A stretch of 64,000 nt of DNA from Cyanobacterium sp. uoEpiScrs1 (GTDB lineage Bacteria > Cyanobacteriota > Cyanobacteriia > Cyanobacteriales > Microcystaceae): positions 372,001-436,000 of the forward strand of contig NZ_OX373462.1 in NCBI RefSeq assembly GCF_947331815.1, read 5' to 3'. Shown here one piece after another: positions 1 to 64,000 of this stretch. Under the pieces are notes generated by a model. It searched no databases, had not been told where the DNA came from, and worked only from the letters and a program-made list of their open reading frames with translations. The translations under genes were made by a program, and so were the position numbers. Every line of letters starts with the position of its first letter. The stretch's first letter is position 1.

Positions 1-581
1 AAAGCCATCCGCATTGCTCGTGCAAACGCCTTAAAAGTAGCCTCAATAATATGGTGAGAATTGATACCATCTAATTGACGAATATGTAGGGTTATTTGGC
101 TATGATTAACCAGTGCCACAAAAAATTCACGAACCAATTGAGTATCATAAGTCCCTACTCGTTGAGTGACAATTTCTAAACCATAATTTAAATAAGGTCG
201 TCCTGAAAAATCTAAAGTTACTTGAACTAATGCTTCATCTAATGGGGAAATAAAATGACCAAAACGGGTTATTCCTTTGCGATCACCTAACGCTTTAGCC
301 AACGCTTGACCGAGGGCGATGCCCACATCCTCATTGGTGTGGTGGTCATCAATTTCTAAATCTCCTGTAGCCTTTACCTCTAAATCAATTAATCCATGAG
401 AAGCAATTTGATTAATCATATGGTCTAGAAAGGGAATTCCTGTTGCCGTATGACAAATTCCCTGACCATCCAAATTTAGGGACACCAACACCTCAGTCTC
501 CTTGGTAGTGCGTTTGACGATAGCACTCCGAAGAGAGGAAGGCATAGAAATGGGAGATTGAGAAAAAGATTGGGGCTGCAT
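1..581 (-). CDS. hisB: Imidazoleglycerol-phosphate dehydratase HisB (3' end cut off)
   Basis: HisB dehydrates imidazole glycerol phosphate in histidine synthesis (cytoplasm, Mn-dependent). About 193 codons are visible and the C-terminal few percent lies outside the window. The two metal-binding histidine motifs of the family are present: DDHHTNED at residues 78-85 and NSHHIIE at 174-180. I start at the ATG at 581; a second ATG at 545 (MPSSLRSA) is equally close to the usual HisB start. It is divergent from the DUF4330 gene, with a shared 217-base promoter region. The frame is open and looks functional. Confidence 0.95.
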
Positions 582-798
582 AGATTCAATTTAACAGTTC
601 AGTTCACTACTTATTGTGTAGGATATCAATCCTAAGTAAATATGGAATGTTTTCAACCTATCAATGTGTCTGATTAATAAAAGACAGCCAAAGACTATGG
701 TAAAATTACCTCGGTTTGTATAGCCTAAAAATCCCAGATCAAGTTTTTATGAAAATTCTTGACCTCTACCTAATTGTACTCTAAATTCACTATTTATT

Positions 799-1329
799 AT
801 GAAGCTATTAGATTCTAAAGGGCGTTTACTCAATAAAGTTAGTATTTTGGATCTTGGTGCGGCCTTAGTTGTTCTTCTGGTAATTATTGGGATTTTTATT
901 GTTCCTGGGAAATCAGGAGTGAGTACCATTGCACAAGTATCAAAAAAACCTATCGAAGTTGATGTCATTGTTCGAGGTTTAGGGATACGTGATCCTGAGT
1001 CGTTGATACAGCAATTCGAAAACGAAAGAAAAACTAACATTGTGATTCGCAACCAGCCGGCAGGGAAGGTCAATATTAAAAACATTCAACCCCTTCCTCG
1101 TACAACAGTGGTTCCTCAACCTGATGGATCCGTTAAAGCACTTCCTGATCCCAGACCAGAAGTTGTATTTTTTAAGGATATGATTTTGACATTAGGAGGA
1201 GAAGCTCAAATTACGAATACGGGAGCAGTGTTAGGTAATCAAAAGGTTAAAATTGGCACATTAATTGAGTTGGAAGGAAAAGATTATAACTTCAATACTA
1301 GTACCATTGATGTAAGGATTCTTAATTGA
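799..1329 (+). CDS. DUF4330 family membrane-anchored protein
   Basis: This is a conserved cyanobacterial protein of unknown function, 176 residues, recognised as DUF4330. One hydrophobic helix at about residues 15-36 follows a short charged N-terminus (MKLLDSKGRLL), so the bulk is probably outside the cytoplasm or in the lumen. The C-terminal half is beta-rich with repeated valine/isoleucine strands and no catalytic motif that I can see. A hairpin plus T-run at 1400-1439 probably ends its transcript. The family name rests on recognition of the overall sequence, not on a search. Confidence 0.75.
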   Translation: MKLLDSKGRLLNKVSILDLGAALVVLLVIIGIFIVPGKSGVSTIAQVSKKPIEVDVIVRGLGIRDPESLIQQFENERKTNIVIRNQPAGKVNIKNIQPLPRTTVVPQPDGSVKALPDPRPEVVFFKDMILTLGGEAQITNTGAVLGNQKVKIGTLIELEGKDYNFNTSTIDVRILN

Positions 1330-1399
1330 AATACCTCACTGGCTACAGCCGACTGGACACTCCAAACATCGTTGTTTTTAATTTGTGATTCAATTAGTC

Positions 1400-1439
1400 C
1401 AATTAAATTCTATTTTTGATAGGATTTAATTGTTTTTTT
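1400..1439 (+). terminator. Factor-independent terminator after the DUF4330 gene
   Basis: A 14-bp stem (1400-1413 with 1419-1432, one T-G wobble) and a 5-base loop are followed directly by a run of seven T. It lies 70 bases after the DUF4330 stop codon. Confidence 0.75.
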
Positions 1440-1862
1440 GATAAATATTTACAGTGTTATTACAAAATTACCAGCAGTGATTTTGTAAGCGGTATGAAGT
1501 TAGACAGTGCTTAGGTTGAAGGAAAGGAGTCAGAAAAGAAAATAGATGAATTGGCAATTATTTTTTTAATTGTCTTCAAACTTTATTTCTAGCATCAGTA
1601 CTATGTTATCTCATAAAAGAATAATTGCCATATTTGGTAACAACCTAAGCAAATAATGAGGTAAGGTCTCGGTATCGACATAAAGTTGTTAATTTACAAT
1701 TTTCTTAGAGATTATTCATAAGATTAGACTTCCATATTAACTATCAATTTGTTCTTTATCTAGCCTAATATCTGATATCTAAAAGCATACCTAAGTTTAA
1801 AGTCAATTTTTATTTTGTAAAGTTATTTAGTCCTAAATAATTTCTGTATATTTAGTTAAAAA

Positions 1863-2096
1863 TCATTCTCCAAGTTTATACATACTAATTTTTAATAGAT
1901 ATCTGATTCCTGTAATAACTTGTACTATCAATAATAACAAAATAAGACCAATTACAACAATATAAATATTGCTCCAGAGATTAGAAAAATTTTGATTCAT
2001 ACTTTTAATAAAATTTTTCAAAATCACTAGTAAAGCAGCTAAAACACAAAAATTAATTAGATATATACCATCAATTATCTTGGCTAAATACCTCAT
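1863..2096 (-). CDS. Possible small membrane protein, unrecognised
   Basis: A 77-codon open frame with two strongly hydrophobic segments, at about residues 13-27 and 42-66. I do not recognise it and see no Shine-Dalgarno sequence before the ATG. In DNA this AT-rich, random frames tend to encode Leu/Ile/Lys/Asn-rich hydrophobic peptides, so it may be spurious or a remnant. Confidence 0.25.
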   Translation of the reverse strand: MRYLAKIIDGIYLINFCVLAALLVILKNFIKSMNQNFSNLWSNIYIVVIGLILLLLIVQVITGIRYLLKISMYKLGE

Positions 2097-3294
2097 TATG
2101 AAATCCTAAAATTGCTAGTTTTATTTGATTTTTTAAAAAAATACTGCTAGCGTTTTTATAGTATTTTCTGGATAAACAACAAATTAATAATCGCAATGAG
2201 AAACATTATCTCCATAACAATAAAGACAAAAAACTAAATAAATCTTAATTATTTATCACGTTTCGTTAATGAAAAATATTAATTTTGATAAACTAATTTT
2301 GACCACTAAATATGGCAAATAATGTTCCATTAAAATACACTACTATAATACTTTTGGACAAATCTTATTTTTATTATTGTTTAAATTTTATAAACCTATT
2401 TTATCAGTTTATCAAGTAAAATAAAATAAAATACAATACAAACCAAAATAAATATGAAATTACAGCAAATATTTTGTAAAAAATTTGAATAAAATTAACT
2501 AACTTTATAATTTATTGAGAAAATATTTTTTGTATATTAGACATTCTACATAATACTTAAAATTGTAAGAGAAAATGAGTAAATAAGATTACATAATTTA
2601 TCTATAGTAGGTTCAACATAACAAGATGATTATGCTTTCATTTTGTCAATTTTTTTATCTAGAAAAGTGTACAAAATGAAAAATTAGCAATCAATTAATC
2701 AGTATTTCTATTAAATTAGGATAAGATTGTATTTGCCCTGATTTATATATTCTAATTTTTAATAGAAGACATACAGTTTTATCAGAAGATATAAATTTAA
2801 GTAAAAGACATTAGAATTAACCTACATTTGTTTTTAATATTTATCAATTAAACTCCTCTATAAAGATAAAAATTTAAAATTTATAGGATTATTTTTAGTA
2901 GTAAATAGACAAAAATACTTCGTCTAAGCAACTTAGCTAATCGTTTTAAACAAAAGTAATTAATTTTTTTTACTTGTATCTTTTTTTTTTAATTTTTGGT
3001 ATATAGTAGAAATTTTATCTATTTTTATCAAAATAATACTGATAGAATTATTAGTTATTTTATTCTGTAAAGTTTAGAGTATTGAGTATATATAGTTTTA
3101 CATAATAACTGTTACAAGTAATTTATTACTTATCCTCATAGATCCAGTAGATAACGTTTGGTGATATTCCGTATAATAATGTCTAATAATTCTAGAAATA
3201 AAGTAGTTATATATAAATAAATAATACCATTTTAGTAGTTATTAACTAAACTAATAAACTGTTAATTCATAACAAAAAAATAAGTCAAATGATG

Positions 3295-3366
3295 AATAAA
3301 TTAGTTTTAAATAAAACTTAGAATATTTTATTTAAAACTAATTTATTTAATACTAATTTATTTAAT
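3295..3366. repeat. Perfect 22-bp inverted repeat followed by 15-bp direct repeat
   Basis: The arms at 3295-3316 and 3326-3347 are perfectly complementary around a 9-base loop. The right arm runs into two tandem copies of a 15-base unit (actaatttatttaat) at 3337-3351 and 3352-3366. No T-run makes it a clear terminator. Confidence 0.8.
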
Positions 3367-3399
3367 ACTACTAAAATAGTAACTATTTCCTTGGCAGCT

Positions 3400-3419
3400 T
3401 AAACTTTTTAAAAAGTTTA
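3400..3419. repeat. 20-bp perfect palindrome
   Basis: Positions 3400-3419 read the same on both strands (taaacttttt followed by its complement) with no loop. It lies about 200 bases beyond the 3' end of the Rieske/FAD gene and could help end that minus-strand transcript. Confidence 0.7.
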
Positions 3420-3614
3420 GTCTAGGTTATATTTTTTTATGTATATGTATTTTTTTATTATTTAGACTGAATATTTTACTTGTGTAATTATTTTTATTTA
3501 TACAGATATAATGAATTTTCTATAAAAATCCGAAGGTATTGGTATTAAATAGACAAATTAACCATGATTTTTGTATTAAAAGACCAACTGTATATAGATA
3601 AGAAGAAAAAAACT

Positions 3615-5573
3615 CTAGATTGTGAGGAATCCTGCTGGTGTAACTGTTAATAATGTACGTTTTTGTAATCCTTCTTTTTCTAAAATTTCATTAGCTGCCA
3701 AAAGTCCACTACTTACTGCCCGTTCCATTAAGCCACAGGGAAAAGGCATTTTAACCCAGTCACCAGCAAAGTATAAGTTTTTAATTTCTGTTGTAGTTTT
3801 TGGACGATTATGATAACTGTTAGGAGGATAACCTGAAAAATTCTTTTGGTTAACTAATTCCCTATTTAAGCAGTTAGCCTTTTTTAATTCTGGAACAATT
3901 TCATATAATTCCTGTTCAAACGCAGTTAAAAGATATTCTTGACTTGGAAAATCTTTTTCCTTATAAGAATAGGCGTGTAACTCTATTACACTTCCTCCTG
4001 TACGTTTTGACCATTCAATAAACTGATTTTGAATGCGGTGATAAAGAGTAATACTATCGATTAGTTTATATCCAGAAATAGAGGTAAAGTCACTATATTT
4101 CCATTCAAAATCTTGGTCAAACCAGAACCTTACAACAGCAAACGGATCCGCTGTACTTAAGGTTATTATTTGTTGAGTAATTTTTTGATTAATATTTTCT
4201 TCTAATAACCCCCATAACTGTTTGACGCCAGGAACATCAGTAGCCATAACATAATAATCTGCTTCTATAATTTTATCCTCTTCTGAGGATATACTAGAAA
4301 CACCAGTTAACTGAATTGATGTTGCTTTTTGCTGCGCTATTTTATAGCGATATAAATTATGTTTTGCAGGACCTCTAGATACCTTTCCTTGCTCATCATA
4401 TAACGTTCCATGACAGGGACAAAGAAAAGTACCATTTTCTTGTCTACTTACCGTACAACCTTGATGAGTACAGGTTAAAGAAATTGCTTCTTTACAATTT
4501 GAAGTAGTTATAAAAACCTGATCACCTGCACCATAGTATGTTGCATAACTATTCGTCAAAGAATCATTACGTTCTACCCAGAAAGGGGCTGCAGCTTGCA
4601 AGTTACCCTCTTGATAAGTTAAAGAGATAATTTTTTCGTTTTCATATACGATTTTATTAATAATTGCTTCAGGAATAATTTGTCCCCCGTTGTTTTGAAT
4701 TGCTTCAACAATAGGTTCAATTAAACTAGTTCCCATATCATCTTTTGTTCCACTAAAAGCTAATCCTTCAGGATTCCCAAAAAAATAAAAATGAAAAAAT
4801 TGTAACAGTTCTCCTGTACTTAAAATATCGGGTGCGTTTAAAGTAGATTTTGCAAAGGGAAGGAAATATAAATCATAAATTCCTTGAGGAAATCCTTGTT
4901 TTACCCATTGAGTCACAGAAATACTATCAAATTTTGTAAAAGTTTGAGGAATTTTAACTCCTACAATAGCTCGAAAAACTTCCCAGTGAGAGGGTTTCAA
5001 TAAGTTGATTCCCCATTGAAAACGATTGGAGGACCAAAAAATAAGATCAATAATATTCCAAGGAAAAGTTGAATGACTTGGATAAAAAAATTCTGGTTTA
5101 TAAATATTATCTTTAAAGATAACAGAATAAAAACCTAATGGTTGAAAAGAATTCGTAATTGATAATTCTTTAATAATATTATTGAGATTATAGTACTGCG
5201 GAAAAAAACCGTGAAATCCATGTTCCATTTTAAAGGTTTCATTCCCCACTTGAACTGTCCAGCTAGCAAGTTTACCTCCTAACTGAGGTGATTTCTCTAA
5301 TAAAGTCACTTTAAATCCCCGTCTACTTAATTCGTAAGCACAAGTTAATCCGGCTAAACCTGCACCAATTACGACTACAGACTTAGGTTGAGTTACTCGA
5401 GAAGGTAAATATAAGCTTAAGCTATCTTCTTGATAGATAAAAGGTTGGGGTTTATTAAAACGAGAATAGCCTAAGACTACCCCAGGTATTGCAGCACCTA
5501 AAAGCTTCAGAAAAGTACGACGAGAAAGTTTAGGGAAGATAGAAAAATTGGAAAACATAACAACAGGATTCAA
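3615..5573 (-). CDS. Tat-exported FAD-dependent desaturase-like enzyme with an internal Rieske domain
   Basis: This 652-residue protein has three parts. A twin-arginine signal (SRRTFLK at 17-23, then a hydrophobic stretch to about 36) should send the folded, cofactor-loaded protein across a membrane. An amine-oxidase/phytoene-desaturase FAD domain begins with the dinucleotide motif VIGAGLAGL at about 68-76 and ends with an FAD-closing segment (YFAGDW) near the C-terminus. Between its halves sits a Rieske [2Fe-2S] domain with ligands C368/H370 and C385/H388, plus C373 and C387, the disulfide pair of the bc1/b6f type. Family enzymes desaturate or oxidise carotenoids or related lipids; the carotenoid enzymes CruE/CruH and CrtU are the nearest known analogues, but the substrate here is inferred only. 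It stands alone with deserts on both sides. Confidence 0.8.
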   Translation of the reverse strand: MNPVVMFSNFSIFPKLSRRTFLKLLGAAIPGVVLGYSRFNKPQPFIYQEDSLSLYLPSRVTQPKSVVVIGAGLAGLTCAYELSRRGFKVTLLEKSPQLGGKLASWTVQVGNETFKMEHGFHGFFPQYYNLNNIIKELSITNSFQPLGFYSVIFKDNIYKPEFFYPSHSTFPWNIIDLIFWSSNRFQWGINLLKPSHWEVFRAIVGVKIPQTFTKFDSISVTQWVKQGFPQGIYDLYFLPFAKSTLNAPDILSTGELLQFFHFYFFGNPEGLAFSGTKDDMGTSLIEPIVEAIQNNGGQIIPEAIINKIVYENEKIISLTYQEGNLQAAAPFWVERNDSLTNSYATYYGAGDQVFITTSNCKEAISLTCTHQGCTVSRQENGTFLCPCHGTLYDEQGKVSRGPAKHNLYRYKIAQQKATSIQLTGVSSISSEEDKIIEADYYVMATDVPGVKQLWGLLEENINQKITQQIITLSTADPFAVVRFWFDQDFEWKYSDFTSISGYKLIDSITLYHRIQNQFIEWSKRTGGSVIELHAYSYKEKDFPSQEYLLTAFEQELYEIVPELKKANCLNRELVNQKNFSGYPPNSYHNRPKTTTEIKNLYFAGDWVKMPFPCGLMERAVSSGLLAANEILEKEGLQKRTLLTVTPAGFLTI

Positions 5574-6351
5574 CTGTTCTATTAAATTCCTAGAAAAGCA
5601 CTTTAAGTATATGATATCATTATTAGCCGAGACTAAAACAATTAACCCTACTTAACTTTCTTACATGAGCAAGAAGTGAACTTTTAAGATTTCAATCCTA
5701 ATCGATTATGCAAGACTGTCTAATGTTGGATCTATCTAAATAATTGAACCAGAATGAAGGACTATACTATTCTTAATCCGATAAAATACTGTTAGCTCGA
5801 ACATGCTCAGATATTAGGTGAGAACAATACATAGATATCCCAACGCATCAGTAAGATCTCTTAGTTATAGTGTCAGACAAGACCATATAGTTCTATAGTT
5901 TTTGGGCTTTTTCCTCAATCTTATTATATTCGTGGGTAGATTCTGTCTCAACTTATTTTAATTCCTATCACAGCCCTTTCATTAAAGTGATAAGTGCATA
6001 CTTAATCGGTGCATAAATCTCACTTCTCAAAACAACCCAAGAACTACTTATGAAATTAATATTAACAAACAATATGGCTGCCCTTGTTCTCTATATCCCA
6101 ACTAACTCATAAGCGCAGAACATAAACAAAGCAAACCAGTTCATCTCTGGCATTTCTCGATACGTCCCGACCCCAACTAATAAAATATTCTCTGTGTCTC
6201 AACTTCTCATTATTAACTAATATTTCTACAGTGCCTCAAGGTTGATAAATTTTCTTAAAAGACTGTAGGATATTTAGTCCAAAGTTACCAATCACTAGAT
6301 AATAAACAATAGTTCATCACCTTGTCTACACTACTGTGATGAACTAATTAC
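5574..6351. other. Intergenic stretch with a possible unrecognised gene remnant
   Basis: This 778-base stretch is less AT-rich than the deserts. Read on the minus strand, about 6280-6080 holds a long frame broken only by stops (for example GTVEILVNNEKLRHREYF), and about 6110-5970 holds another (SSSWVVLRSEIYAPIKY). These look like decayed coding DNA, but I cannot name the gene. The terminator at 6311-6345 belongs to the next gene. Confidence 0.4.
6311..6345 (-). terminator. Hairpin after the GGCT-like gene
   Basis: Ten-base perfect arms (6311-6320 with 6336-6345) flank a 15-base loop, immediately beyond the stop codon of the minus-strand gene ending at 6352. The T-run is weak. Confidence 0.55.
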
Positions 6352-6978
6352 TTAATTACTAAAACAATTTGTAAGAATAACTTCTCGATTTTGTTGTAAT
6401 TGAAGTTTGTGCATATGGTTGAACAACCACCAACAATATTCCTCTGATAATCCACAAGTGATTGCTCCTCGCAATACTACATTCAAATACCAATCATTGG
6501 GGGCTAATTCTTGGGGTAATTTATCAATAACGACATAAGTCCGCACATTTTGATAGAGTTTCCCTTCACTATGAACATCAATATATTCGTGACGATATCC
6601 ATTACGAGGTACCTCTTCTCTAGTATCTAGGTGAGTGCTAAACCGCCAAGGAAGATGATATAAAACTCCTTCCACACAGGAATTGGGATCACGAACTACA
6701 TCCAATGTGCCACAATTACGCCTTAGAGAACGACGATAGAAACCCAGCCGGTATCCTTTCAATACAGCGGTCCCCACCACGTATTGATAAGTGTTTTCTC
6801 CAAAAGTTCGTTTTAAGTCCACAGGACACATACAAGAGCCATAGGCAAAGTAATAAAATGATGTTTCCGGCAATCCTTGAGATTGTAAATGACTTCCTTG
6901 ATGAGAAGAATGAGTCATCGAACTCTTTAAATTTGATAGAGTTCGGACTCGGGGTAAGGGGTCAGGGGATAGGTTCAT
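6352..6978 (-). CDS. Gamma-glutamylcyclotransferase-like protein
   Basis: The GGCT fold is recognisable from YFAYGSCM (residues 43-50), the loop that binds the gamma-glutamyl moiety, and from an acidic pair at about 121-122 followed by NGYRHEYIDV, where the family carries its catalytic glutamate. Such enzymes release 5-oxoproline from gamma-glutamyl peptides or glutathione breakdown products. The true substrate is not known. It has 208 residues; the first 40 are unlike the family and the start could be the ATG at residue 21 (MTHSSHQ), which would give 188 residues. A hairpin directly downstream probably ends transcription. Confidence 0.75.
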   Translation of the reverse strand: MNLSPDPLPRVRTLSNLKSSMTHSSHQGSHLQSQGLPETSFYYFAYGSCMCPVDLKRTFGENTYQYVVGTAVLKGYRLGFYRRSLRRNCGTLDVVRDPNSCVEGVLYHLPWRFSTHLDTREEVPRNGYRHEYIDVHSEGKLYQNVRTYVVIDKLPQELAPNDWYLNVVLRGAITCGLSEEYCWWLFNHMHKLQLQQNREVILTNCFSN

Positions 6979-7061
6979 CGGATGTTTTCCTAGAAGGTAA
7001 ATAGCGGTTGACTTGTCTTTACTGTTCCCTAGCCAAGATAATTGATAAAAATATGAACTTG

Positions 7062-7706
7062 TTACAAGTATGTCTGTAAGGTATCTGCCAATTTATCAGC
7101 GATGCCTTCAATCCAATTTTCGTCCTGTTTAGTATAACTTCGGGGAACATTTGCCCCCAAAATTAAAACCCCTTGGTTTCCCATCGGTTGGCAGATTATT
7201 CCTTGAGTATTTTCGGGAAGATAATCAAACTCGACGCGTCCTGGATAAAGAGGCAAATTAACCAAATAAACTGGTTTTTTACTTGCTAAAACTCTTTTTA
7301 AAATCCTACCTGGAATCACTTGAGAGTTAATACCTAAAACTCCTCGTTTTAACACCACTGTTCCCTGATAGTAAACCACCAAAGATTTGGTAACGGTATT
7401 AGTTAATACTAAATAGGAAGCCCAAGCAAGTTCTTTCTTGATTTCTTCTGGTAAATCAGGGGCAAATTCGAGACCTTGTTTTCCAACGAGAGTAACAGCA
7501 TCAGGTGATCGTGGTTGAACTTGTTGCCATATTAAACCTACTAAAATTAAGACTCCATTGAGAATAACTCCGATCACATCAGAACGAGATTGAGATTCAG
7601 TTAAAGTTAACGTCGTAAAACGATTAATCAATAAGAGGAGACTCCCAAGTCCTCCTGCAAAAAAGGGTAGCAATCGCAAAATTCTATTCGGATCTGATTT
7701 GTTCAT
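7062..7706 (-). CDS. Cofactor assembly of complex C subunit B (CCB2/CCB4-type)
   Basis: This matches the cyanobacterial CCB family, membrane proteins that help attach heme c(i) covalently to cytochrome b6 on the stromal/cytoplasmic side of the b6f complex. Two hydrophobic helices lie near residues 10-25 and 42-57, followed by a soluble domain of about 150 residues. I start at MNKSDPNR (7706); the frame also offers an ATG four codons upstream at 7718. Retention implies that a b6f complex is still assembled although PSII genes elsewhere in the window are dead. The name rests on family recognition. Confidence 0.7.
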   Translation of the reverse strand: MNKSDPNRILRLLPFFAGGLGSLLLLINRFTTLTLTESQSRSDVIGVILNGVLILVGLIWQQVQPRSPDAVTLVGKQGLEFAPDLPEEIKKELAWASYLVLTNTVTKSLVVYYQGTVVLKRGVLGINSQVIPGRILKRVLASKKPVYLVNLPLYPGRVEFDYLPENTQGIICQPMGNQGVLILGANVPRSYTKQDENWIEGIADKLADTLQTYL

Positions 7707-7718
7707 CAAGTAGACCAA

Positions 7719-8338
7719 AAAGAGAATATATTCAGCACTCTCTCATATCTTTTTCCATTAATCCATTCTACTTAGAGATAGACCACCTCTCCGTACAAAG
7801 TAATTTTGTCTAGTTATCTTTCTCAACAATTGTCAGTGTAATAATACTATATTACACTGACAATTGTTGAGAAACTTTTCTCTTATTTTCTTAGCAGGCT
7901 AGATAGGTTCACAACATATTGTTAATTAATAAATTTTGATAGTTTTTAGGAGTTAGGTGTTGAAAAATAACCTTAAATATTATAGTCCTAAAAATATACA
8001 ACTATAGCTAAAAATAAATATAAAACAATATAAATAGAGAAATATTAAGAAAAATTTTTATTTATTGTAAAACACTAATATTTAAATTATAAGTTGTGTT
8101 ATGATTACAAAAGAAAATACCTGTTGATTATAATCCGATAGACAGAATGAAGTGAGATCATCATTTATTTAAAGGCTTGAAAAAATTTTAACCTATATTA
8201 CACAATTTTATATTTTATTTTGCTGAGAGAATCAAGACTACGATAGAATTAGTAAGAGTTTATCTTTTTAAACAAAAATAATTTAAGTAAAACTTACACT
8301 GAAGAAGACCGTTATCATGAGGTTTGCACCATCTCCCA
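7719..8338. other. Intergenic stretch dominated by one long hairpin
   Basis: I see no gene here. The only structure is the perfect 23-bp inverted repeat at 7821-7872. The rest is AT-rich. Confidence 0.6.
7821..7872. repeat. Perfect 23-bp inverted repeat, 6-base loop
   Basis: The arms 7821-7843 and 7850-7872 are perfectly complementary and the loop is atacta. It lies between two minus-strand genes, 470 bases after the tamB-like stop and 115 bases before the CCB start. It could be a terminator, a fold-back element or an RNA hairpin; no target-site duplication is evident. Confidence 0.85.
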
Positions 8339-11300
8339 TTAAAATCGCTGTTCAAATTGGATACTACCGCGACTATCATCAGTAAAATTACTCGATCCTC
8401 GAATCAAAATGTTATCATTAATATGATAGCGAATTCCCATATGAGAAGGGCTATCATTATTTAATATTTTTTGCATAGAAACTGATAATTCATCAGTAAT
8501 ATTAATCCCTGCTTCCGCTACAACCCCAATATATGGATTATTTAACTGTTCTGTTTCATCAATTAACTGTGTAGGAAAAACACGAAATTCGCTTAATCCT
8601 AATGCTTTTCCAATAGCACCTTGAACCGGTCCAAATACTGCAGTCCCGGCTAAATGAGCTAAACCTAATTGGGTTTCCAGTTTTTCTAAAGGACTAAGAA
8701 AACTACCCCCTAATAAGGCGATAATCTCAGCAGAATTCCGTTTGGGTTGACTAGTTAATTCAATTCCATTATTTAACTGACTGGCAAAGCCTTTAACGGT
8801 TGCTTGAATACGAACAGTTTGTAAACTGTCCGTATTTGCACTAAAAGGATCATTAATTTCCGATGAGATAGGATTAACATTCACCCGATTACGGGTTGTT
8901 TCTGTGGTAGAAGTAAATAATTTAATATTTAAATAGGGATCGAGACCGTGATTAGGAAGAAACTCAGCTGTATTTTTTTGACTTTCAGCTAAGCGTAATT
9001 GACTAGCAAATAAATTAACTAGGCCATTTTGTAGTGTAATAATTCCTTCCAGTCGAGGTTGATCAATATTTCCGTCAACGGCAAGACTTCCCGTGGCTAA
9101 AAAACTCAAAAGAGGAAGACGAGAAATAGAAATATTCTCCACTAACGTTAGTTTTAACCCAGCAAATTCAAGATAAGTTGGCATTTTTTGCCTTTCTTCT
9201 CTTGTATCTCCGAGTAGTACTTCACCCTCAAATAATTCTAAATCCCCCCCTATTTTCGGTCTTAAAACTGTTCCTCCCACTTGGATAGTTCCTTTTACTC
9301 CCCCTTGATAACGTTGAGGTAGATCTAATACTAAATTATTAAAATCGATAGTTAAAGGGTGTTGCTGCTTGATAGTTTTAAGGATGGGTAATGATCCTTC
9401 TATGGTTACTTGACCACCGCTAAATTTCCCAGTTAACCCTGCAACGGTCAGGCGATCAAGGTCAAACAAAATCTTGCCATTGACATTAGTTAATGGTGCA
9501 TCAGGAACTACTTTAGCTTCAATAGTAGCGTTTTCTATTTGGGCTATCCCGTTAGCGTTGAGCTGAGTAGGAAGTCCAAGTTTTTGATCTAATAATCCTG
9601 AGACATTAAGTTTAATCTTGCCTTGTCCTCCTAGCCAAGCTACCTGTCCTTTCGTGAGAAGGTTTAGAATAGTTAACCCTTCGTTTTGAACATCCACCGT
9701 TAGGGAAAGACGATCGCTATTCGGTTGTACTTTTGTAAAGGGAAGTTGATAGGGAAAGGTTCCCTTGACGGTTAGGGGTTGAGTTCGCTTGCCCAATATA
9801 CTACTAGCTGAAAAGTTCATCCGTCCCCGATGATAGGTAAACCTACCTTCGGTGGATTGCAAGGTTGTTTTATTAATGCTTGCTTTATTAATAGCAAGTT
9901 TTCCTAAAATTTCGGGATTATCCCGATTTCCAGCTAGGCTAACATTAGCGTTGAGTTGTCCTCCAATATCCAGAATCTCAGGTAGGGACAAAAATTCTGA
10001 AAACTCATCTAGAGGAATATTGACTAATCGTAGTTTACCTTCTTGATTTTTCTTTCCAATATGACCGGCAAAAGCAATTTGACTACTTTTGTGTTGTAAA
10101 CCGACAGAATTTAATGTGAGGATACCTTTTTGCCAACTTCCCTTAGAGTTGATATGAGTGAGATTAAAGTCTCCCCAATTCCAATTTTGACCACTGAAAT
10201 CAAAATTGGCTTCTAACCCAGATTTAGGGGTGAATTTAACCGCAATTTTTCCATCAAACACACCTTGCAATTGTTGTAATTCTGGTAAAGGTGATGCTTT
10301 TTTACGAGTTTGCTTTTGTCGACTTAACCAGTCATTAATAGCTAGGAAATGGATTAAACGATCACTAATAGTTGCCTTGTCACTTCCTACTTCTGCTAGG
10401 GGTGGTTTTAAAGTAAAAGTAGGAAGTAAGGATTTTGTTCTTTCTAACTTGTCTAAAACCGTTTCTTGATCCGTGTTACTTATTCTCTTCGTTTTATACA
10501 AATCTTTAGCTTTAGCATATTGAGGAGTAGTTAGTCCTCGTCTGATATCTTTTAATTCAAAGATTTGTAGGGTTTCAAGAATATTTTGAATGTTTCCCTG
10601 ATCAACGGTAACATTAGCATTTAAATGAGGACCTTGTGAAGTTGGAGTAAAGTTACCTTCAAAACTATATAGACTATTATTGAGCGTTAATTTCCCTTTT
10701 TTGATAGTAAGATTCCTGTCAACATATTGAACATCTCCCGTCAATTTTTGTCCTTTGACCGTTCCCAATTGAGGGTTAAAGATAACTACTTCTCGTCCGG
10801 CAATCGCTCCTGTATTTAAATTTAATATAAATTGTCCTGATATCTCTCCCAAGAGAGGTTGAGTGAGTAGATAAGTAGAGGCATCAAAAAGAGATAAGGT
10901 AGAAGAGAACTTTTTTGTACCTCCTCTCTTCAAAATATAATTTTGCAGTAAGCTAATAGGAATTTGCCGAACTTCTAAATTTACCTTTCTTCCTTCGCGT
11001 GTTCCTTCTAGCTGCACTTGTTCCTGTTTCAAGGAAATAGCTAGAGGTTTAGACTGATTGTCTAACTCTAAGTGAAGGTGATCTTTTTTTCCATCTAACG
11101 CTAATTCGACTCCTCGCTTGGGATTAACGTTTAACTTTCCCTCTAAAACAGGGTCAAATCTCAAGCTACCAAGATTAAAGTTAATTAGAGATAATTGACC
11201 ATTAATGTTTGGAGCGTCAGGTGTTCCCATAATCGCTCCGACAAAATTTACTTTTCCAGTAGGATTTATCTTGTTATTATTGAAGGTAGAATTTACTTTA

Positions 11301-13879
11301 GATAAAATTGGGAGCAAATTTTTAAAATCAAGTCTTTTAGCTGAGATATCTACGTAAAATTCTTTAATTATCTTGAGCACATCTTGAGTTTTTCCTAATA
11401 CCAACCAATTAATCTTACTCCATCCTTTAATAGACATTCCTGTCGCGGTAGCTTGATCAATAGTTAAAGTATCGTCTTTCCAACTAAATACTGTTTGAAA
11501 CGGGCTTTTGATTACCCCTAATCCTTGACTAAAGTTCAACTTTCCCCTAACTTCAACATTCTGAGGAGTAATACTATCTAATCTGCCATTAACCTCAATT
11601 TTTCCGTTAACTTTATTATTTAAATCTGAATTAAACTGATTTAAATTAACTACTTCTGTTGAAATTGTAGAAATAAACTTACTGTCATACAATTCTATTT
11701 TTTGTATATCAGTATGTCCTTTTGGTAAAAGAAGTTCAGCATTTACTTTACCCAATAAGTTTTCTGAAGCTACCGATAAAGTTCCTGGTAAGTTAAATAG
11801 TAATTTAAGCTTATCAGGAACTTTATCGGTAGCTTCAGAAAATATTTGATTTATATAAAGATCATTTATTAGTAGTTTACTCGACCATTTTCCATCATTT
11901 AATTTAAATTCATTAGCATTAATTTTTCCTTGAGATAGCTCTAAAGTTGCATTTCCTCCACCCTGAATTTGATCTAACCCTAATGGTAGATTTCCAGCCA
12001 AGTTAAAAGTCGCTTTCAATATACCATCTAAGCTTGGAATATTTTTTAGATATATGTTTTTTGTTTTTACGTTAATAAAAACTGAACCAATATTCCATTT
12101 TCCCTTATATATTCGTAAATCATCTGCTATTATCTTTCCGTCTTTCATAAATACTTGAGCCTTTCCCGTCACCTTTAATGTCTCAAGAAATGGTTTGTTG
12201 ACGTTTCCTGATATTTTAAAAATTCCCTGTAATATTCCATTATTTAACTCTTTAGGAACAGGCAAAACCAAACTATCTAAATCAATATTCAATGTCTCTA
12301 TTGTTCCTTGCCAGTCTCCTTGATAATAGTTTAAGTTATCAGCTTTAATTGCCCCGTTCCCAATCTTTAAATGACTGTTTCCCTGCACTCGTAAAGTTTC
12401 AGGTTTATGAACAATACCTGAAATAATTAATTTACTAGATAATTTATCAATTTTTATGGGATATTCAGTTTGATAAATTCTAGATAAAGTTTCACCAGCA
12501 AGATTAGAACTTTGCAGATCAAAAACAAATTTGCCAAACTTATCTGAGTTTGTTGTAACTATATCTATTTTCCCTTTCCCTGTTATTGCTCCACCAAAAA
12601 TTGGAACTGCTTGAATTTGTTTAATTAGTAAAGTAGATTTATCTGCAAAAAATTGAGCATAAATCTTTTTAAATTCAATTTTATCAATTTTACTTAATTT
12701 AGTATTAGATACAGTTGAATGAATCTGGGGATTATTTAACTTTCCTCTTATTCGCAAAACTCCTTGAAAATCTCCTCCCAGAGCAATAGCAGGAGATTGT
12801 TTTTTAAAAGTTGTAAAAATTTGACTAATAGAAGTAGGTTTAGTTATAGTATCTAAATTATATCCTGTCTTTAAATCAAGTTCACCTTTAGTAATTCCAG
12901 TAATAGAACCAAAACGAGTAGCCACTTTATCAAACCTTATTTTAGTTCCTTTTAAACGAAGTTTCCCTTGAGTTTGTACAGGATGAAGAAGAGAAACAAT
13001 AGAAGTATTAACTTGATGTAAATTAACGACTCCTCTCAATTCAGGAAGTTGATTTGGCTTTAGATTGACTTCTAAATTAGCATCGATTTTTCCCTGTTCA
13101 AAAGCTAAAGGAACATCAATAAAATGTTCAATTTTTTTAAAATTTTTTACATCTAAGCGATGCCCTCTAACCAACAAATTTATTTCTTTTGTTGACCATT
13201 TTTTGCTACCAATAACTTCAAATTTTCCTCCTGCTGTTAAGTGACTATTTATTTTAAATGTAATTATACCAAGATTATCAATAATATTAATTTGACTTGA
13301 TAAATGTTTAAATTTAGTGGTAGCAGAAACTGTCCCTTTAGCTGAATAAGGTGCTAAAATCAGATTAGCATCTTTAATCTGTAAAAATTTTAGCTTGATA
13401 AAATTATTTCCTGTGAAATCATCTAGTTTTGTTAGTAACCAGTTGCCCTGTTCCCCTTGTTTAAGATAAACATTCGGTTGAATTGCTGTTACTTTAATTT
13501 CTAATTCTCGCTTTAAAAGTAGTGTGAGAGGATTATAGGCTACATCCAAAGCGGTCATAGTAACTTGAGCAGGATCAGTAGTAGTTTGAGCAATTTTACT
13601 TTCGCCAAAACGCACTCTACTCAACGAAAAATACTGAAGGTTCCCTAAATTAACTGGACGATTTAAAAAATCACTGAGTTCAGTTTCTACCCAAGGAGTT
13701 AGGTTCCGCTGCAAGAAAAACCATCCAGAGATTAAACTTGTGCCTAATCCTATTAAGATAATCCCACCTCCCCACATCAAAACGCGGTAATGCCAGGGAG
13801 GAGCTTTTTTATGAAGTTTGGAGGGATAATGTAGCTCAGGTTCCCGTGTTGTGTCTGAATGGGAGGGGTCTGTCGTCAT
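8339..13879 (-). CDS. TamB-like translocation/assembly module protein (DUF490)
   Basis: This giant protein of about 1846 residues has one N-terminal membrane helix (HYRVLMWGGGIILIGLGTSL) and then a very long, repetitive beta-rich body of AsmA/TamB type, in which alternating strands form a hydrophobic groove for lipids across the periplasm. The C-terminal 350 residues match the DUF490 domain (ALLGGSFLSPLEKLE and the final strand ending in EQRF). In cyanobacteria and chloroplasts (TIC236) such proteins bridge the inner membrane to an outer-membrane Omp85 partner. I prefer the ATG at 13879; a GTG five codons upstream (13894) is also possible. A 28-bp perfect inverted repeat lies within the frame at 11760-11842, yet the frame stays open. 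Confidence 0.9.
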   Translation of the reverse strand: MTTDPSHSDTTREPELHYPSKLHKKAPPWHYRVLMWGGGIILIGLGTSLISGWFFLQRNLTPWVETELSDFLNRPVNLGNLQYFSLSRVRFGESKIAQTTTDPAQVTMTALDVAYNPLTLLLKRELEIKVTAIQPNVYLKQGEQGNWLLTKLDDFTGNNFIKLKFLQIKDANLILAPYSAKGTVSATTKFKHLSSQINIIDNLGIITFKINSHLTAGGKFEVIGSKKWSTKEINLLVRGHRLDVKNFKKIEHFIDVPLAFEQGKIDANLEVNLKPNQLPELRGVVNLHQVNTSIVSLLHPVQTQGKLRLKGTKIRFDKVATRFGSITGITKGELDLKTGYNLDTITKPTSISQIFTTFKKQSPAIALGGDFQGVLRIRGKLNNPQIHSTVSNTKLSKIDKIEFKKIYAQFFADKSTLLIKQIQAVPIFGGAITGKGKIDIVTTNSDKFGKFVFDLQSSNLAGETLSRIYQTEYPIKIDKLSSKLIISGIVHKPETLRVQGNSHLKIGNGAIKADNLNYYQGDWQGTIETLNIDLDSLVLPVPKELNNGILQGIFKISGNVNKPFLETLKVTGKAQVFMKDGKIIADDLRIYKGKWNIGSVFINVKTKNIYLKNIPSLDGILKATFNLAGNLPLGLDQIQGGGNATLELSQGKINANEFKLNDGKWSSKLLINDLYINQIFSEATDKVPDKLKLLFNLPGTLSVASENLLGKVNAELLLPKGHTDIQKIELYDSKFISTISTEVVNLNQFNSDLNNKVNGKIEVNGRLDSITPQNVEVRGKLNFSQGLGVIKSPFQTVFSWKDDTLTIDQATATGMSIKGWSKINWLVLGKTQDVLKIIKEFYVDISAKRLDFKNLLPILSKVNSTFNNNKINPTGKVNFVGAIMGTPDAPNINGQLSLINFNLGSLRFDPVLEGKLNVNPKRGVELALDGKKDHLHLELDNQSKPLAISLKQEQVQLEGTREGRKVNLEVRQIPISLLQNYILKRGGTKKFSSTLSLFDASTYLLTQPLLGEISGQFILNLNTGAIAGREVVIFNPQLGTVKGQKLTGDVQYVDRNLTIKKGKLTLNNSLYSFEGNFTPTSQGPHLNANVTVDQGNIQNILETLQIFELKDIRRGLTTPQYAKAKDLYKTKRISNTDQETVLDKLERTKSLLPTFTLKPPLAEVGSDKATISDRLIHFLAINDWLSRQKQTRKKASPLPELQQLQGVFDGKIAVKFTPKSGLEANFDFSGQNWNWGDFNLTHINSKGSWQKGILTLNSVGLQHKSSQIAFAGHIGKKNQEGKLRLVNIPLDEFSEFLSLPEILDIGGQLNANVSLAGNRDNPEILGKLAINKASINKTTLQSTEGRFTYHRGRMNFSASSILGKRTQPLTVKGTFPYQLPFTKVQPNSDRLSLTVDVQNEGLTILNLLTKGQVAWLGGQGKIKLNVSGLLDQKLGLPTQLNANGIAQIENATIEAKVVPDAPLTNVNGKILFDLDRLTVAGLTGKFSGGQVTIEGSLPILKTIKQQHPLTIDFNNLVLDLPQRYQGGVKGTIQVGGTVLRPKIGGDLELFEGEVLLGDTREERQKMPTYLEFAGLKLTLVENISISRLPLLSFLATGSLAVDGNIDQPRLEGIITLQNGLVNLFASQLRLAESQKNTAEFLPNHGLDPYLNIKLFTSTTETTRNRVNVNPISSEINDPFSANTDSLQTVRIQATVKGFASQLNNGIELTSQPKRNSAEIIALLGGSFLSPLEKLETQLGLAHLAGTAVFGPVQGAIGKALGLSEFRVFPTQLIDETEQLNNPYIGVVAEAGINITDELSVSMQKILNNDSPSHMGIRYHINDNILIRGSSNFTDDSRGSIQFEQRF
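11760..11842. repeat. 28-bp perfect inverted repeat inside the tamB-like gene
   Basis: The arms 11760-11787 and 11815-11842 are perfectly complementary; allowing a few mismatches the stem continues inward. On the protein it covers residues near 680-707, including SEATDKVP on one arm and GTLSVASE on the other. The coding frame is intact through it. Confidence 0.9.
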
Positions 13880-13969
13880 GACTTTTCTTCTCACACCACC
13901 AGTGGCTAACCGCGTTAACGATTTCTTCGACTACATTATAGAGTCCTCTTTGTAAGGTTTTGTTTCTTC

Positions 13970-15538
13970 TCAGTTATTCCAATCCACTTGGTTCAGATAA
14001 TTAGACAGGGTTACAGCATCTACCCCTAACTCAGTACGTTCTTTTGCGGCTAGAATAGCCGCTTGAGAGTGCCACAGAGCCGCTGTAGCCACTATTCCTC
14101 CTTCGTCTATTTCTTTTTCATGGAAACTAGAAGCGGTTTGCCCTAATAGCCCCCCAATTAATCCAGTTAAAATATCTCCACTACCCCCTCGTGCTAAAGC
14201 TGGGGTACTCTCAGGAATTAACCAAACATGACCATTAGGGTCAGCTACTACTGTCTTGGCACCTTTAAATAAAATGATCATTCCACTTGTTTGAGCTGCG
14301 GCTCGAACAGCAGCTATTCTGTCCTTGTCAGGGTGTTCAATGTAAGGAAATAGTCGTTTAAATTCTCCTAGATGAGGAGTTAAAACGGTAGGATTATTTT
14401 TCTTTGATAAAGTATTCATAGTTCCTGATTTAGTAGCTAAGATATTTAACCCATCTGCATCTAAAACAAGAGGACACGGTGCTTTCAATACCTGTTCAAC
14501 TACAAATTTTGCTTCTAAGGTTAACCCCGGTCCACAGGCAATGACATCATAGTTATCAAAAGCCATAGCTAGGGGAGGTAATTGGGCGATTGCCCCAGTT
14601 TTTGTTTCAGGACACTCAATGATTAATGCATCTGGTAATTGACTAACTAGCAATGGTTTTAGTGACTCAGGAACGGCAATTGATAGCATTCCTACACCAC
14701 TACTTCGCGCGCCTAACCCTGTTAGGATACTACCTCCTGCATAGCGACGAGACCCACAAATAAGTAACAAATGCCCCTGTTTGTACTTATGGGTTAATAC
14801 AGGACGAGGTAAGGGTAAAAATTGCCGTGCTAGTATTGGATTAATCCGTTTTATAGGAATATTTTTAGGTATAATACCACAGATATCTTGAGGAAGAATA
14901 CCAAAATCAATCCTTTCTGCTTTTCCAATATAGTCTAAGGCTTGATCTTGAAAATAAACCTGTTTCCATAAGCCTAAACAAAAACTATAGGTGGCTTTGA
15001 TAGCTGTTCCTAAAACTTCTCCTGTATCTGTATGTAGGCCAGAGGGAACATCAATACTAATGACGGGGACATTTTTTTTGTTAATACTATCTACAACTCT
15101 AGCAAGATTTCCTGAGAGAGCGCGTGTTAAACCAAAACCAAATAAGCCATCGACGATTAATTCACATTCTTCTAAATATTCAATTTCTTGATAACAGGGA
15201 ATTCCTAAGTGATGAGCATAATTTGCGTGCTGTAAAGTTAATTCTTTTGACCTAGAAAAGGGACGATACAAACAAATTTCATAGCCCTGTAAATACAGTT
15301 CTCTAGCTATAACTAAAGCATCTCCACCATTATGTCCAGGTCCGACTAAAACTCCTATTCGTAAGGTTTTAAATAAGGGATAGATTTTCTGTATTCGATG
15401 AGCTAATAAAATTGCCACTTTTTCCATTAAAGCGGCTACAGGCATTCCCTTTGTAAAAATTCGGGCTTCAATTTCCCTCATTTGCTCGGACGTAACAACA
15501 ATAGTATCTAGTAGTTTTAGTTGATCAGTTATAGACAT
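13970..15538 (-). CDS. nnr: Bifunctional NAD(P)H-hydrate repair enzyme Nnr
   Basis: Two fused domains repair damaged nicotinamide cofactors. The N-terminal NnrE epimerase (about residues 1-225) shows GPGHNGGDALV and VDGLFGFGLTR; it interconverts the R and S hydrates. The C-terminal NnrD dehydratase (about 235-520) shows YAGGSILTG, LDADGLN, TPHLGEFKRLF and GGSGDILTGLIGG; it dehydrates S-NADHX using ADP. The 522-residue length is normal for the fusion. It lies 90 bases upstream of the tamB-like gene on the same strand and may be cotranscribed with it. No lesions seen. Confidence 0.95.
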   Translation of the reverse strand: MSITDQLKLLDTIVVTSEQMREIEARIFTKGMPVAALMEKVAILLAHRIQKIYPLFKTLRIGVLVGPGHNGGDALVIARELYLQGYEICLYRPFSRSKELTLQHANYAHHLGIPCYQEIEYLEECELIVDGLFGFGLTRALSGNLARVVDSINKKNVPVISIDVPSGLHTDTGEVLGTAIKATYSFCLGLWKQVYFQDQALDYIGKAERIDFGILPQDICGIIPKNIPIKRINPILARQFLPLPRPVLTHKYKQGHLLLICGSRRYAGGSILTGLGARSSGVGMLSIAVPESLKPLLVSQLPDALIIECPETKTGAIAQLPPLAMAFDNYDVIACGPGLTLEAKFVVEQVLKAPCPLVLDADGLNILATKSGTMNTLSKKNNPTVLTPHLGEFKRLFPYIEHPDKDRIAAVRAAAQTSGMIILFKGAKTVVADPNGHVWLIPESTPALARGGSGDILTGLIGGLLGQTASSFHEKEIDEGGIVATAALWHSQAAILAAKERTELGVDAVTLSNYLNQVDWNN

Positions 15539-16537
15539 TTAAGTTTTTATTTAAAAATACAATAACAAGACAATTCTTTACACAAAATTCTCAATTTAAT
15601 ACTTAAAAATATAAATATAAAGTGTAATATTAAACAATTAGTTAAATAAAAGTATAAGTACTGTACTTAAATAGTATAGCAGATTATGTATTTAAATTAA
15701 ACTATGCATATTTAATCAAGAATTTAAACTCAATTTATAAATATATTTAATCCAGTCCAATACTTTCTATTTTAATATATAAAGTATTCTCTGTTATTGA
15801 TTGCTGTAATTATTTAAAATATAAATGTTTTAATCGATTCTATGTGACTTGTATTGACAATTATAAAAATAAAAAATACTTATCAAAAAGTATCAAATAG
15901 CTATACATTTATAAGTTATCTTAAACATATAGTAAAAATATGTCATTACTCATTTTCATAAAATTTTTAATTAATTTAGGAAATAATACATTTAAATATC
16001 AATAATAATACTTGATAAATGTCAAGTATTACCTGAACTACATTGGTTTAGCAAAAGAGCAAAATTAAAGAATATTAATTATCTAAAAAATTTTTCTATT
16101 TTGCTTATATAATTTAAATATGATAATATGTTTTTTGTGCCAAAAATAGTCATTGTATTGTTTTTGACAATTAAACATAAAAAACAGTAGTAACAAAAGT
16201 TTAGAGTCTTAAATTAAATATAATTTTTGTCATGTCTTTATTTTAAGTTTTTTCTATAAAATAAATTTTAAATGTTTAAAATTATTCATTAATTTTTATT
16301 CCCTAAAAAGGGATATATGCAATTAAAATTAGCAAAAAATGTTCTTTAATACTCTAAATTTAGAAGATTTTAAATACTTAATAATATAAGTTAAATAGAT
16401 AAAATTGGTGCACAGTAAACAAAAAATTCTCAAAAATTTAGATAAAGAATGTAGATAAAATCTATTAAATATTTAATAATTCTTTATTATCAGAATATTC
16501 TAGATAGAAAAAATAATAATTAAAGTAACTTTACTAT

Positions 16538-16580
16538 ACTAAGTTTATACAAATATTTTTTTTATTTGTATAAACTTAGT
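16538..16580. repeat. 17-bp perfect hairpin with T-rich loop
   Basis: The arms 16538-16554 and 16564-16580 are perfectly complementary; the 9-base loop is nearly all T. It is not next to any surviving gene. Confidence 0.8.
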
Positions 16581-17119
16581 AAAATCAATTTTTTTATAAG
16601 ATTTATTTGATAAATTTTTGATGTAAATTACATGAAATCTTTTGATTTTAACCTAATTAAAATCAAATTTATACTATAGAAAAATAATAATATATTATAT
16701 ATACAAAATTTAATATCGGATGCTTTTTAAGCTATTAATTATTTGTCTATCTAATTTCTTTTTAGTAAAATAAAATACAAAATCTATATTCTTATAAAGA
16801 TAAAATTTACTAAACATATAAATTCATAAAAAATTGATTATTGCTTAAATTTAACAGTAAATTTTTAATATATAAAATGGAGTTTTATCGACAAAAATAT
16901 GGCATCATTTTATTTATTAGAAATAAATAAAATAGCTTAAAATTTAGTATAAACATATTAGATTTAAAGCAATTATGTCAACACTAGTTCTTTTAGTTTT
17001 AATTAAAATTATTAAAACTAAAGTAGCATTTTTAATGTTTTAGTAAAAAACTTAACTTTAAAAACTATTTAAAATTTAATATTTTTTTAGTTTAGTGAAT
17101 AAAAACAAAAAAGTGAAAA

Positions 17120-17170
17120 AAATATTTTTTATAGAGCTAGATCTCTTGATCTGCTCTATAAAAAATATTT
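17120..17170. repeat. 23-bp hairpin with one bulge and a TCTT loop
   Basis: The arms 17120-17143 and 17148-17170 pair perfectly apart from one bulged T at 17138. The outer stem is A/T-run rich on both strands, so it could terminate transcription either way. The nearest gene starts 466 bases further on. Confidence 0.85.
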
Positions 17171-17533
17171 CCTTATTATAGGAATGATTTATTTTAAAAA
17201 CCAGTAAAATTTTCTCTTCAAAAAATAGTGAGCAATCAATATTTATAGAACATAAATCTGTTATATAATCTGTGCCTAATAGATAAATTTTAATAAAGTT
17301 AAGGTGTTACTGTTTTTTGAACAACTAGAAAGTATCCTGATAAAAAATATTTTTTAATGATATTTCTTTGTTTTCAAAGCTATATTTTATAATAGTTGGA
17401 GATTAAATTTTAGCCCATAAAAAACTATCTTTGTTATCTTAAGTAGCTGGGTTTCATTTAAACTAACAGTCTCGCCAGCGCAATACATAAAACCAAAGGC
17501 TTCTATAAAATTTAGATTTATCTACTAATTTAC

Positions 17534-17556
17534 TGATACTATCGAAGATAGTATCA
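17534..17556. promoter_or_regulatory. 10-bp inverted repeat upstream of cysteine synthase
   Basis: The perfect arms tgatactatc/gatagtatca are separated by 3 bases, 80 bases upstream of the cysteine synthase start. It could be an operator or leader hairpin. There is no independent evidence of function. Confidence 0.4.
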
Positions 17557-17635
17557 ATGATAAAACAAGAAAAAACGACGATTATATTAATTTTTGAAAA
17601 GCATTATCTGTTGTCATTTGACGAAATAGAGGATT

Positions 17636-18607
17636 ATGAATATTCAAGACGGCTTTGTTGGGACAGTTGGCAATACGCCCCTAATTCGATTAAAAAGTTT
17701 TAGTGAAGAAACTGGATGCGATATTTTAGGCAAAGCCGAATTTCTCAATCCAGGTGGTTCTGTCAAAGACAGAGCCGCTTTATATATAATTAAGAGTGCA
17801 GAAGAAGAAGGTTTGTTAAAACCTGGGGGTACAGTAGTTGAAGGTACAGCCGGCAATACTGGGATTGGATTGGCTCATATTTGCAACGCAAAGGGGTATA
17901 AATGTTTAATTGTAATTCCTGAAACTCAATCCCGGGAAAAGATTAATCTTCTCAGAACTTTGGGCGCTGAGGTTAAAACTGTTCCTGCAGTTCCTTACCG
18001 CGATCCCAACAATTATATTAAAGTTTCAGGAAGACTAGCTCAAGAACTAAACAATGCTATCTGGGCGAATCAATTCGATAATGTGGCAAATCGCTTAGCC
18101 CATTACGAAACAACAGGTCCTGAAATTTGGGCGCAAACCGATGGAAAAATGGATGCTTGGGTGTCTGCCACTGGTACTGGAGGAACTTATGCTGGATCTG
18201 CTTTATTTTTTAAAGAAAAAAATCCAAACATTAGATGTATTGTTGCTGATCCTATGGGCAGCGGACTCTATAGTTATGTAAAGACTGGGAAAATTAAACC
18301 TGAAGGAAGTTCCATTACTGAAGGAATTGGAAATAGTCGTATAACCGCGAATATGGAACAAGCTCCCATCGATGATGCTATTCAAATTAATGATCGTGAA
18401 GCACTGCGAGTTATCTATCAGTTATTGTACAAAGATGGTCTATTTATGGGAGGGTCAGTCGGCATCAATGTGGGCGCGGCAATCGCCTTAGCAAAACGGA
18501 TGGGTCCTGGACACACAATAGTAACAGTATTATGTGATGGAGGAGCTAGATATCAATCTCGTTTGTATAATCAAAACTGGTTAAAAACTAAAGGATTAGT
18601 TGATTAA
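17636..18607 (+). CDS. cysK: Cysteine synthase (O-acetylserine sulfhydrylase, PLP enzyme)
   Basis: This enzyme makes cysteine from O-acetylserine and sulfide in the cytoplasm. Signature residues are present: the PLP lysine K44 in NPGGSVKDRA, the substrate loop TAGNTG (71-76) and the phosphate loop GTGGT (180-184). It has 323 residues, a normal length. The variant motif GGSVKD with the long C-terminal end resembles the CysK-like paralogues of cyanobacteria, so cysK versus cysM is not certain. It stands alone between a desert and sipA. Frame intact. Confidence 0.9.
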   Translation: MNIQDGFVGTVGNTPLIRLKSFSEETGCDILGKAEFLNPGGSVKDRAALYIIKSAEEEGLLKPGGTVVEGTAGNTGIGLAHICNAKGYKCLIVIPETQSREKINLLRTLGAEVKTVPAVPYRDPNNYIKVSGRLAQELNNAIWANQFDNVANRLAHYETTGPEIWAQTDGKMDAWVSATGTGGTYAGSALFFKEKNPNIRCIVADPMGSGLYSYVKTGKIKPEGSSITEGIGNSRITANMEQAPIDDAIQINDREALRVIYQLLYKDGLFMGGSVGINVGAAIALAKRMGPGHTIVTVLCDGGARYQSRLYNQNWLKTKGLVD

Positions 18608-18889
18608 ATAGGATATAAAAAATTATTTAGTAAGAGTTAACTAAACTATAATAATTCAAAGTTGATAAATAATTTAAGACGAATAGTTACCAGTTGGTTA
18701 GACACAAGATGTTTACTTTATATAAATAAAGACAGAAATTACTTCCCATATGAAGTCCTTAGCAGCAATCATATACTACAACTTCCTCTAAAAATTACTC
18801 TAAATCGTGGTTATCGTGGTTGATGAACTGCATCCTTTAGAGATAATATTATTAGTCAATTTTGTCAAAAACCTTTATTAATTGTTGGT

Positions 18890-19114
18890 ATGAATTCTTC
18901 AGAAATTACAGTAGGCTGCCAGGTTATCCTAAGTGTTAGTCCTCCTTATCTAAAAACAGCTGATCCTATGCCCATGTTGCGTCCGGCCGATATTTTGGAA
19001 ATTGGGTCCCAAGGTATCGTTATTGATCGCCGTCCAGGAGATTATTGGGGAGTTCGTTTTAATAAAGGAGTTTTTCTGGTAGAAAGTCAGTATCTTGAGA
19101 AACTTGCCCCTTGA
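18890..19114 (+). CDS. sipA: SipA, NblS/Hik33-interacting small regulator (DUF3148)
   Basis: This 74-residue protein shows the SipA signature: the PMPMLRPADI segment in the middle and DRRPGDYWGVRF followed by FLVESQYLE at the end. In free-living cyanobacteria SipA binds the sensor kinase NblS (Hik33), which governs high-light and nutrient-stress genes, and stimulates its kinase activity. The ATG at 18890 gives the usual length. It converges on metK with a shared hairpin terminator between them. Its survival suggests that NblS signalling persists despite loss of PSII. Confidence 0.8.
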   Translation: MNSSEITVGCQVILSVSPPYLKTADPMPMLRPADILEIGSQGIVIDRRPGDYWGVRFNKGVFLVESQYLEKLAP

Positions 19115-19133
19115 ACCAACTGGGTTAGATTGA

Positions 19134-19167
19134 AAAGAGAAAAGAGTCATTAGACTCTTTTCTCTTT
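19134..19167. terminator. Bidirectional terminator between sipA and metK
   Basis: A perfect 15-bp stem (19134-19148 with 19153-19167) has a 4-base loop. It lies 20-30 bases past both convergent stop codons and its arms are A/T-run rich, so it can serve both strands. Confidence 0.8.
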
Positions 19168-19192
19168 GAACTATCGACAAATTTAACTTAGT

Positions 19193-20461
19193 TTAAATCC
19201 CAACTGTTATCTTTGATAAAGGAATAGCAAAAGCATCTTTCAGTAAAGCAGCTTTGTCAGTTACTTCCCAAGGTAAATCTAGATCATTTCGTCCAAAATG
19301 TCCATAAGCTGCTACATTTTGATAAAAACACCCCCCTTTTCTTGAAGGAAATTCCCGCAAGTTGAAATTTTGAATAATGCCTGCAGGACGCAACTCAAAA
19401 TGTTCTTTAACTAAATCAAGAAGTTTATCTTCATCAACTTTAGCCGTACCAAAAGTATCCAGGAAGATGCTCACAGGACGGGCTACTCCGATAGCATAAC
19501 TTACTTGTACTTCACACTTATCTGCCAAACCAGCAGCAACGATATTTTTAGCCACATAACGACAAGCATAAGCCGCAGAGCGATCTACTTTTGTCGGATC
19601 TTTCCCTGAAAAAGCGCCGCCACCGTGACGAGAGTAACCACCGTAAGTATCAACAATAATTTTACGTCCCGTTAATCCAGCATCTCCTTGAGGACCTCCA
19701 ATAACAAACTTACCCGTCGGGTTGACTAAAAAGTGAAGGTCTTTACTAGGTTTAATCTGAATATCGTTTAAAACAGGTATAACAACAGCTTCCCATAAAT
19801 CGGATTTAATCTTTTTTTGAATTTTATCGTTGTCTGTAATTGAGTCAATAATTTCAGTATGTTGAGTAGAAATAAGAATAGTGTCAATCCCCACAGGTTT
19901 TCCATCTTCATAGATAATTGATACCTGCGTCTTACCATCAGGACGTAAATAGGATAATTCTCCCGTTTTACGTACCACAGCCAAGCGACGAGAGATACGA
20001 TGGGCTAAACTGATAGGTAAAGGCATTAATTCAGGGGTCTCATTACAGGCAAATCCAAACATTAACCCCTGATCTCCGGCTCCAATACTATCTAATTCGT
20101 CATTACTAAGAGATTTTCTCTGTTCATGAGCTTCCGTTACTCCCTGGGCAATGTCAGGAGACTGCTCGTCTACAGCAACTAGAACAGAGCAACTACTAGC
20201 AGAAAAGCCATTTTCAGCATCATTATAGCCAATTTCAGCTATCTTTTTACGGGCTAACTCGACAAAATCAACATGAGCTTTGGAGGTAATTTCGCCAGTA
20301 ATTAAAACTAAGCCTGTGTTCACGACAACTTCTGCCGCGACGCGACTGCGATCATCATGGTTGAGCAAAGCATCCACAATAGCATCTGAAATTTGGTCGC
20401 AGATTTTATCAGGATGACCTTCGGTCACAGATTCGGAAGTAAACAGATAACGACAAGACAA
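19193..20461 (-). CDS. metK: S-adenosylmethionine synthetase
   Basis: MetK joins methionine and ATP to form SAM, the cell's methyl donor. The family signatures are clear: [11 protein letters not shown] near the N-terminus, [12 protein letters not shown] (ATP binding), [19 protein letters not shown] in the middle and the C-terminal FGRND. It has 422 residues, normal for cyanobacteria. The gene converges with sipA. Upstream is a desert with a long hairpin at 20669-20732; I saw no SAM riboswitch signature. Confidence 0.97.
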
Positions 20462-21758
20462 TTTTACTTACCCTCTCTTAATAATGATAATGATAAAGAT
20501 GACGTTTTATAGTCTACAACTATACAGTAGAATTTACTAATTAGTAAAATTGGATTCGATTAAGTTTGAGAATAGTAATATATTCCTTTTCTATATAAAT
20601 AGCTTGGAGATTATTTAGAAAAATTAAAACTATTATAATAGTTTCTTCTCGCTAGATCATTAAAATCTAAACTACACAATATTTTAGCTGTTAAACAAAA
20701 AATAATTTAACAACTAAAATACTGTGTAGTTTATACAAATTACTAGAGATTTTATTGTGTCAGCTTCAACTTTAATAGAGCAGAAATTGAATGTATTTTA
20801 TATAGCTTTTACAGTCAAATAAATATATCAAAATATTTTATACAATAAATATCTTACACTAATGTAAATAATATAAATCCTAGCTAATTCGTAAACTTCT
20901 TAAAAGATATTATAGACTATTTTTAAGTATCAAAACAAACTTTATATGTTTTTTGCAATATAAATAGTAACAGTAATTTTATTTGTTTAATATCTTTTGT
21001 TTTATAGCTATTGCTTAAGTGCTATTAAAGATATAATTTTGTATACCAAAAGTTATTAATTAATACATACATTACTAATATTTAAAATTTTAGTAATGTA
21101 CAAAAAGACGAGGTAAATGTCTGATCTGCATAAATAATTAAGGCTAAAATAATTATATTTAATCAAAGTAAAGAAGAAAATAATCTTTGTTAGGATAGAT
21201 TTTTAAAAATTTTATAGAGCAACTAAGACTGTTTAAGTAGCCAGTCAAAAACCTGAAGAGGTGTAATGTATTAATGATATATTTAATATCTAAAATTTCA
21301 GATCTATTTTAGATTTGATCACATAAATACTTAAATTAGAAATATTTGTGTACTAAAATACAACTAATCAACTTAAATATATTGTTAGTTTGTTATTTCA
21401 GATAGAGTTTTAAGGATATATTCTTGATATTTAGCTTTAATACTAATTAAATACTGCGCAAACTTACAAATAGAATTCTTATATGCTACACATGCATTAT
21501 CTAGAATAAACTTAAAAACTAATGCTCATCAATTCGTATGCTATTGTATAATGCAGAGTCTTATATACTCTTTAATTAATCTAACTAGATATTATACATT
21601 TATCTTAGTCCAGTCAAGTCTGAAACTATAATGTTATTTAAAAGATTTATTATACAAATATAATCTTAATTAATTTTCTATTTTTTTTTAAGATAATTAA
21701 CTTACCGAAGACTTTTTACGTAAATTTGAGAGCTTTATCAATTAGATCACTATAAGTT
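20462..21758. other. AT-rich gene desert
   Basis: I see no gene and no named remnant. The only distinct structure is the long inverted repeat at 20669-20732. Confidence 0.6.
20669..20732. repeat. 27-bp inverted repeat, two mismatches, 10-base loop
   Basis: Arms 20669-20695 and 20706-20732 pair at 25 of 27 positions. It lies about 210 bases upstream of the metK start. Both flanks are AT-rich and no gene abuts it. Confidence 0.8.
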
Positions 21759-22625
21759 TTACACCGAATCTTTCCATCGTTTTTTCCAATGACTTGTAGG
21801 TTCTAGATCACTACTGACTTGTTCTATACGTCTTCGTTGATGTATTACCATAGCAGAGTCTTGAAGATTAGGGTCACGATAAGGAATCGCAGCGCGAGTT
21901 TTTAAGTGTTCTTCTTCCCGTACAGACAAAGGACATAAGTCTTGATAATCGAAACCTGCTATGGTTCCAGGCGACCGCCGTCCCACCCCTTTGGTGGATG
22001 ACACAATCAACCCTGCTAGCTGTAGAGCGGTTCTTACTGCAGCAGCACTTGAATAAGTTCCCAACCTTCCTTGCGGGTTTAAACATCCTGATACAATTTT
22101 AATAAATTCTAGAGTCCACAATTGGGGGCATTTTGGAGGAGAAAAAGGGTCAAGAAAAATTGCGTCGGCCTTAAAACCAGACTGGTAAATAGTCTGGATA
22201 GTATTTCGAGCATCTCCTATCAATAGGTTAGCTCTTAATCGCGACGTTTGTATCGCATAATTCCGGGTAAGTTGTGTTAAGGGGGCTCTAACAGAAGAAG
22301 GCCATTGTTCAAGTAAATGATAAATACCTGACTGATAAGGGACATTAATATCAGATTCCAGAGCAATTAACTCGATGTGACATTTCTGATTAATTGACCA
22401 AACTTTTTCTAAAGCTGCTGCACTATTGTAACCAAGTCCATAGCAAACATCGAGAATTTTCAATGACATATGACGTTTTGCTTTCTCTTCCAGCTGGCAA
22501 GGACTGACAAATTTTTGTTCTGCTTCGAGTTTTGCTCCGGAATGGGAGTGAAATAGTTCTTTAAATTGCTCAGAGAAGAAGGTGTATGAACCGTCGTCAG
22601 TAAGTTGTGGAGTAAACATAATCAA
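21759..22625 (-). CDS. MnmD-like tRNA U34 methyltransferase (MnmC N-terminal type)
   Basis: A SAM-dependent methyltransferase of the MnmC N-domain family: the SAM-binding segment ILDVCYGLGYNSAAA near residue 57 and the signature IFLDPFSPPKCPQLW are present. The family methylates 5-aminomethyl-2-thiouridine at the tRNA wobble base. No FAD domain is fused, as expected for the stand-alone MnmD form. It has 288 residues from 22625, or 286 from the second ATG. It diverges from pyrR. I see no frameshift. Confidence 0.8.
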   Translation of the reverse strand: MIMFTPQLTDDGSYTFFSEQFKELFHSHSGAKLEAEQKFVSPCQLEEKAKRHMSLKILDVCYGLGYNSAAALEKVWSINQKCHIELIALESDINVPYQSGIYHLLEQWPSSVRAPLTQLTRNYAIQTSRLRANLLIGDARNTIQTIYQSGFKADAIFLDPFSPPKCPQLWTLEFIKIVSGCLNPQGRLGTYSSAAAVRTALQLAGLIVSSTKGVGRRSPGTIAGFDYQDLCPLSVREEEHLKTRAAIPYRDPNLQDSAMVIHQRRRIEQVSSDLEPTSHWKKRWKDSV

Positions 22626-22828
22626 GGTAGGAGGTATAGAAAAATAGTCTGATATCTAATTTGTAACTTTTATGAAGTAACGCTTACAGCTTAGCGAAAG
22701 CAAGGAATTTTTAACTTAATAAATAGGGAGTGCAGAAGTATATTCTAACTTCCGTAGTAAGTTAATTTAAGATTAAGTTTCCACTGACCAGTGACTTTAA
22801 GTAATTTTCTAAAATGAAGGACAAATAT

Positions 22829-22840
22829 AGGAGGGAGGGA
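22829..22840 (+). promoter_or_regulatory. Strong Shine-Dalgarno fixing the pyrR start
   Basis: The core AGGAGG at 22829-22834 lies 6 bases before the ATG at 22841. It argues against the in-frame ATG at 22814. Confidence 0.75.
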
Positions 22841-23365
22841 ATGATAAAGACAATACTGACTACAGAAGAAATACGCCGTATTATTACCCGTTTAGCTTCT
22901 CAAGTTATTGAAAAATCGGGAGATCTCTCTAAGTTAGTACTCTTGGGAATTTACACGAGAGGAGTGACTCTAGCTTATCTAATCACTCAGCAAATTGAAA
23001 TATTAGAAGATGTTAAGGTTTCAGTAGGAGCTGTCGATGTGACATTTTATCGTGATGATCTTGATCGTATAAAAACTCGTACCCCTGCCAAAACTAAAAT
23101 TCCTTTTGATTTGACGGGAAAAACAGTAGTCTTAGTGGATGATGTCCTTTATAAAGGACGGACGATTCGGGCAGCCTTAAATGCAGTAACAGAGTATGGA
23201 AGACCTCAAGTCATTAGGTTGTTAGTTTTAGTGGACCGTGGACATCGAGAGTTACCTATTCATCCTGATTTTACTGGAAAAAAACTCCCTACAGCCTCAC
23301 AAGAACAGGTCAGAGTATATCTACAAGAGACTGATGGAAGAGATGCTGTAGAGTTAATCGGATAG
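22841..23365 (+). CDS. pyrR: PyrR: pyrimidine regulator / uracil phosphoribosyltransferase
   Basis: This 174-residue phosphoribosyltransferase-fold protein has the PRPP loop [16 protein letters not shown] and the DLDR segment typical of PyrR. In Bacillus PyrR binds pyr mRNA; in cyanobacteria an RNA-binding role is uncertain, and uracil salvage (uracil + PRPP to UMP) is the safer function. I start at the ATG preceded by a strong Shine-Dalgarno sequence rather than the upstream ATG at 22814. No pyr biosynthetic gene is adjacent. Confidence 0.92.
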
Positions 23366-23385
23366 TGAATTATCTCACTAACCAG

Positions 23386-23525
23386 ACACAAAGAAAGTGT
23401 GAGCGCTAGCTTGTTTAGTTGTTAACAAGTGTAATATTCGTGCCTCTTCTAAACTTAATATGGTAAGTTTGTAGCCAATAACTTTCAAAACTATCCTTCC
23501 GGGTGTACCGCTTAGCCCTATTTTT
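23386..23525 (-). pseudogene. Unrecognised 47-codon coding remnant
   Basis: On the minus strand a frame without ATG start runs about 47 codons to a stop near 23386 (segments VLKVIGYKLTILSLEEARIL and KQASAHTFFVSG). Upstream the frame hits stops at once. It has the look of the C-terminal part of a real protein, but I cannot name it. Confidence 0.3.
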
Positions 23526-23658
23526 TACTAAGATGATATTTTTGGAGTATTAAATTTCTTGCAAAATAATACTTTTAGATTTTATTTATTGAAATTTTGT
23601 CACAGCTAATCTAAAAGAGTCATGTCTATTAAGTTTTAGAAACTAAAGTTAAATTATT

Positions 23659-24912
23659 ATGAGTGCAGAAATTATTTGTGTAGGAACAGAATTGTTATTA
23701 GGGGATATCCTCAATACCAATGTTCAATTTTTAGCTAGAGAACTTGCTAATTTAGGAATTCCTCACTTCTATCAAACCGTTGTTGGTGATAATATGACTC
23801 GTTTACACGAGGTTATTAAAATTGCTAGTCAACGAGCCTCGATTTTGGTGTTTACAGGAGGGTTGGGACCAACACCTGATGATCTGACCACGGAAACTAT
23901 CGCCCAAGTATTTAAGACTCCCTTAGTAGAACATCCCGAAATTATTAGAGATATTAGTCAAAAATTTGCCGCACGTAGACGAAGTATGGCTTTTAATAAT
24001 CGTAAACAGGCTTTACTTCCCAAAGGAGCTGATATTATACCCAACCCGTCTGGAACTGCTCCTGGACTTTTATGGCAACCTCGTCCCAATTTAACCTTAA
24101 TGACCTTTCCTGGAGTACCTTCGGAAATGAAGCGTATGTGGAGTGAAACGGCTGTTTCCTTTCTGAAAAATCAAGGTTGGGGGAAAGAAACTATTTACAG
24201 TCGAATGTTATATTTTAAGGGCATTGGCGAGTCAGATTTGTCCGCAAAATTAGCTCACTTCTTTGAACTATCAAATCCTACAGTAGCGCCCTACGCTTCT
24301 TTAGGAGAAGTGCGGTTAAGATTATCTGCAAAAGCTCGGTCAAAAATGGAGGCAATCGCGCTGATTGAACCAATTACCCAGGAAATCAAAGAAATAGCTG
24401 GATTAGACTATTACGGTTCAGATGAGGATACTTTAGCTCTAGTGGTCGGAAACTTATTGAGACAAGCAAGAGAAACGGTAAGTGTCGCTGAATCTTGTAC
24501 AGGCGGAGGTTTAGGTGCAGTACTGACTACAGTTTCAGGAAGTTCGGATTATTTTCTTGGGGGAATTACCGCCTACAAAAATAAGATAAAAATTGATTTA
24601 TTAGGGGTTAATCCTACAGATTTAGAGCAAAATGGGGCTGTTAGCGGGCAAATAGCGCAACAAATGGCTTTAGGGGCTAAAAAACGCTTAGGTACTTCCT
24701 GGGGAATAAGTATTACAGGAATTGCCGGACCTGGGGGAGGTAACGAAATCAAACCGGTGGGATTAGTCTATATTGGATTAGCTGATGATCAAGGAGGAGT
24801 AGAGAGTTTTGAATGCCATTTTGGAACTATGCATGATCGTGATACCATAAGGCTTCTAAGTAGTTATACTGCTTTGGATCAATTACGCCGCAAATTGTTA
24901 CTTAGAAAATAG
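23659..24912 (+). CDS. cinA: CinA family protein, nicotinamide-nucleotide amidase
   Basis: The N-terminal half is a molybdopterin-binding-like COG1058 domain (GTELLLGDILNTN at 8-20, FTGGLGPTPDD) and the C-terminal half is the amidohydrolase domain (VAESCTGGGLGAVLT and GIAGPGGG). CinA proteins deamidate NMN to nicotinic acid mononucleotide, recycling pyridine nucleotide; the N-domain can hydrolyse ADP-ribose. The length of 417 residues is usual. The old name competence-damage protein does not imply competence here. Frame intact. Confidence 0.95.
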   Translation: MSAEIICVGTELLLGDILNTNVQFLARELANLGIPHFYQTVVGDNMTRLHEVIKIASQRASILVFTGGLGPTPDDLTTETIAQVFKTPLVEHPEIIRDISQKFAARRRSMAFNNRKQALLPKGADIIPNPSGTAPGLLWQPRPNLTLMTFPGVPSEMKRMWSETAVSFLKNQGWGKETIYSRMLYFKGIGESDLSAKLAHFFELSNPTVAPYASLGEVRLRLSAKARSKMEAIALIEPITQEIKEIAGLDYYGSDEDTLALVVGNLLRQARETVSVAESCTGGGLGAVLTTVSGSSDYFLGGITAYKNKIKIDLLGVNPTDLEQNGAVSGQIAQQMALGAKKRLGTSWGISITGIAGPGGGNEIKPVGLVYIGLADDQGGVESFECHFGTMHDRDTIRLLSSYTALDQLRRKLLLRK

Positions 24913-25313
24913 TATAAGAATATATAAAAAAGGGAGTGCCTAAAGTAGTCTCTATCATTGCCAAATTTTTAACAGAATCAAAGCTCATTATTTATATGCG
25001 CAAAATACTTCGGTTAGAGCAATCAATTCGTATTATATACTTATTGTTTTGCAGGTAAACTTCCCTTATGAATATTTTTCTCGTTATAATGCTCAATTAT
25101 CTCATTAATTCTCTAGTAATTGATTTTATAATCTGGTTACAAGCTGTTATTAACACTTCATTACTTCTAGGACAAAATTATTCCTAACAATAGAAAAGTA
25201 GTAAGCTATTCATAGGCATATATCGGAATGAGAGTCACTGTAGAGTTTTTAATACTCGTCCTCCAGGTTTTGTTTTAGTTTACATTTAATGTTTATATAT
25301 GCTCTTATGTTTT
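24913..25313. other. Intergenic, nothing recognised
   Basis: A 401-base gap between the convergent cinA and ankyrin genes. I see no gene, clear terminator or remnant. Confidence 0.5.
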
Positions 25314-26579
25314 CTATTTAGTCTTTTTCAATAATTCAATAACTTTTGAATGAGAATTCAATTCAGCTAACATTAAAGCCGTATAACCACCTTGATTTTT
25401 AATATCAAGATTAATATTTCTTATATCTAACAAAAATTCTACGGCATCAGAATGACCTAGATAACTGGACCACATCAAGGCAGTTATACCTTTGTCATCT
25501 CTGAAGTTAACATCAGCTCCAGCTTTTATAAAACAACTCATCATGTTAATATCGCGGCGTTTGGCTGCTATCATTAGTCCTGTTCGTCCATTTGGAAAAA
25601 GACTATTAGGGGCAACACCCTCTTTTAGTAAACTCTTCACAATATCACTATAACCTTGGCTAGTAGCGATAATCAACGGAGTTTCTCCCTGATTACTAAC
25701 TTGTGGATTGGCTCCGTATTTGAGTAATTGACTGACTATTAAAGGATAAGCTTGTGAAACTGCTAATAACAAAGGTGTGTCTCCAAATTTATTAACCTTG
25801 TTAACATCAGAGCCTGCTTCTAATAATACCTGAACCGACTCTAAATGCCCTTCAATAATGGCGTAATGTAAGGGAGTTTCTCCGTCCTCATCTTGGACGT
25901 TAACCTTCGCTCTGGCAGCGATCAAAACCTGCAGAATATCAGCTTGTTTTTCGGCAGCAGCCAAGATTATAGGAATTTCTCCTTCTTGGTTGGGAGCATT
26001 AAGATCCTCATAGACAGGTATCAATGTTTTAACTGCTTCAACGTTGCCATTGTGGATGGCAACGTTGAGTCCCTCTCTAATATTGGGAAAATCAACTCCC
26101 GAGTTGAGTAAGGCTAAGATAACTCCCTGATGATTATTTTTAATCGCTAGATTTAAGGCTGTATCTCCATCCTTATCTTTAAGGTTAACCTCAGCTCCTG
26201 TTTCTATTAAGGCTTCAACAATAGCTAAATTTCCTTTATATGCTGCAATCATCAAAGCCGGACTACCATCTTCATTGGTCTGGTCAACATCTGCACCGGC
26301 TTTAATCAAATCTTTAACAATATCTAAATGATTAGATGCCGCAGCTAGCATCAAGGCACTAACCCCTGATGTTAGTCGTTGATGGTTAACCAAAGCCCCT
26401 TTTTTTAAAAGATAATATACTATTAGATAATCGCCTCGTTGTGCCGCATACATCAATGCACTTACGTGATATACATCAGTGGCATTGATGTGTGCGCCCT
26501 GAGCAAGTAGAACTTTAATATTCTCTAAATTACCCTGGCGAGCAGCATTGACTAACTGAAAATCTAAAGACAAAACCAT
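25314..26579 (-). CDS. Ankyrin-repeat protein
   Basis: The 421 residues form about a dozen ankyrin repeats from end to end, with the motif G-TALM-AA--GH--IV--LL--GA-VN recurring at roughly 33-residue intervals. No signal peptide, catalytic domain or membrane helix is visible, so it is probably a cytosolic protein-binding scaffold. Cyanobacteria carry such proteins of unknown partner. Retention in a shrinking genome, with all repeats open, suggests a role, possibly in host interaction (speculative). A 12-bp perfect inverted repeat lies in the frame at 26039-26067. Confidence 0.92.
   Translation of the reverse strand: MVLSLDFQLVNAARQGNLENIKVLLAQGAHINATDVYHVSALMYAAQRGDYLIVYYLLKKGALVNHQRLTSGVSALMLAAASNHLDIVKDLIKAGADVDQTNEDGSPALMIAAYKGNLAIVEALIETGAEVNLKDKDGDTALNLAIKNNHQGVILALLNSGVDFPNIREGLNVAIHNGNVEAVKTLIPVYEDLNAPNQEGEIPIILAAAEKQADILQVLIAARAKVNVQDEDGETPLHYAIIEGHLESVQVLLEAGSDVNKVNKFGDTPLLLAVSQAYPLIVSQLLKYGANPQVSNQGETPLIIATSQGYSDIVKSLLKEGVAPNSLFPNGRTGLMIAAKRRDINMMSCFIKAGADVNFRDDKGITALMWSSYLGHSDAVEFLLDIRNINLDIKNQGGYTALMLAELNSHSKVIELLKKTK
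26039..26067. repeat. 12-bp perfect inverted repeat in the ankyrin gene
   Basis: Arms caacgttgccat/atggcaacgttg are separated by 5 bases within the coding frame. Confidence 0.85.
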
Positions 26580-26951
26580 ATATAATGTTTTTCTAGACTG
26601 AGCCTTCTATTATGCTCAGATTACAAGAGCCTGCACACGCGACAGGAAAATATTCTCCTACCGAGAAAATCAACCGACGACGAATCAGAGTAAATTAACC
26701 ATGCATTTAGCATTAATGATTCTGCTTATGATCAAAGCAAAACACGATAAATAAAAGAAAAAAGTTCATAGGTCACCCATTCTAATTATATTGTTACATG
26801 TTTTTCATGAGATCATCATGTATTTTTTGTGAGATTACCTGGCCACAGGTGTCCATTTAAATAGAAATAAGTCTGATAATGTTAGTTAATCATATAGATT
26901 GTCAGTGAACAATCCACATGATTACCCAAGATAAATTAGAGATAGATTTCT
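26580..26951. other. Divergent promoter region
   Basis: A 372-base region between the divergent ankyrin and permease genes. It should hold both promoters. A short ctgagc/gctcag hairpin lies about 20-40 bases upstream of the ankyrin start. I cannot assign a regulator. Confidence 0.4.
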
Positions 26952-27938
26952 ATGTCCGAACTCAGTTATGACATCACCTTATTCATCAGTCATGTTCTCA
27001 AATCCTTGCCTTTTCTTCTGTGGGGAATTATTATTTCGAGTGGTTTATTAGCTTTTGTTGATGAACGTCTATTTGTAGCTAAGTTACCGCAAAATCGGAT
27101 TTTAGGGGCGATTGTTGGTAGTAGTTTAGGGATAATAATTCCCGCAGGACAATACGGCAATATTCCCGTAACACGGAGATTGTTGCTACAAGGGGCTTCG
27201 ATCCCCTTATCCATCAGTTTTTTAATAGCTTCCCCAACCATTAATCCTTTTGTGATTTTGGTTAGTTGGGGAGTACTTGGTAATTATCCAAGACTTCTTT
27301 TCTTACGTATTTTGGGGGCTTGGCTCACTGGTATTATTCTGGGATTAATTTTTAGTACTTATGCCGATAAACCTTCTGGAAAATCCGCAAATTTATCTCC
27401 TTTAGCAACGTATTCAACTTTGCTTCACTCGGGTACTTTATTGAGTTTCTATAATACACCTCAAGTTTTCCATCGGGCAGGTAGCCTAATATATGAATAT
27501 AAAGCTAATGCAGCGATTCCTGACCACCTGTGGGAGCGATGCTTATTGTTTTTGGATAATCTTACTAAAGAATTCCTTGAACTTGGTAGTATTCTCTTGT
27601 TAGGATGTGCGGTCACTACTATTGCTCAGATTTTTTTACCTCAAGCACAGTTATTGACATGGGGGCACACTCCTGTAAATCAAATCTTAGTGATGTCCTT
27701 TTTTAGCTTAGTTCTATCTTTTAATTCTTTATGTACTCCTTATTTTATTAATCCTCTAACTGATAAGTTTCTATATGGGTCAAATCTAGTTTTTCTATTG
27801 TTAAGTTCTATAATTAATCTTAAAAGTCTTAGTTTACTTTTTACCACAGTTAGATATAAAGCAGTAATTTATCTATTGACAATAACTACTCAATTGATAA
27901 TTTTATTCTGCCTTACTATAAATTTTTATTTAAGCTAA
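26952..27938 (+). CDS. Permease of the DUF318/ArsP-like family
   Basis: An integral membrane protein of 328 residues with about eight hydrophobic helices, including the family-typical SFLIASPTINPFVIL and a glycine-rich helix at IVGSSLGIIIPAGQYG. DUF318 permeases include arsenic exporters of the ArsP type; the substrate of the cyanobacterial members is unknown. A long hydrophilic loop at about 140-180 splits two halves. The last 60 residues are unusually Leu/Ile/Thr-rich. Start as given; it diverges from the ankyrin gene. Confidence 0.75.
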   Translation: MSELSYDITLFISHVLKSLPFLLWGIIISSGLLAFVDERLFVAKLPQNRILGAIVGSSLGIIIPAGQYGNIPVTRRLLLQGASIPLSISFLIASPTINPFVILVSWGVLGNYPRLLFLRILGAWLTGIILGLIFSTYADKPSGKSANLSPLATYSTLLHSGTLLSFYNTPQVFHRAGSLIYEYKANAAIPDHLWERCLLFLDNLTKEFLELGSILLLGCAVTTIAQIFLPQAQLLTWGHTPVNQILVMSFFSLVLSFNSLCTPYFINPLTDKFLYGSNLVFLLLSSIINLKSLSLLFTTVRYKAVIYLLTITTQLIILFCLTINFYLS

Positions 27939-28750
27939 AAAAATACATTAACTTTTCAACTGACAAACAAAATTGATTAAATTATATACACATGAAGTTA
28001 AGTATTAATAATTAAAGCTAAAAAGCTTTTCAAGCAAATGGACTGTAAGGCAAGATAAAAAGTAAGAAATGTTATGTACTAGTTAATATCCATTCTGTTA
28101 ACCTACTATAGTAACAGCAAATATAAACGCTTATATTTCTCAAAATAAATAAAAAACAACAAGATATATAAATCAAAAAATCAGTGTGATTTTGGGTAAC
28201 CTTAATCAAGAAGTAAAGTCTACAGGCTACGAAAATATAGCTAATATAGTAGTGGCAAAACCTAATTGTTAAAATTATAAACATAAAAATGTTAGTCTTT
28301 ATGTAGAAGATAATGTAATGAGAGTCTATATTACTTGTCTAGTTCGGGAGAAAACTTTCCCTATAATTCAATTGAATAATCTAAGAAGTGAAAAGTAATT
28401 ATCTGGAATAAAAAAGGAGAATATACTGGATATTTTGATAAAACTAATTGTACAATTAGAATCATAATAAAAAATACTTTTGTATAGTTTATGCTCTGTC
28501 TAATAATATAAACTAGTTTGATTAACCATACTTTTTGATTTAAACTCAAGGAAAAAGTTGACTTTTCTTACTACTGTAAAATACACATTGTAATACTTAT
28601 TATTATACTTATCATATAAGACAAGCGTAAACTTATCTTGTATTTATACTTAAGATATCAAGAATAGTATATTTTATACTTCGCCTAATTGACAAATGTG
28701 TAATTTCTTTTATAAAAAATTATATTTTTATTTTCTTGCCATTAATAATT
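27939..28750. other. AT-rich gene desert
   Basis: There is no supported gene. Short open frames on the minus strand (about 28072-28284 and 28361-28549) are low-complexity and unrecognised. I found no strong hairpin. Confidence 0.55.
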
Positions 28751-31506
<2,756 letters not shown>

Positions 31507-32385
31507 CTAAATTAATGAAGGAACCAAGACTCCTAAAGCTTGTGGAATCACTCGAAACGCAGCCGGAGTTTGGCTAGTAATCTCTCCGTCGGTATTAATA
31601 GAATAAGATTTACGAGTATAAATTTCCATTGTCTCTCCTTCAATAGTTCGTACCCAGGGTAACACTCCATGTTGTCCTTGAGGAAGTCGCCATAACAGAG
31701 GAAATATTTGCCACCAATAGTTTAACTCTAAGCTATAGAGATCTAACCTTTGATCATCAATAGTTGCATCTTTAGCAATAGCCATTCCTCCTCCATAAAA
31801 TCTTCCGTTACCTACCGCAATCTGAATAGTTTTAACACGGACTGATTTATCATTTACTACAATCTCAGCGTTAAAAGGGCGAGTTTGTCCAATAACTTGC
31901 AATGCAGTTATAGCGTAGGCCAAAATTCCCCAACGACGTTTTGCTCCCTTTGATAACTTTCCAGTTATTTCTACACTTAGCCCAAGACTTGCTACATTAA
32001 AAAAATATTTTCCATTAACGCAACCGAGATCAATATATTTAAGTTTACCTTGGGCGATTACTCGACACGCTTGATCGACTGCTAAAGGAATTTTCAGGGT
32101 GCGAGCTAGATCGTTAGCAGTTCCTAAAGGTAAAATACCTAAAGGCAGTTTCATATCTACCAAACTGTCTACTATTGCATTTAAGGTTCCATCCCCTCCC
32201 CCTACAATCACCAAATCTATACTATCTTGGTGGCGGCGTATTAATTCGGACATGTACTCAGGGTTTCTAACTGGAACAGTAATTAACTCAAAACCTAGGT
32301 CATTTAAGACATCTACGGCGTGAGCGAAGCTGTTTCGACCTTTGCGAGCATGGCGATTAATTAGCAATAATGCTCGTTTTGTCAT
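31507..32385 (-). CDS. YegS/BmrU-type lipid kinase
   Basis: This diacylglycerol-kinase-fold protein has the nucleotide-binding GGDGTLN (63-69) and GTANDLAR motifs and a C-terminal beta domain. Family members phosphorylate diacylglycerol, phosphatidylglycerol or related lipids at the membrane. It has 292 residues, near the family norm. The exact lipid cannot be told from sequence. It is followed by larE in the upstream direction on the same strand with a gap of 137 bases. Confidence 0.88.
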   Translation of the reverse strand: MTKRALLLINRHARKGRNSFAHAVDVLNDLGFELITVPVRNPEYMSELIRRHQDSIDLVIVGGGDGTLNAIVDSLVDMKLPLGILPLGTANDLARTLKIPLAVDQACRVIAQGKLKYIDLGCVNGKYFFNVASLGLSVEITGKLSKGAKRRWGILAYAITALQVIGQTRPFNAEIVVNDKSVRVKTIQIAVGNGRFYGGGMAIAKDATIDDQRLDLYSLELNYWWQIFPLLWRLPQGQHGVLPWVRTIEGETMEIYTRKSYSINTDGEITSQTPAAFRVIPQALGVLVPSLI

Positions 32386-32522
32386 GAGTTAGGGCTAGGT
32401 TAGTGAATGATTAATAGTTTATAGCAATTCTACTCGTAGGCGAAGGTATGAATCAGACAATATACGTTCAGGAAATAACCCTACTGATTTCTTGAAAAGT
32501 TGAATATCTTTGTGGGGGATCC

Positions 32523-33341
32523 CTATTCAGGCGTCATTGCTGTTAAAACTTGATTTAATTTTCCACTACGATAACCTTCTAGGTCTAGAGTAACGTACAT
32601 GAAGCCATACCCCTGAAACTGAGTTACTAATTGAGATAAATTAACATTAAGGATAAATTCCTGAATTTGATCTGGAATTAATTCAATTTTAGCTGTATCT
32701 CCTTGAGAACGAACTCGAAAATTTTTGTAGCCCAATTTGCGTAAGTAAATCTCTGCTCGTCCGACTCGTTGTAGTTTACTAACCGTAATTTCTTCTCCGT
32801 AGGGAAAGCGGGAACTTAAGCAAGGTTGAGCGGGTTTATTCCACCAAGGAAGCCCTAATTTTTTGGATAGTTGCCGAACATCAGTTTTGGTGATGCCCAC
32901 TTCTACAAGAGGTGATCTCACATTTCGTTCTCTGGCTGCTTGAATTCCAGGACGATAATCTTGAATATCATCAGCATTTACCCCATCGACTATGTAGGGA
33001 TATTCTAGCCGTAACGCTAGAAGTTTCAGGGTATCGTGGAGTTCACTTTTACAAAAATAGCAACGGTCAATAGGGTTAGCCGTGTAATTAGGATTCTCCA
33101 TTTCGTTGGTTTCCACCCATTTATGGGTAATACCGATGGCAGTTGCTTGAGTTTTGGCATCTTCTAACTCTTCGGGTAGTAAAGAAGGAGAGATCGCCGT
33201 TATCGCCAAAGTATTTTTTCCCAGCGTATCATAAGCAACTTTAGCCACTAAAGTGCTATCAACGCCCCCAGAATAGGCAATTAATACTCTTTCCATTTGA
33301 CTAAAAATAGTTTTGATTTGCCTTAGTTTTGCTTCAAGCAT
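32523..33341 (-). CDS. larE: LarE, ATP-dependent sacrificial sulfur transferase
   Basis: A PP-loop enzyme with SGGVDS at residues 24-29. LarE adenylates and then sulfurates the nickel-pincer nucleotide cofactor precursor, giving up the sulfur of its own cysteine; the candidate is C174 in AQPCLSSRFP. In species without lactate racemase, LarE homologues occur widely and their product is unclear. I see no larB or larC in this window. It has 272 residues, a normal length, with an intact frame. Confidence 0.9.
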   Translation of the reverse strand: MLEAKLRQIKTIFSQMERVLIAYSGGVDSTLVAKVAYDTLGKNTLAITAISPSLLPEELEDAKTQATAIGITHKWVETNEMENPNYTANPIDRCYFCKSELHDTLKLLALRLEYPYIVDGVNADDIQDYRPGIQAARERNVRSPLVEVGITKTDVRQLSKKLGLPWWNKPAQPCLSSRFPYGEEITVSKLQRVGRAEIYLRKLGYKNFRVRSQGDTAKIELIPDQIQEFILNVNLSQLVTQFQGYGFMYVTLDLEGYRSGKLNQVLTAMTPE

Positions 33342-34561
33342 TATTATAATATTTTTACTTTTAACTTTTTTTCTATTCTCTAGGTTAATTGGTAACTAGG
33401 GAGTAAAGCAACTGTCTTTTTCTATTGCAGAGCTCTAAAGATTCAGATGTTTTTTATTAAGTTAAACTAAATTACATGACAAGAGTAAAACTAACTCTAT
33501 CTATGACGACAGTTAGGATAACTTTAAATTTTTTGGAAAGCTTAAAATATATTTCTTGTCTCTTCGTATCTGCGAAAGAAACGTATATATTAATGTAATC
33601 ATCAATATAATCTAGGGTAGGTATTACTTTTAGAGTTATCGACTTTTTTGGTAAGCTAAATATCATCAACATTATATAAAAATTTGTCTAATTAAATATT
33701 AAATTACCATACCAAAAGAGAAGAGATATTCCAATATCAACAATTGGAAGTAGTTGGTCTTGTTAAGACTAATTTATAAAAGTAAAAATGTAAATTTTGA
33801 TTGTCAATAATCAAATTGTAAAAAAATCTTGCTAAGAAAATATGCTATTTTTTGGCTTTAAATTAATTATACTAATCTTGATTTTTTTTAATAAAATTAA
33901 GATTAGTACAGTAATCGTTTAATATAAAACTATGAAAATAATAATTCTAGGTGATTTCAAAAACATATATTTTAAACTATTAAAATATATGTTTATTTCT
34001 CTTAAAAAGATTCGCAATATTATAAATATAATAACTAAAATAAAATACATTTTTATTCAAGATTTAAAAAGATTAAATAGAGGTTGCACTAATTTTAAAA
34101 AAAAATTTTTAGCTAACCTTAATAAATCTATTTTATAGAATGAAATCTTACAAGTACTATTTTAGTATTAGCAAGTGTTTTTTAGGTACTTTTATATAGT
34201 ATCTACTATCTATTCTGTTTTTTATATTTTGATAAATAATCTTGAATCTCAACAATATATTTATATATATATATTTGTTCTCTGGTAAAAAATAATAGTT
34301 TTTTTTTATTCTATGCTTATTAAAATAGCTGTATAATTCGCTGTTTATTTTTTATATAACTTATGCTCAAAGTTATTTAGATGCCATTCTAGATTTTACT
34401 GTTATTAACATAACTAAATGAGTCATTTTGACAAACCATTGTAATCAATTTTATTCTTACGAAGAATTAATTCTAATATTACTAATTCTAACTATTTGTA
34501 TTAGTTCAAGTATATGGTATACTCAGGGATATATACTTAGAATTTTATTAGAAATTAGTTT
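33342..34561. other. AT-rich gene desert
   Basis: I see no gene. Open frames at about 33472-33672 and 33932-34138 are low-complexity Lys/Ile-rich and unrecognised. The main structure is the hairpin at 33870-33908. Confidence 0.55.
33870..33908. repeat. 16-bp hairpin with one G-T pair
   Basis: Arms 33870-33885 and 33893-33908 pair fully if one G-U is allowed. The loop is T/A-rich. No adjacent gene. Confidence 0.7.
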
Positions 34562-35431
34562 TTAGCGGGGATATCGTTTCATTAACTCTTGGACTTTCTC
34601 GGCTTGGTAAGAACTACGAGTTAAAGGAGAAGATACTACTTGTATAAAACCAATATATTCACCGAACTTGCGCCAATCATCGAATTTAGTTGGGTTGACG
34701 AATGTATGAACATCTAAATGTTTGGAAGAAGGTTGTAGATACTGTCCAAGAGTTAAAATATCACAGTCGACTTGGCGTAAATCCATCATAACTTGACGTA
34801 CTTCTTCATCAGTCTCCCCTAAACCTAGCATGAGTCCAGATTTTGTATAAATTTGAGGGGTTAATTTTTTGGCTTGTTGTAGAAGTTCAAGTGATCTTTC
34901 ATAATCGCCCTGAGGGCGGACTCGTCGATATAAACGAGGAATAGTTTCTATATTGTGATTAAGCACTTCCGGTTTCGCTTTTAGAATGATGGCTAAACTT
35001 TTCCAATCACCACATAGATCAGGGATAAGTACTTCAATAGTTGTCTTTGGAGAAATTTTCCGAATTTCTTTAATACAGCGTACAAATTGAGAAGCACCTC
35101 CATCGGGCAAATCATCTCGGTTCACTGACGTGATCACTACATGATTAAGGTTAATACGTTTAACAGCTTGAGCTAACTTTAGGGGTTCAAAGGGATCTAA
35201 AGCTTTAGGTTTCTTCTCAAAGCCAATATCACAGTAAGGGCAAGAACGAGTACAAGCTGGCCCCATAATCAAAAAAGTAGCAGTTAGTGCATTAAAACAT
35301 TCCCCAATGTTAGGACAGGATGCTTCCTCACAAACAGTATTAAGTTCCAAATCTCGTAGTATTTCTTTTACACTACCAACACGCTGCCATTGAGGTGCTT
35401 TTACCCTTAACCATTCTGGTTTAACCATCAC
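34562..35431 (-). CDS. lipA: Lipoyl synthase
   Basis: A radical SAM enzyme that inserts two sulfurs into octanoyl groups on lipoyl-dependent proteins (pyruvate dehydrogenase, glycine cleavage H protein). Both clusters are accounted for: the auxiliary-cluster cysteines C34, C39 and C45 in [12 protein letters not shown], and the radical SAM cysteines C60, C64 and C67 in CTRSCPYC. It has 289 residues, normal. Two adjacent ATGs give ambiguous starts one codon apart. It diverges from the tRNA-Pro gene 85 bases away. Confidence 0.97.
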
Positions 35432-35515
35432 TTTTTACTTTTTCTTGTGATAGGATTATCTACACCAGTAGATCCTAAAGGATATGGTAACATAGAATGG
35501 GGAGTATACCGTCTA

Positions 35516-35589
35516 CGGGATGTAGCGCAGCTTGGTAGCGCACTTCGTTCGGGACGAAGGGGCCGCTGGTTCGAATCCAGTCATCCCGA
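35516..35589 (+). tRNA. tRNA-Pro, anticodon CGG
   Basis: A 74-base cloverleaf: the acceptor stem CGGGATG pairs with CATCCCG (35582-35588), discriminator A at 35589. The anticodon stem CTTCG/CGAAG (543-547 and 555-559 of the 35-kb block) encloses TTCGGGA, giving anticodon CGG at 35550-35552. The T arm has CTGGTTCGAATCCAG. CCA is not encoded. A strong hairpin terminator follows at 35651-35691. Confidence 0.97.
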
Positions 35590-35650
35590 TTTGTTGTGTT
35601 TTTTATAATTAAATGTCATTTTCTAACACTTTAGTGTTGCTACTTTTATA

Positions 35651-35691
35651 GAAACTTTACCTCTAAATTGTTTATTTAGAGGTAAAGTTTC
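35651..35691 (+). terminator. Terminator after tRNA-Pro
   Basis: A perfect 18-bp stem (35651-35668 with 35674-35691) has a 5-base loop, followed by a T-rich stretch. It lies 61 bases downstream of the tRNA. Confidence 0.8.
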
Positions 35692-35843
35692 AGTTATTTT
35701 TATTCTATGTTCAGATAATCTATATAATTATTTCAAAGTTCTATTATAGAATTGATTTTTCTATAAATAGTGTTCAATTATCTAAAATTAGAAGAATTAT
35801 AATTATTAAATTCATGAAACAAATAATAGTCACTATTTTATTG

Positions 35844-36557
35844 TTAGGGACGAACCAACAATTTTACTTGGCAAAATAACTGATTATCTTCCAGTTTTAA
35901 AGATTCAATCATCACATCTGAACCTAAATCTAATTCTAAGTCACCTAAAGAATTATCATTTAATTCTGGTAGTCCTTCTGCCTTTAGAAATATTAGGCGT
36001 AAACTTTGTGAGGAAATTAATTCTAATTGTCCCTCAATAATAATTTCTTTAGAGACTTCATTTCTAGTGATTAATCCTTGTAATTCAAAACCTAATTTAT
36101 TTAATATTACTCTCCGCCAGACTATTTTATAATGGTCTAAAGTATGCCGAGGATCACTAACGTGTTGATATACTAGTAAAGTAACCAATAACTCTTGAAA
36201 AGCATCATTTAATAAAGAAGAAGTTAAAGATGTTTGTAAATCTTTTTCAGTTAATTTCACTTCTCCTAAAATTTGGATTGGTTCAAGTAATTGCAAAGGT
36301 TTTCCTTGAATCACTTGACCGATATTGATACGTATATTTTCTCCAGTAACATCTGCTTGCTCTAAATGTAATCCTTGATAAACTACACCCTTAGTATTAA
36401 GAAGAATTTTTGGGATATATCCTCCCCACATCTGCGAATCACTTCCTTGAATCTTCATTTTTAGAATATCCACATGATCTAGCTGGGAGCGCAACCATAG
36501 TTTAACTGCGGGAGAGAGAACCTTACTGATAATATTGCTGGGTTTACGAATCCACAT
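35844..36557 (-). CDS. DUF2993 (LmeA-like) phospholipid-binding domain protein
   Basis: A 237-residue cyanobacterial DUF2993 protein. The family resembles LmeA and tubular lipid-binding proteins and is thought to act at the envelope; no enzymatic residues are visible. The N-terminus begins with a basic stretch (MWIRKPSNIISKVL) and has no convincing signal peptide or helix. It is alone, 286 bases upstream in reading direction from any terminator I can define. The name rests on recognition of the fold-typical pattern of amphipathic strands. Confidence 0.7.
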   Translation of the reverse strand: MWIRKPSNIISKVLSPAVKLWLRSQLDHVDILKMKIQGSDSQMWGGYIPKILLNTKGVVYQGLHLEQADVTGENIRINIGQVIQGKPLQLLEPIQILGEVKLTEKDLQTSLTSSLLNDAFQELLVTLLVYQHVSDPRHTLDHYKIVWRRVILNKLGFELQGLITRNEVSKEIIIEGQLELISSQSLRLIFLKAEGLPELNDNSLGDLELDLGSDVMIESLKLEDNQLFCQVKLLVRP

Positions 36558-37022
36558 GATGATTGATTGAATTTTTAAGCACTGACTCCTTGTTATAGCG
36601 CAATAACTAAGTTAAGAATAACTCAATAAACAAATCCATCACCCTGACTAACTAAAGTATTTTGGGCATATACAATTACAATCACGGTCCCATTAACATT
36701 GGCATGCATCTTTGTGCTAGTTTCCCTAAAAAACTCGATCAAAACTCCTAGTTTCTGCTTTTTCAATACTTTTTCTAAAATCCTACCTCTAAACAAAAAT
36801 CACACTGCGGGATGCTCATATCTATCTATATTCATTCACTTTTACTAACGTAACTGACATTTGTACTATAGCAAACTGATACAGTAGATAAGTTAGCCAT
36901 AGGAAACTCTAAATGACATTCGTCTAGTTCGATCACTTCTCCTGCCGTTTATCTAACTTTAAATTTTCTGTCAATCTTGACTTCTTAACATCGAATGTGA
37001 CCACATTTTTTTTTGAGGTGTT
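36558..37022. other. Intergenic, possible decayed DNA
   Basis: A 465-base gap beyond the 3' end of the dead rimK. The composition is less AT-rich than the deserts and the minus strand has a short frame (GTVIVIVYAQNTLVSQGDGF) near 36650-36700, but I cannot match it to a protein. Confidence 0.35.
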
Positions 37023-37918
37023 TTATTTGGTCAAAAAATATATAATTTTGCTTGTTACGTCTATCTCTGTTACCTTTTCAATTTCTTCTAACCCTGGGGA
37101 AGAATTTACTTCTATTACCACCGGACCTCGACTAGAATAAACCATATCTACCCCAGCGATTCTCAACCCCATTGCCTTCCCAGCGATTCTCAACCCCATT
37201 GCCTTAGCAGGTTGGATGGCAGGGCCTTGTTCTCTTAGAGTCAACTTAATTTTTTCGGACTTCTCTCCTCGGTATAGACTTGAGCGAAACTCTCCGTCTA
37301 TACCTTGTCGTTTCATCGATGCAACTACTCTATCCGAAATAACAAAACAGCGAATATCTGCGCTCTCAGCTTCTTTAATAAATTCCTGCACTGATATATT
37401 AGAATCTAATTCCCAAAATGCTTTAATAACTGACTTAGCAGCTTGGTTAGTTTTAGCCAAAACTACACCAATTCCGTGAGTTCCTTCCAGTAATTTAACT
37501 ACCAGAGGTAAACCGCCGACAATCTCAATTAAGCTATCAACACTTGCAATAGGGTGAGCAAAACTTGTAATAGGGAGTCCAACTCCTTCACAGGCGAGAA
37601 TTTGTAAGCAACAGAGTTAGTCCCTAGATCGAGCAATAGCCATGGGATTCGTTAGCACTAAAGACTACCATGGCTTCAGACTGTCTTACTATTGCAGCTC
37701 CATAGAATGTATTTGATGCACTAATCAGGAGGAACAATCGCGTCAAAGTTTTCCAGAGGTTAACCTTGATAAACTACTGAAGGTTTTTGAGAGACAATGT
37801 TCATGTAGCAGCTTAAGTAATCAATAACATACATTTCGTGTCCCCTCTCTTCTCCAGCTTCTATAAGACGCTTAAAAGAGTAAAGAGACGTATTTTGAAA
37901 TAAAATGGCTATTCTCAT
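37023..37918 (-). pseudogene. rimK: rimK-like ATP-grasp ligase, broken
   Basis: RimK adds glutamates to ribosomal protein S6 and makes poly-glutamate. The 5' part (from [14 protein letters not shown] at 37918, [10 protein letters not shown]) and the 3' part ([18 protein letters not shown], then [16 protein letters not shown]) are unmistakable. The middle (about 37470-37760) still reads as RimK only by switching frames: segments [29 protein letters not shown] and [14 protein letters not shown] lie in different frames with stops between them. A 27-bp in-frame tandem duplication (37152-37178 and 37179-37205) repeats KAMGLRIAG. The gene cannot give a full-length product, though a C-terminal fragment remains open. 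It follows a decayed rimB. Confidence 0.95.
37152..37205. repeat. 27-bp tandem duplication in dead rimK
   Basis: Two identical 27-base copies (37152-37178, 37179-37205) duplicate nine codons (KAMGLRIAG). Identity of the copies implies a recent event, in line with relaxed selection. Confidence 0.95.
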
Positions 37919-37919
37919 A

Positions 37920-38155
37920 TTACTTTCCTCAGTGACTTTGCATAAATAACCTATCTGCATAAGAACTTCTCACATTGCTCGAAAGCCCAACAACATTTGA
38001 AAACTCATTACATCTCAATCAGTTCAAGATAGCTAAATGAGTCATCGTTAACTCTCCGATTTTATCATTCTCTTAATTACAAACCGTGGATGAAAATGTC
38101 CTATCGAACTTCTAAGTTTTCTATGTTTTAACAATTAAATTCAGCCTCAGCACTT
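37920..38155 (-). pseudogene. rimB: Remnant of RimB-type retropepsin-like zinc protease gene
   Basis: Directly upstream of the dead rimK, minus-strand translation recovers RimB-like pieces in several frames: AEAEFN then KHRKLRSSIGHFHPRFVIKR, a short piece equivalent to the family's IELTLTNRD, then DVMSFQMLLGFRAM, a stop, and [10 protein letters not shown] leading to the rimK start. Family members (often called ATP-dependent zinc protease) carry MGFRMLLGR-AM at the same place and are often paired with rimK. The N-terminal half, with the catalytic DTGA motif, is not recoverable. Confidence 0.75.
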
Positions 38156-40179
38156 ATCATTTATTCTTATCAGAAAGATACTGCATAAATTTTTATCAAA
38201 CAATTTATTTTTAAGAAAAACAAGAATTTTAATAGTAAAAGTGTGAAAAATAAATGATTATATTTTTTGTCCTTGTATCAACTTTGCTTTAATTACTCTG
38301 ATTTTCAATTCTGTCCAGGTTGTTTGTTTGCATTTATTAACAAAAAACTGTTAATATTTCTTCTCAGTCATTAAGTTAGATAATTAGTAATTATTGACTG
38401 TGAAAATATTAATAATTTTGGACATAACTATTAACGTAACTATTTAAAAAGCTAGTTATTAAACTTTACCAAAAACTAGTTTTTACCTCAGACAAAATAC
38501 TAAAATAGTAACAGAAAATAATTCATCTTACCACAAACTCTACAATAAAATGTTATCATTATTAAAATCCATTAATGACGTCCATAGTTTATCCTTAAAA
38601 ACTTAATTTTTATTCCGTAACAGTCTAGAAATTGTCGCTATTTTACTCCTTCAATTTTTTAAAAACCTTGGATAACTACTATTTAAAACAAAAATAAAAT
38701 ACCGATATTAACAGTAATTATTGTTGACAATTAGCAATTTTTACCCTTAAACAATAGATTGTTTTTTATAAAAAAAATTTAAAGTATTATTGGCTTTAAA
38801 TACTATTATATTAGTTATATTTTTAATTCTTTTTCTTCTTATTATCTTAGATACAATATTTAGTTAAAAACCAAGTATTATTATCTTAACACAAGTTCTC
38901 TATAGTAGAATTTACTATGGTTTAAATAAAAAAATCTATTATGGATTATTAGTATTTTTATATAAGCAAGTAAGTGCAATAATTATAAAAACAAGTAAAA
39001 CTTAAAAAATATAAAAATATACAATATTTTATTTTGTGAGAAAGATACTTATCAGCGTAAGATTGTATGTTATTTAATTAGTGGATACTTAATATAGATA
39101 TATTTAAATTAAAATATTAATAACTTAGACTTAGACATACTAAGTCTAATTAGGCATATAAAGCTTAATAATTGATACTGTTAAATTACTAAATAATATT
39201 TTAATTTATAAAGGTAATTAAAATGAGCCTTGATATCTACTTAAAAGTACTTAGTAAGTTTTTCTAAAGATTAGATAATAAATATAAACTAACATAGTAA
39301 ATAAAAATATATATTAACTTATCTTTTTATTAGTTCACTGCACATATTAGTTCTATTTCACTACTTTTTATAAAAAATAGTGAAATAGAATTAATGTCTT
39401 TGTATTTATTATAACTGCCAAGTACTTATAGCAATATTTTATATCTACTAATGACGCCCAGCATTAACTCTTCTTATAGTAACTAAATAACTTTAGTTAC
39501 TGTCTATATTTTAAACTTAATAGTCAGCTTAATAACATAAATCTCAATAACTCTATGACATTATTTATAATTTACAAGTTATAACTGTAACTGTACAATG
39601 GTATTTAATTGTTTAGTATTGGATAATTTAAGTTGATATTTCTTGTTTTGCTGTAAAAAAATTGTTACTTGATTAAACATAGAATATATAGCATCTCTAA
39701 TGATATTCTATATGTATCTGTAGAGTTAAAATTGACTTCAATAGAGTGAGCCTAATTATTTTAATTACTATTTTAGCTGAATGGTTTATTTAAAAGCAGA
39801 ACACATAATGAATTTAAGCTTTATATAAATATCAAGTATTCTAAAAGAGCGGATAAACTATTAATTAATATATAAATATTATACTTTTTTGTAAAAAGAA
39901 ATTACAAATTAATTCTTTAAAAATAGATTCTATTCTAAATAAATTAGAAATCAATAATAATTATTATACCATCAAATATTCTGGATTATACGAACTCAAA
40001 AGTATATTTTATTTTAAATAGATAGCACAAATGTTAGGACTTTAAAAATTAGCTAATATAATTTGTTTTTTTACAAAAAGTATCATTGTAAATGATTATC
40101 TCCAGTTACAAGATAGACCACCGAGAAGGTAAACTAAAAACTGGTCACGATCGTAGACAGTAAAGAGAATCAAAACATC
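38156..40179. other. AT-rich gene desert
   Basis: About 2 kb without a gene. Hairpins at 39125-39149 (9-bp arms ttagactta/taagtctaa) and 39351-39390 are the only structures. The last 100 bases should hold the pheT promoter. Confidence 0.6.
39351..39390. repeat. 20-bp inverted repeat without loop
   Basis: Arms 39351-39370 and 39371-39390 pair at 19 of 20 positions, forming a near-perfect palindrome that would extrude as a cruciform or fold as an RNA hairpin with a small terminal loop. Confidence 0.8.
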
Positions 40180-42618
40180 ATGAGAATTTCGGTCAACTGG
40201 CTAAGGGAATTAATAAATTTCACCCTTCCCTCTGAAGCATTAGCAGATATTTTAACTACCGCAGGATTAGAGGTTGATCAAATAGAAGATCGTCGTCAAT
40301 GGGCAGATGGAGTAGTTATTGGAAAAATTATTGATTGCCAACCCCATCCCAATGCCAATAAATTAAGTGTCTGTCAAGTAGATATTGGAAAAGAAAGCTA
40401 TTTAAATATTGTCTGCGGTGCACCTAACGTAGTGGCTAATAGTATTGTTGCTGTAGCTACTATAGGAACCTATTTACCCAAAATTAACTTGAAAATTAAA
40501 CCTGCAAAACTTCGAGGAATTAAGTCTGAGGGAATGATCTGTTCCCTTTCCGAAGTCGGTTTATCCGAGGAATCAACAGGAATATATATATTTGAGGGCT
40601 ATAGTTCTAAATTAGGGGTAGATGCTCGTCCTTTATTAGGATTAGATGATATAATTCTTGATATTAGCCCTACCGCTAACCGGGCAGACGCATTAAGTAT
40701 GGTAGGAATTGCGCGAGAAGTTGCAGCATTGACAGGAGGAGAGTTAAATTTACCAGAATCTCCTATAATTCCCTTTCCTAAACAGTCCTCCTATTCTCTC
40801 AAGGTTAATGCATCAGATGGAAATGTTTGCTCTGCATATATAGGAACTGTCATTGAAAATGTAAAAATTGCACAGTCCCCTAAATGGTTGCAAAACAGAC
40901 TTGAAGCAGCAGAAATTCGCCCCATTAACAATGTGGTGGATGTAACAAATTTAATTTTGTTAGAATGGGGACAGCCTCTACACGCATTTGATCGAGATAA
41001 GCTAGAAACTGTTGCAAAAAAAATACCGTTAACCTTAGGGGTACGACTTGCAACAGAACAAGAAACCTTAAAAACTCTAGATCAGCAGGAAAGAAATTTA
41101 AAATCTGCTAATTTAGTCGTTACCGCTAATAATCAACCTGTTGCTTTAGCAGGGGTTATGGGAGGATACGAAACCGGTGTGGACAACACTACTCAGAACA
41201 TTGTGCTTGAAGCTGCTTTGTTTGATAGAGTGATGATCCGTCGCTCCTCTCGTTCCCAGAATCTACGTAGCGAATCTTCTGCAAGATATGAAAGAGGAAT
41301 TAATCAATCTGAGTTAGAAACAGCGTGCAATCTTGCAATTACTCTCATTATAAAATTAACAGGAGGAAATCCTGTTACTCAAGTCATGGAAGACAATCGT
41401 CTCGATTTATCCACTGAATCCATTATTCTAAGATTAGAACGGATACATCAGATTTTAGGACCCATTAAAAAAGATGATACAAGTACCGATATAGCTGCCA
41501 AGGATGTAGAACGCATTCTAATCAACCTAGGATGTGATCTAGTCCCTGTCGAGAATAAAAATAATGTGTGGAAAGTCTCGGTGCCTTCCTACCGTTATCA
41601 GGATTTAAAACGGGAGATTGACTTAATTGAGGAAGTAGCGCGTTTGTATGGTTACGAGCATTTCTGTGAAGAACTTCCTGATAAAACTGAGCCTGGAGGA
41701 CTCTCTTTCAATTATCAGATTCAACGTAAAATTCGGGAAATGTTTCGCGCTACAGGGTTGACAGAAATTGTTCAATATTCTCTAGTTAAACCAGAAAAAG
41801 CAGACATTATCATTGCTAATCCTTTATTTGCTGAATATGCAGCGTTACGAACCAATTTACTTGATGGCTTAATTGATGCGTTTACTTATAATCAATCTCA
41901 AAGAAATGGTGCGCTAAATGCTTTTGAAATCGGGCGAATTTTCCGCACAGTCAATGGAGAATATAGAGAATTTGACGAAGTTGCAGGAATTATGGGCGGT
42001 GATATGTTCCCTCAAGGAGGGTGGCTTCAAGGAGGCAAATCTGTTCCCATGAAATGGTATGAAGCAAAAGGTATACTTGAAAATGTCTTTATAAGGTTAG
42101 GATTGGATATCACTTACCTAGCCTATAATGGCGATAAAAGGTTGCATCCTGGACGTACTGCATCTTTATGGATTGGAAAAGAACAATTAGGAATTTTTGG
42201 ACAACTGCATCCTCAATTGCGACAGGAAAAAGATTTAATTGACACAGTATATGCTTTCACTTTAAATTTCAATGTGTTGTTAGAAAAGTTGAAACAAAAA
42301 GAGTTAATAAACCCTATCTTCACTCCTTATTCTACCTACCCCGCAGTAGAACGAGATTTAGCCTTTTTTGCCCCCCTAAAAGTTTCCGTTTCAGACTTAA
42401 TAAAAGTAATGAACAGAACAGGGGGAGATTTACTGACAGGGGTTGAGTTATTTGATCAATATCAAGGTGAAAATGTTCCTAAAGGAAAACGGAGTCTAGC
42501 CTTCAGTCTAGCTTATCGTGCAAACAATCGAACTTTAACAGATGGTGATGTTGAACCAATTCACGACAAAATTCGTAATGCTTTAGTAAAGAGATTTGAA
42601 GTGATACTTCGTAGTTAA
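40180..42618 (+). CDS. pheT: Phenylalanyl-tRNA synthetase beta subunit
   Basis: PheT partners PheS in an alpha2-beta2 enzyme that charges tRNA-Phe. The 812 residues contain, in order, the EMAP-like tRNA-binding domain (about 39-150, with CGAPNV), the B3/B4 editing domain (about 210-385), B5 (about 410-490), a catalytic-like core and the C-terminal FDX-ACB anticodon-binding domain (about 718-812, [11 protein letters not shown]). The length is normal and the frame open. pheS is not in this window. It begins right after a 2-kb desert. Confidence 0.97.
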
Positions 42619-43408
42619 TGAATCTAAACTTTGGGGCTCAACTATTATGATGATAGGGTTCCCCATTTCTTAGATTAACTCTATAAAAAACTAAAAATAA
42701 TTATGATTATCAACTTAATTGGGATTGATACTAATGTTATTTGATTGAAACCAAAGTGTAAAAAAATAGGTAATAAATTCCAATATTACTTAATGATTGA
42801 TGATTTGGTATAAAAATATACTACGCTTAGTTTTCAAGTTTGATTCAGTGATGATATATAAATATAGCCGTATTCACTTACTTTCATAAACTAATCAATT
42901 AGATTATTAGTATTTTTGCTATTGTCAATTAACATCAAATATTTTGTTATAGATAACCCATATAAACAAATACTTACAATTTTGGGTACTAAACATTTTT
43001 TATTAATTTTATTATTCAGCAATGGTAATTTTTATATAAAAAATTATAATTTATCAAATAAGTATTTATAAAAATCAATCTAACACTTTAATTTTACTAT
43101 TAAATATTTTTATAAAATAAAGTATATAAAAGATTATTATCTTTATAACAAATCTTAGATAAGAATAAAAAATATTTTTTAATTCTGCTATACTTTTATT
43201 TATTTAAAAGAGATAGATGATTTTCTTGAAATAACAAAAAAAACTTAAATTTTAGTAAAAAATACGAGTCCAATTATGATATATAATTATTAACTAATAA
43301 TATTAAAAGTCCGATTCTAAACAAAATTTTTTCGTTAAAATACTTTATACTCTTTTAGTTTAAGTGAAGCAATAAAAAAGGGAGTTATTGTTAACTCCCT
43401 TTTAATTT
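42619..43408. other. AT-rich gap between convergent genes
   Basis: A 790-base region with no gene. A weak interrupted hairpin (42621-42676, aatctaa/ttagatt with an inner gggg/cccc) may end pheT transcription. The strong terminator at 43375-43403 serves the other strand. Confidence 0.5.
43375..43403 (-). terminator. Terminator of the ABC exporter/epimerase operon
   Basis: A stem AAAAGGGAGTTA/TAACTCCCTTTT (43376-43387 with 43392-43403) has a 4-base loop. On the minus strand it is followed by a T-run (T6) and begins just past the epimerase stop. Confidence 0.85.
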
Positions 43409-44341
43409 TTAAATATTAGAATAGAGAGTGTTTCTCAAAATTGTATAACCTTTAATCAACTCTTTAATCCCACGTCCTAAAGACCAATCTGTTTCAAATC
43501 CTGTACCCAGAATTCGATCATTGGAAACGATATAATCTCGCTTGTCAGGGTCTTCCCCGATAGGGGCCTCTAAATAAACAAACTTAGGCAGATATTTTTT
43601 GATTTCTGCGCACAACTCTAATTTTGATAAATTAGCATCATTGAGTCCAACATTATAAGATTTACCCCTCATCGATTCAAAATTTTCAATCCCGTGAACA
43701 AACACCTTAGCCACATCCCGAATATGGATATAATTTCGCTTAAAATGCCCTTCAAAAATCACCACAGCACGATCATAAAAAGCGCGGTAAACAAAATCAT
43801 TGACTAAGAGATCTACCCGCATTCGAGGAGACATCCCAAATACCGTAGCTAAACGAAAAGTGATACTATTTCCTCTCTCTAAAACTGTCTTTTCTGCATC
43901 CACTTTCGTAGTTCCATAGAGAGAAATAGGGCGTAAAGGAGATTCCTCAGTGCAATACTTGCCTGACGTTCCAATACCGTAACCACTATTAGTAACAGGC
44001 ATTAAAATACGTTGTTCTGGACTAGCTAGGTCACAAATAAGTTTAACTGCCTCATAGTTAATGGTTTTGGTTCCTACCTGATCTCGACCACAAAGAGGCG
44101 CACCTACCAAGGCAGCTAAAGGAATAATAATATCTGTATCGTGAAGCAATTCCTTCATGATAGATTCATCACGACAATCACCACGTACTATATTGAATGC
44201 ATCGTGTTGACAACAATCGGCCAGACTATTTTGGCGAAACATAAAATTGTCTAAAACCGTCACTTCATAGCCTTTGGCTAATAGGGTTGGAGTCAGAACT
44301 GACCCAATATAACCCGCACCTCCAGTGATTAATATTTTCAT
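43409..44341 (-). CDS. NAD-dependent sugar epimerase/dehydratase (extended SDR)
   Basis: An extended short-chain dehydrogenase of 310 residues. The Rossmann motif TGGAGYIGS opens the protein and the catalytic YxxxK is in SLYGTTKVDAEK. Family members act on nucleotide sugars (epimerases, dehydratases). It is the last gene of an apparent three-gene minus-strand operon with an ABC exporter, 24 bases after the ATPase gene, so it probably makes or modifies a sugar for the exported glycan. Substrate unknown. Confidence 0.88.
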   Translation of the reverse strand: MKILITGGAGYIGSVLTPTLLAKGYEVTVLDNFMFRQNSLADCCQHDAFNIVRGDCRDESIMKELLHDTDIIIPLAALVGAPLCGRDQVGTKTINYEAVKLICDLASPEQRILMPVTNSGYGIGTSGKYCTEESPLRPISLYGTTKVDAEKTVLERGNSITFRLATVFGMSPRMRVDLLVNDFVYRAFYDRAVVIFEGHFKRNYIHIRDVAKVFVHGIENFESMRGKSYNVGLNDANLSKLELCAEIKKYLPKFVYLEAPIGEDPDKRDYIVSNDRILGTGFETDWSLGRGIKELIKGYTILRNTLYSNI

Positions 44342-44365
44342 AGCTATTGATATAATCCTATTTCT

Positions 44366-45109
44366 TTAATTTTGTTGAACTGACGTTAAATAACAATCAA
44401 TTGTCTCATCGGTATTACCTGCAAAGCGAATTTTACCGCGATCTAACCAAATAGCGCGATCACAAGATTGTTGAATGAACTCCAATCCATGAGAAACCAC
44501 TAAAATGGTAGTATGACTTCCCCATAGTTTATCCATTCGCATTTGACATTTGTGCTTAAAACTTTCATCTCCTACTGAAAGGACTTCATCAAGAATTAAC
44601 ACATCGGGTTCAATATCAGTTGCTATGGCAAACCCCAAACGAGCTGTCATTCCTGATGAAAGAGCTTTTACCGGAGCCCACACATATTCCTCTAACTCAG
44701 CAAAGTTTAAAATGGACGCGACTCGCTTCTTCATATCCTGACGAGAAAATCCTAACATTACTCCATAAAGGATGATATTATCGGTTACTGATAATTCCGC
44801 GTCAAAACCCGCTCCTAATTCAATTAAGGGAGCAATTTCTCCTTTAACTCTAACCTGCCCTGTAGATGGCTGTAAAATGCCACAGATAACTTTGAGCAAG
44901 GTAGATTTTCCCGAACCATTAGCTCCAATAATGCCAATCTTTTCCCCCATTTTCACTGTTAAGTTAATTTGATCAAGAATTAATTTTTTTGAGGGTTGGC
45001 GATACTTCCCTTCTAAGAAGGAGAGAATAGTTTTCTTTAAATCATAAGAGAACTCCTCTTGGGTTCTGCGGGATAAAGAAACTTGATCGAGTCTAATTAC
45101 TTCCGTCAT
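44366..45109 (-). CDS. ABC transporter ATPase of polysaccharide exporter (Wzt/TagH type)
   Basis: The 247 residues contain Walker A GANGSGKST (62-70), the signature LSSGMTARLGFAIA and Walker B LILDEVLSVGD. This pattern, including the short N-terminal extension, is typical of ATPases that export O-antigen, teichoic acid or capsule chains. It lacks the C-terminal carbohydrate-binding domain of the longer Wzt class. It starts 7 bases after the permease gene and must pair with it at the inner membrane. Confidence 0.92.
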   Translation of the reverse strand: MTEVIRLDQVSLSRRTQEEFSYDLKKTILSFLEGKYRQPSKKLILDQINLTVKMGEKIGIIGANGSGKSTLLKVICGILQPSTGQVRVKGEIAPLIELGAGFDAELSVTDNIILYGVMLGFSRQDMKKRVASILNFAELEEYVWAPVKALSSGMTARLGFAIATDIEPDVLILDEVLSVGDESFKHKCQMRMDKLWGSHTTILVVSHGLEFIQQSCDRAIWLDRGKIRFAGNTDETIDCYLTSVQQN

Positions 45110-45116
45110 GTAACTT

Positions 45117-45923
45117 CTAGAGCAAGTCCATAAATTGGTTTTGCCAGGCGCGAAAACAAGTCCACCCTAGCATTAAGAGAATAATTCCATTAAGAAACGA
45201 ATGCCCAATTAACATTAAATTAGGTAAAGTCTCTGATAAGGAAATTTGACGAATACTTTCAATAATAGGAATTAAGGGGTTCAGTAGTAAAAAGGATTTG
45301 ACCTTAGTAGGAACAATTTCAGTTGGGTAGAATACAGGCGAGCTGATCCAAAGAACAAAACAAATTAACTCGTAAAAATAAGGCAAATCCCGGAAGAACA
45401 CAAATAAAGCACTTACTAAAAATCCGACTCCGGTACAAACCAGGCTTAAAGCAATTAGGGGAAATATTAACGCTACTACGTTAATGGGGTTTTTGTTAAT
45501 CAGTAAAGTAACTATTGCTAATAATGGCAATGGACCCATCACAAATTGAAAGATGTTAGCCACAATCATTGAGACAGGAAAAATAGAGAGAGGCAGTCTA
45601 ATTTTATTAAGCAAAGGCCCATTTCCGACCACACTACTTAGGGCTTGACTAGTAGCTGCCGAGAAAAAGTTGATAACAATTAGCCCTGTAAACGCTGCTA
45701 GAACATAGTTTAAAGTACTATTGTTATAGTATCTGGCAAAGGCTGTCCCAAAAATTGCAGCATAAAGCCCTGTCATAATCAATGGGTTAAGCAACGACCA
45801 ATAGACCCCTAAAAACGAACCTCGATAACGTCCTTTTAAATTACGTTCAACCAAAATATGGAGCAGCTCCAAATATCGCCTCAAGGGCGACCATTTTAGG
45901 CTGGCTTGTGCCGATAAACTCAT
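45117..45923 (-). CDS. ABC-2 type permease of polysaccharide exporter (Wzm/TagG type)
   Basis: A 268-residue membrane protein with six predicted helices and the family-typical N-terminal motif ERNLKGRYRGSFLGVYWSLL. It forms the channel for the ATPase encoded just downstream. First gene of the three-gene operon ending at the terminator 43375-43403. Exported product is probably a lipid-linked glycan. It is divergent from the DUF2862 gene with 180 bases between. Confidence 0.9.
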   Translation of the reverse strand: MSLSAQASLKWSPLRRYLELLHILVERNLKGRYRGSFLGVYWSLLNPLIMTGLYAAIFGTAFARYYNNSTLNYVLAAFTGLIVINFFSAATSQALSSVVGNGPLLNKIRLPLSIFPVSMIVANIFQFVMGPLPLLAIVTLLINKNPINVVALIFPLIALSLVCTGVGFLVSALFVFFRDLPYFYELICFVLWISSPVFYPTEIVPTKVKSFLLLNPLIPIIESIRQISLSETLPNLMLIGHSFLNGIILLMLGWTCFRAWQNQFMDLL

Positions 45924-46103
45924 AATAGGAATCGGAATGATGAATTATGATTCAAAGGGGTATTGTATTCAATGTAAGGCACCTTTGTCGAGTTGTTCAC
46001 AATGTAGACCTACAAATTTTAACTGATTTTTTAGGATGAACATAGGGCCAGATTCAGCTACACTAAGGAAAGTTTCATTACTTTAATTGAGAATTAAGTG
46101 GGT

Positions 46104-46298
46104 ATGAAAATCGGGCAAAAAGTTCAAGTTTACCGTCTTCGGGATCGAGTCTCCAAAGATATCCTTAATAAATTAGGTCAACAAGGAACTGTTAAGGACT
46201 TTAAAATGACTGATGGGAGTGGCATCGGGGCAGTCGTTCAGTTTACTGATAAAACTGCAGTTTGGTTCTTTGAAGATGAATTAAAACCAGTTAAATAA
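46104..46298 (+). CDS. DUF2862 small protein
   Basis: This 64-residue protein is a conserved cyanobacterial and plastid-lineage family of unknown function, with an SH3-like beta pattern (MKIGQKVQVYRLRDRVSKDI and WFFEDELKPV). I start at the ATG at 46104; a GTG two codons upstream (46098) is also possible. It stands 26 bases before the Get3d-like gene and 1.1 kb before chlG on the same strand, an arrangement I recall as recurring in cyanobacteria. Confidence 0.8.
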   Translation: MKIGQKVQVYRLRDRVSKDILNKLGQQGTVKDFKMTDGSGIGAVVQFTDKTAVWFFEDELKPVK

Positions 46299-46324
46299 CC
46301 AAAGAAAATAAGTTAGAAATTTCC

Positions 46325-47422
46325 ATGACTTTGATTTTGACTTTTCTAGGTAGAGGCGATAGTCATCAAAGTTCGATATCAATCGCAACTGCAAAAAAAA
46401 TGTCCAGTTTAGGGTCACAAGTTCTCTTGGCAGGACAGAACCCTGGGCCGACTTTGAGTACTCTACTTGAAACTCCTGTAAATACTGTCCCAACAAAAGT
46501 TGAAGATAATTTAATGGCAGTTAAATTATCTTCAACTTTTCTTTTAGAAAAAGAATGGGAAAAAGTTAAGGAATTAGAACTTCAATATCTGCGATCACCG
46601 ACTCTGAAAAATGTCTACGGTCAAGAATTGGGGGTTTTACCAGGAATGGAGCAGATATTATCACTCAATGCCCTGCGGGAATATTATCAAGGCGGCGAAT
46701 ACGATGTTATTATCTACGACGGCGACAGCCCTCTAAATACTTTAGGGATGTTCGGAATTCCAGAGCTTCTTAGTTGGTATCTACGGCGATTTGGTCGGGT
46801 ATTGAAAGAATCGGATGTGGTAAAAACACTCTCCCCTTTTATTCAACCCATCACTAGTGCAATTTTAAATATCCCTAGGACTGCTGATGACCTGTCCCAA
46901 AAATCTACTAGCAGCGCTAATAACCTCTTAAAAGAGGGAGCAAAGACTTTGGCTAATCCTAGCTGTATGGCAGCCTATTTAGTAACCACTAACGATGAAT
47001 TAGCGATTGCTGAAACTAAATATTATTGGGGTTGTGCTCAACAGGTGGGGTTAATGGTCAAAGGGGTATTGGTTAATCAAGGTCAAGTTAGTGATTCTCT
47101 GAACCAAGAATTTTCACCCTTGTCAGTGACAGCTGTTTCTCCAACGACAGGAACAGATTGGCAACTCCTGCAGGACACTTTACCAAATTTCCTCGTTAAT
47201 TCGATGCCCCCCCAACCCATTACGGTCGATGTATTTTCTAGAGAAGTTCGATTATTTTTACCTGGATTTGATAAAAATCAAGTAAAACTGACTCAATATG
47301 GTCCAGAGATTACCATTGAAGCAGGAAATCAACGGCGAAATATTGATTTGCCTGTACCATTACGGGGAAAACTTGTTAAAGGTGCAAAGTTCCAAAATCA
47401 CTATTTGATTATTTCTTTCTAA
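46325..47422 (+). CDS. Get3d/ArsA-like ATPase-fold protein with degenerate P-loop
   Basis: The 365 residues match the cyanobacterial ArsA/Get3 family with a C-terminal alpha-crystallin-like domain (about 285-365, VDVFSREVRLFLPG), the Get3d type. Get3 proteins handle hydrophobic membrane segments; Get3d's client is unknown. The deviant Walker A of homologues, a GKGG-x-G-(K/R)-T type loop, reads GRGDSHQSS here (residues 9-17): the signature lysine is arginine, the next glycines are Asp, Ser and His, and the second K/R is Gln. ATP binding is therefore doubtful. The rest, including SPLNTLGMFGIPE, is intact. A 20-bp perfect inverted repeat lies at 46495-46540 in the frame. It precedes chlG by 58 bases. 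Confidence 0.8.
   Translation: MTLILTFLGRGDSHQSSISIATAKKMSSLGSQVLLAGQNPGPTLSTLLETPVNTVPTKVEDNLMAVKLSSTFLLEKEWEKVKELELQYLRSPTLKNVYGQELGVLPGMEQILSLNALREYYQGGEYDVIIYDGDSPLNTLGMFGIPELLSWYLRRFGRVLKESDVVKTLSPFIQPITSAILNIPRTADDLSQKSTSSANNLLKEGAKTLANPSCMAAYLVTTNDELAIAETKYYWGCAQQVGLMVKGVLVNQGQVSDSLNQEFSPLSVTAVSPTTGTDWQLLQDTLPNFLVNSMPPQPITVDVFSREVRLFLPGFDKNQVKLTQYGPEITIEAGNQRRNIDLPVPLRGKLVKGAKFQNHYLIISF
46495..46540. repeat. 20-bp perfect inverted repeat inside the Get3d-like gene
   Basis: Arms 46495-46514 and 46521-46540 are perfectly complementary around the 6-base loop tggcag. The encoded residues (about 57-72, TKVEDNLMAVKLSSTF) remain in frame. Confidence 0.92.
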
Positions 47423-47480
47423 TTATTTAGGAATTTACCACTAAATGCCATTCATTCATTGTTTGAATTCATAATTGCTT

Positions 47481-48455
47481 ATGTCTGACTCTCCTACATA
47501 TAAGGCTGAAGACAGGAGGAATAACAATCGCCAACTACTAGGAATGAAGGGGGCAGCCTCAGGAAAAACATCGATTTGGAAATCACGACTGCAATTGATG
47601 AAACCCATCACTTGGATTCCTCTGATTTGGAGTGTGATCTGTGGTGCAGCGTCATCAGGAGAATATGTCTGGACGTTTGAAAATATCCTGAAAATAACTA
47701 CTTGCATGTTGCTTTCAGGACCACTGATGGCTGGCTACACCCAAACTACCAATGATTTTTATGATCGTGAAATCGATGTCATTAATGAACCCTATCGCCC
47801 CATCCCATCAGGGGCAGTTTCTATTCCTCAAGTAGTCACCCAAATTTTAGTACTATTGGGGGTAGGATTAGTCCTAGGGTACTCTTTAGATGTATGGGCA
47901 GGTCATAAATTCCCCATAATATTTTCTTTGACGATAGGAGGAGCACTTATGTCATATATATACTCAGCTCCTCCCTTAAAATTGAAACAAAATGGCTGGC
48001 TAGGAAGTTATGCCCTTGGTGCAAGTTATATTGCTCTACCTTGGTGGGCTGGTCACGCTTTATTTGGAGAGTTAAATTGGACAATTATAGTCTTGACCCT
48101 ATTCTATAGTTTGGTAGGGTTGGGTATTGCAATTGTTAATGATTTTAAGAGTATTGAGGGTGATCGCCAGCTGGGGTTAAAATCTCTTCCAGTAATATTT
48201 GGGAGCAACTTGGCAGCTTGGATTTGTGTGATCATAATTGATGTTTTTCAAGTCGGAGTTGCTAGCTGTCTAATCTATATCCATCAAAATTTCCACGCGG
48301 CTATATTGTTGTTGTTAGTGATTCCCCAAATTGTTTTTCAAAAAATATACTTCCTGAGAGATCCTTTGCAAAATGATATTAAATATCAATCTAGAGCACA
48401 ACCATTTTTAATTTTGGGAATGTTGGTTACAGGATTAGCATTAGGTCGTATGTAA
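47481..48455 (+). CDS. chlG: Chlorophyll synthase ChlG
   Basis: ChlG esterifies chlorophyllide a with geranylgeranyl or phytyl diphosphate, the last step of chlorophyll a synthesis, in the thylakoid membrane. Both UbiA-family aspartate motifs are intact: NDFYDREID (91-99) and NDFKSIEGD. Eight to nine hydrophobic helices follow. It has 324 residues from the ATG at 47481; a TTG two codons upstream also opens the frame. It follows DUF2862 and Get3d-like genes, probably as one transcript. An intact chlG next to dead psbB, psbT and pam68 implies that some chlorophyll protein, such as photosystem I, remains, or that loss is recent. Confidence 0.93.
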   Translation: MSDSPTYKAEDRRNNNRQLLGMKGAASGKTSIWKSRLQLMKPITWIPLIWSVICGAASSGEYVWTFENILKITTCMLLSGPLMAGYTQTTNDFYDREIDVINEPYRPIPSGAVSIPQVVTQILVLLGVGLVLGYSLDVWAGHKFPIIFSLTIGGALMSYIYSAPPLKLKQNGWLGSYALGASYIALPWWAGHALFGELNWTIIVLTLFYSLVGLGIAIVNDFKSIEGDRQLGLKSLPVIFGSNLAAWICVIIIDVFQVGVASCLIYIHQNFHAAILLLLVIPQIVFQKIYFLRDPLQNDIKYQSRAQPFLILGMLVTGLALGRM

Positions 48456-48466
48456 ATATAAGTAGC

Positions 48467-48507
48467 TATAATTTTTGCTTTTTTCTTTATAAAATACGAA
48501 AATTATA
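48467..48507. terminator. Probable bidirectional terminator between chlG and pgeF
   Basis: An 11-bp stem (48467-48477 with 48497-48507, one wobble) has a T-rich loop region, placed between two convergent stop codons. Confidence 0.5.
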
Positions 48508-48524
48508 CCAAAAAGTCTTCTTTA

Positions 48525-49361
48525 TCATTTTGGGCAGTCTCCAGAAACAATTCCTGACCATTGGACTTTCTTTTGTTGAGTTCGTCGGTAGGAAAAGAAA
48601 TTGTCAGGTTCTTGATAAGTACAATGAGGGGCGATCGCTACTTGGTCTGTTTTAATCCCTAATTTGTATAATTGCAACTCGTTCACTCGTCGTATATCCA
48701 GCCGCACCCGTCCAGGTTTTGAATCAGATAAGATTGGAGAGTCAAGCATAGTTTGTAAAGCTTCTAAAATCTTCCGAGGGCTGCTTATTCCTTCTTCTTT
48801 GAATAGACTTAATCCCACTTCAGCTGCTACCTGTTCCGATACTTGATAAACTTCTCCTGAGATGGCTGGACCCATGGCAATACGAAGGTGTTCTAGAATA
48901 CTCCCAAAATGTTGAAAATAAGCGATGGTTTCGGGAATAATGCGTTGCGCAGTTCCCCTCCATCCTGCATGAACAGCTGCTACTTGGTGAGTCTTAATGT
49001 CTCCAATTAATACTGGTACACAATCAGCACTAGCAACCCAAACGGCTTGATTTACATCATTAGTGATTAACCCATCGGCACAAGGAAAAGTATCTTTTAT
49101 AGTCTTTGTCGCCATTTTTATTTTAATTTCGGGAGGAGTCAACACTAGACAACCATGAACCTGTTTAACCCGATAAGTTATTGCTTTCGGATGTAAAACT
49201 TCTGTTAAATCTTCAGGAGGATAGGGATAAAACTGTCTGGTCAAAAAGCCATGTTTCCAATTTTGGAGCAAAGTACAAGTTAAATAAGGGAGTCCATCCC
49301 ATTGTTGCCATTGCCAAATAGGAATTTTAGTTTGATGATCGCCTCTCAAAGAAGACACCAT
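48525..49361 (-). CDS. pgeF: Peptidoglycan editing factor PgeF (laccase-domain protein)
   Basis: The multicopper-polyphenol-oxidase-fold family (YfiH/PgeF) that removes wrongly incorporated serine from peptidoglycan precursors. The zinc-site signatures SADCVPV, HAGWRGT and GPAISGEVYQV are present. It has 278 residues, normal. The frame carries one of the few HIP1 octamers (GCGATCGC) in the window at 48631-48638. It is divergent from birA with 84 bases between. Confidence 0.9.
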   Translation of the reverse strand: MVSSLRGDHQTKIPIWQWQQWDGLPYLTCTLLQNWKHGFLTRQFYPYPPEDLTEVLHPKAITYRVKQVHGCLVLTPPEIKIKMATKTIKDTFPCADGLITNDVNQAVWVASADCVPVLIGDIKTHQVAAVHAGWRGTAQRIIPETIAYFQHFGSILEHLRIAMGPAISGEVYQVSEQVAAEVGLSLFKEEGISSPRKILEALQTMLDSPILSDSKPGRVRLDIRRVNELQLYKLGIKTDQVAIAPHCTYQEPDNFFSYRRTQQKKVQWSGIVSGDCPK

Positions 49362-49445
49362 GGCTATTACCTCAGCTTCTGATTTTAGGTAAATCTTATC
49401 AAATTACAGAAATTTAGAGCCGCTAAATTAACACTAGATATTTTC

Positions 49446-50264
49446 ATGACGATCAATCAAAATAAACTATATAAAGAATTCATCCAGCTATCAAATACTC
49501 CTTGTTTTTTACCTAGAAATCTCTATTGCTTTAGAAAAATTCCTTCAACTAATGAAACTCTTTGGGAATTGTTGGACCTAAAAAATGATCTGCCGATTGT
49601 GGTAATCGCTTCTGAACAAACTGCAGGAAGAGGACAATGGGGACGAACTTGGCAATCTCTTCCTGGGGGACTTTATCTATCTGTTGCTATTACTCCACAA
49701 ATTTTAGTTAAGGATGCTTTTCACCTAACCTTATTGAGTGCTTGGGGTATTGCTAATCTTTTACAGACATACCAGATCCCCGTTAAATTAAAATGGCCAA
49801 ACGACCTAATTCTCGAAGATCGAAAACTAGGAGGTATCAAAATAGAAACCCGCACCCGCGATGGATACATTACCCATGCAGTGATTGGAGTTGGCGTCAA
49901 TTGGTCTAACACTGTTCCCCCAACGGGAATTACTTTACAGTCCTGGGCGAAAAGGCAAGAGTTGTGTTCCATCTCCTGTTTAGAAAAACTTGCAGCTATT
50001 ACCCTCACTGGAATATTTGATGGTTATCAATACTATCTTGATCAAGACTGTAATTGCTTATTAACTAAATATCTTGAATTACTTGATAGCTTAGGAGATT
50101 CTGTAAAAGTTGAAGGTATTAAAGGGACAGTTGTCGGTGTAACAGCTCAAGGAGAATTGCAGGTGAATTTACAGTCCCCGGGAGCTAAAACACAGATAAA
50201 CTTATCTCCTGGCAGTATCTCTTTAGGGTATAGGGACACATTATTTCGCAACGATGATAGTTAA
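49446..50264 (+). CDS. birA: Biotin-[acetyl-CoA-carboxylase] ligase
   Basis: BirA charges biotin with ATP and attaches it to the biotin carboxyl carrier protein of acetyl-CoA carboxylase. The catalytic loop is GRGQWGRTW and the central KWPNDL and GGIKIE motifs are intact. It has 272 residues and no N-terminal helix-turn-helix, so it is the monofunctional, non-repressor class. A hairpin at 50306-50338 ends the transcript. Needed for fatty acid synthesis. Confidence 0.93.
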   Translation: MTINQNKLYKEFIQLSNTPCFLPRNLYCFRKIPSTNETLWELLDLKNDLPIVVIASEQTAGRGQWGRTWQSLPGGLYLSVAITPQILVKDAFHLTLLSAWGIANLLQTYQIPVKLKWPNDLILEDRKLGGIKIETRTRDGYITHAVIGVGVNWSNTVPPTGITLQSWAKRQELCSISCLEKLAAITLTGIFDGYQYYLDQDCNCLLTKYLELLDSLGDSVKVEGIKGTVVGVTAQGELQVNLQSPGAKTQINLSPGSISLGYRDTLFRNDDS

Positions 50265-50305
50265 GTTAAATAAATCTTAAAATAGAAAGCCAAGCATCTA
50301 CCAGC

Positions 50306-50338
50306 ACTAACTGACGCATAATAAACACGTCAGTTAGT
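50306..50338. terminator. Terminator after birA
   Basis: A perfect 11-bp stem (50306-50316 with 50328-50338) and 11-base loop, then attattt. Lies between convergent genes and may act on both strands. Confidence 0.7.
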
Positions 50339-50379
50339 ATTATTTACTGTCCAAGATTAATCCGATGAAATTCCACCCT

Positions 50380-50754
50380 TTAGTTAGCTACATTACAGGT
50401 TAATGGACAAGAAGCATAAACCGAACTATGGGATGGTTTAGCTTCGCCGTGCAGCCATCTAAGCCAACTAACTTCTTGGGGATGAACCCCTCTTAATGTC
50501 AACATAGCTGCTCCTAAAATAATAGCTAATATATTAGCTCCAATCAAAGACCCTGCTACTAGTAAAACTGAACTAATTGGTAACACAGACTGTAAAATTA
50601 CCGACCCTAATGCTCCTACTGCTGCCATTAAGACAATTAATGGAAATCCTACAACTAACAAACAAACGGTTAGGGTAAAACTCCATATCAAAAAACTTTT
50701 AACAAAAGTTAACGAATTATGCCTTCCAACACTTGACTTTTGTGTGATTTCCAT
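50380..50754 (-). CDS. Conserved cyanobacterial membrane protein, unknown function
   Basis: A 124-residue protein with two to three long hydrophobic helices (about 23-50 and 55-86), a basic N-terminus and a cysteine-containing tail (CPLTCNVAN). The segment LRGVHPQEVSWLRWLHG is distinctive and seems familiar from unicellular nitrogen-fixing cyanobacteria, but I cannot assign a function. A good Shine-Dalgarno sequence (GGAGGAGA, 50760-50767) precedes the ATG, supporting real translation. Confidence 0.6.
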   Translation of the reverse strand: MEITQKSSVGRHNSLTFVKSFLIWSFTLTVCLLVVGFPLIVLMAAVGALGSVILQSVLPISSVLLVAGSLIGANILAIILGAAMLTLRGVHPQEVSWLRWLHGEAKPSHSSVYASCPLTCNVAN

Positions 50755-52183
50755 AACATTCTCCTCCAGGGCAAATTTGTAAAACTATTTGAAATAGAAA
50801 TATGGTTCTTAAGGTTCAGTATAGATAAACTGAATAGAAAATGAGCCTCTTGTAAAAAAACTTTACACTTTTAGGTAATTTTATATGGTAGACGTTGAGA
50901 TTTATTACAGAAAAACAATCTTGAAGTTTCAAAATATAGAATTGATACCAAACCTGCCATTCAAATGGAATTATATGGCAGTTTATCTGTACTCCGAGTA
51001 ATCGCTCTTTAGTAGGGTACATTGACTTATCCAAAGATGACCCACATAAAGATTAACAATTTGTTAGTATTATATTTACATTTCTTAATGATAAGTAGTT
51101 TCTTTTTAAGGAACTAGGGGGAGATAATGTCTGTCAAAGGCAAAAAGATTATCTATAGACTTCAAAGCATACTAGTGGAGTTATCCATAAAAACTCTGAT
51201 TAACTAATGTCATCTAAAGTAGTTTTTGAAATTGAAGTAGTCAAAGACCTTGTTTGAGTTGAATAGAACTTAAAAAGTTCTTCGAAAGAGATACTATGGA
51301 TCTAGTGCAATCAGATTATCAACAAGATGGTGGGGATAGTAGAGAAAATTGCTATATATTTGGAATAAGTTTTCTCAAAAATGTGCATAATAATTTGCTT
51401 ATAGTTTATCGAGAGAACGAACTTATAATTAATAAGATTATGGGATAATATACAAAGTTATAAGAAAAATTTATTAAAAATATTTAGATAAATTGAGTTT
51501 CAACCTTGAGAAAGTCTTAATAAACACAAAAAACAATTAAATAGATAAAAACAAAGAATATATTTAATTTATTAAATATATCTAAAAGAAAAAAATCATC
51601 TAACTGTAGATAGACTGTAAGAAATTTTAGAAAATAAATAAGATGAATAGAAGTTAATGATGACAGTACAAAATTATTTATATTATGATTTCTCTGGTAA
51701 AAATATAATTTTTGGGGTTAGCTTTGATTCTATTTAAGTTTTTAAAAAATTTTAATAAAGATATTAAAATTTTTTTTATTTTCTATATTTCAGACGAAGT
51801 TTTTAACCAAGTTACCTGTTTTTTAACGTATGTACTTGATACGAGAGAATAAACAGAGTATTTAGCACATGTTATTACCCACAAATTTGTCGAATAATCG
51901 ACTATAAGTAGGCATTTTAAGATCACAGCCAACAAAAAAATATGATTGTTGTTTAATCTCTGTCAAAAGAGGAATCTTATTAAAGATATGGACTCACAGA
52001 ACGTCCTCACTTCTAATGTAATAACTATAATGTTACGAGTTAAGATATTAAGTAAGTATTACTCAACATTTTAAGGATAAGAAATCATTTATTTCGATAA
52101 AACATAATAGACAGCCTACCACTATCTTCATTCTTACTTTGTTGTCGAAACTTAACAATTTTGATGCAAGAGCTTCTAGCGCT
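50755..52183. other. Gene-poor region with possible decayed genes
   Basis: No supported gene. A strong Shine-Dalgarno (AGGGGGAG, about 51116-51123) precedes an ATG at 51127 that opens only 26 codons before a stop, looking like the start of a decayed gene. A 50-codon frame at 51296-51448 (MDLVQSDYQQDGGD) follows it. On the minus strand 50816-51034 is open but unrecognised. The 3' part is extremely AT-rich. Confidence 0.4.
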
Positions 52184-52942
52184 ATGATTACTTCCACAGC
52201 TCCAACAGAATTTTTTAAAGGCATTGCTCTTTTCACTCCTGGTGGAGATCTAGTTTACTGTTTAGATCGAACAAAGCAAGTTCAATGGCATTCTCATTTA
52301 TGTGTAGTTTTACAGGAATTATTGCATTTACCTGAACCTCCTCATTTTTTAATTCCTAGTTATACAGCTACTATTGATTGTTGGTTTTCTGAGATAGATA
52401 GTAAGGTTAAAACTGTTGCCGAACTTTATCCATCCCTGGAACGATATCAGCCCCTATTGAATGCCGTATTTGGGATGACTAACTTAACTTGGCAGACGAA
52501 AACTTGGCAAGAGGAAGTTTGCAACCCAATTATCCTAGAAACCTATAAAGACGAATTTCCCCAACTGTGGGAAAACCATGATTTGATTGTGTCTTGGAAT
52601 CATTATCGTAACCAAGAGCCACAACCTCAGTCAGTTTTTTCTGTATCAGATAGTGCGGAGCATAAAACAGCTCATCAAGGATATATTTTACGTCTTTTTG
52701 TAGCTGGAAATAGCACCAAAATGAGACAAACCTTAGAAATTATTCATGGTTTACTCGAAAAAGAATTGGAACATCCCTATACTCTTAAAGTTATTGATAT
52801 TTCCAAATACCCAGACCAAGCTGAAACTCATCATGTTTCAGCTACCCCCACTCTTGTTCGTGTCTGGCCCAAACCGGTAAGGCATATCATTGGAGAGTTG
52901 GAGGATCCATCTAGGATATTACAACTTGTTTCAAGGATTTAA
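52184..52942 (+). CDS. KaiB-domain protein with a unique N-terminal domain
   Basis: The C-terminal 85 residues follow the KaiB pattern: YILRLFVAGNSTKM, then LKVIDISKYPDQAE, SATPTLVRVWPKPVRHIIG and EDPSRILQLV. KaiB is a fold-switching thioredoxin-like circadian clock protein; the same fold serves as the SasA sensor domain. The first about 150 residues (FKGIALFTPGGDLVYC, LPEPPHFLIPSYTATIDCWF) form a separate domain I do not recognise. No kaiA, kaiC or kinase domain lies near. I start at the ATG at 52184; a TTG at 52139 would add 15 residues. It converges with aroF. Confidence 0.7.
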   Translation: MITSTAPTEFFKGIALFTPGGDLVYCLDRTKQVQWHSHLCVVLQELLHLPEPPHFLIPSYTATIDCWFSEIDSKVKTVAELYPSLERYQPLLNAVFGMTNLTWQTKTWQEEVCNPIILETYKDEFPQLWENHDLIVSWNHYRNQEPQPQSVFSVSDSAEHKTAHQGYILRLFVAGNSTKMRQTLEIIHGLLEKELEHPYTLKVIDISKYPDQAETHHVSATPTLVRVWPKPVRHIIGELEDPSRILQLVSRI

Positions 52943-53002
52943 TATCTATTTTCAGATACGCTACCCTACTGTATAGGCGAATGAGATTTTAATCGCGCTA
53001 GA

Positions 53003-53027
53003 CCCTCAGTTAAAATAATTGTGAGGG
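53003..53027. terminator. Possible weak terminator between KaiB-domain gene and aroF
   Basis: A short ccctca/tgaggg stem separated by 13 bases between two convergent stop codons. There is little T-run support. Confidence 0.35.
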
Positions 53028-53092
53028 ACCAGCGACTATTATCCCTACCTTGCTCTCATAGACATAGATAATTGATCCGCGAGTTATTAAAG

Positions 53093-54154
53093 TTATTGAG
53101 CAAACATAACTTTAGATTTACTCCAACGGCCAATTGTGTCGCCCATTACGGATAACTCTTGCATCAAGCGGTCAAATCTTTCTGGTGTTAAAGACTGAGG
53201 ACCATCAGATAAGGCCTTAGCCGGGTTGGGATGAACTTCAATCATCAAAGAATCTGTCCCTGCCGCAATAGCTGCAACTGCCATAGATGGCACGTAATCT
53301 GACTTTCCAGTTCCATGGCTTGGATCAATCATTATCGGTAAATGAGTTAAAGACCGCAAGATTGGAATAGCCGACAAATCTAAAGTATTACGGCTGTATT
53401 TCTGATCAAAAGTACGAATTCCTCGTTCACAGAGAATAAGATTACTATTTCCTGCGGCTAAGATATACTCGGCCGCCATTAACCACTCATCAATAGTAGC
53501 CGCCATTCCCCGTTTTAGTAATACAGGTTTATTCTGAGAGCCAACTTTTTTTAGGAGAGCGAAATTCTGCATATTTCTGGCCCCAACCTGTAGAATATCA
53601 GCTACTTTGGCGACCTTATCCACATCAGCTGTGTCCATGACTTCAGTAATGATTCCAAGCCCACTGGCTTCTCTCGCAGTTACCAATAATCCTAGGGCAC
53701 TTTCTCCATGTCCTTGAAAAGCATAAGGAGAAGTACGGGGTTTATAGGCTCCTCCTCGCAAAAATTTTGCTCCTGCGGCTTTAACTCGCATAGCAGTCGT
53801 GATGATCATTTCTTCATTTTCTACAGAACATGGACCGGCAACCACTACTATAGGATGATTTTTCCCAAAGGTTACGACTCCATTGGGAGTATTAACCAAC
53901 ACTTCACTATGATGACCATGGCGAAATTCGAGACTAGCTCGTTTGAACGGTTTACCAACTCGTAACACTTGTTGAATCCAAATACTTAATTCTTCAATAC
54001 GAGAAAGTTCAAGATTAGCTGTTTCTCCTACCAAGCCAATCACAACTTGTTGAGCTCCTGTAATTTTTTCGGGGATCAAGTTTATCTGTTTGACCTCTTC
54101 AATAATACGTTCTATTTCGGCTTCTGGACAGCCTGACTTCATAACAATGATCAT
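53093..54154 (-). CDS. aroF: DAHP synthase, type I-beta (AroF/AroG-like)
   Basis: This enzyme condenses phosphoenolpyruvate and erythrose-4-phosphate, the first step of aromatic amino acid synthesis. After an N-terminal ferredoxin-like domain (about 1-70), the core shows [24 protein letters not shown] and [12 protein letters not shown], the metal and substrate sites of the class. It has 353 residues, typical for the I-beta form. It lies alone, converging on the KaiB-domain gene. Confidence 0.95.
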
Positions 54155-54276
54155 TGTTGTATTCCTCTAGATATCAGTAAATTTTTCCTTTTTGGTTTTT
54201 GAATCAATATTGGATTAGTAAGTCTATTGCATCGCACAAAGTATATTTTTGCTTTCGTGCTAATGGCAAAAGGAAC

Positions 54277-54336
54277 CTAATGACCTCGGTGACCTCGGTG
54301 ACCTCGGTGACCACTATGACCCCCAGAACATTTCAT
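54277..54336 (-). other. Possible 19-residue Gly/His-rich micropeptide, or 9-bp tandem repeat
   Basis: A frame reads MKCSGGHSGHRGHRGHRGH and stops. On the plus strand it is a 9-base unit (tgacctcgg) repeated three times exactly (54281-54307) plus two degenerate copies. No Shine-Dalgarno precedes it. His-Gly repeats bind metals in other proteins, but translation is not shown; it may be a remnant tail or a simple repeat. Confidence 0.35.
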
Positions 54337-54451
54337 AGTTCTTTAAGGTTTTGTAAACCTTGAACGCTCACATAAAACTGGTCTCAATTTAGCGTCAACT
54401 TAAATACAATAGCCCTTGTATTCCATACGTCACGTATAGACTAATGCGGCT

Positions 54452-54860
54452 AAAATTCAGTTGTCAACTCTTACTATTCCCGTCAATTATCTACTTTCTA
54501 TGCTTTATACTAAGAAGTCGATAAAGATGCCGTAGCTTAATCCTAAGACCCTTAACCCAAAGAAACTTTAACTTACTGCAATAACGACTTAACTGGAAAT
54601 ATAGAACTAGTTGGCTAAAATGTGTAAATTCCTAAAGCTTTGACAAGATCAGAAGAAAAGCCGTTCTTTATATTATCTGTCGACTGACGGCATCAGGAAT
54701 TTCATTGAAGCTAATATCTTTTTAATTTTGAGCTTTTCAATTTTAGGGAGAGTTAGTAGGAGATCTGAATGAAGAAATCTAATCCAAGGTTGAGAGAGTT
54801 TCAAACAGTTTCTTCTTTGTTTTGACAAGGCTTAAAGAACAAGGGGTTTTGGGCAAACCT
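54452..54860 (-). pseudogene. pam68: pam68 remnant (photosystem II assembly factor)
   Basis: Downstream of rpsO on the minus strand, pieces of PAM68 survive in different frames: LFFKPCQNKEET (family N-terminus LPFEPK), IPDAVSRQII-stop-RTAF (family IPEVVSKRMVRRMAF; 54656-54700) and FGLRVLGLSYGIF (54523-54561; family FGLGVLGLSYGI), then TTEF near 54452. Stops and frame changes lie between all of them. PAM68 helps insert chlorophyll into CP47 (PsbB) of PSII and, as I recall, sits beside rpsO in free-living cyanobacteria, so the synteny supports the call. Confidence 0.87.
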
Positions 54861-55016
54861 ACAAGCCATAGGTCTTTTTAAAACTTAATAAAATTTTTTG
54901 ATTTCGATAACAAGTTACGAAGTGTGTCCTTAAATAAACTGCTTTAAGGACTATCTCCTTATCCTATAGTTTTCTAGAAGATTCTTTACTCTATTAAGTC
55001 ATAAAGAAGGCTTAAT

Positions 55017-55286
55017 CTAGCGACGAATCCCCAAACTTTTAATTAGAGCCTGATAACGGCTTATATCTTTGCTGTTGATGTAGGCAAGTAGCCGCCTACG
55101 ACGACCAATCATTTTTAGTAGTCCTCGACGAGAAGCATGGTCCTTAGGATTTTTTTGTAGATGTCCGGTTAATTGACTAATTCGCTTTGTTAGTAAAGCA
55201 ACTTGTAAATCAGGAGAACCTGTATCTGTTTCATGGACTTGGTAGGAGCTCATCAGCTCCTGTTTTTCATTAGCTGTTAAACTCAT
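55017..55286 (-). CDS. rpsO: 30S ribosomal protein S15
   Basis: S15 binds 16S rRNA in the small subunit platform. The 89 residues from [12 protein letters not shown] match the family throughout, with [38 protein letters not shown] and the GRRRRLL segment. The frame extends 18 codons upstream to 55340, but the family length and the conserved start MSLTANEK decide for 55286. It is followed by the dead pam68. Confidence 0.96.
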
Positions 55287-55424
55287 CGCACAGAAATATT
55301 TATGAGGATTGTAGTTGCAATCTATTATAATACCATTCATCGTCTGAGTTCTGTGAACGTCCGACCACTGATAACTAAGATCAAAGAAGAGACTTAAAAA
55401 TATACTCAGAATATAATTTGACAG

Positions 55425-56207
55425 TTACTGCAAATAACTAGAACGGGGATGAGATAAAATCGAGTGAAGATTAACAGTTTTACCGATGAGAGCGATCGCT
55501 GGAGCTCCAATTTGTGTCTGTTGAACTTGTTCGATAATAGTTTCTAGCGTCCCGATTAATTCTGTTTGTTCAGGTCTGGTACCCCAGCGAATCAAGGCAA
55601 TTGGTGTATCAGAACTTAACCCCCCCGCTTGCAATTGTGCAACAATTCGAGGCAAATTATGGATTCCCATATAGATTACGATAGTCTCCGAACCTTGGGC
55701 AATGGCGGACCAATTTACCTGAGGACGATACTTTCCCACTGCTTCATGTCCAGTAACAAAGGTGACTGAGGAACTATACCTCCTATGAGTCACAGGAATT
55801 CCCCCATAGGCCGGCGCAGCAACCCCTGCAGTGACCCCAGGAACTACTTCAACAGGAACTCCACCCTGAATCAAATCTTCCATCTCTTCCCCTCCCCTAC
55901 CGAAAATGAAAGGATCACCCCCTTTCAATCTCACCACGACTGCATGAGTATAGGCTTTCTCAATTAATAAACGAGTTGTTTCCTCTTGTAATTTTGAGTG
56001 ACGACCTCGCCGTTTTCCCGCATGAATTTTCTCGGCATTATCTCCAATCATAGCTAAGATTGGAGGACTAACCAATGCATCGTAAACGACAACATCAGCA
56101 TGTTCAAGGAGGGCCTTCCCTTTAAGGGTTATTAGCCCAGGATCACCAGGACCCGCTCCGACTAAGTACACTTTTCCTAAACAAGGTTGGCGAGGGCTGT
56201 TAGTCAT
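55425..56207 (-). CDS. cobA: Uroporphyrinogen-III C-methyltransferase
   Basis: CobA (SUMT) methylates uroporphyrinogen III twice to precorrin-2, the entry to siroheme and cobalamin. The family signatures GAGPGDPGLITLKG (residues 18-31), RLKGGDPFIFGRGGEE and PGVTAGVAAPAYGGIPVTHR are intact. It has 260 residues, normal for a stand-alone SUMT. A dead sirohydrochlorin chelatase gene lies just upstream on the same strand, so cobA may now depend on another promoter. It contains a HIP1 octamer at 55492-55499. Confidence 0.95.
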   Translation of the reverse strand: MTNSPRQPCLGKVYLVGAGPGDPGLITLKGKALLEHADVVVYDALVSPPILAMIGDNAEKIHAGKRRGRHSKLQEETTRLLIEKAYTHAVVVRLKGGDPFIFGRGGEEMEDLIQGGVPVEVVPGVTAGVAAPAYGGIPVTHRRYSSSVTFVTGHEAVGKYRPQVNWSAIAQGSETIVIYMGIHNLPRIVAQLQAGGLSSDTPIALIRWGTRPEQTELIGTLETIIEQVQQTQIGAPAIALIGKTVNLHSILSHPRSSYLQ

Positions 56208-56360
56208 TCTCTTAAATTCTTATGTATTTAACCAAAATATTTGGGGAATTAACCTAGATTTATTTTAATTATCTCTAAAATTGATCTAGTTAATTTAGGG
56301 GAACTTCCCAAAAGACTGTTCATCTGAAATTTCATATAAGGTGTAGTTAACAGTTAACTA
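56208..56360. other. Leader region of cobA
   Basis: Between the cobA start and the dead chelatase. It is AT-rich and no clear promoter is assignable. Confidence 0.3.
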
Positions 56361-57000
56361 TAATTGTTTAACTTATTGGGCAATGGCTATGGTAAATAGC
56401 CCTACAAACATAAAATAAGGCACAATAATGATATTTTGCTCTCCTTACCTGGCTAAAATGTAAACTGGATAGGTTGATTTTGGTAAGACAGACCAATAAA
56501 CTAATAGTTTAAATAGGTTGATAACCTCCTCCACATCAACTCTAATGAGTTGTTAGCATAATGCTATTAGAGTGTTTTTGACTTTGAAAGTCTCTTCAAA
56601 ATTGACGAGATAAAAAGAAATTCAACCTAAAGTGAGCAAGAGGGGCTATCAGTCCTAAGTTAATAGTTTTCCCTAGATCCATGTAGGGTAATTGCCACCT
56701 CCCCGGATATATCTTCCCTAAAGTAAACCCCAGATAGTAAAAACAATGGGATAATCTTAAGATTTTGAATGTCTTAGTTTTTAGACTTATCTCCCAATTG
56801 TTAAATCCTTTTACTCAAAGACAAAGAAGTTAATTCTAAATGAGCAGTTCCGGCAAGCTGCGAGGAGATAGACTAGAGCAGAATAGTTAATTCTCCCATA
56901 TATGTTTCAACTGTACCATTTTCAGTTGTGTAACTAGATAAGATTGAGATAATCTGATCATTCGATAGCAGTCTAAGGGCACATAACTAAGTTTTCGTGA
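56361..57000 (-). pseudogene. sirB: Sirohydrochlorin chelatase (SirB/CbiX-type) remnant
   Basis: Upstream of cobA, minus-strand translation in three frames recovers the family in order: LAGTAHLELTSLSLSK (56806-56857), LKIIPLFLLSGVYFREDI then GEVAIT (about 56690-56761; family ILPLFLLPGVHVMEDIP), a piece like VYWSVLPK, and IIIVPYFMFVGLFTIAIAQ-stop-VKQL (56361-56432; family IVVQPYFLFAG...AIAQQ). Stops and frameshifts interrupt it at least five times. The enzyme inserts iron or cobalt into sirohydrochlorin. A hairpin (actctaat/attagagt, 56539-56574) now lies within the wreck. Confidence 0.85.
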
Positions 57001-57138
57001 GTGACGAGAAGATAAGCTAAATTAATCATATGTTTATATAGGATAAGAGACTTAACGTAGTTATCTTGAACAATCATAATGATTAATTTTCTGGATCAAA
57101 GTCAACAGTTTGTAAATAAATCCTATTGTTTGGCTCAA

Positions 57139-57543
57139 CTAAAAGTTTATAGAAATGGCCTGAACTGGACAGGCAGGGAGACACTGTTCACAAACGACAC
57201 AGCGTGATCGCTTAAAAGTTAAGCGAAATGTCTGAGAATCAAGAGTTAAAGCTTGAGTAGGACAGACCCCAGTGCATAAGCCACAGTCTACACACCTGTT
57301 TTCATCAATAACAATTTCCCGACTTGCTAAAGAAACCCCTATCTCTTGTGCTCTCATCCATTCGAGTGCTGCTTCGATTACATCAATATCCCCTAACAAT
57401 TCCAAAACTAACTTTCCTACCTGATTAGGAGCAACTTGAGCACGAATAATGTTAGCTGCAATGTTAAAATCCTTAGCAAGACGGTAGGTCACTGGCATCT
57501 GAACTGTTCGCCTAGGAAATGTCAGGATCACTCTTTTTTTCAT
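57139..57543 (-). CDS. NIL-domain ferredoxin, 2[4Fe-4S]
   Basis: A 134-residue protein with an N-terminal NIL domain (about 1-72, a ligand-binding ACT-like fold also found in methionine transporter ATPases) and two bacterial-ferredoxin motifs: C84, C87, C90, C94 and C115, C118, C121, C125 (CxxCxxCxxxCP each). It should carry two [4Fe-4S] clusters as a cytosolic electron carrier. In other organisms similar proteins serve in homocysteine/sulfur metabolism, but the partner here is not known. It diverges from txlA. Confidence 0.88.
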   Translation of the reverse strand: MKKRVILTFPRRTVQMPVTYRLAKDFNIAANIIRAQVAPNQVGKLVLELLGDIDVIEAALEWMRAQEIGVSLASREIVIDENRCVDCGLCTGVCPTQALTLDSQTFRLTFKRSRCVVCEQCLPACPVQAISINF

Positions 57544-57774
57544 TATTATGTCTGGGCGTTGTTATGTATTCCCCTAGTAGATGATATTATCCCGGTATAA
57601 AAAACTTTGACCAATTTTTGGTTTCATTTGATGTGCATCTGACTTATAATGAGCTTTTGATCTTTGTTTATCACCGTAATCTCATTATAACTTAATTGCT
57701 TTAATAGCTTGTTATCGTACTCTACTTCCGTTAAAAAAATAATTACTCATAAACTAGATTATCTGAAAAAAATT

Positions 57775-58332
57775 ATGTCTGAAATGAATAGTATCGGTTA
57801 CATTAGAAATTTTCTAATTGCTTTTGCTGGAGTTGTTCTTAGTACAGCTATTTTTTTTGGATTTCAAACCCAGGCTAATTCTGTATCTTTAGAAGCGCAA
57901 GCTGAACAATCTACTTCTTTAACAGTAGCCTACAATAATGGCAAGCCTACACTGACCGAATTTTATGCTAATTGGTGTACTAGTTGTCAATCTATGGCTC
58001 CATATTTAGCAGAAATTAAACAAAAATATGCAGATTCTATCAATTTTGTTATGTTGAATGTAGATAACAACAAATGGTTACCTGAAATTCTACGTTATCA
58101 GGTCAATGGGATTCCTCACTTTGTTTTTCTCAATAATAAAGGAGAAGCAGTTGCCCAAACTATAGGAAAACAACCGTCATCAGTGATGAAAGCTAACTTA
58201 AATGCCCTTCTTGCTCATGAAACCTTACCTTATACCGCTTCTAGCGGTCAAATATCAAAGTTCAAATCTGCTGTTCATACCTCTCCATCAAGTCAAAATG
58301 ATCCTCTTGGTCATGGGGCACAGGTAAAATGA
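57775..58332 (+). CDS. txlA: Membrane-anchored thioredoxin-like protein TxlA (HCF164 type)
   Basis: A 185-residue protein with one N-terminal membrane helix (about residues 9-28) and a thioredoxin domain with active site WCTSC (67-71) and the cis-proline segment NGIPHFVF. HCF164/TxlA moves reducing power across the thylakoid for cytochrome b6f and c-type cytochrome assembly together with CcdA. I start at ATG 57775 (MSEMNS); an upstream in-frame start would add 22 charged residues before the helix. Consistent with a retained b6f complex. Confidence 0.8.
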   Translation: MSEMNSIGYIRNFLIAFAGVVLSTAIFFGFQTQANSVSLEAQAEQSTSLTVAYNNGKPTLTEFYANWCTSCQSMAPYLAEIKQKYADSINFVMLNVDNNKWLPEILRYQVNGIPHFVFLNNKGEAVAQTIGKQPSSVMKANLNALLAHETLPYTASSGQISKFKSAVHTSPSSQNDPLGHGAQVK

Positions 58333-59287
58333 GGGGTTAGCCAACTACAAAAATTATTATTGAACATATCTTATGCTTATGGACTTATGAGAAATAGTAA
58401 CTACATTCTATGATAGTTAAAATTAAGGTATAAATATACTAATTCTTTATGCTGTGTTGTTTTAAAAGATTTATTACCGAAAAAACAATTATATGTGGTA
58501 AGAATGATAACATTTTAAAATTTTCTGATACTGAGACGATGGTAACAAAAATTAGCGATTAGCCACTATTTAAACTTTTACATACACCTTAAGTTATCTT
58601 TTCTATCGATGAAATATAAAAAAGACAAATAACATTTAACATTAAATATATAAAGACAGAGGTTTAATGATACTACTCAACTTGAGATTAAATTAATAGG
58701 ATCTATAGATATAATAATTTTAGTTTAAAATTTTCTAAAAAGTGATTTTAAAAGATATTGATGGTTTTTACTTCACTCAATAAGATCATAGCTTTTAAGA
58801 ATTATATATAACTAAACTGGATTTTAATTTAACATTTAAATAATTATAAATAATATGTTAGGCTACTAATGTAGTAATAGTTGACTTTAATTAAACAAAA
58901 GATAAAACAATATTTTAATTTTAAAATTAATCCCTATTCTATGAATATATTTTAATGATTTTAACTTTTGTAAATCGGCTATAACTAAATAATAAATTCT
59001 AGTTCAAAATTGCTACTTGATAAACTTCAGTGATTGTTAATGACTTAATTTTTATAAAAAATAAGCTTTTGTACTTATATAATTAATGGTAATTTTTTTG
59101 TGGTAGTTAACTACCAAGTTATAAGACTAGATTTAGAAAGGATAAAATTATAATTAAGCAATATATTTTAACTCCTTACTTTAATTAAAGTAAGGATAAT
59201 TACTTTTAGGATAATTCTAGTAGCATTGATAAATTTAATGACCATCATATTGCAGCAATTAAAGCAATAAGTTTTTACTCTAAAAAT

Positions 59288-59373
59288 AAATAAGTTTAAA
59301 CAGTAACCTAAAAAAGTATGAAAGTAAATTAAATAAGTTTAAACAGTAACTTAAAAAAATATGAAAGTAAATA
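59288..59373. repeat. Tandem duplication, two 43-bp copies
   Basis: Copies 59288-59330 and 59331-59373 (each starting aaataagtttaaacagtaac) differ at about four positions. Confidence 0.9.
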
Positions 59374-59496
59374 TACCAATTGAAGTAAGCATACAATTTT
59401 TTCAAAAAATATATTAATCCATAGTTAAAACCAACCAAAATCTAGAAAAAACATTAAAGAACTCGAGATTTTCTGTTACTTTTTCTAGACTCTAGG

Positions 59497-59522
59497 AACA
59501 GTAACGTATAGAAATTACTGTT
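59497..59522. promoter_or_regulatory. 8-bp inverted repeat before the FAD oxidoreductase
   Basis: The arms aacagtaa/ttactgtt are separated by 10 bases, 44 bases upstream of the start codon. It could be an operator or leader hairpin; no further support. Confidence 0.35.
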
Positions 59523-59565
59523 ATTTCACTCCTTTCCAAAGTCCTTAAACAAGTAACAGCATCTA

Positions 59566-61659
59566 ATGATGGGGAAAAGTAACCGAACGCAATCACTAAG
59601 GTCAAGTTGTTTTCAACGGGGAAAAGACAGCAAAAATAAAGGACTACAGAGTATTATGGCACCTTTATTCTTAAGTATTCTCTGTGGACAATCAGTCTTA
59701 TCAACTGTGCCAGCGATTGCTGCATCATCTCGTGACCCCGATGAAACAATAAGCTGCGATCTCTTGATTGTTGGAGGGGGGCTTGCAGGGGCAGCCACGG
59801 CTTATGAATCCTTGTTGGGAGGGAGTACAGTCTGTTTGACAGATATTTCTGACTGGGTAGGAGGGCAAATATCATCTCAGGGAAACTCAGCTCTCGATGA
59901 AGGCAAAAAACAAAGGTCTTTACAGCTTTTTCCTAGGGGTTATCAACAACTACGAAATGCGATTACTAGTGGCTACGGAACTCTCAACCCTGGAGATTGT
60001 TGGGTAAGTGAAAGCTGTTTTCTCCCGAAGGATGGCCACAATATAATGTACCGACAGTTAAAAGAAGCTGAGCGACTAGGGAAAGGACGCCTCAGATGGT
60101 TTCCTGCAACGATTGTTAAAGAATTAGAATTAAGTGCAGATGGAAAGCAAATCCAACAAGCGATTGCTATCCAACACAAAAATGCGATCGGAACTCCTCC
60201 TCTCAACAATGAACCTCTATCCGCTATCATAGATGATGCTTATAGCTACCAAAATTCTCAACGGTTAACTAAAAAGATTGTCCGCTTTAATCCAAAATCT
60301 CAGAATCCATCCCAGAAAGCTAATTGGTTTGTTATCGAGGCTACAGAAACAGGAGAAATTGTTGCTTTAGCTGATGTTCCCTATCGGGTTGGTTTAGATC
60401 CTCGTTCTCATCTCAATCCATCAGCCCCCAACGAAGAGGGTGATCCTTATTGCACACAAGGGTTTACATACACTTTTGCAATGGAACATACTAAGGAACC
60501 TCAACCTCAGTATAAACCAAATTTTTATGAGCAGTATGCCCCCTATTATGGTTACGATTCTAATCGAAAATTAGCTTACTTTGACTTAATATTTACCTAT
60601 CGACGCATTTGGAGTCCGGAAAAAGGAAAGCCTGTTCGTGCTGGACGGATGACTGTTAATCGTCCAACCCCAGGAGATATATCTATGCAGAATTGGTTGT
60701 GGGGTAATGATTATCGCCCTGGGACTCGTTACGATAACTTAGTTTATACTCGTGATCAATTACAAAATAGTGGACAACTAAAACCCGGAGAGTGGAAAGG
60801 GGGATTACGTCAAGAAACCCTAAGAAAAGGGGAAGAATTAGCGAAAGGTTTTTACTACTGGTTAGTAGCAGGAACCACTGACTCACGCCTCGGATATGGA
60901 GTTAAAAAAACTCATCTTAACCACCGATTTTTAAAGGGGTTAAATTCTCCTATGGGAACTGTCCATGGACTATCTAAATACCCCTATATACGCGAAGGAA
61001 GACGGATCATTGGACGTCCTTCTGTTGATCACAAAGAGGGATTTAGCATTAATGAAATTGATATTTCTACAAAAGATTATTGGCAAGATTTTTATCGAAC
61101 TAATTTACCCCGTCCTATGTACAGAAATGTTCGGGACACTATTGCCAAACTAGAATCTAAAATGAGAAATAATAGCATTGTTTCTCCTTATTTAGTTACT
61201 CGACGTACCCATGCTACTGTTTACGATGATTCAGTAGGAATTGTCAATTATATGATTGATTTTCATCCTTGCATGGCATTTTCTCCCCCTGAAAGGCCTA
61301 GTAATCGCGAACGCCAAGACGTGCGCGTTGCCCATGGAGGATCTCATCCCGCTCAAATTCCCTTACGCTCAATGATTCCCCAAAAAATAGATAACTTAAT
61401 CGTAGCTGGAAAGAGCATTGCTACGAGCCATATTGCAGCAGCAGCGTATCGGGTACATGGGTTTGAATGGTCCGTAGGTGCAGCTGCTGGAAACTTGGCT
61501 AATCTAGCTTTAGAACGCAATACTTTACCCTATGAGTTTGTGGATAATTTGCCTAATCATGAGCCTTTGTTACAGGAATTACGCCAAAGACTTGAAATGA
61601 AAGGGAATCCTACTACTTTTCCTCAGACTTTACTATCTGATGCTCACCGGCATAGATAG
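59566..61659 (+). CDS. Exported FAD-dependent oxidoreductase (FAD_oxidored family)
   Basis: The 697 residues begin with a basic stretch and a hydrophobic signal (about 31-52, APLFLSILCGQSVLS) ending in an AIA-A-like cleavage site, then an FAD domain with the dinucleotide motif IVGGGLAGAA (68-77) and GGQISSQG. The C-terminal FAD motif is LIVAGKSIATSHIAAAAYR. It belongs to the FAD_oxidored family of exported cyanobacterial oxidoreductases with unknown substrate. The second ATG is the immediately following codon. A good hairpin terminator ends the transcript. Confidence 0.85.
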   Translation: MMGKSNRTQSLRSSCFQRGKDSKNKGLQSIMAPLFLSILCGQSVLSTVPAIAASSRDPDETISCDLLIVGGGLAGAATAYESLLGGSTVCLTDISDWVGGQISSQGNSALDEGKKQRSLQLFPRGYQQLRNAITSGYGTLNPGDCWVSESCFLPKDGHNIMYRQLKEAERLGKGRLRWFPATIVKELELSADGKQIQQAIAIQHKNAIGTPPLNNEPLSAIIDDAYSYQNSQRLTKKIVRFNPKSQNPSQKANWFVIEATETGEIVALADVPYRVGLDPRSHLNPSAPNEEGDPYCTQGFTYTFAMEHTKEPQPQYKPNFYEQYAPYYGYDSNRKLAYFDLIFTYRRIWSPEKGKPVRAGRMTVNRPTPGDISMQNWLWGNDYRPGTRYDNLVYTRDQLQNSGQLKPGEWKGGLRQETLRKGEELAKGFYYWLVAGTTDSRLGYGVKKTHLNHRFLKGLNSPMGTVHGLSKYPYIREGRRIIGRPSVDHKEGFSINEIDISTKDYWQDFYRTNLPRPMYRNVRDTIAKLESKMRNNSIVSPYLVTRRTHATVYDDSVGIVNYMIDFHPCMAFSPPERPSNRERQDVRVAHGGSHPAQIPLRSMIPQKIDNLIVAGKSIATSHIAAAAYRVHGFEWSVGAAAGNLANLALERNTLPYEFVDNLPNHEPLLQELRQRLEMKGNPTTFPQTLLSDAHRHR

Positions 61660-61668
61660 TCGCACCCT

Positions 61669-61703
61669 CAGTCTTTTGGTCGGTATAATCGACCAAAAGA
61701 CTG
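61669..61703 (+). terminator. Terminator after the FAD oxidoreductase
   Basis: A perfect 14-bp stem (61669-61682 with 61690-61703) has a 7-base loop, 10 bases after the stop codon. Confidence 0.75.
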
Positions 61704-61855
61704 AAATTAAATATCTTACTAAAATTAAAAATTTTTAAGATTCTACTAATTGATTAAACGATAATGTATTAAGTAAAGTAGTAACTATAAGTATTAATGT
61801 CCAAGCACTGTTAATACTAATTAAATAGCAGGATTACTTCATATACGGCGAGAAA

Positions 61856-62152
61856 ATGTATATATAGAATCGTTGGATCAGTGAAAAACGTACTTCTTGT
61901 AGTTAAGACATTGTATCCTAGGCTAGACATATTAGGTAATTTTCAGCCCACACTCTCTAAAAGGCTAATGCTTTATTCTTGCGCTTTTATCTTATCTATA
62001 TCATGGTCAATCTCCTTTCATAGATACAGTCTTTGTCCCTCCATTCTTCTTTGTACCGAGATGTTATTTTGCAGATTGCAGAAGTTGATCCTAATTCTAA
62101 AGAATAAGTAGAGCAGAGGTTATTAGCTAAAGTGAGTGACTTGAGTGTCAGA
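61856..62152 (+). pseudogene. psbB: psbB (CP47) remnant
   Basis: The C-terminus of CP47 reads in one frame at 62042-62152: HSSLYRDV, then VDPNSKE, a stop at 62105-62107 (TAA where the family has CAA, Gln), VE, and a tail ending KVSDLSVR (family: TLYRDVFAG, DP-L-EQVE, QKVGD--TRR). About 61890-61935 may hold the N-terminus (V--VV, then P-RL; family VHTVVLNDPGRL), but that part is weak. Over 1 kb of the middle must be deleted. psbB encodes the CP47 core antenna of PSII and normally lies just before psbT, as the remnants do here. Confidence 0.75.
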
Positions 62153-62326
62153 ATAATAACAAAAGGCGTTCAAAATTTTATCTCAACAAATAAATTTTAT
62201 AATCGCTAAACTTTGGAAAATTAGGAGTTGAGAAGAATATTTCTCCTTGCATCTATTTTTCTAGAGTAAAAATCTTCAACTTTTTTGATACACTGGGAAC
62301 GCCAGCAATTTTAGGATCATAATCAA
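62153..62326. other. Spacer between psbB and psbT remnants
   Basis: Degraded spacer with no structure beyond base composition. Confidence 0.3.
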
Positions 62327-62417
62327 ACGTAGAGTATTGCCTATTATGGTTTTTGCCATAAATTTAGCTATATTGTTTGTCAGTATCGCCTTTCGAGAAC
62401 TTTCTCGTATGGAACAA
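62327..62417 (+). pseudogene. psbT: psbT remnant
   Basis: From 62346 the frame reads NLAILFVSIAFRELSRMEQ, matching the PsbT end (ALAVLFFAIAFREPPRIEK). The bases before it (62327-62345) still resemble the family start (MESVAYI) but with small deletions that remove the ATG frame. It lies 190 bases after the psbB remnant and before nrdR. PsbT is a 31-residue PSII subunit at the dimer interface. A shifted ORF beginning at 62346 is open, but its N-terminus is wrong. Confidence 0.75.
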
Positions 62418-62607
62418 TTAAGTTTCGGTTATCAACTCTATGAAAATCAACTGCTATTAATATAGCTTCCGGGTTTCTTTTTTTCTTTTACAGAAGATAG
62501 ATAAATAGAATAGATCAGCGTAGCTCGTTCTGTTTGGATTGTTCATTTGTTACTGTACTATTGGCTAGCTTATTGTTGATTCAATATCCGTTATTACGAA
62601 CAGTTTC

Positions 62608-63159
62608 ATGCAATGTCCTTACTGTCAACACATTAATAGTCGTGTTTTAGAATCTCGCTCCTCTGAAGGGGGGCAAAGTATTCGTCGCCGTCGCGAATGT
62701 TTAAGCTGCAAACATCGTTTTACAACTTACGAGCGAGTAGAATTTGTTCCTATCATTGTAATTAAACACGACGAAAAAAAAGAATCTTTTGATCATTCTA
62801 AATTATTGCGAGGGATGGTGCGCGCTTGTGAGAAGACAGGAATTACTCATCAGAGACTGGAATCGATTGTTGACGAGATTGAAGCCCAATTACAGCAGCG
62901 CCCCCAGAGAGAAGTAACCAGCCAAGAAATTGGACAACTAGTCTTGGATTATCTTCGTCAAGAAAGTGAAGTAGCATATATTCGATTTGCATCTGTTTAT
63001 GGTCGCTTTCAAGGTATTAACGATTTTGTAGCGACTCTAAAGCAATTTAGGGAAAAACCCTCCTCCCCAGAAACCCTTTGGTTAAAAAACAATCATAATA
63101 CCCCTGAGCATAATACCTACGATGAAGGGACTTCTTCTTCTATTATGACTTCTTCTTAG
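62608..63159 (+). CDS. nrdR: Transcriptional repressor NrdR
   Basis: NrdR senses ATP/dATP and represses ribonucleotide reductase genes. The zinc ribbon has C3, C6, C31 and C34 (CPYC and CLSC) followed by RFTTYERVE; the ATP-cone domain spans about 49-139 ([18 protein letters not shown]). The 183-residue length has a tail of about 35 low-complexity residues beyond the conserved core, common in cyanobacteria. It sits after the psbB-psbT wreck and before rpsA. Confidence 0.97.
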
Positions 63160-63735
63160 AAGCCGGTTAAATAAAAAAAATGCTAAGATTGAAGACGTAC
63201 CGTAGGGAGTGCGGAAACTTACGCTCATGGGAGGTGCTCATTTAGGGGCGGCTAGATAACAAATAGTACGTCGAGCATGACATCACTTCAGTAGATGGTG
63301 GATTATATCAAACCATTACGAGGTGAGCCTGGGAATCTCCAGAATCAGGAGTCTATCTCTGTAAACATTAATGGATTAGACCGACTCTATCGTCTAATCG
63401 TTCTCAAGGCATAAGTCTATGAGAACTGTATTGGCAGAAAAGTGTCCCGTCAGAGCCATTTTCTTCCCCACTCAATCTATAAGGTATAGTGGTGATCTGG
63501 TCAGTATAGACTTTTATGACTCTTTAGAAATTATAATGAAAGTAATCCCCAATTGCTCGATATTTGGGAATTACGGATGTTATAGTTCATCCCGTCCGGG
63601 TAAAGCCGACAAAACAGAAGCGTCTCGTATTCGACGATGTTTCTATAAACTATAAAATCCCTAAAAGTTAGAAACTGTACACTAGAACAAAAACTAACAC
63701 TTATTGGAGATCAGGTATAGGATAACCTAAGGTAC
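63160..63735. other. GC-richer leader before rpsA, unexplained
   Basis: This 576-base gap is noticeably less AT-rich than the deserts. It holds a clear hairpin (gattagac/gtctaatc, 63374-63381 with 63392-63399) and a 78-codon frame at 63419-63655 that I do not recognise (MRTVLAEKCPVRAIFF). It could be an rpsA leader, a small RNA or a recent pseudogene. Confidence 0.4.
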
Positions 63736-64000
63736 ATGGTAACTCAGAAAACAACAGCTACTCAAGATATTGGCTTCACCCACGAGGATTTTGCGGCACT
63801 TCTCGATAAATACGACTACCATTTTAGTCCCGGGGACATTGTTCCTGGGACAGTTTTCAGTATGGAACCGAGAGGCGCACTTATCGATATTGGTGCGAAA
63901 ACTGCTGCTTATATCCCCATTCAAGAAATGTCGATCAACCGAGTTGACGATCCTGAAGACGTTCTTCAATCGAATGAAACACGAGAATTTTTCATTCTGA
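63736..64000 (+). CDS. rpsA: 30S ribosomal protein S1 (5' part, cut by window edge)
   Basis: S1 helps mRNA bind the 30S subunit. Only the first 88 codons are inside the window. They read MVTQKTTATQDIGFTHEDFAA, then the start of the first S1 OB-fold domain (PGDIVPGTVFSMEPRGALIDIGAKTAA), as in the three-domain cyanobacterial S1. The frame is open to the edge. Confidence 0.95.
   Translation, partial: MVTQKTTATQDIGFTHEDFAALLDKYDYHFSPGDIVPGTVFSMEPRGALIDIGAKTAAYIPIQEMSINRVDDPEDVLQSNETREFFIL

Follow-up and report, generated by a model that had tools for sequence, protein, structure and literature searches.

A lineage-specific palindrome with an inverted spacer in a cyanobacterial tamB gene is probably the footprint of template switching

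The window, that is, the whole 64,000-nucleotide stretch of DNA that was analysed, comprises bases 372001-436000 of one 2,483,960-base contig of Cyanobacterium sp. uoEpiScrs1, a nitrogen fixer that appears to reside within a diatom. An intact gene on the reverse strand encodes a TamB (DUF490-type) protein, and a long inverted repeat is contained within its reading frame. The features of the locus, in window coordinates, are the following.

8339..13894 (-): intact TamB (DUF490-type) gene of 1851 codons that hosts the palindrome, recognised by its open reading frame, Pfam PF04357 (E 6e-45) and colinear orthologues
11760-11842 (-): whole inverted repeat, with 38-nt arms (35/38 paired, no mismatch in the outer 28) on either side of a 7-nt loop
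11815..11842 (-): arm A, the gene-5' arm, 28 nt, codons 685-694; perfect complement of arm B and the source that best explains the outer 20 pairs
11805..11814 (-): extension of arm A towards the loop, 10 nt, 7/10 paired
11798..11804 (-): spacer loop, 7 nt, inverted with respect to relatives; match to the reconstructed ancestor 0/7 direct and 6/7 as reverse complement
11788..11797 (-): extension of arm B towards the loop, 10 nt, 7/10 paired
11760..11787 (-): arm B, the gene-3' arm, 28 nt, codons 703-712; the source that best explains the inner 8 pairs
11771..11822 (-): highest-scoring single block when read as a reverse-complement copy of ancestral sequence, 52 nt, 50 nats

A preliminary description of this DNA had reported a 28-bp perfect inverted repeat in a tamB-like frame. 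The repeat is real and larger than was claimed, the 28 bp being its perfect core: the full arms (11760-11797 and 11805-11842) are 38 nt each, 92% complementary and separated by 7 nt, and their three mismatches all fall within the inner 10 pairs. Among the 25 listed of the 36 inverted-repeat pairs lying at most 200 nt apart in the window, it is the longest with at least 90% complementarity, and the two longer inverted repeats among the pairs listed reach only 70-74%. A chance origin is very unlikely, as had been stated, with no perfect arms of at least 15 nt found in one Markov resample of each sampled genome. The strong mRNA hairpin expected earlier was also predicted here, with a fold of -54 kcal/mol (z = -14.4) that none of 200 shuffles equalled in stability. 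Twelve Rfam matches to the palindrome, all to microRNA families and all below gathering scores, only restate its hairpin shape. An intrinsic terminator was rejected, as the stem sits in codons 685-712 of 1851 and not at the end of the gene with a T run. The frame, described as intact, is indeed open over its whole length and retains the TamB domain. By its coordinates the palindrome is in phase 3, so that third codon positions of the two arms pair together, and it involves residues 685-712, a narrower segment within the range of 670-715 that had been named.

Comparative analysis of the homologous site showed that the palindrome is absent from the relatives in which pairs were counted. The nearest named relative found is the endosymbiont of the diatom Rhopalodia gibberula (NZ_AP018341), with a TamB protein identity of 77%. 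Only 10-18 of the 38 bases are paired at the site in 11 relatives, compared with 35/38 in the window. The same palindrome in distant relatives, which would have been taken as a sign of selected function, was seen neither in these nor in 18 further relatives, for which absence was judged from protein rows alone, some of them incomplete; each of positions 684-714 is occupied by a residue in 21 to 28 of the 29 relatives. Genomes G001 and G003, in which tamB is matched at its N-terminal end only, with stops, are uninformative for the site. A three-mismatch match to an arm in G001 lies about 6 kb from the tamB remnant in another gene, apparently metK as read from its translation, and was taken as chance. 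Because 18/38 bases pair at the site in the nearest relative (L003), where other centres of the same gene average 10.3 and 1% are as high, a quasi-palindrome was probably present before the event; its age is uncertain, since the other relatives pair at 10-18/38 only.

Counted in codons, the window, L003-L007 and L016 share one length across the site, which is two codons longer in L008-L015, where the extra codons lie within arm B. With length and frame equal to those of the closest relatives, nothing appears to have been inserted. Rickettsia palindromic elements are repeated insertions that form palindromes in open reading frames, and an in-frame insertion of a mobile palindromic element of this type would likewise place a perfect stem inside a frame that stays open. 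However, the codon count is unchanged with respect to L003-L007 and L016, and no second copy was found in the genome, where the strong matches were the palindrome's own two arms and the next best had an E value of 0.004 over 29 nt. A plasmid search gave no match. We rejected such an element on the grounds of equal length and a single locus, and regard it as extremely improbable.

To predict the sequence expected for the lineage of the window, we used 11 orthologues and applied a separate substitution model to each codon position. With the window's own base omitted at each site, although its gene entered the tree and the rate estimates, the window carries the best ancestral prediction at 83% of sites gene-wide. 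We found that the 7-nt loop agrees with this prediction at 0/7 positions when read directly and at 6/7 when read as its reverse complement. The inverted loop matches L003 alone at 6/7 and L016 at 7/7, and the inverted orientation fits the loop better than the direct one in 10 of the 11 relatives, the exception being L017. For the inner 27 nt, the log-likelihood was -51.0 in the direct and -17.1 in the inverted orientation. One pair in which G in arm A faced T in arm B has become A facing C, which matches what a swap of G facing T would give. A scan of the whole gene for inverted copies reached 50.0 nats at the palindrome and 13.9 nats at the highest-scoring position outside it. The maximum over 500 simulated genes was 19.0 nats. 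These simulations treated sites as independent at gene-wide rates, with the window's gene contributing to the tree and rates, and the protein is variable in this segment. The flipped spacer, which the preliminary description had not predicted, is the decisive evidence on the mechanism.

To which arm the paired sequence belongs is less simple than had been expected. Log-likelihoods over the palindrome, in which events and breakpoints carry no penalty, were -110.5 with no switch and -76.6 with a plain inversion of all 83 nt. Without spacer inversion, copying of one arm gave -77.8 when arm A was the source and -83.7 when arm B was; the same copying with spacer inversion gave -43.9 or -49.8, respectively. 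When inversion was combined with two sources, the values were -36.9 for the outer 20 pairs taken from arm A and the inner 8 from arm B, and -40.7 for the outer 11 from arm B and the rest from arm A; a three-part mosaic reached -33.7. Given an inverted inner block, and again unpenalised, a one-arm copy beats independent arms by 27-33 nats and the two-source version beats them by 40. No single arm accounts for all pairs of the tamB palindrome, and arm pairs 7 and 11 agree with neither predicted ancestor. Neither arm is clearly old, because identity to L003 is 15/28 for arm A and 19/28 for arm B. The expectation that one arm would be ancestral and the other replaced holds insofar as the arms were homogenised by copying, but not in its assignment of a single source, the outer 20 pairs deriving best from arm A and the inner 8 from arm B; the simple one-arm-replaced model is weaker than the two-source model and was set aside. 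Since both arms seem to have contributed sequence, two switches or one compound switch are likely.

The palindrome is very probably a mutation footprint left by template switching at a quasi-palindrome, and not an element. Template-switch (quasipalindrome) replication was the route proposed in the preliminary description, and it is strongly supported by a lineage-specific palindrome, a preserved frame and length, homogenised arms and an inverted spacer. An imperfect inverted repeat would have existed at the tamB site beforehand, much as in the nearest relative with its 18/38 pairs. During replication the polymerase would have left its template at this point, crossed the spacer on the complementary or sister strand and then returned, and the strand switch would have flipped the spacer and the inner stem. 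In an economical story, a first switch would have inverted the centre with eight pairs on each side. Arm A would then have been copied onto arm B along 28 pairs, either by another switch or later within one event; under this two-step story the inner 10 pairs would retain three mismatches and the outer 28 none. An exchange in register would keep length and frame, so that the TamB gene would survive with a rewritten segment. The observations behind this account are the absence from the relatives counted, the length shared with the closest ones, the inverted spacer and the homogenised arms; that replication was the mechanism, how many switches took place and in what order, and that the protein tolerates the result are inferred. 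The best simple version requires two events, the nearest orthologue has 77% protein identity and the ancestral states are uncertain, all of which count against the template-switch reading; recurrence of the process at further loci in these genomes counts in its favour.

A flipped centre and arms of mixed origin are also what would be expected if a cruciform had been extruded, cut and religated, inverting the centre, with mismatch repair in the stem homogenising the arms and no polymerase switch involved. Cutting and religation of a cruciform is, however, expected to require an already long palindrome, and only around half of the pairs are present in the nearest relative; we consider this route unlikely. 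Inverted joins are a frequent artefact of libraries, and a fold-back chimera could be suspected from assembly or amplification. Against this, colinearity holds on both flanks, neither length nor frame has changed, and ancestral states are mixed in the arms; moreover, the endosymbiont of Epithemia pelagica, probably the one studied here, has a 2.48 Mb genome assembled from PacBio HiFi reads (PMC11167328), described as smaller than those of other endosymbionts of its group (PMC12903740). An artefact is scarcely credible.

The predicted fold, with the stability given above, would suit an RNA structure under selection within the tamB mRNA, such as a pause, cleavage or attenuation site. Nevertheless, the stem is not conserved among the 11 relatives (10-18/38 pairs), the 12 Rfam microRNA matches all fall below gathering scores, and the inversion of the spacer requires a mutational cause regardless. 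Selection on such a structure is very improbable as the explanation of the palindrome. A selected RNA structure would be compatible with a template-switch origin.

Template switching at this site would have altered the protein locally. Residues 685-712 differ from L003 at 16 of 28 positions, compared with 23% gene-wide, and 2.6% of 28-residue windows are as divergent. The arms encode mostly variable loop residues, although conserved positions were also changed: G694, a glycine in 25 of the 28 relatives with a residue there, became D, N697 (N in 21/28) became K, and L710 (L in 20/28) became S, whereas G704, identical in 28/28 relatives, was kept. In a structure model of residues 560-860 (mean pLDDT 83.9, with 69-77 in blocks around the site), the arms lie mostly in loops that flank one beta strand, residues 695-705, and this strand is encoded mainly by the inverted centre. 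It is plausible from the model that the TamB fold tolerates the rewritten segment. The branch lengths of the window at the three codon positions are 0.127, 0.071 and 0.231, and the gene seems to be under constraint because third positions still change fastest.

A second coding palindrome was found in the window, in a gene for an ArsA-like ATPase.

46492..46543 (+): second coding palindrome, in the ArsA-like ATPase gene (Pfam PF02374), with 22/23 pairs and a 6-nt loop that is not inverted

This site was compared with two orthologues, those of G005 and G003, with matches also present in five further genomes. In these two, 12/23 and 14/23 bases are paired and the loop is identical. Relative to G005, the right arm retains 18/23 bases, and 4/5 of its changes fall in third codon positions; the left arm retains 15/23, a six-base run having been replaced as the right arm of the window dictates. 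It looks as if one arm is old and the other replaced, the pattern that had been expected for tamB, and the ArsA-like palindrome is a cleaner case of the same kind of event.

To place these palindromes in context, hairpins were counted in 464 kb of the window's own genome (G000, including the window), in 400 kb each of G005, G001, G003, G013 and G006, and in 240 kb of G002 (two contigs). Noncoding hairpins, defined as perfect arms of at least 15 nt with a gap of at most 60 nt outside open reading frames of at least 100 codons, numbered 57 in G000, 50 in G005, 65 in G001 and 74 in G003, a total of 246 in 671 kb for the genomes of diatom-endosymbiont type. G013, a genome of 1.44 Mb, had 28 in 75 kb, and the larger-genome relatives G006 and G002 (4.8 and 5.2 Mb), presumably free-living, had 2 in 89 kb together. 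One order-3 Markov resample of the noncoding pieces gave 1 hairpin for the four genomes, 0 for G013, and 0 for G006 and G002, and base composition as the cause of the excess was rejected on this one resample per genome. Terminators as the main cause were rejected for the four genomes, where 24 of 155 hairpins with arms of at least 18 nt lay within 150 bp of the 3' end of an open reading frame, compared with 775 of 4860 random noncoding 50-mers. A terminator origin may apply to the hairpins of G013, which are commoner near 3' ends (14/19 vs 455/1200). Arms of at least 18 nt inside open reading frames numbered two in G000, two in G003, one each in G001 and G013, and none in G005, G006 or G002. 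Two of these six, those in L127 and L138, are at the edge of the frame and may be noncoding.

Within the sampled sequence, 253 palindromes had arms of at least 15 nt and enough flank, and for 30 of them a homologous site was identified in a different genome of the four. Sixteen of the 30 had loops of at least 5 nt, which were sorted by eye into five inverted, five direct and six unclear. The class of tamB, one of the five inverted, rests on in-register comparisons, the gapped pairwise alignment being out of register there; the other four are as follows.

L151 at 15961: loop 10/10 inverted and 5 direct
L082 at 2411: loop 8/9 inverted vs 5 direct
L067 at 6730: loop 4/5 inverted vs 0 direct
L152 at 14561: loop 6/6 inverted in the alignment, where a free search within 12 nt also gives 5/6 direct

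Some sites may combine one older arm with one replaced arm, such as L083 at 5163, whose arms keep 21/22 and 16/22 relative to G001; relative to G000 they are nearly equal (19/22 and 18/22). In 33 of 34 alignment rows the palindrome exceeded the homologous site in complementarity, a count that alone proves nothing because the palindromes were chosen for perfection. Many hairpins of this kind seem to be present in these shrinking genomes, the tamB one among them.

Repair genes were also compared across 12 genomes. SbcC was matched in 12/12, over the cut-off in 10/12 and below it in two genomes of 1.4-1.5 Mb, and SbcD, MutS, RecJ, RecA and RecG were each present in 12/12. With all six present, their loss does not account for the hairpin excess, and loss of palindrome-processing or repair genes was rejected as its cause at the level of gene presence. 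XseA, a subunit of exonuclease VII, was found in one of the 12, G002; its absence does not separate the groups, because G006, with rare hairpins in the sampled sequence, also lacks it. The excess may stem from relaxed selection in decaying DNA, from a higher rate of template switching, or from both. We offer only tentatively, and with somewhat more doubt than conviction, the idea that the nitrogen-fixing diatom endosymbionts have undergone runaway hairpin writing since endosymbiosis: template switching at quasi-palindromes would have become one of the main sources of sequence change, filling decaying DNA with perfect hairpins that flip and occasionally rewriting parts of working proteins, in parallel to the mitochondria of hairworms.

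The tamB case suggests that a stretch of adjacent codons in a bacterial gene can be rewritten in one or two mutational steps that leave the gene intact, and ordinary substitution models would take such rewriting for rapid evolution or positive selection. Should the pattern seen in the samples hold, the clade would provide a natural series of endosymbionts at different stages of decay together with larger-genome relatives, in which template switching could be counted and its control tested outside E. coli and yeast. Among the papers listed, judged from titles and the beginnings of abstracts, no report of hairpin accumulation in diatom endosymbionts was recognised; the template-switch mechanism is already known, and its lineage-wide abundance was not found in the literature searched. 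In a survey of bacterial inverted repeats, endosymbionts make up 28 of the 200 genomes of highest frequency (PMC10434271).

Mutation by template switching associated with quasipalindromes was reportedly described by Ripley in 1982. Correction of quasi-palindromes by this route is long established, and in E. coli, as in tamB, an imperfect repeat is made perfect by copying one arm from the other (PMC7202029). The E. coli reporters detect the loss of a 4-bp frameshift, whereas in tamB the spacer was flipped too and both arms appear to have served as source (PMC7202029). In mitochondria of Nematomorpha, too, intact coding genes contain long inverted repeats that are perfect and show gains and losses from one species to the next, and template switching is named as a possible mechanism among others (PMC6649704). 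Those palindromes reach 284 bp, occur many per genome and, when longer than 65 bp, fall only in phases 1 and 2, unlike tamB with one 28-bp core in phase 3, given there as the most constraining phase (PMC6649704). Rickettsia palindromic elements, named in the same report (PMC6649704), resemble the tamB case in placing a palindrome in an open reading frame, but tamB would represent a single rewrite in place. The closest likeness is offered by yeast REG2, where a template switch in coding DNA homogenised the arms and inverted the spacer: an imperfect repeat became perfect, the frame was kept and neighbouring residues were replaced (PMC8604942). In REG2 a 5-bp arm with a 5-bp spacer became a 16-bp arm with five replacements (PMC8604942), whereas tamB has 28 perfect pairs (38 in total), an inverted block of at least about 27 nt and 16/28 residues that differ from the nearest relative. 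By analogy, REG2 can be read as a smaller version of the tamB event.

The arms of the hairpin at 15961-16004 of L151, a stretch of the diatom-endosymbiont-type genome G003, and those of its homologue in L096, a stretch of the related genome G005, pair well in both genomes. The 10-nt spacer between the arms is the exact reverse complement between G003 and G005. On the sequence comparison, this pair is read as a flipping hairpin. Another hairpin of G003 (L147, 19951-19991), with arms of 20 bp and a 1-base loop, was located within a putative uvrA gene, a name that was read from the translation.

A second palindrome in coding sequence was observed in the window, in the ArsA-like ATPase gene (46492-46543); one of its arms looks ancestral, whereas its other arm looks rewritten. 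Downstream of tamB, the gap holds a perfect 25-bp hairpin with a 6-nt loop (7819-7874), and the homologous site in G001, also of the diatom-endosymbiont type, pairs imperfectly. The tamB matches in G001 (G001:C1:2128574-2128975) and G003 (G003:C1:2013720-2014102) are limited to the N-terminal end and contain stops, and the genes adjoining the remnant in G001 are still present.

Long imperfect hairpins of the window (complementarity 74-93%)
16510-16608, long imperfect hairpin
20668-20733, long imperfect hairpin
39346-39395, long imperfect hairpin

A 38-bp perfect palindrome with a single-base loop was located at 4033-4109 of L067, a stretch of G000, outside ORFs of at least 120 codons, and its perfect arm is the longest of the G000 sample.

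XseA, the exonuclease VII large subunit, was detected in only one of the 12 cyanobacterial genomes searched. In the 1.44 Mb genome G013 (stretches L158-L177), long perfect hairpins were concentrated directly past gene ends, in which it differs from the diatom-endosymbiont-type genomes.
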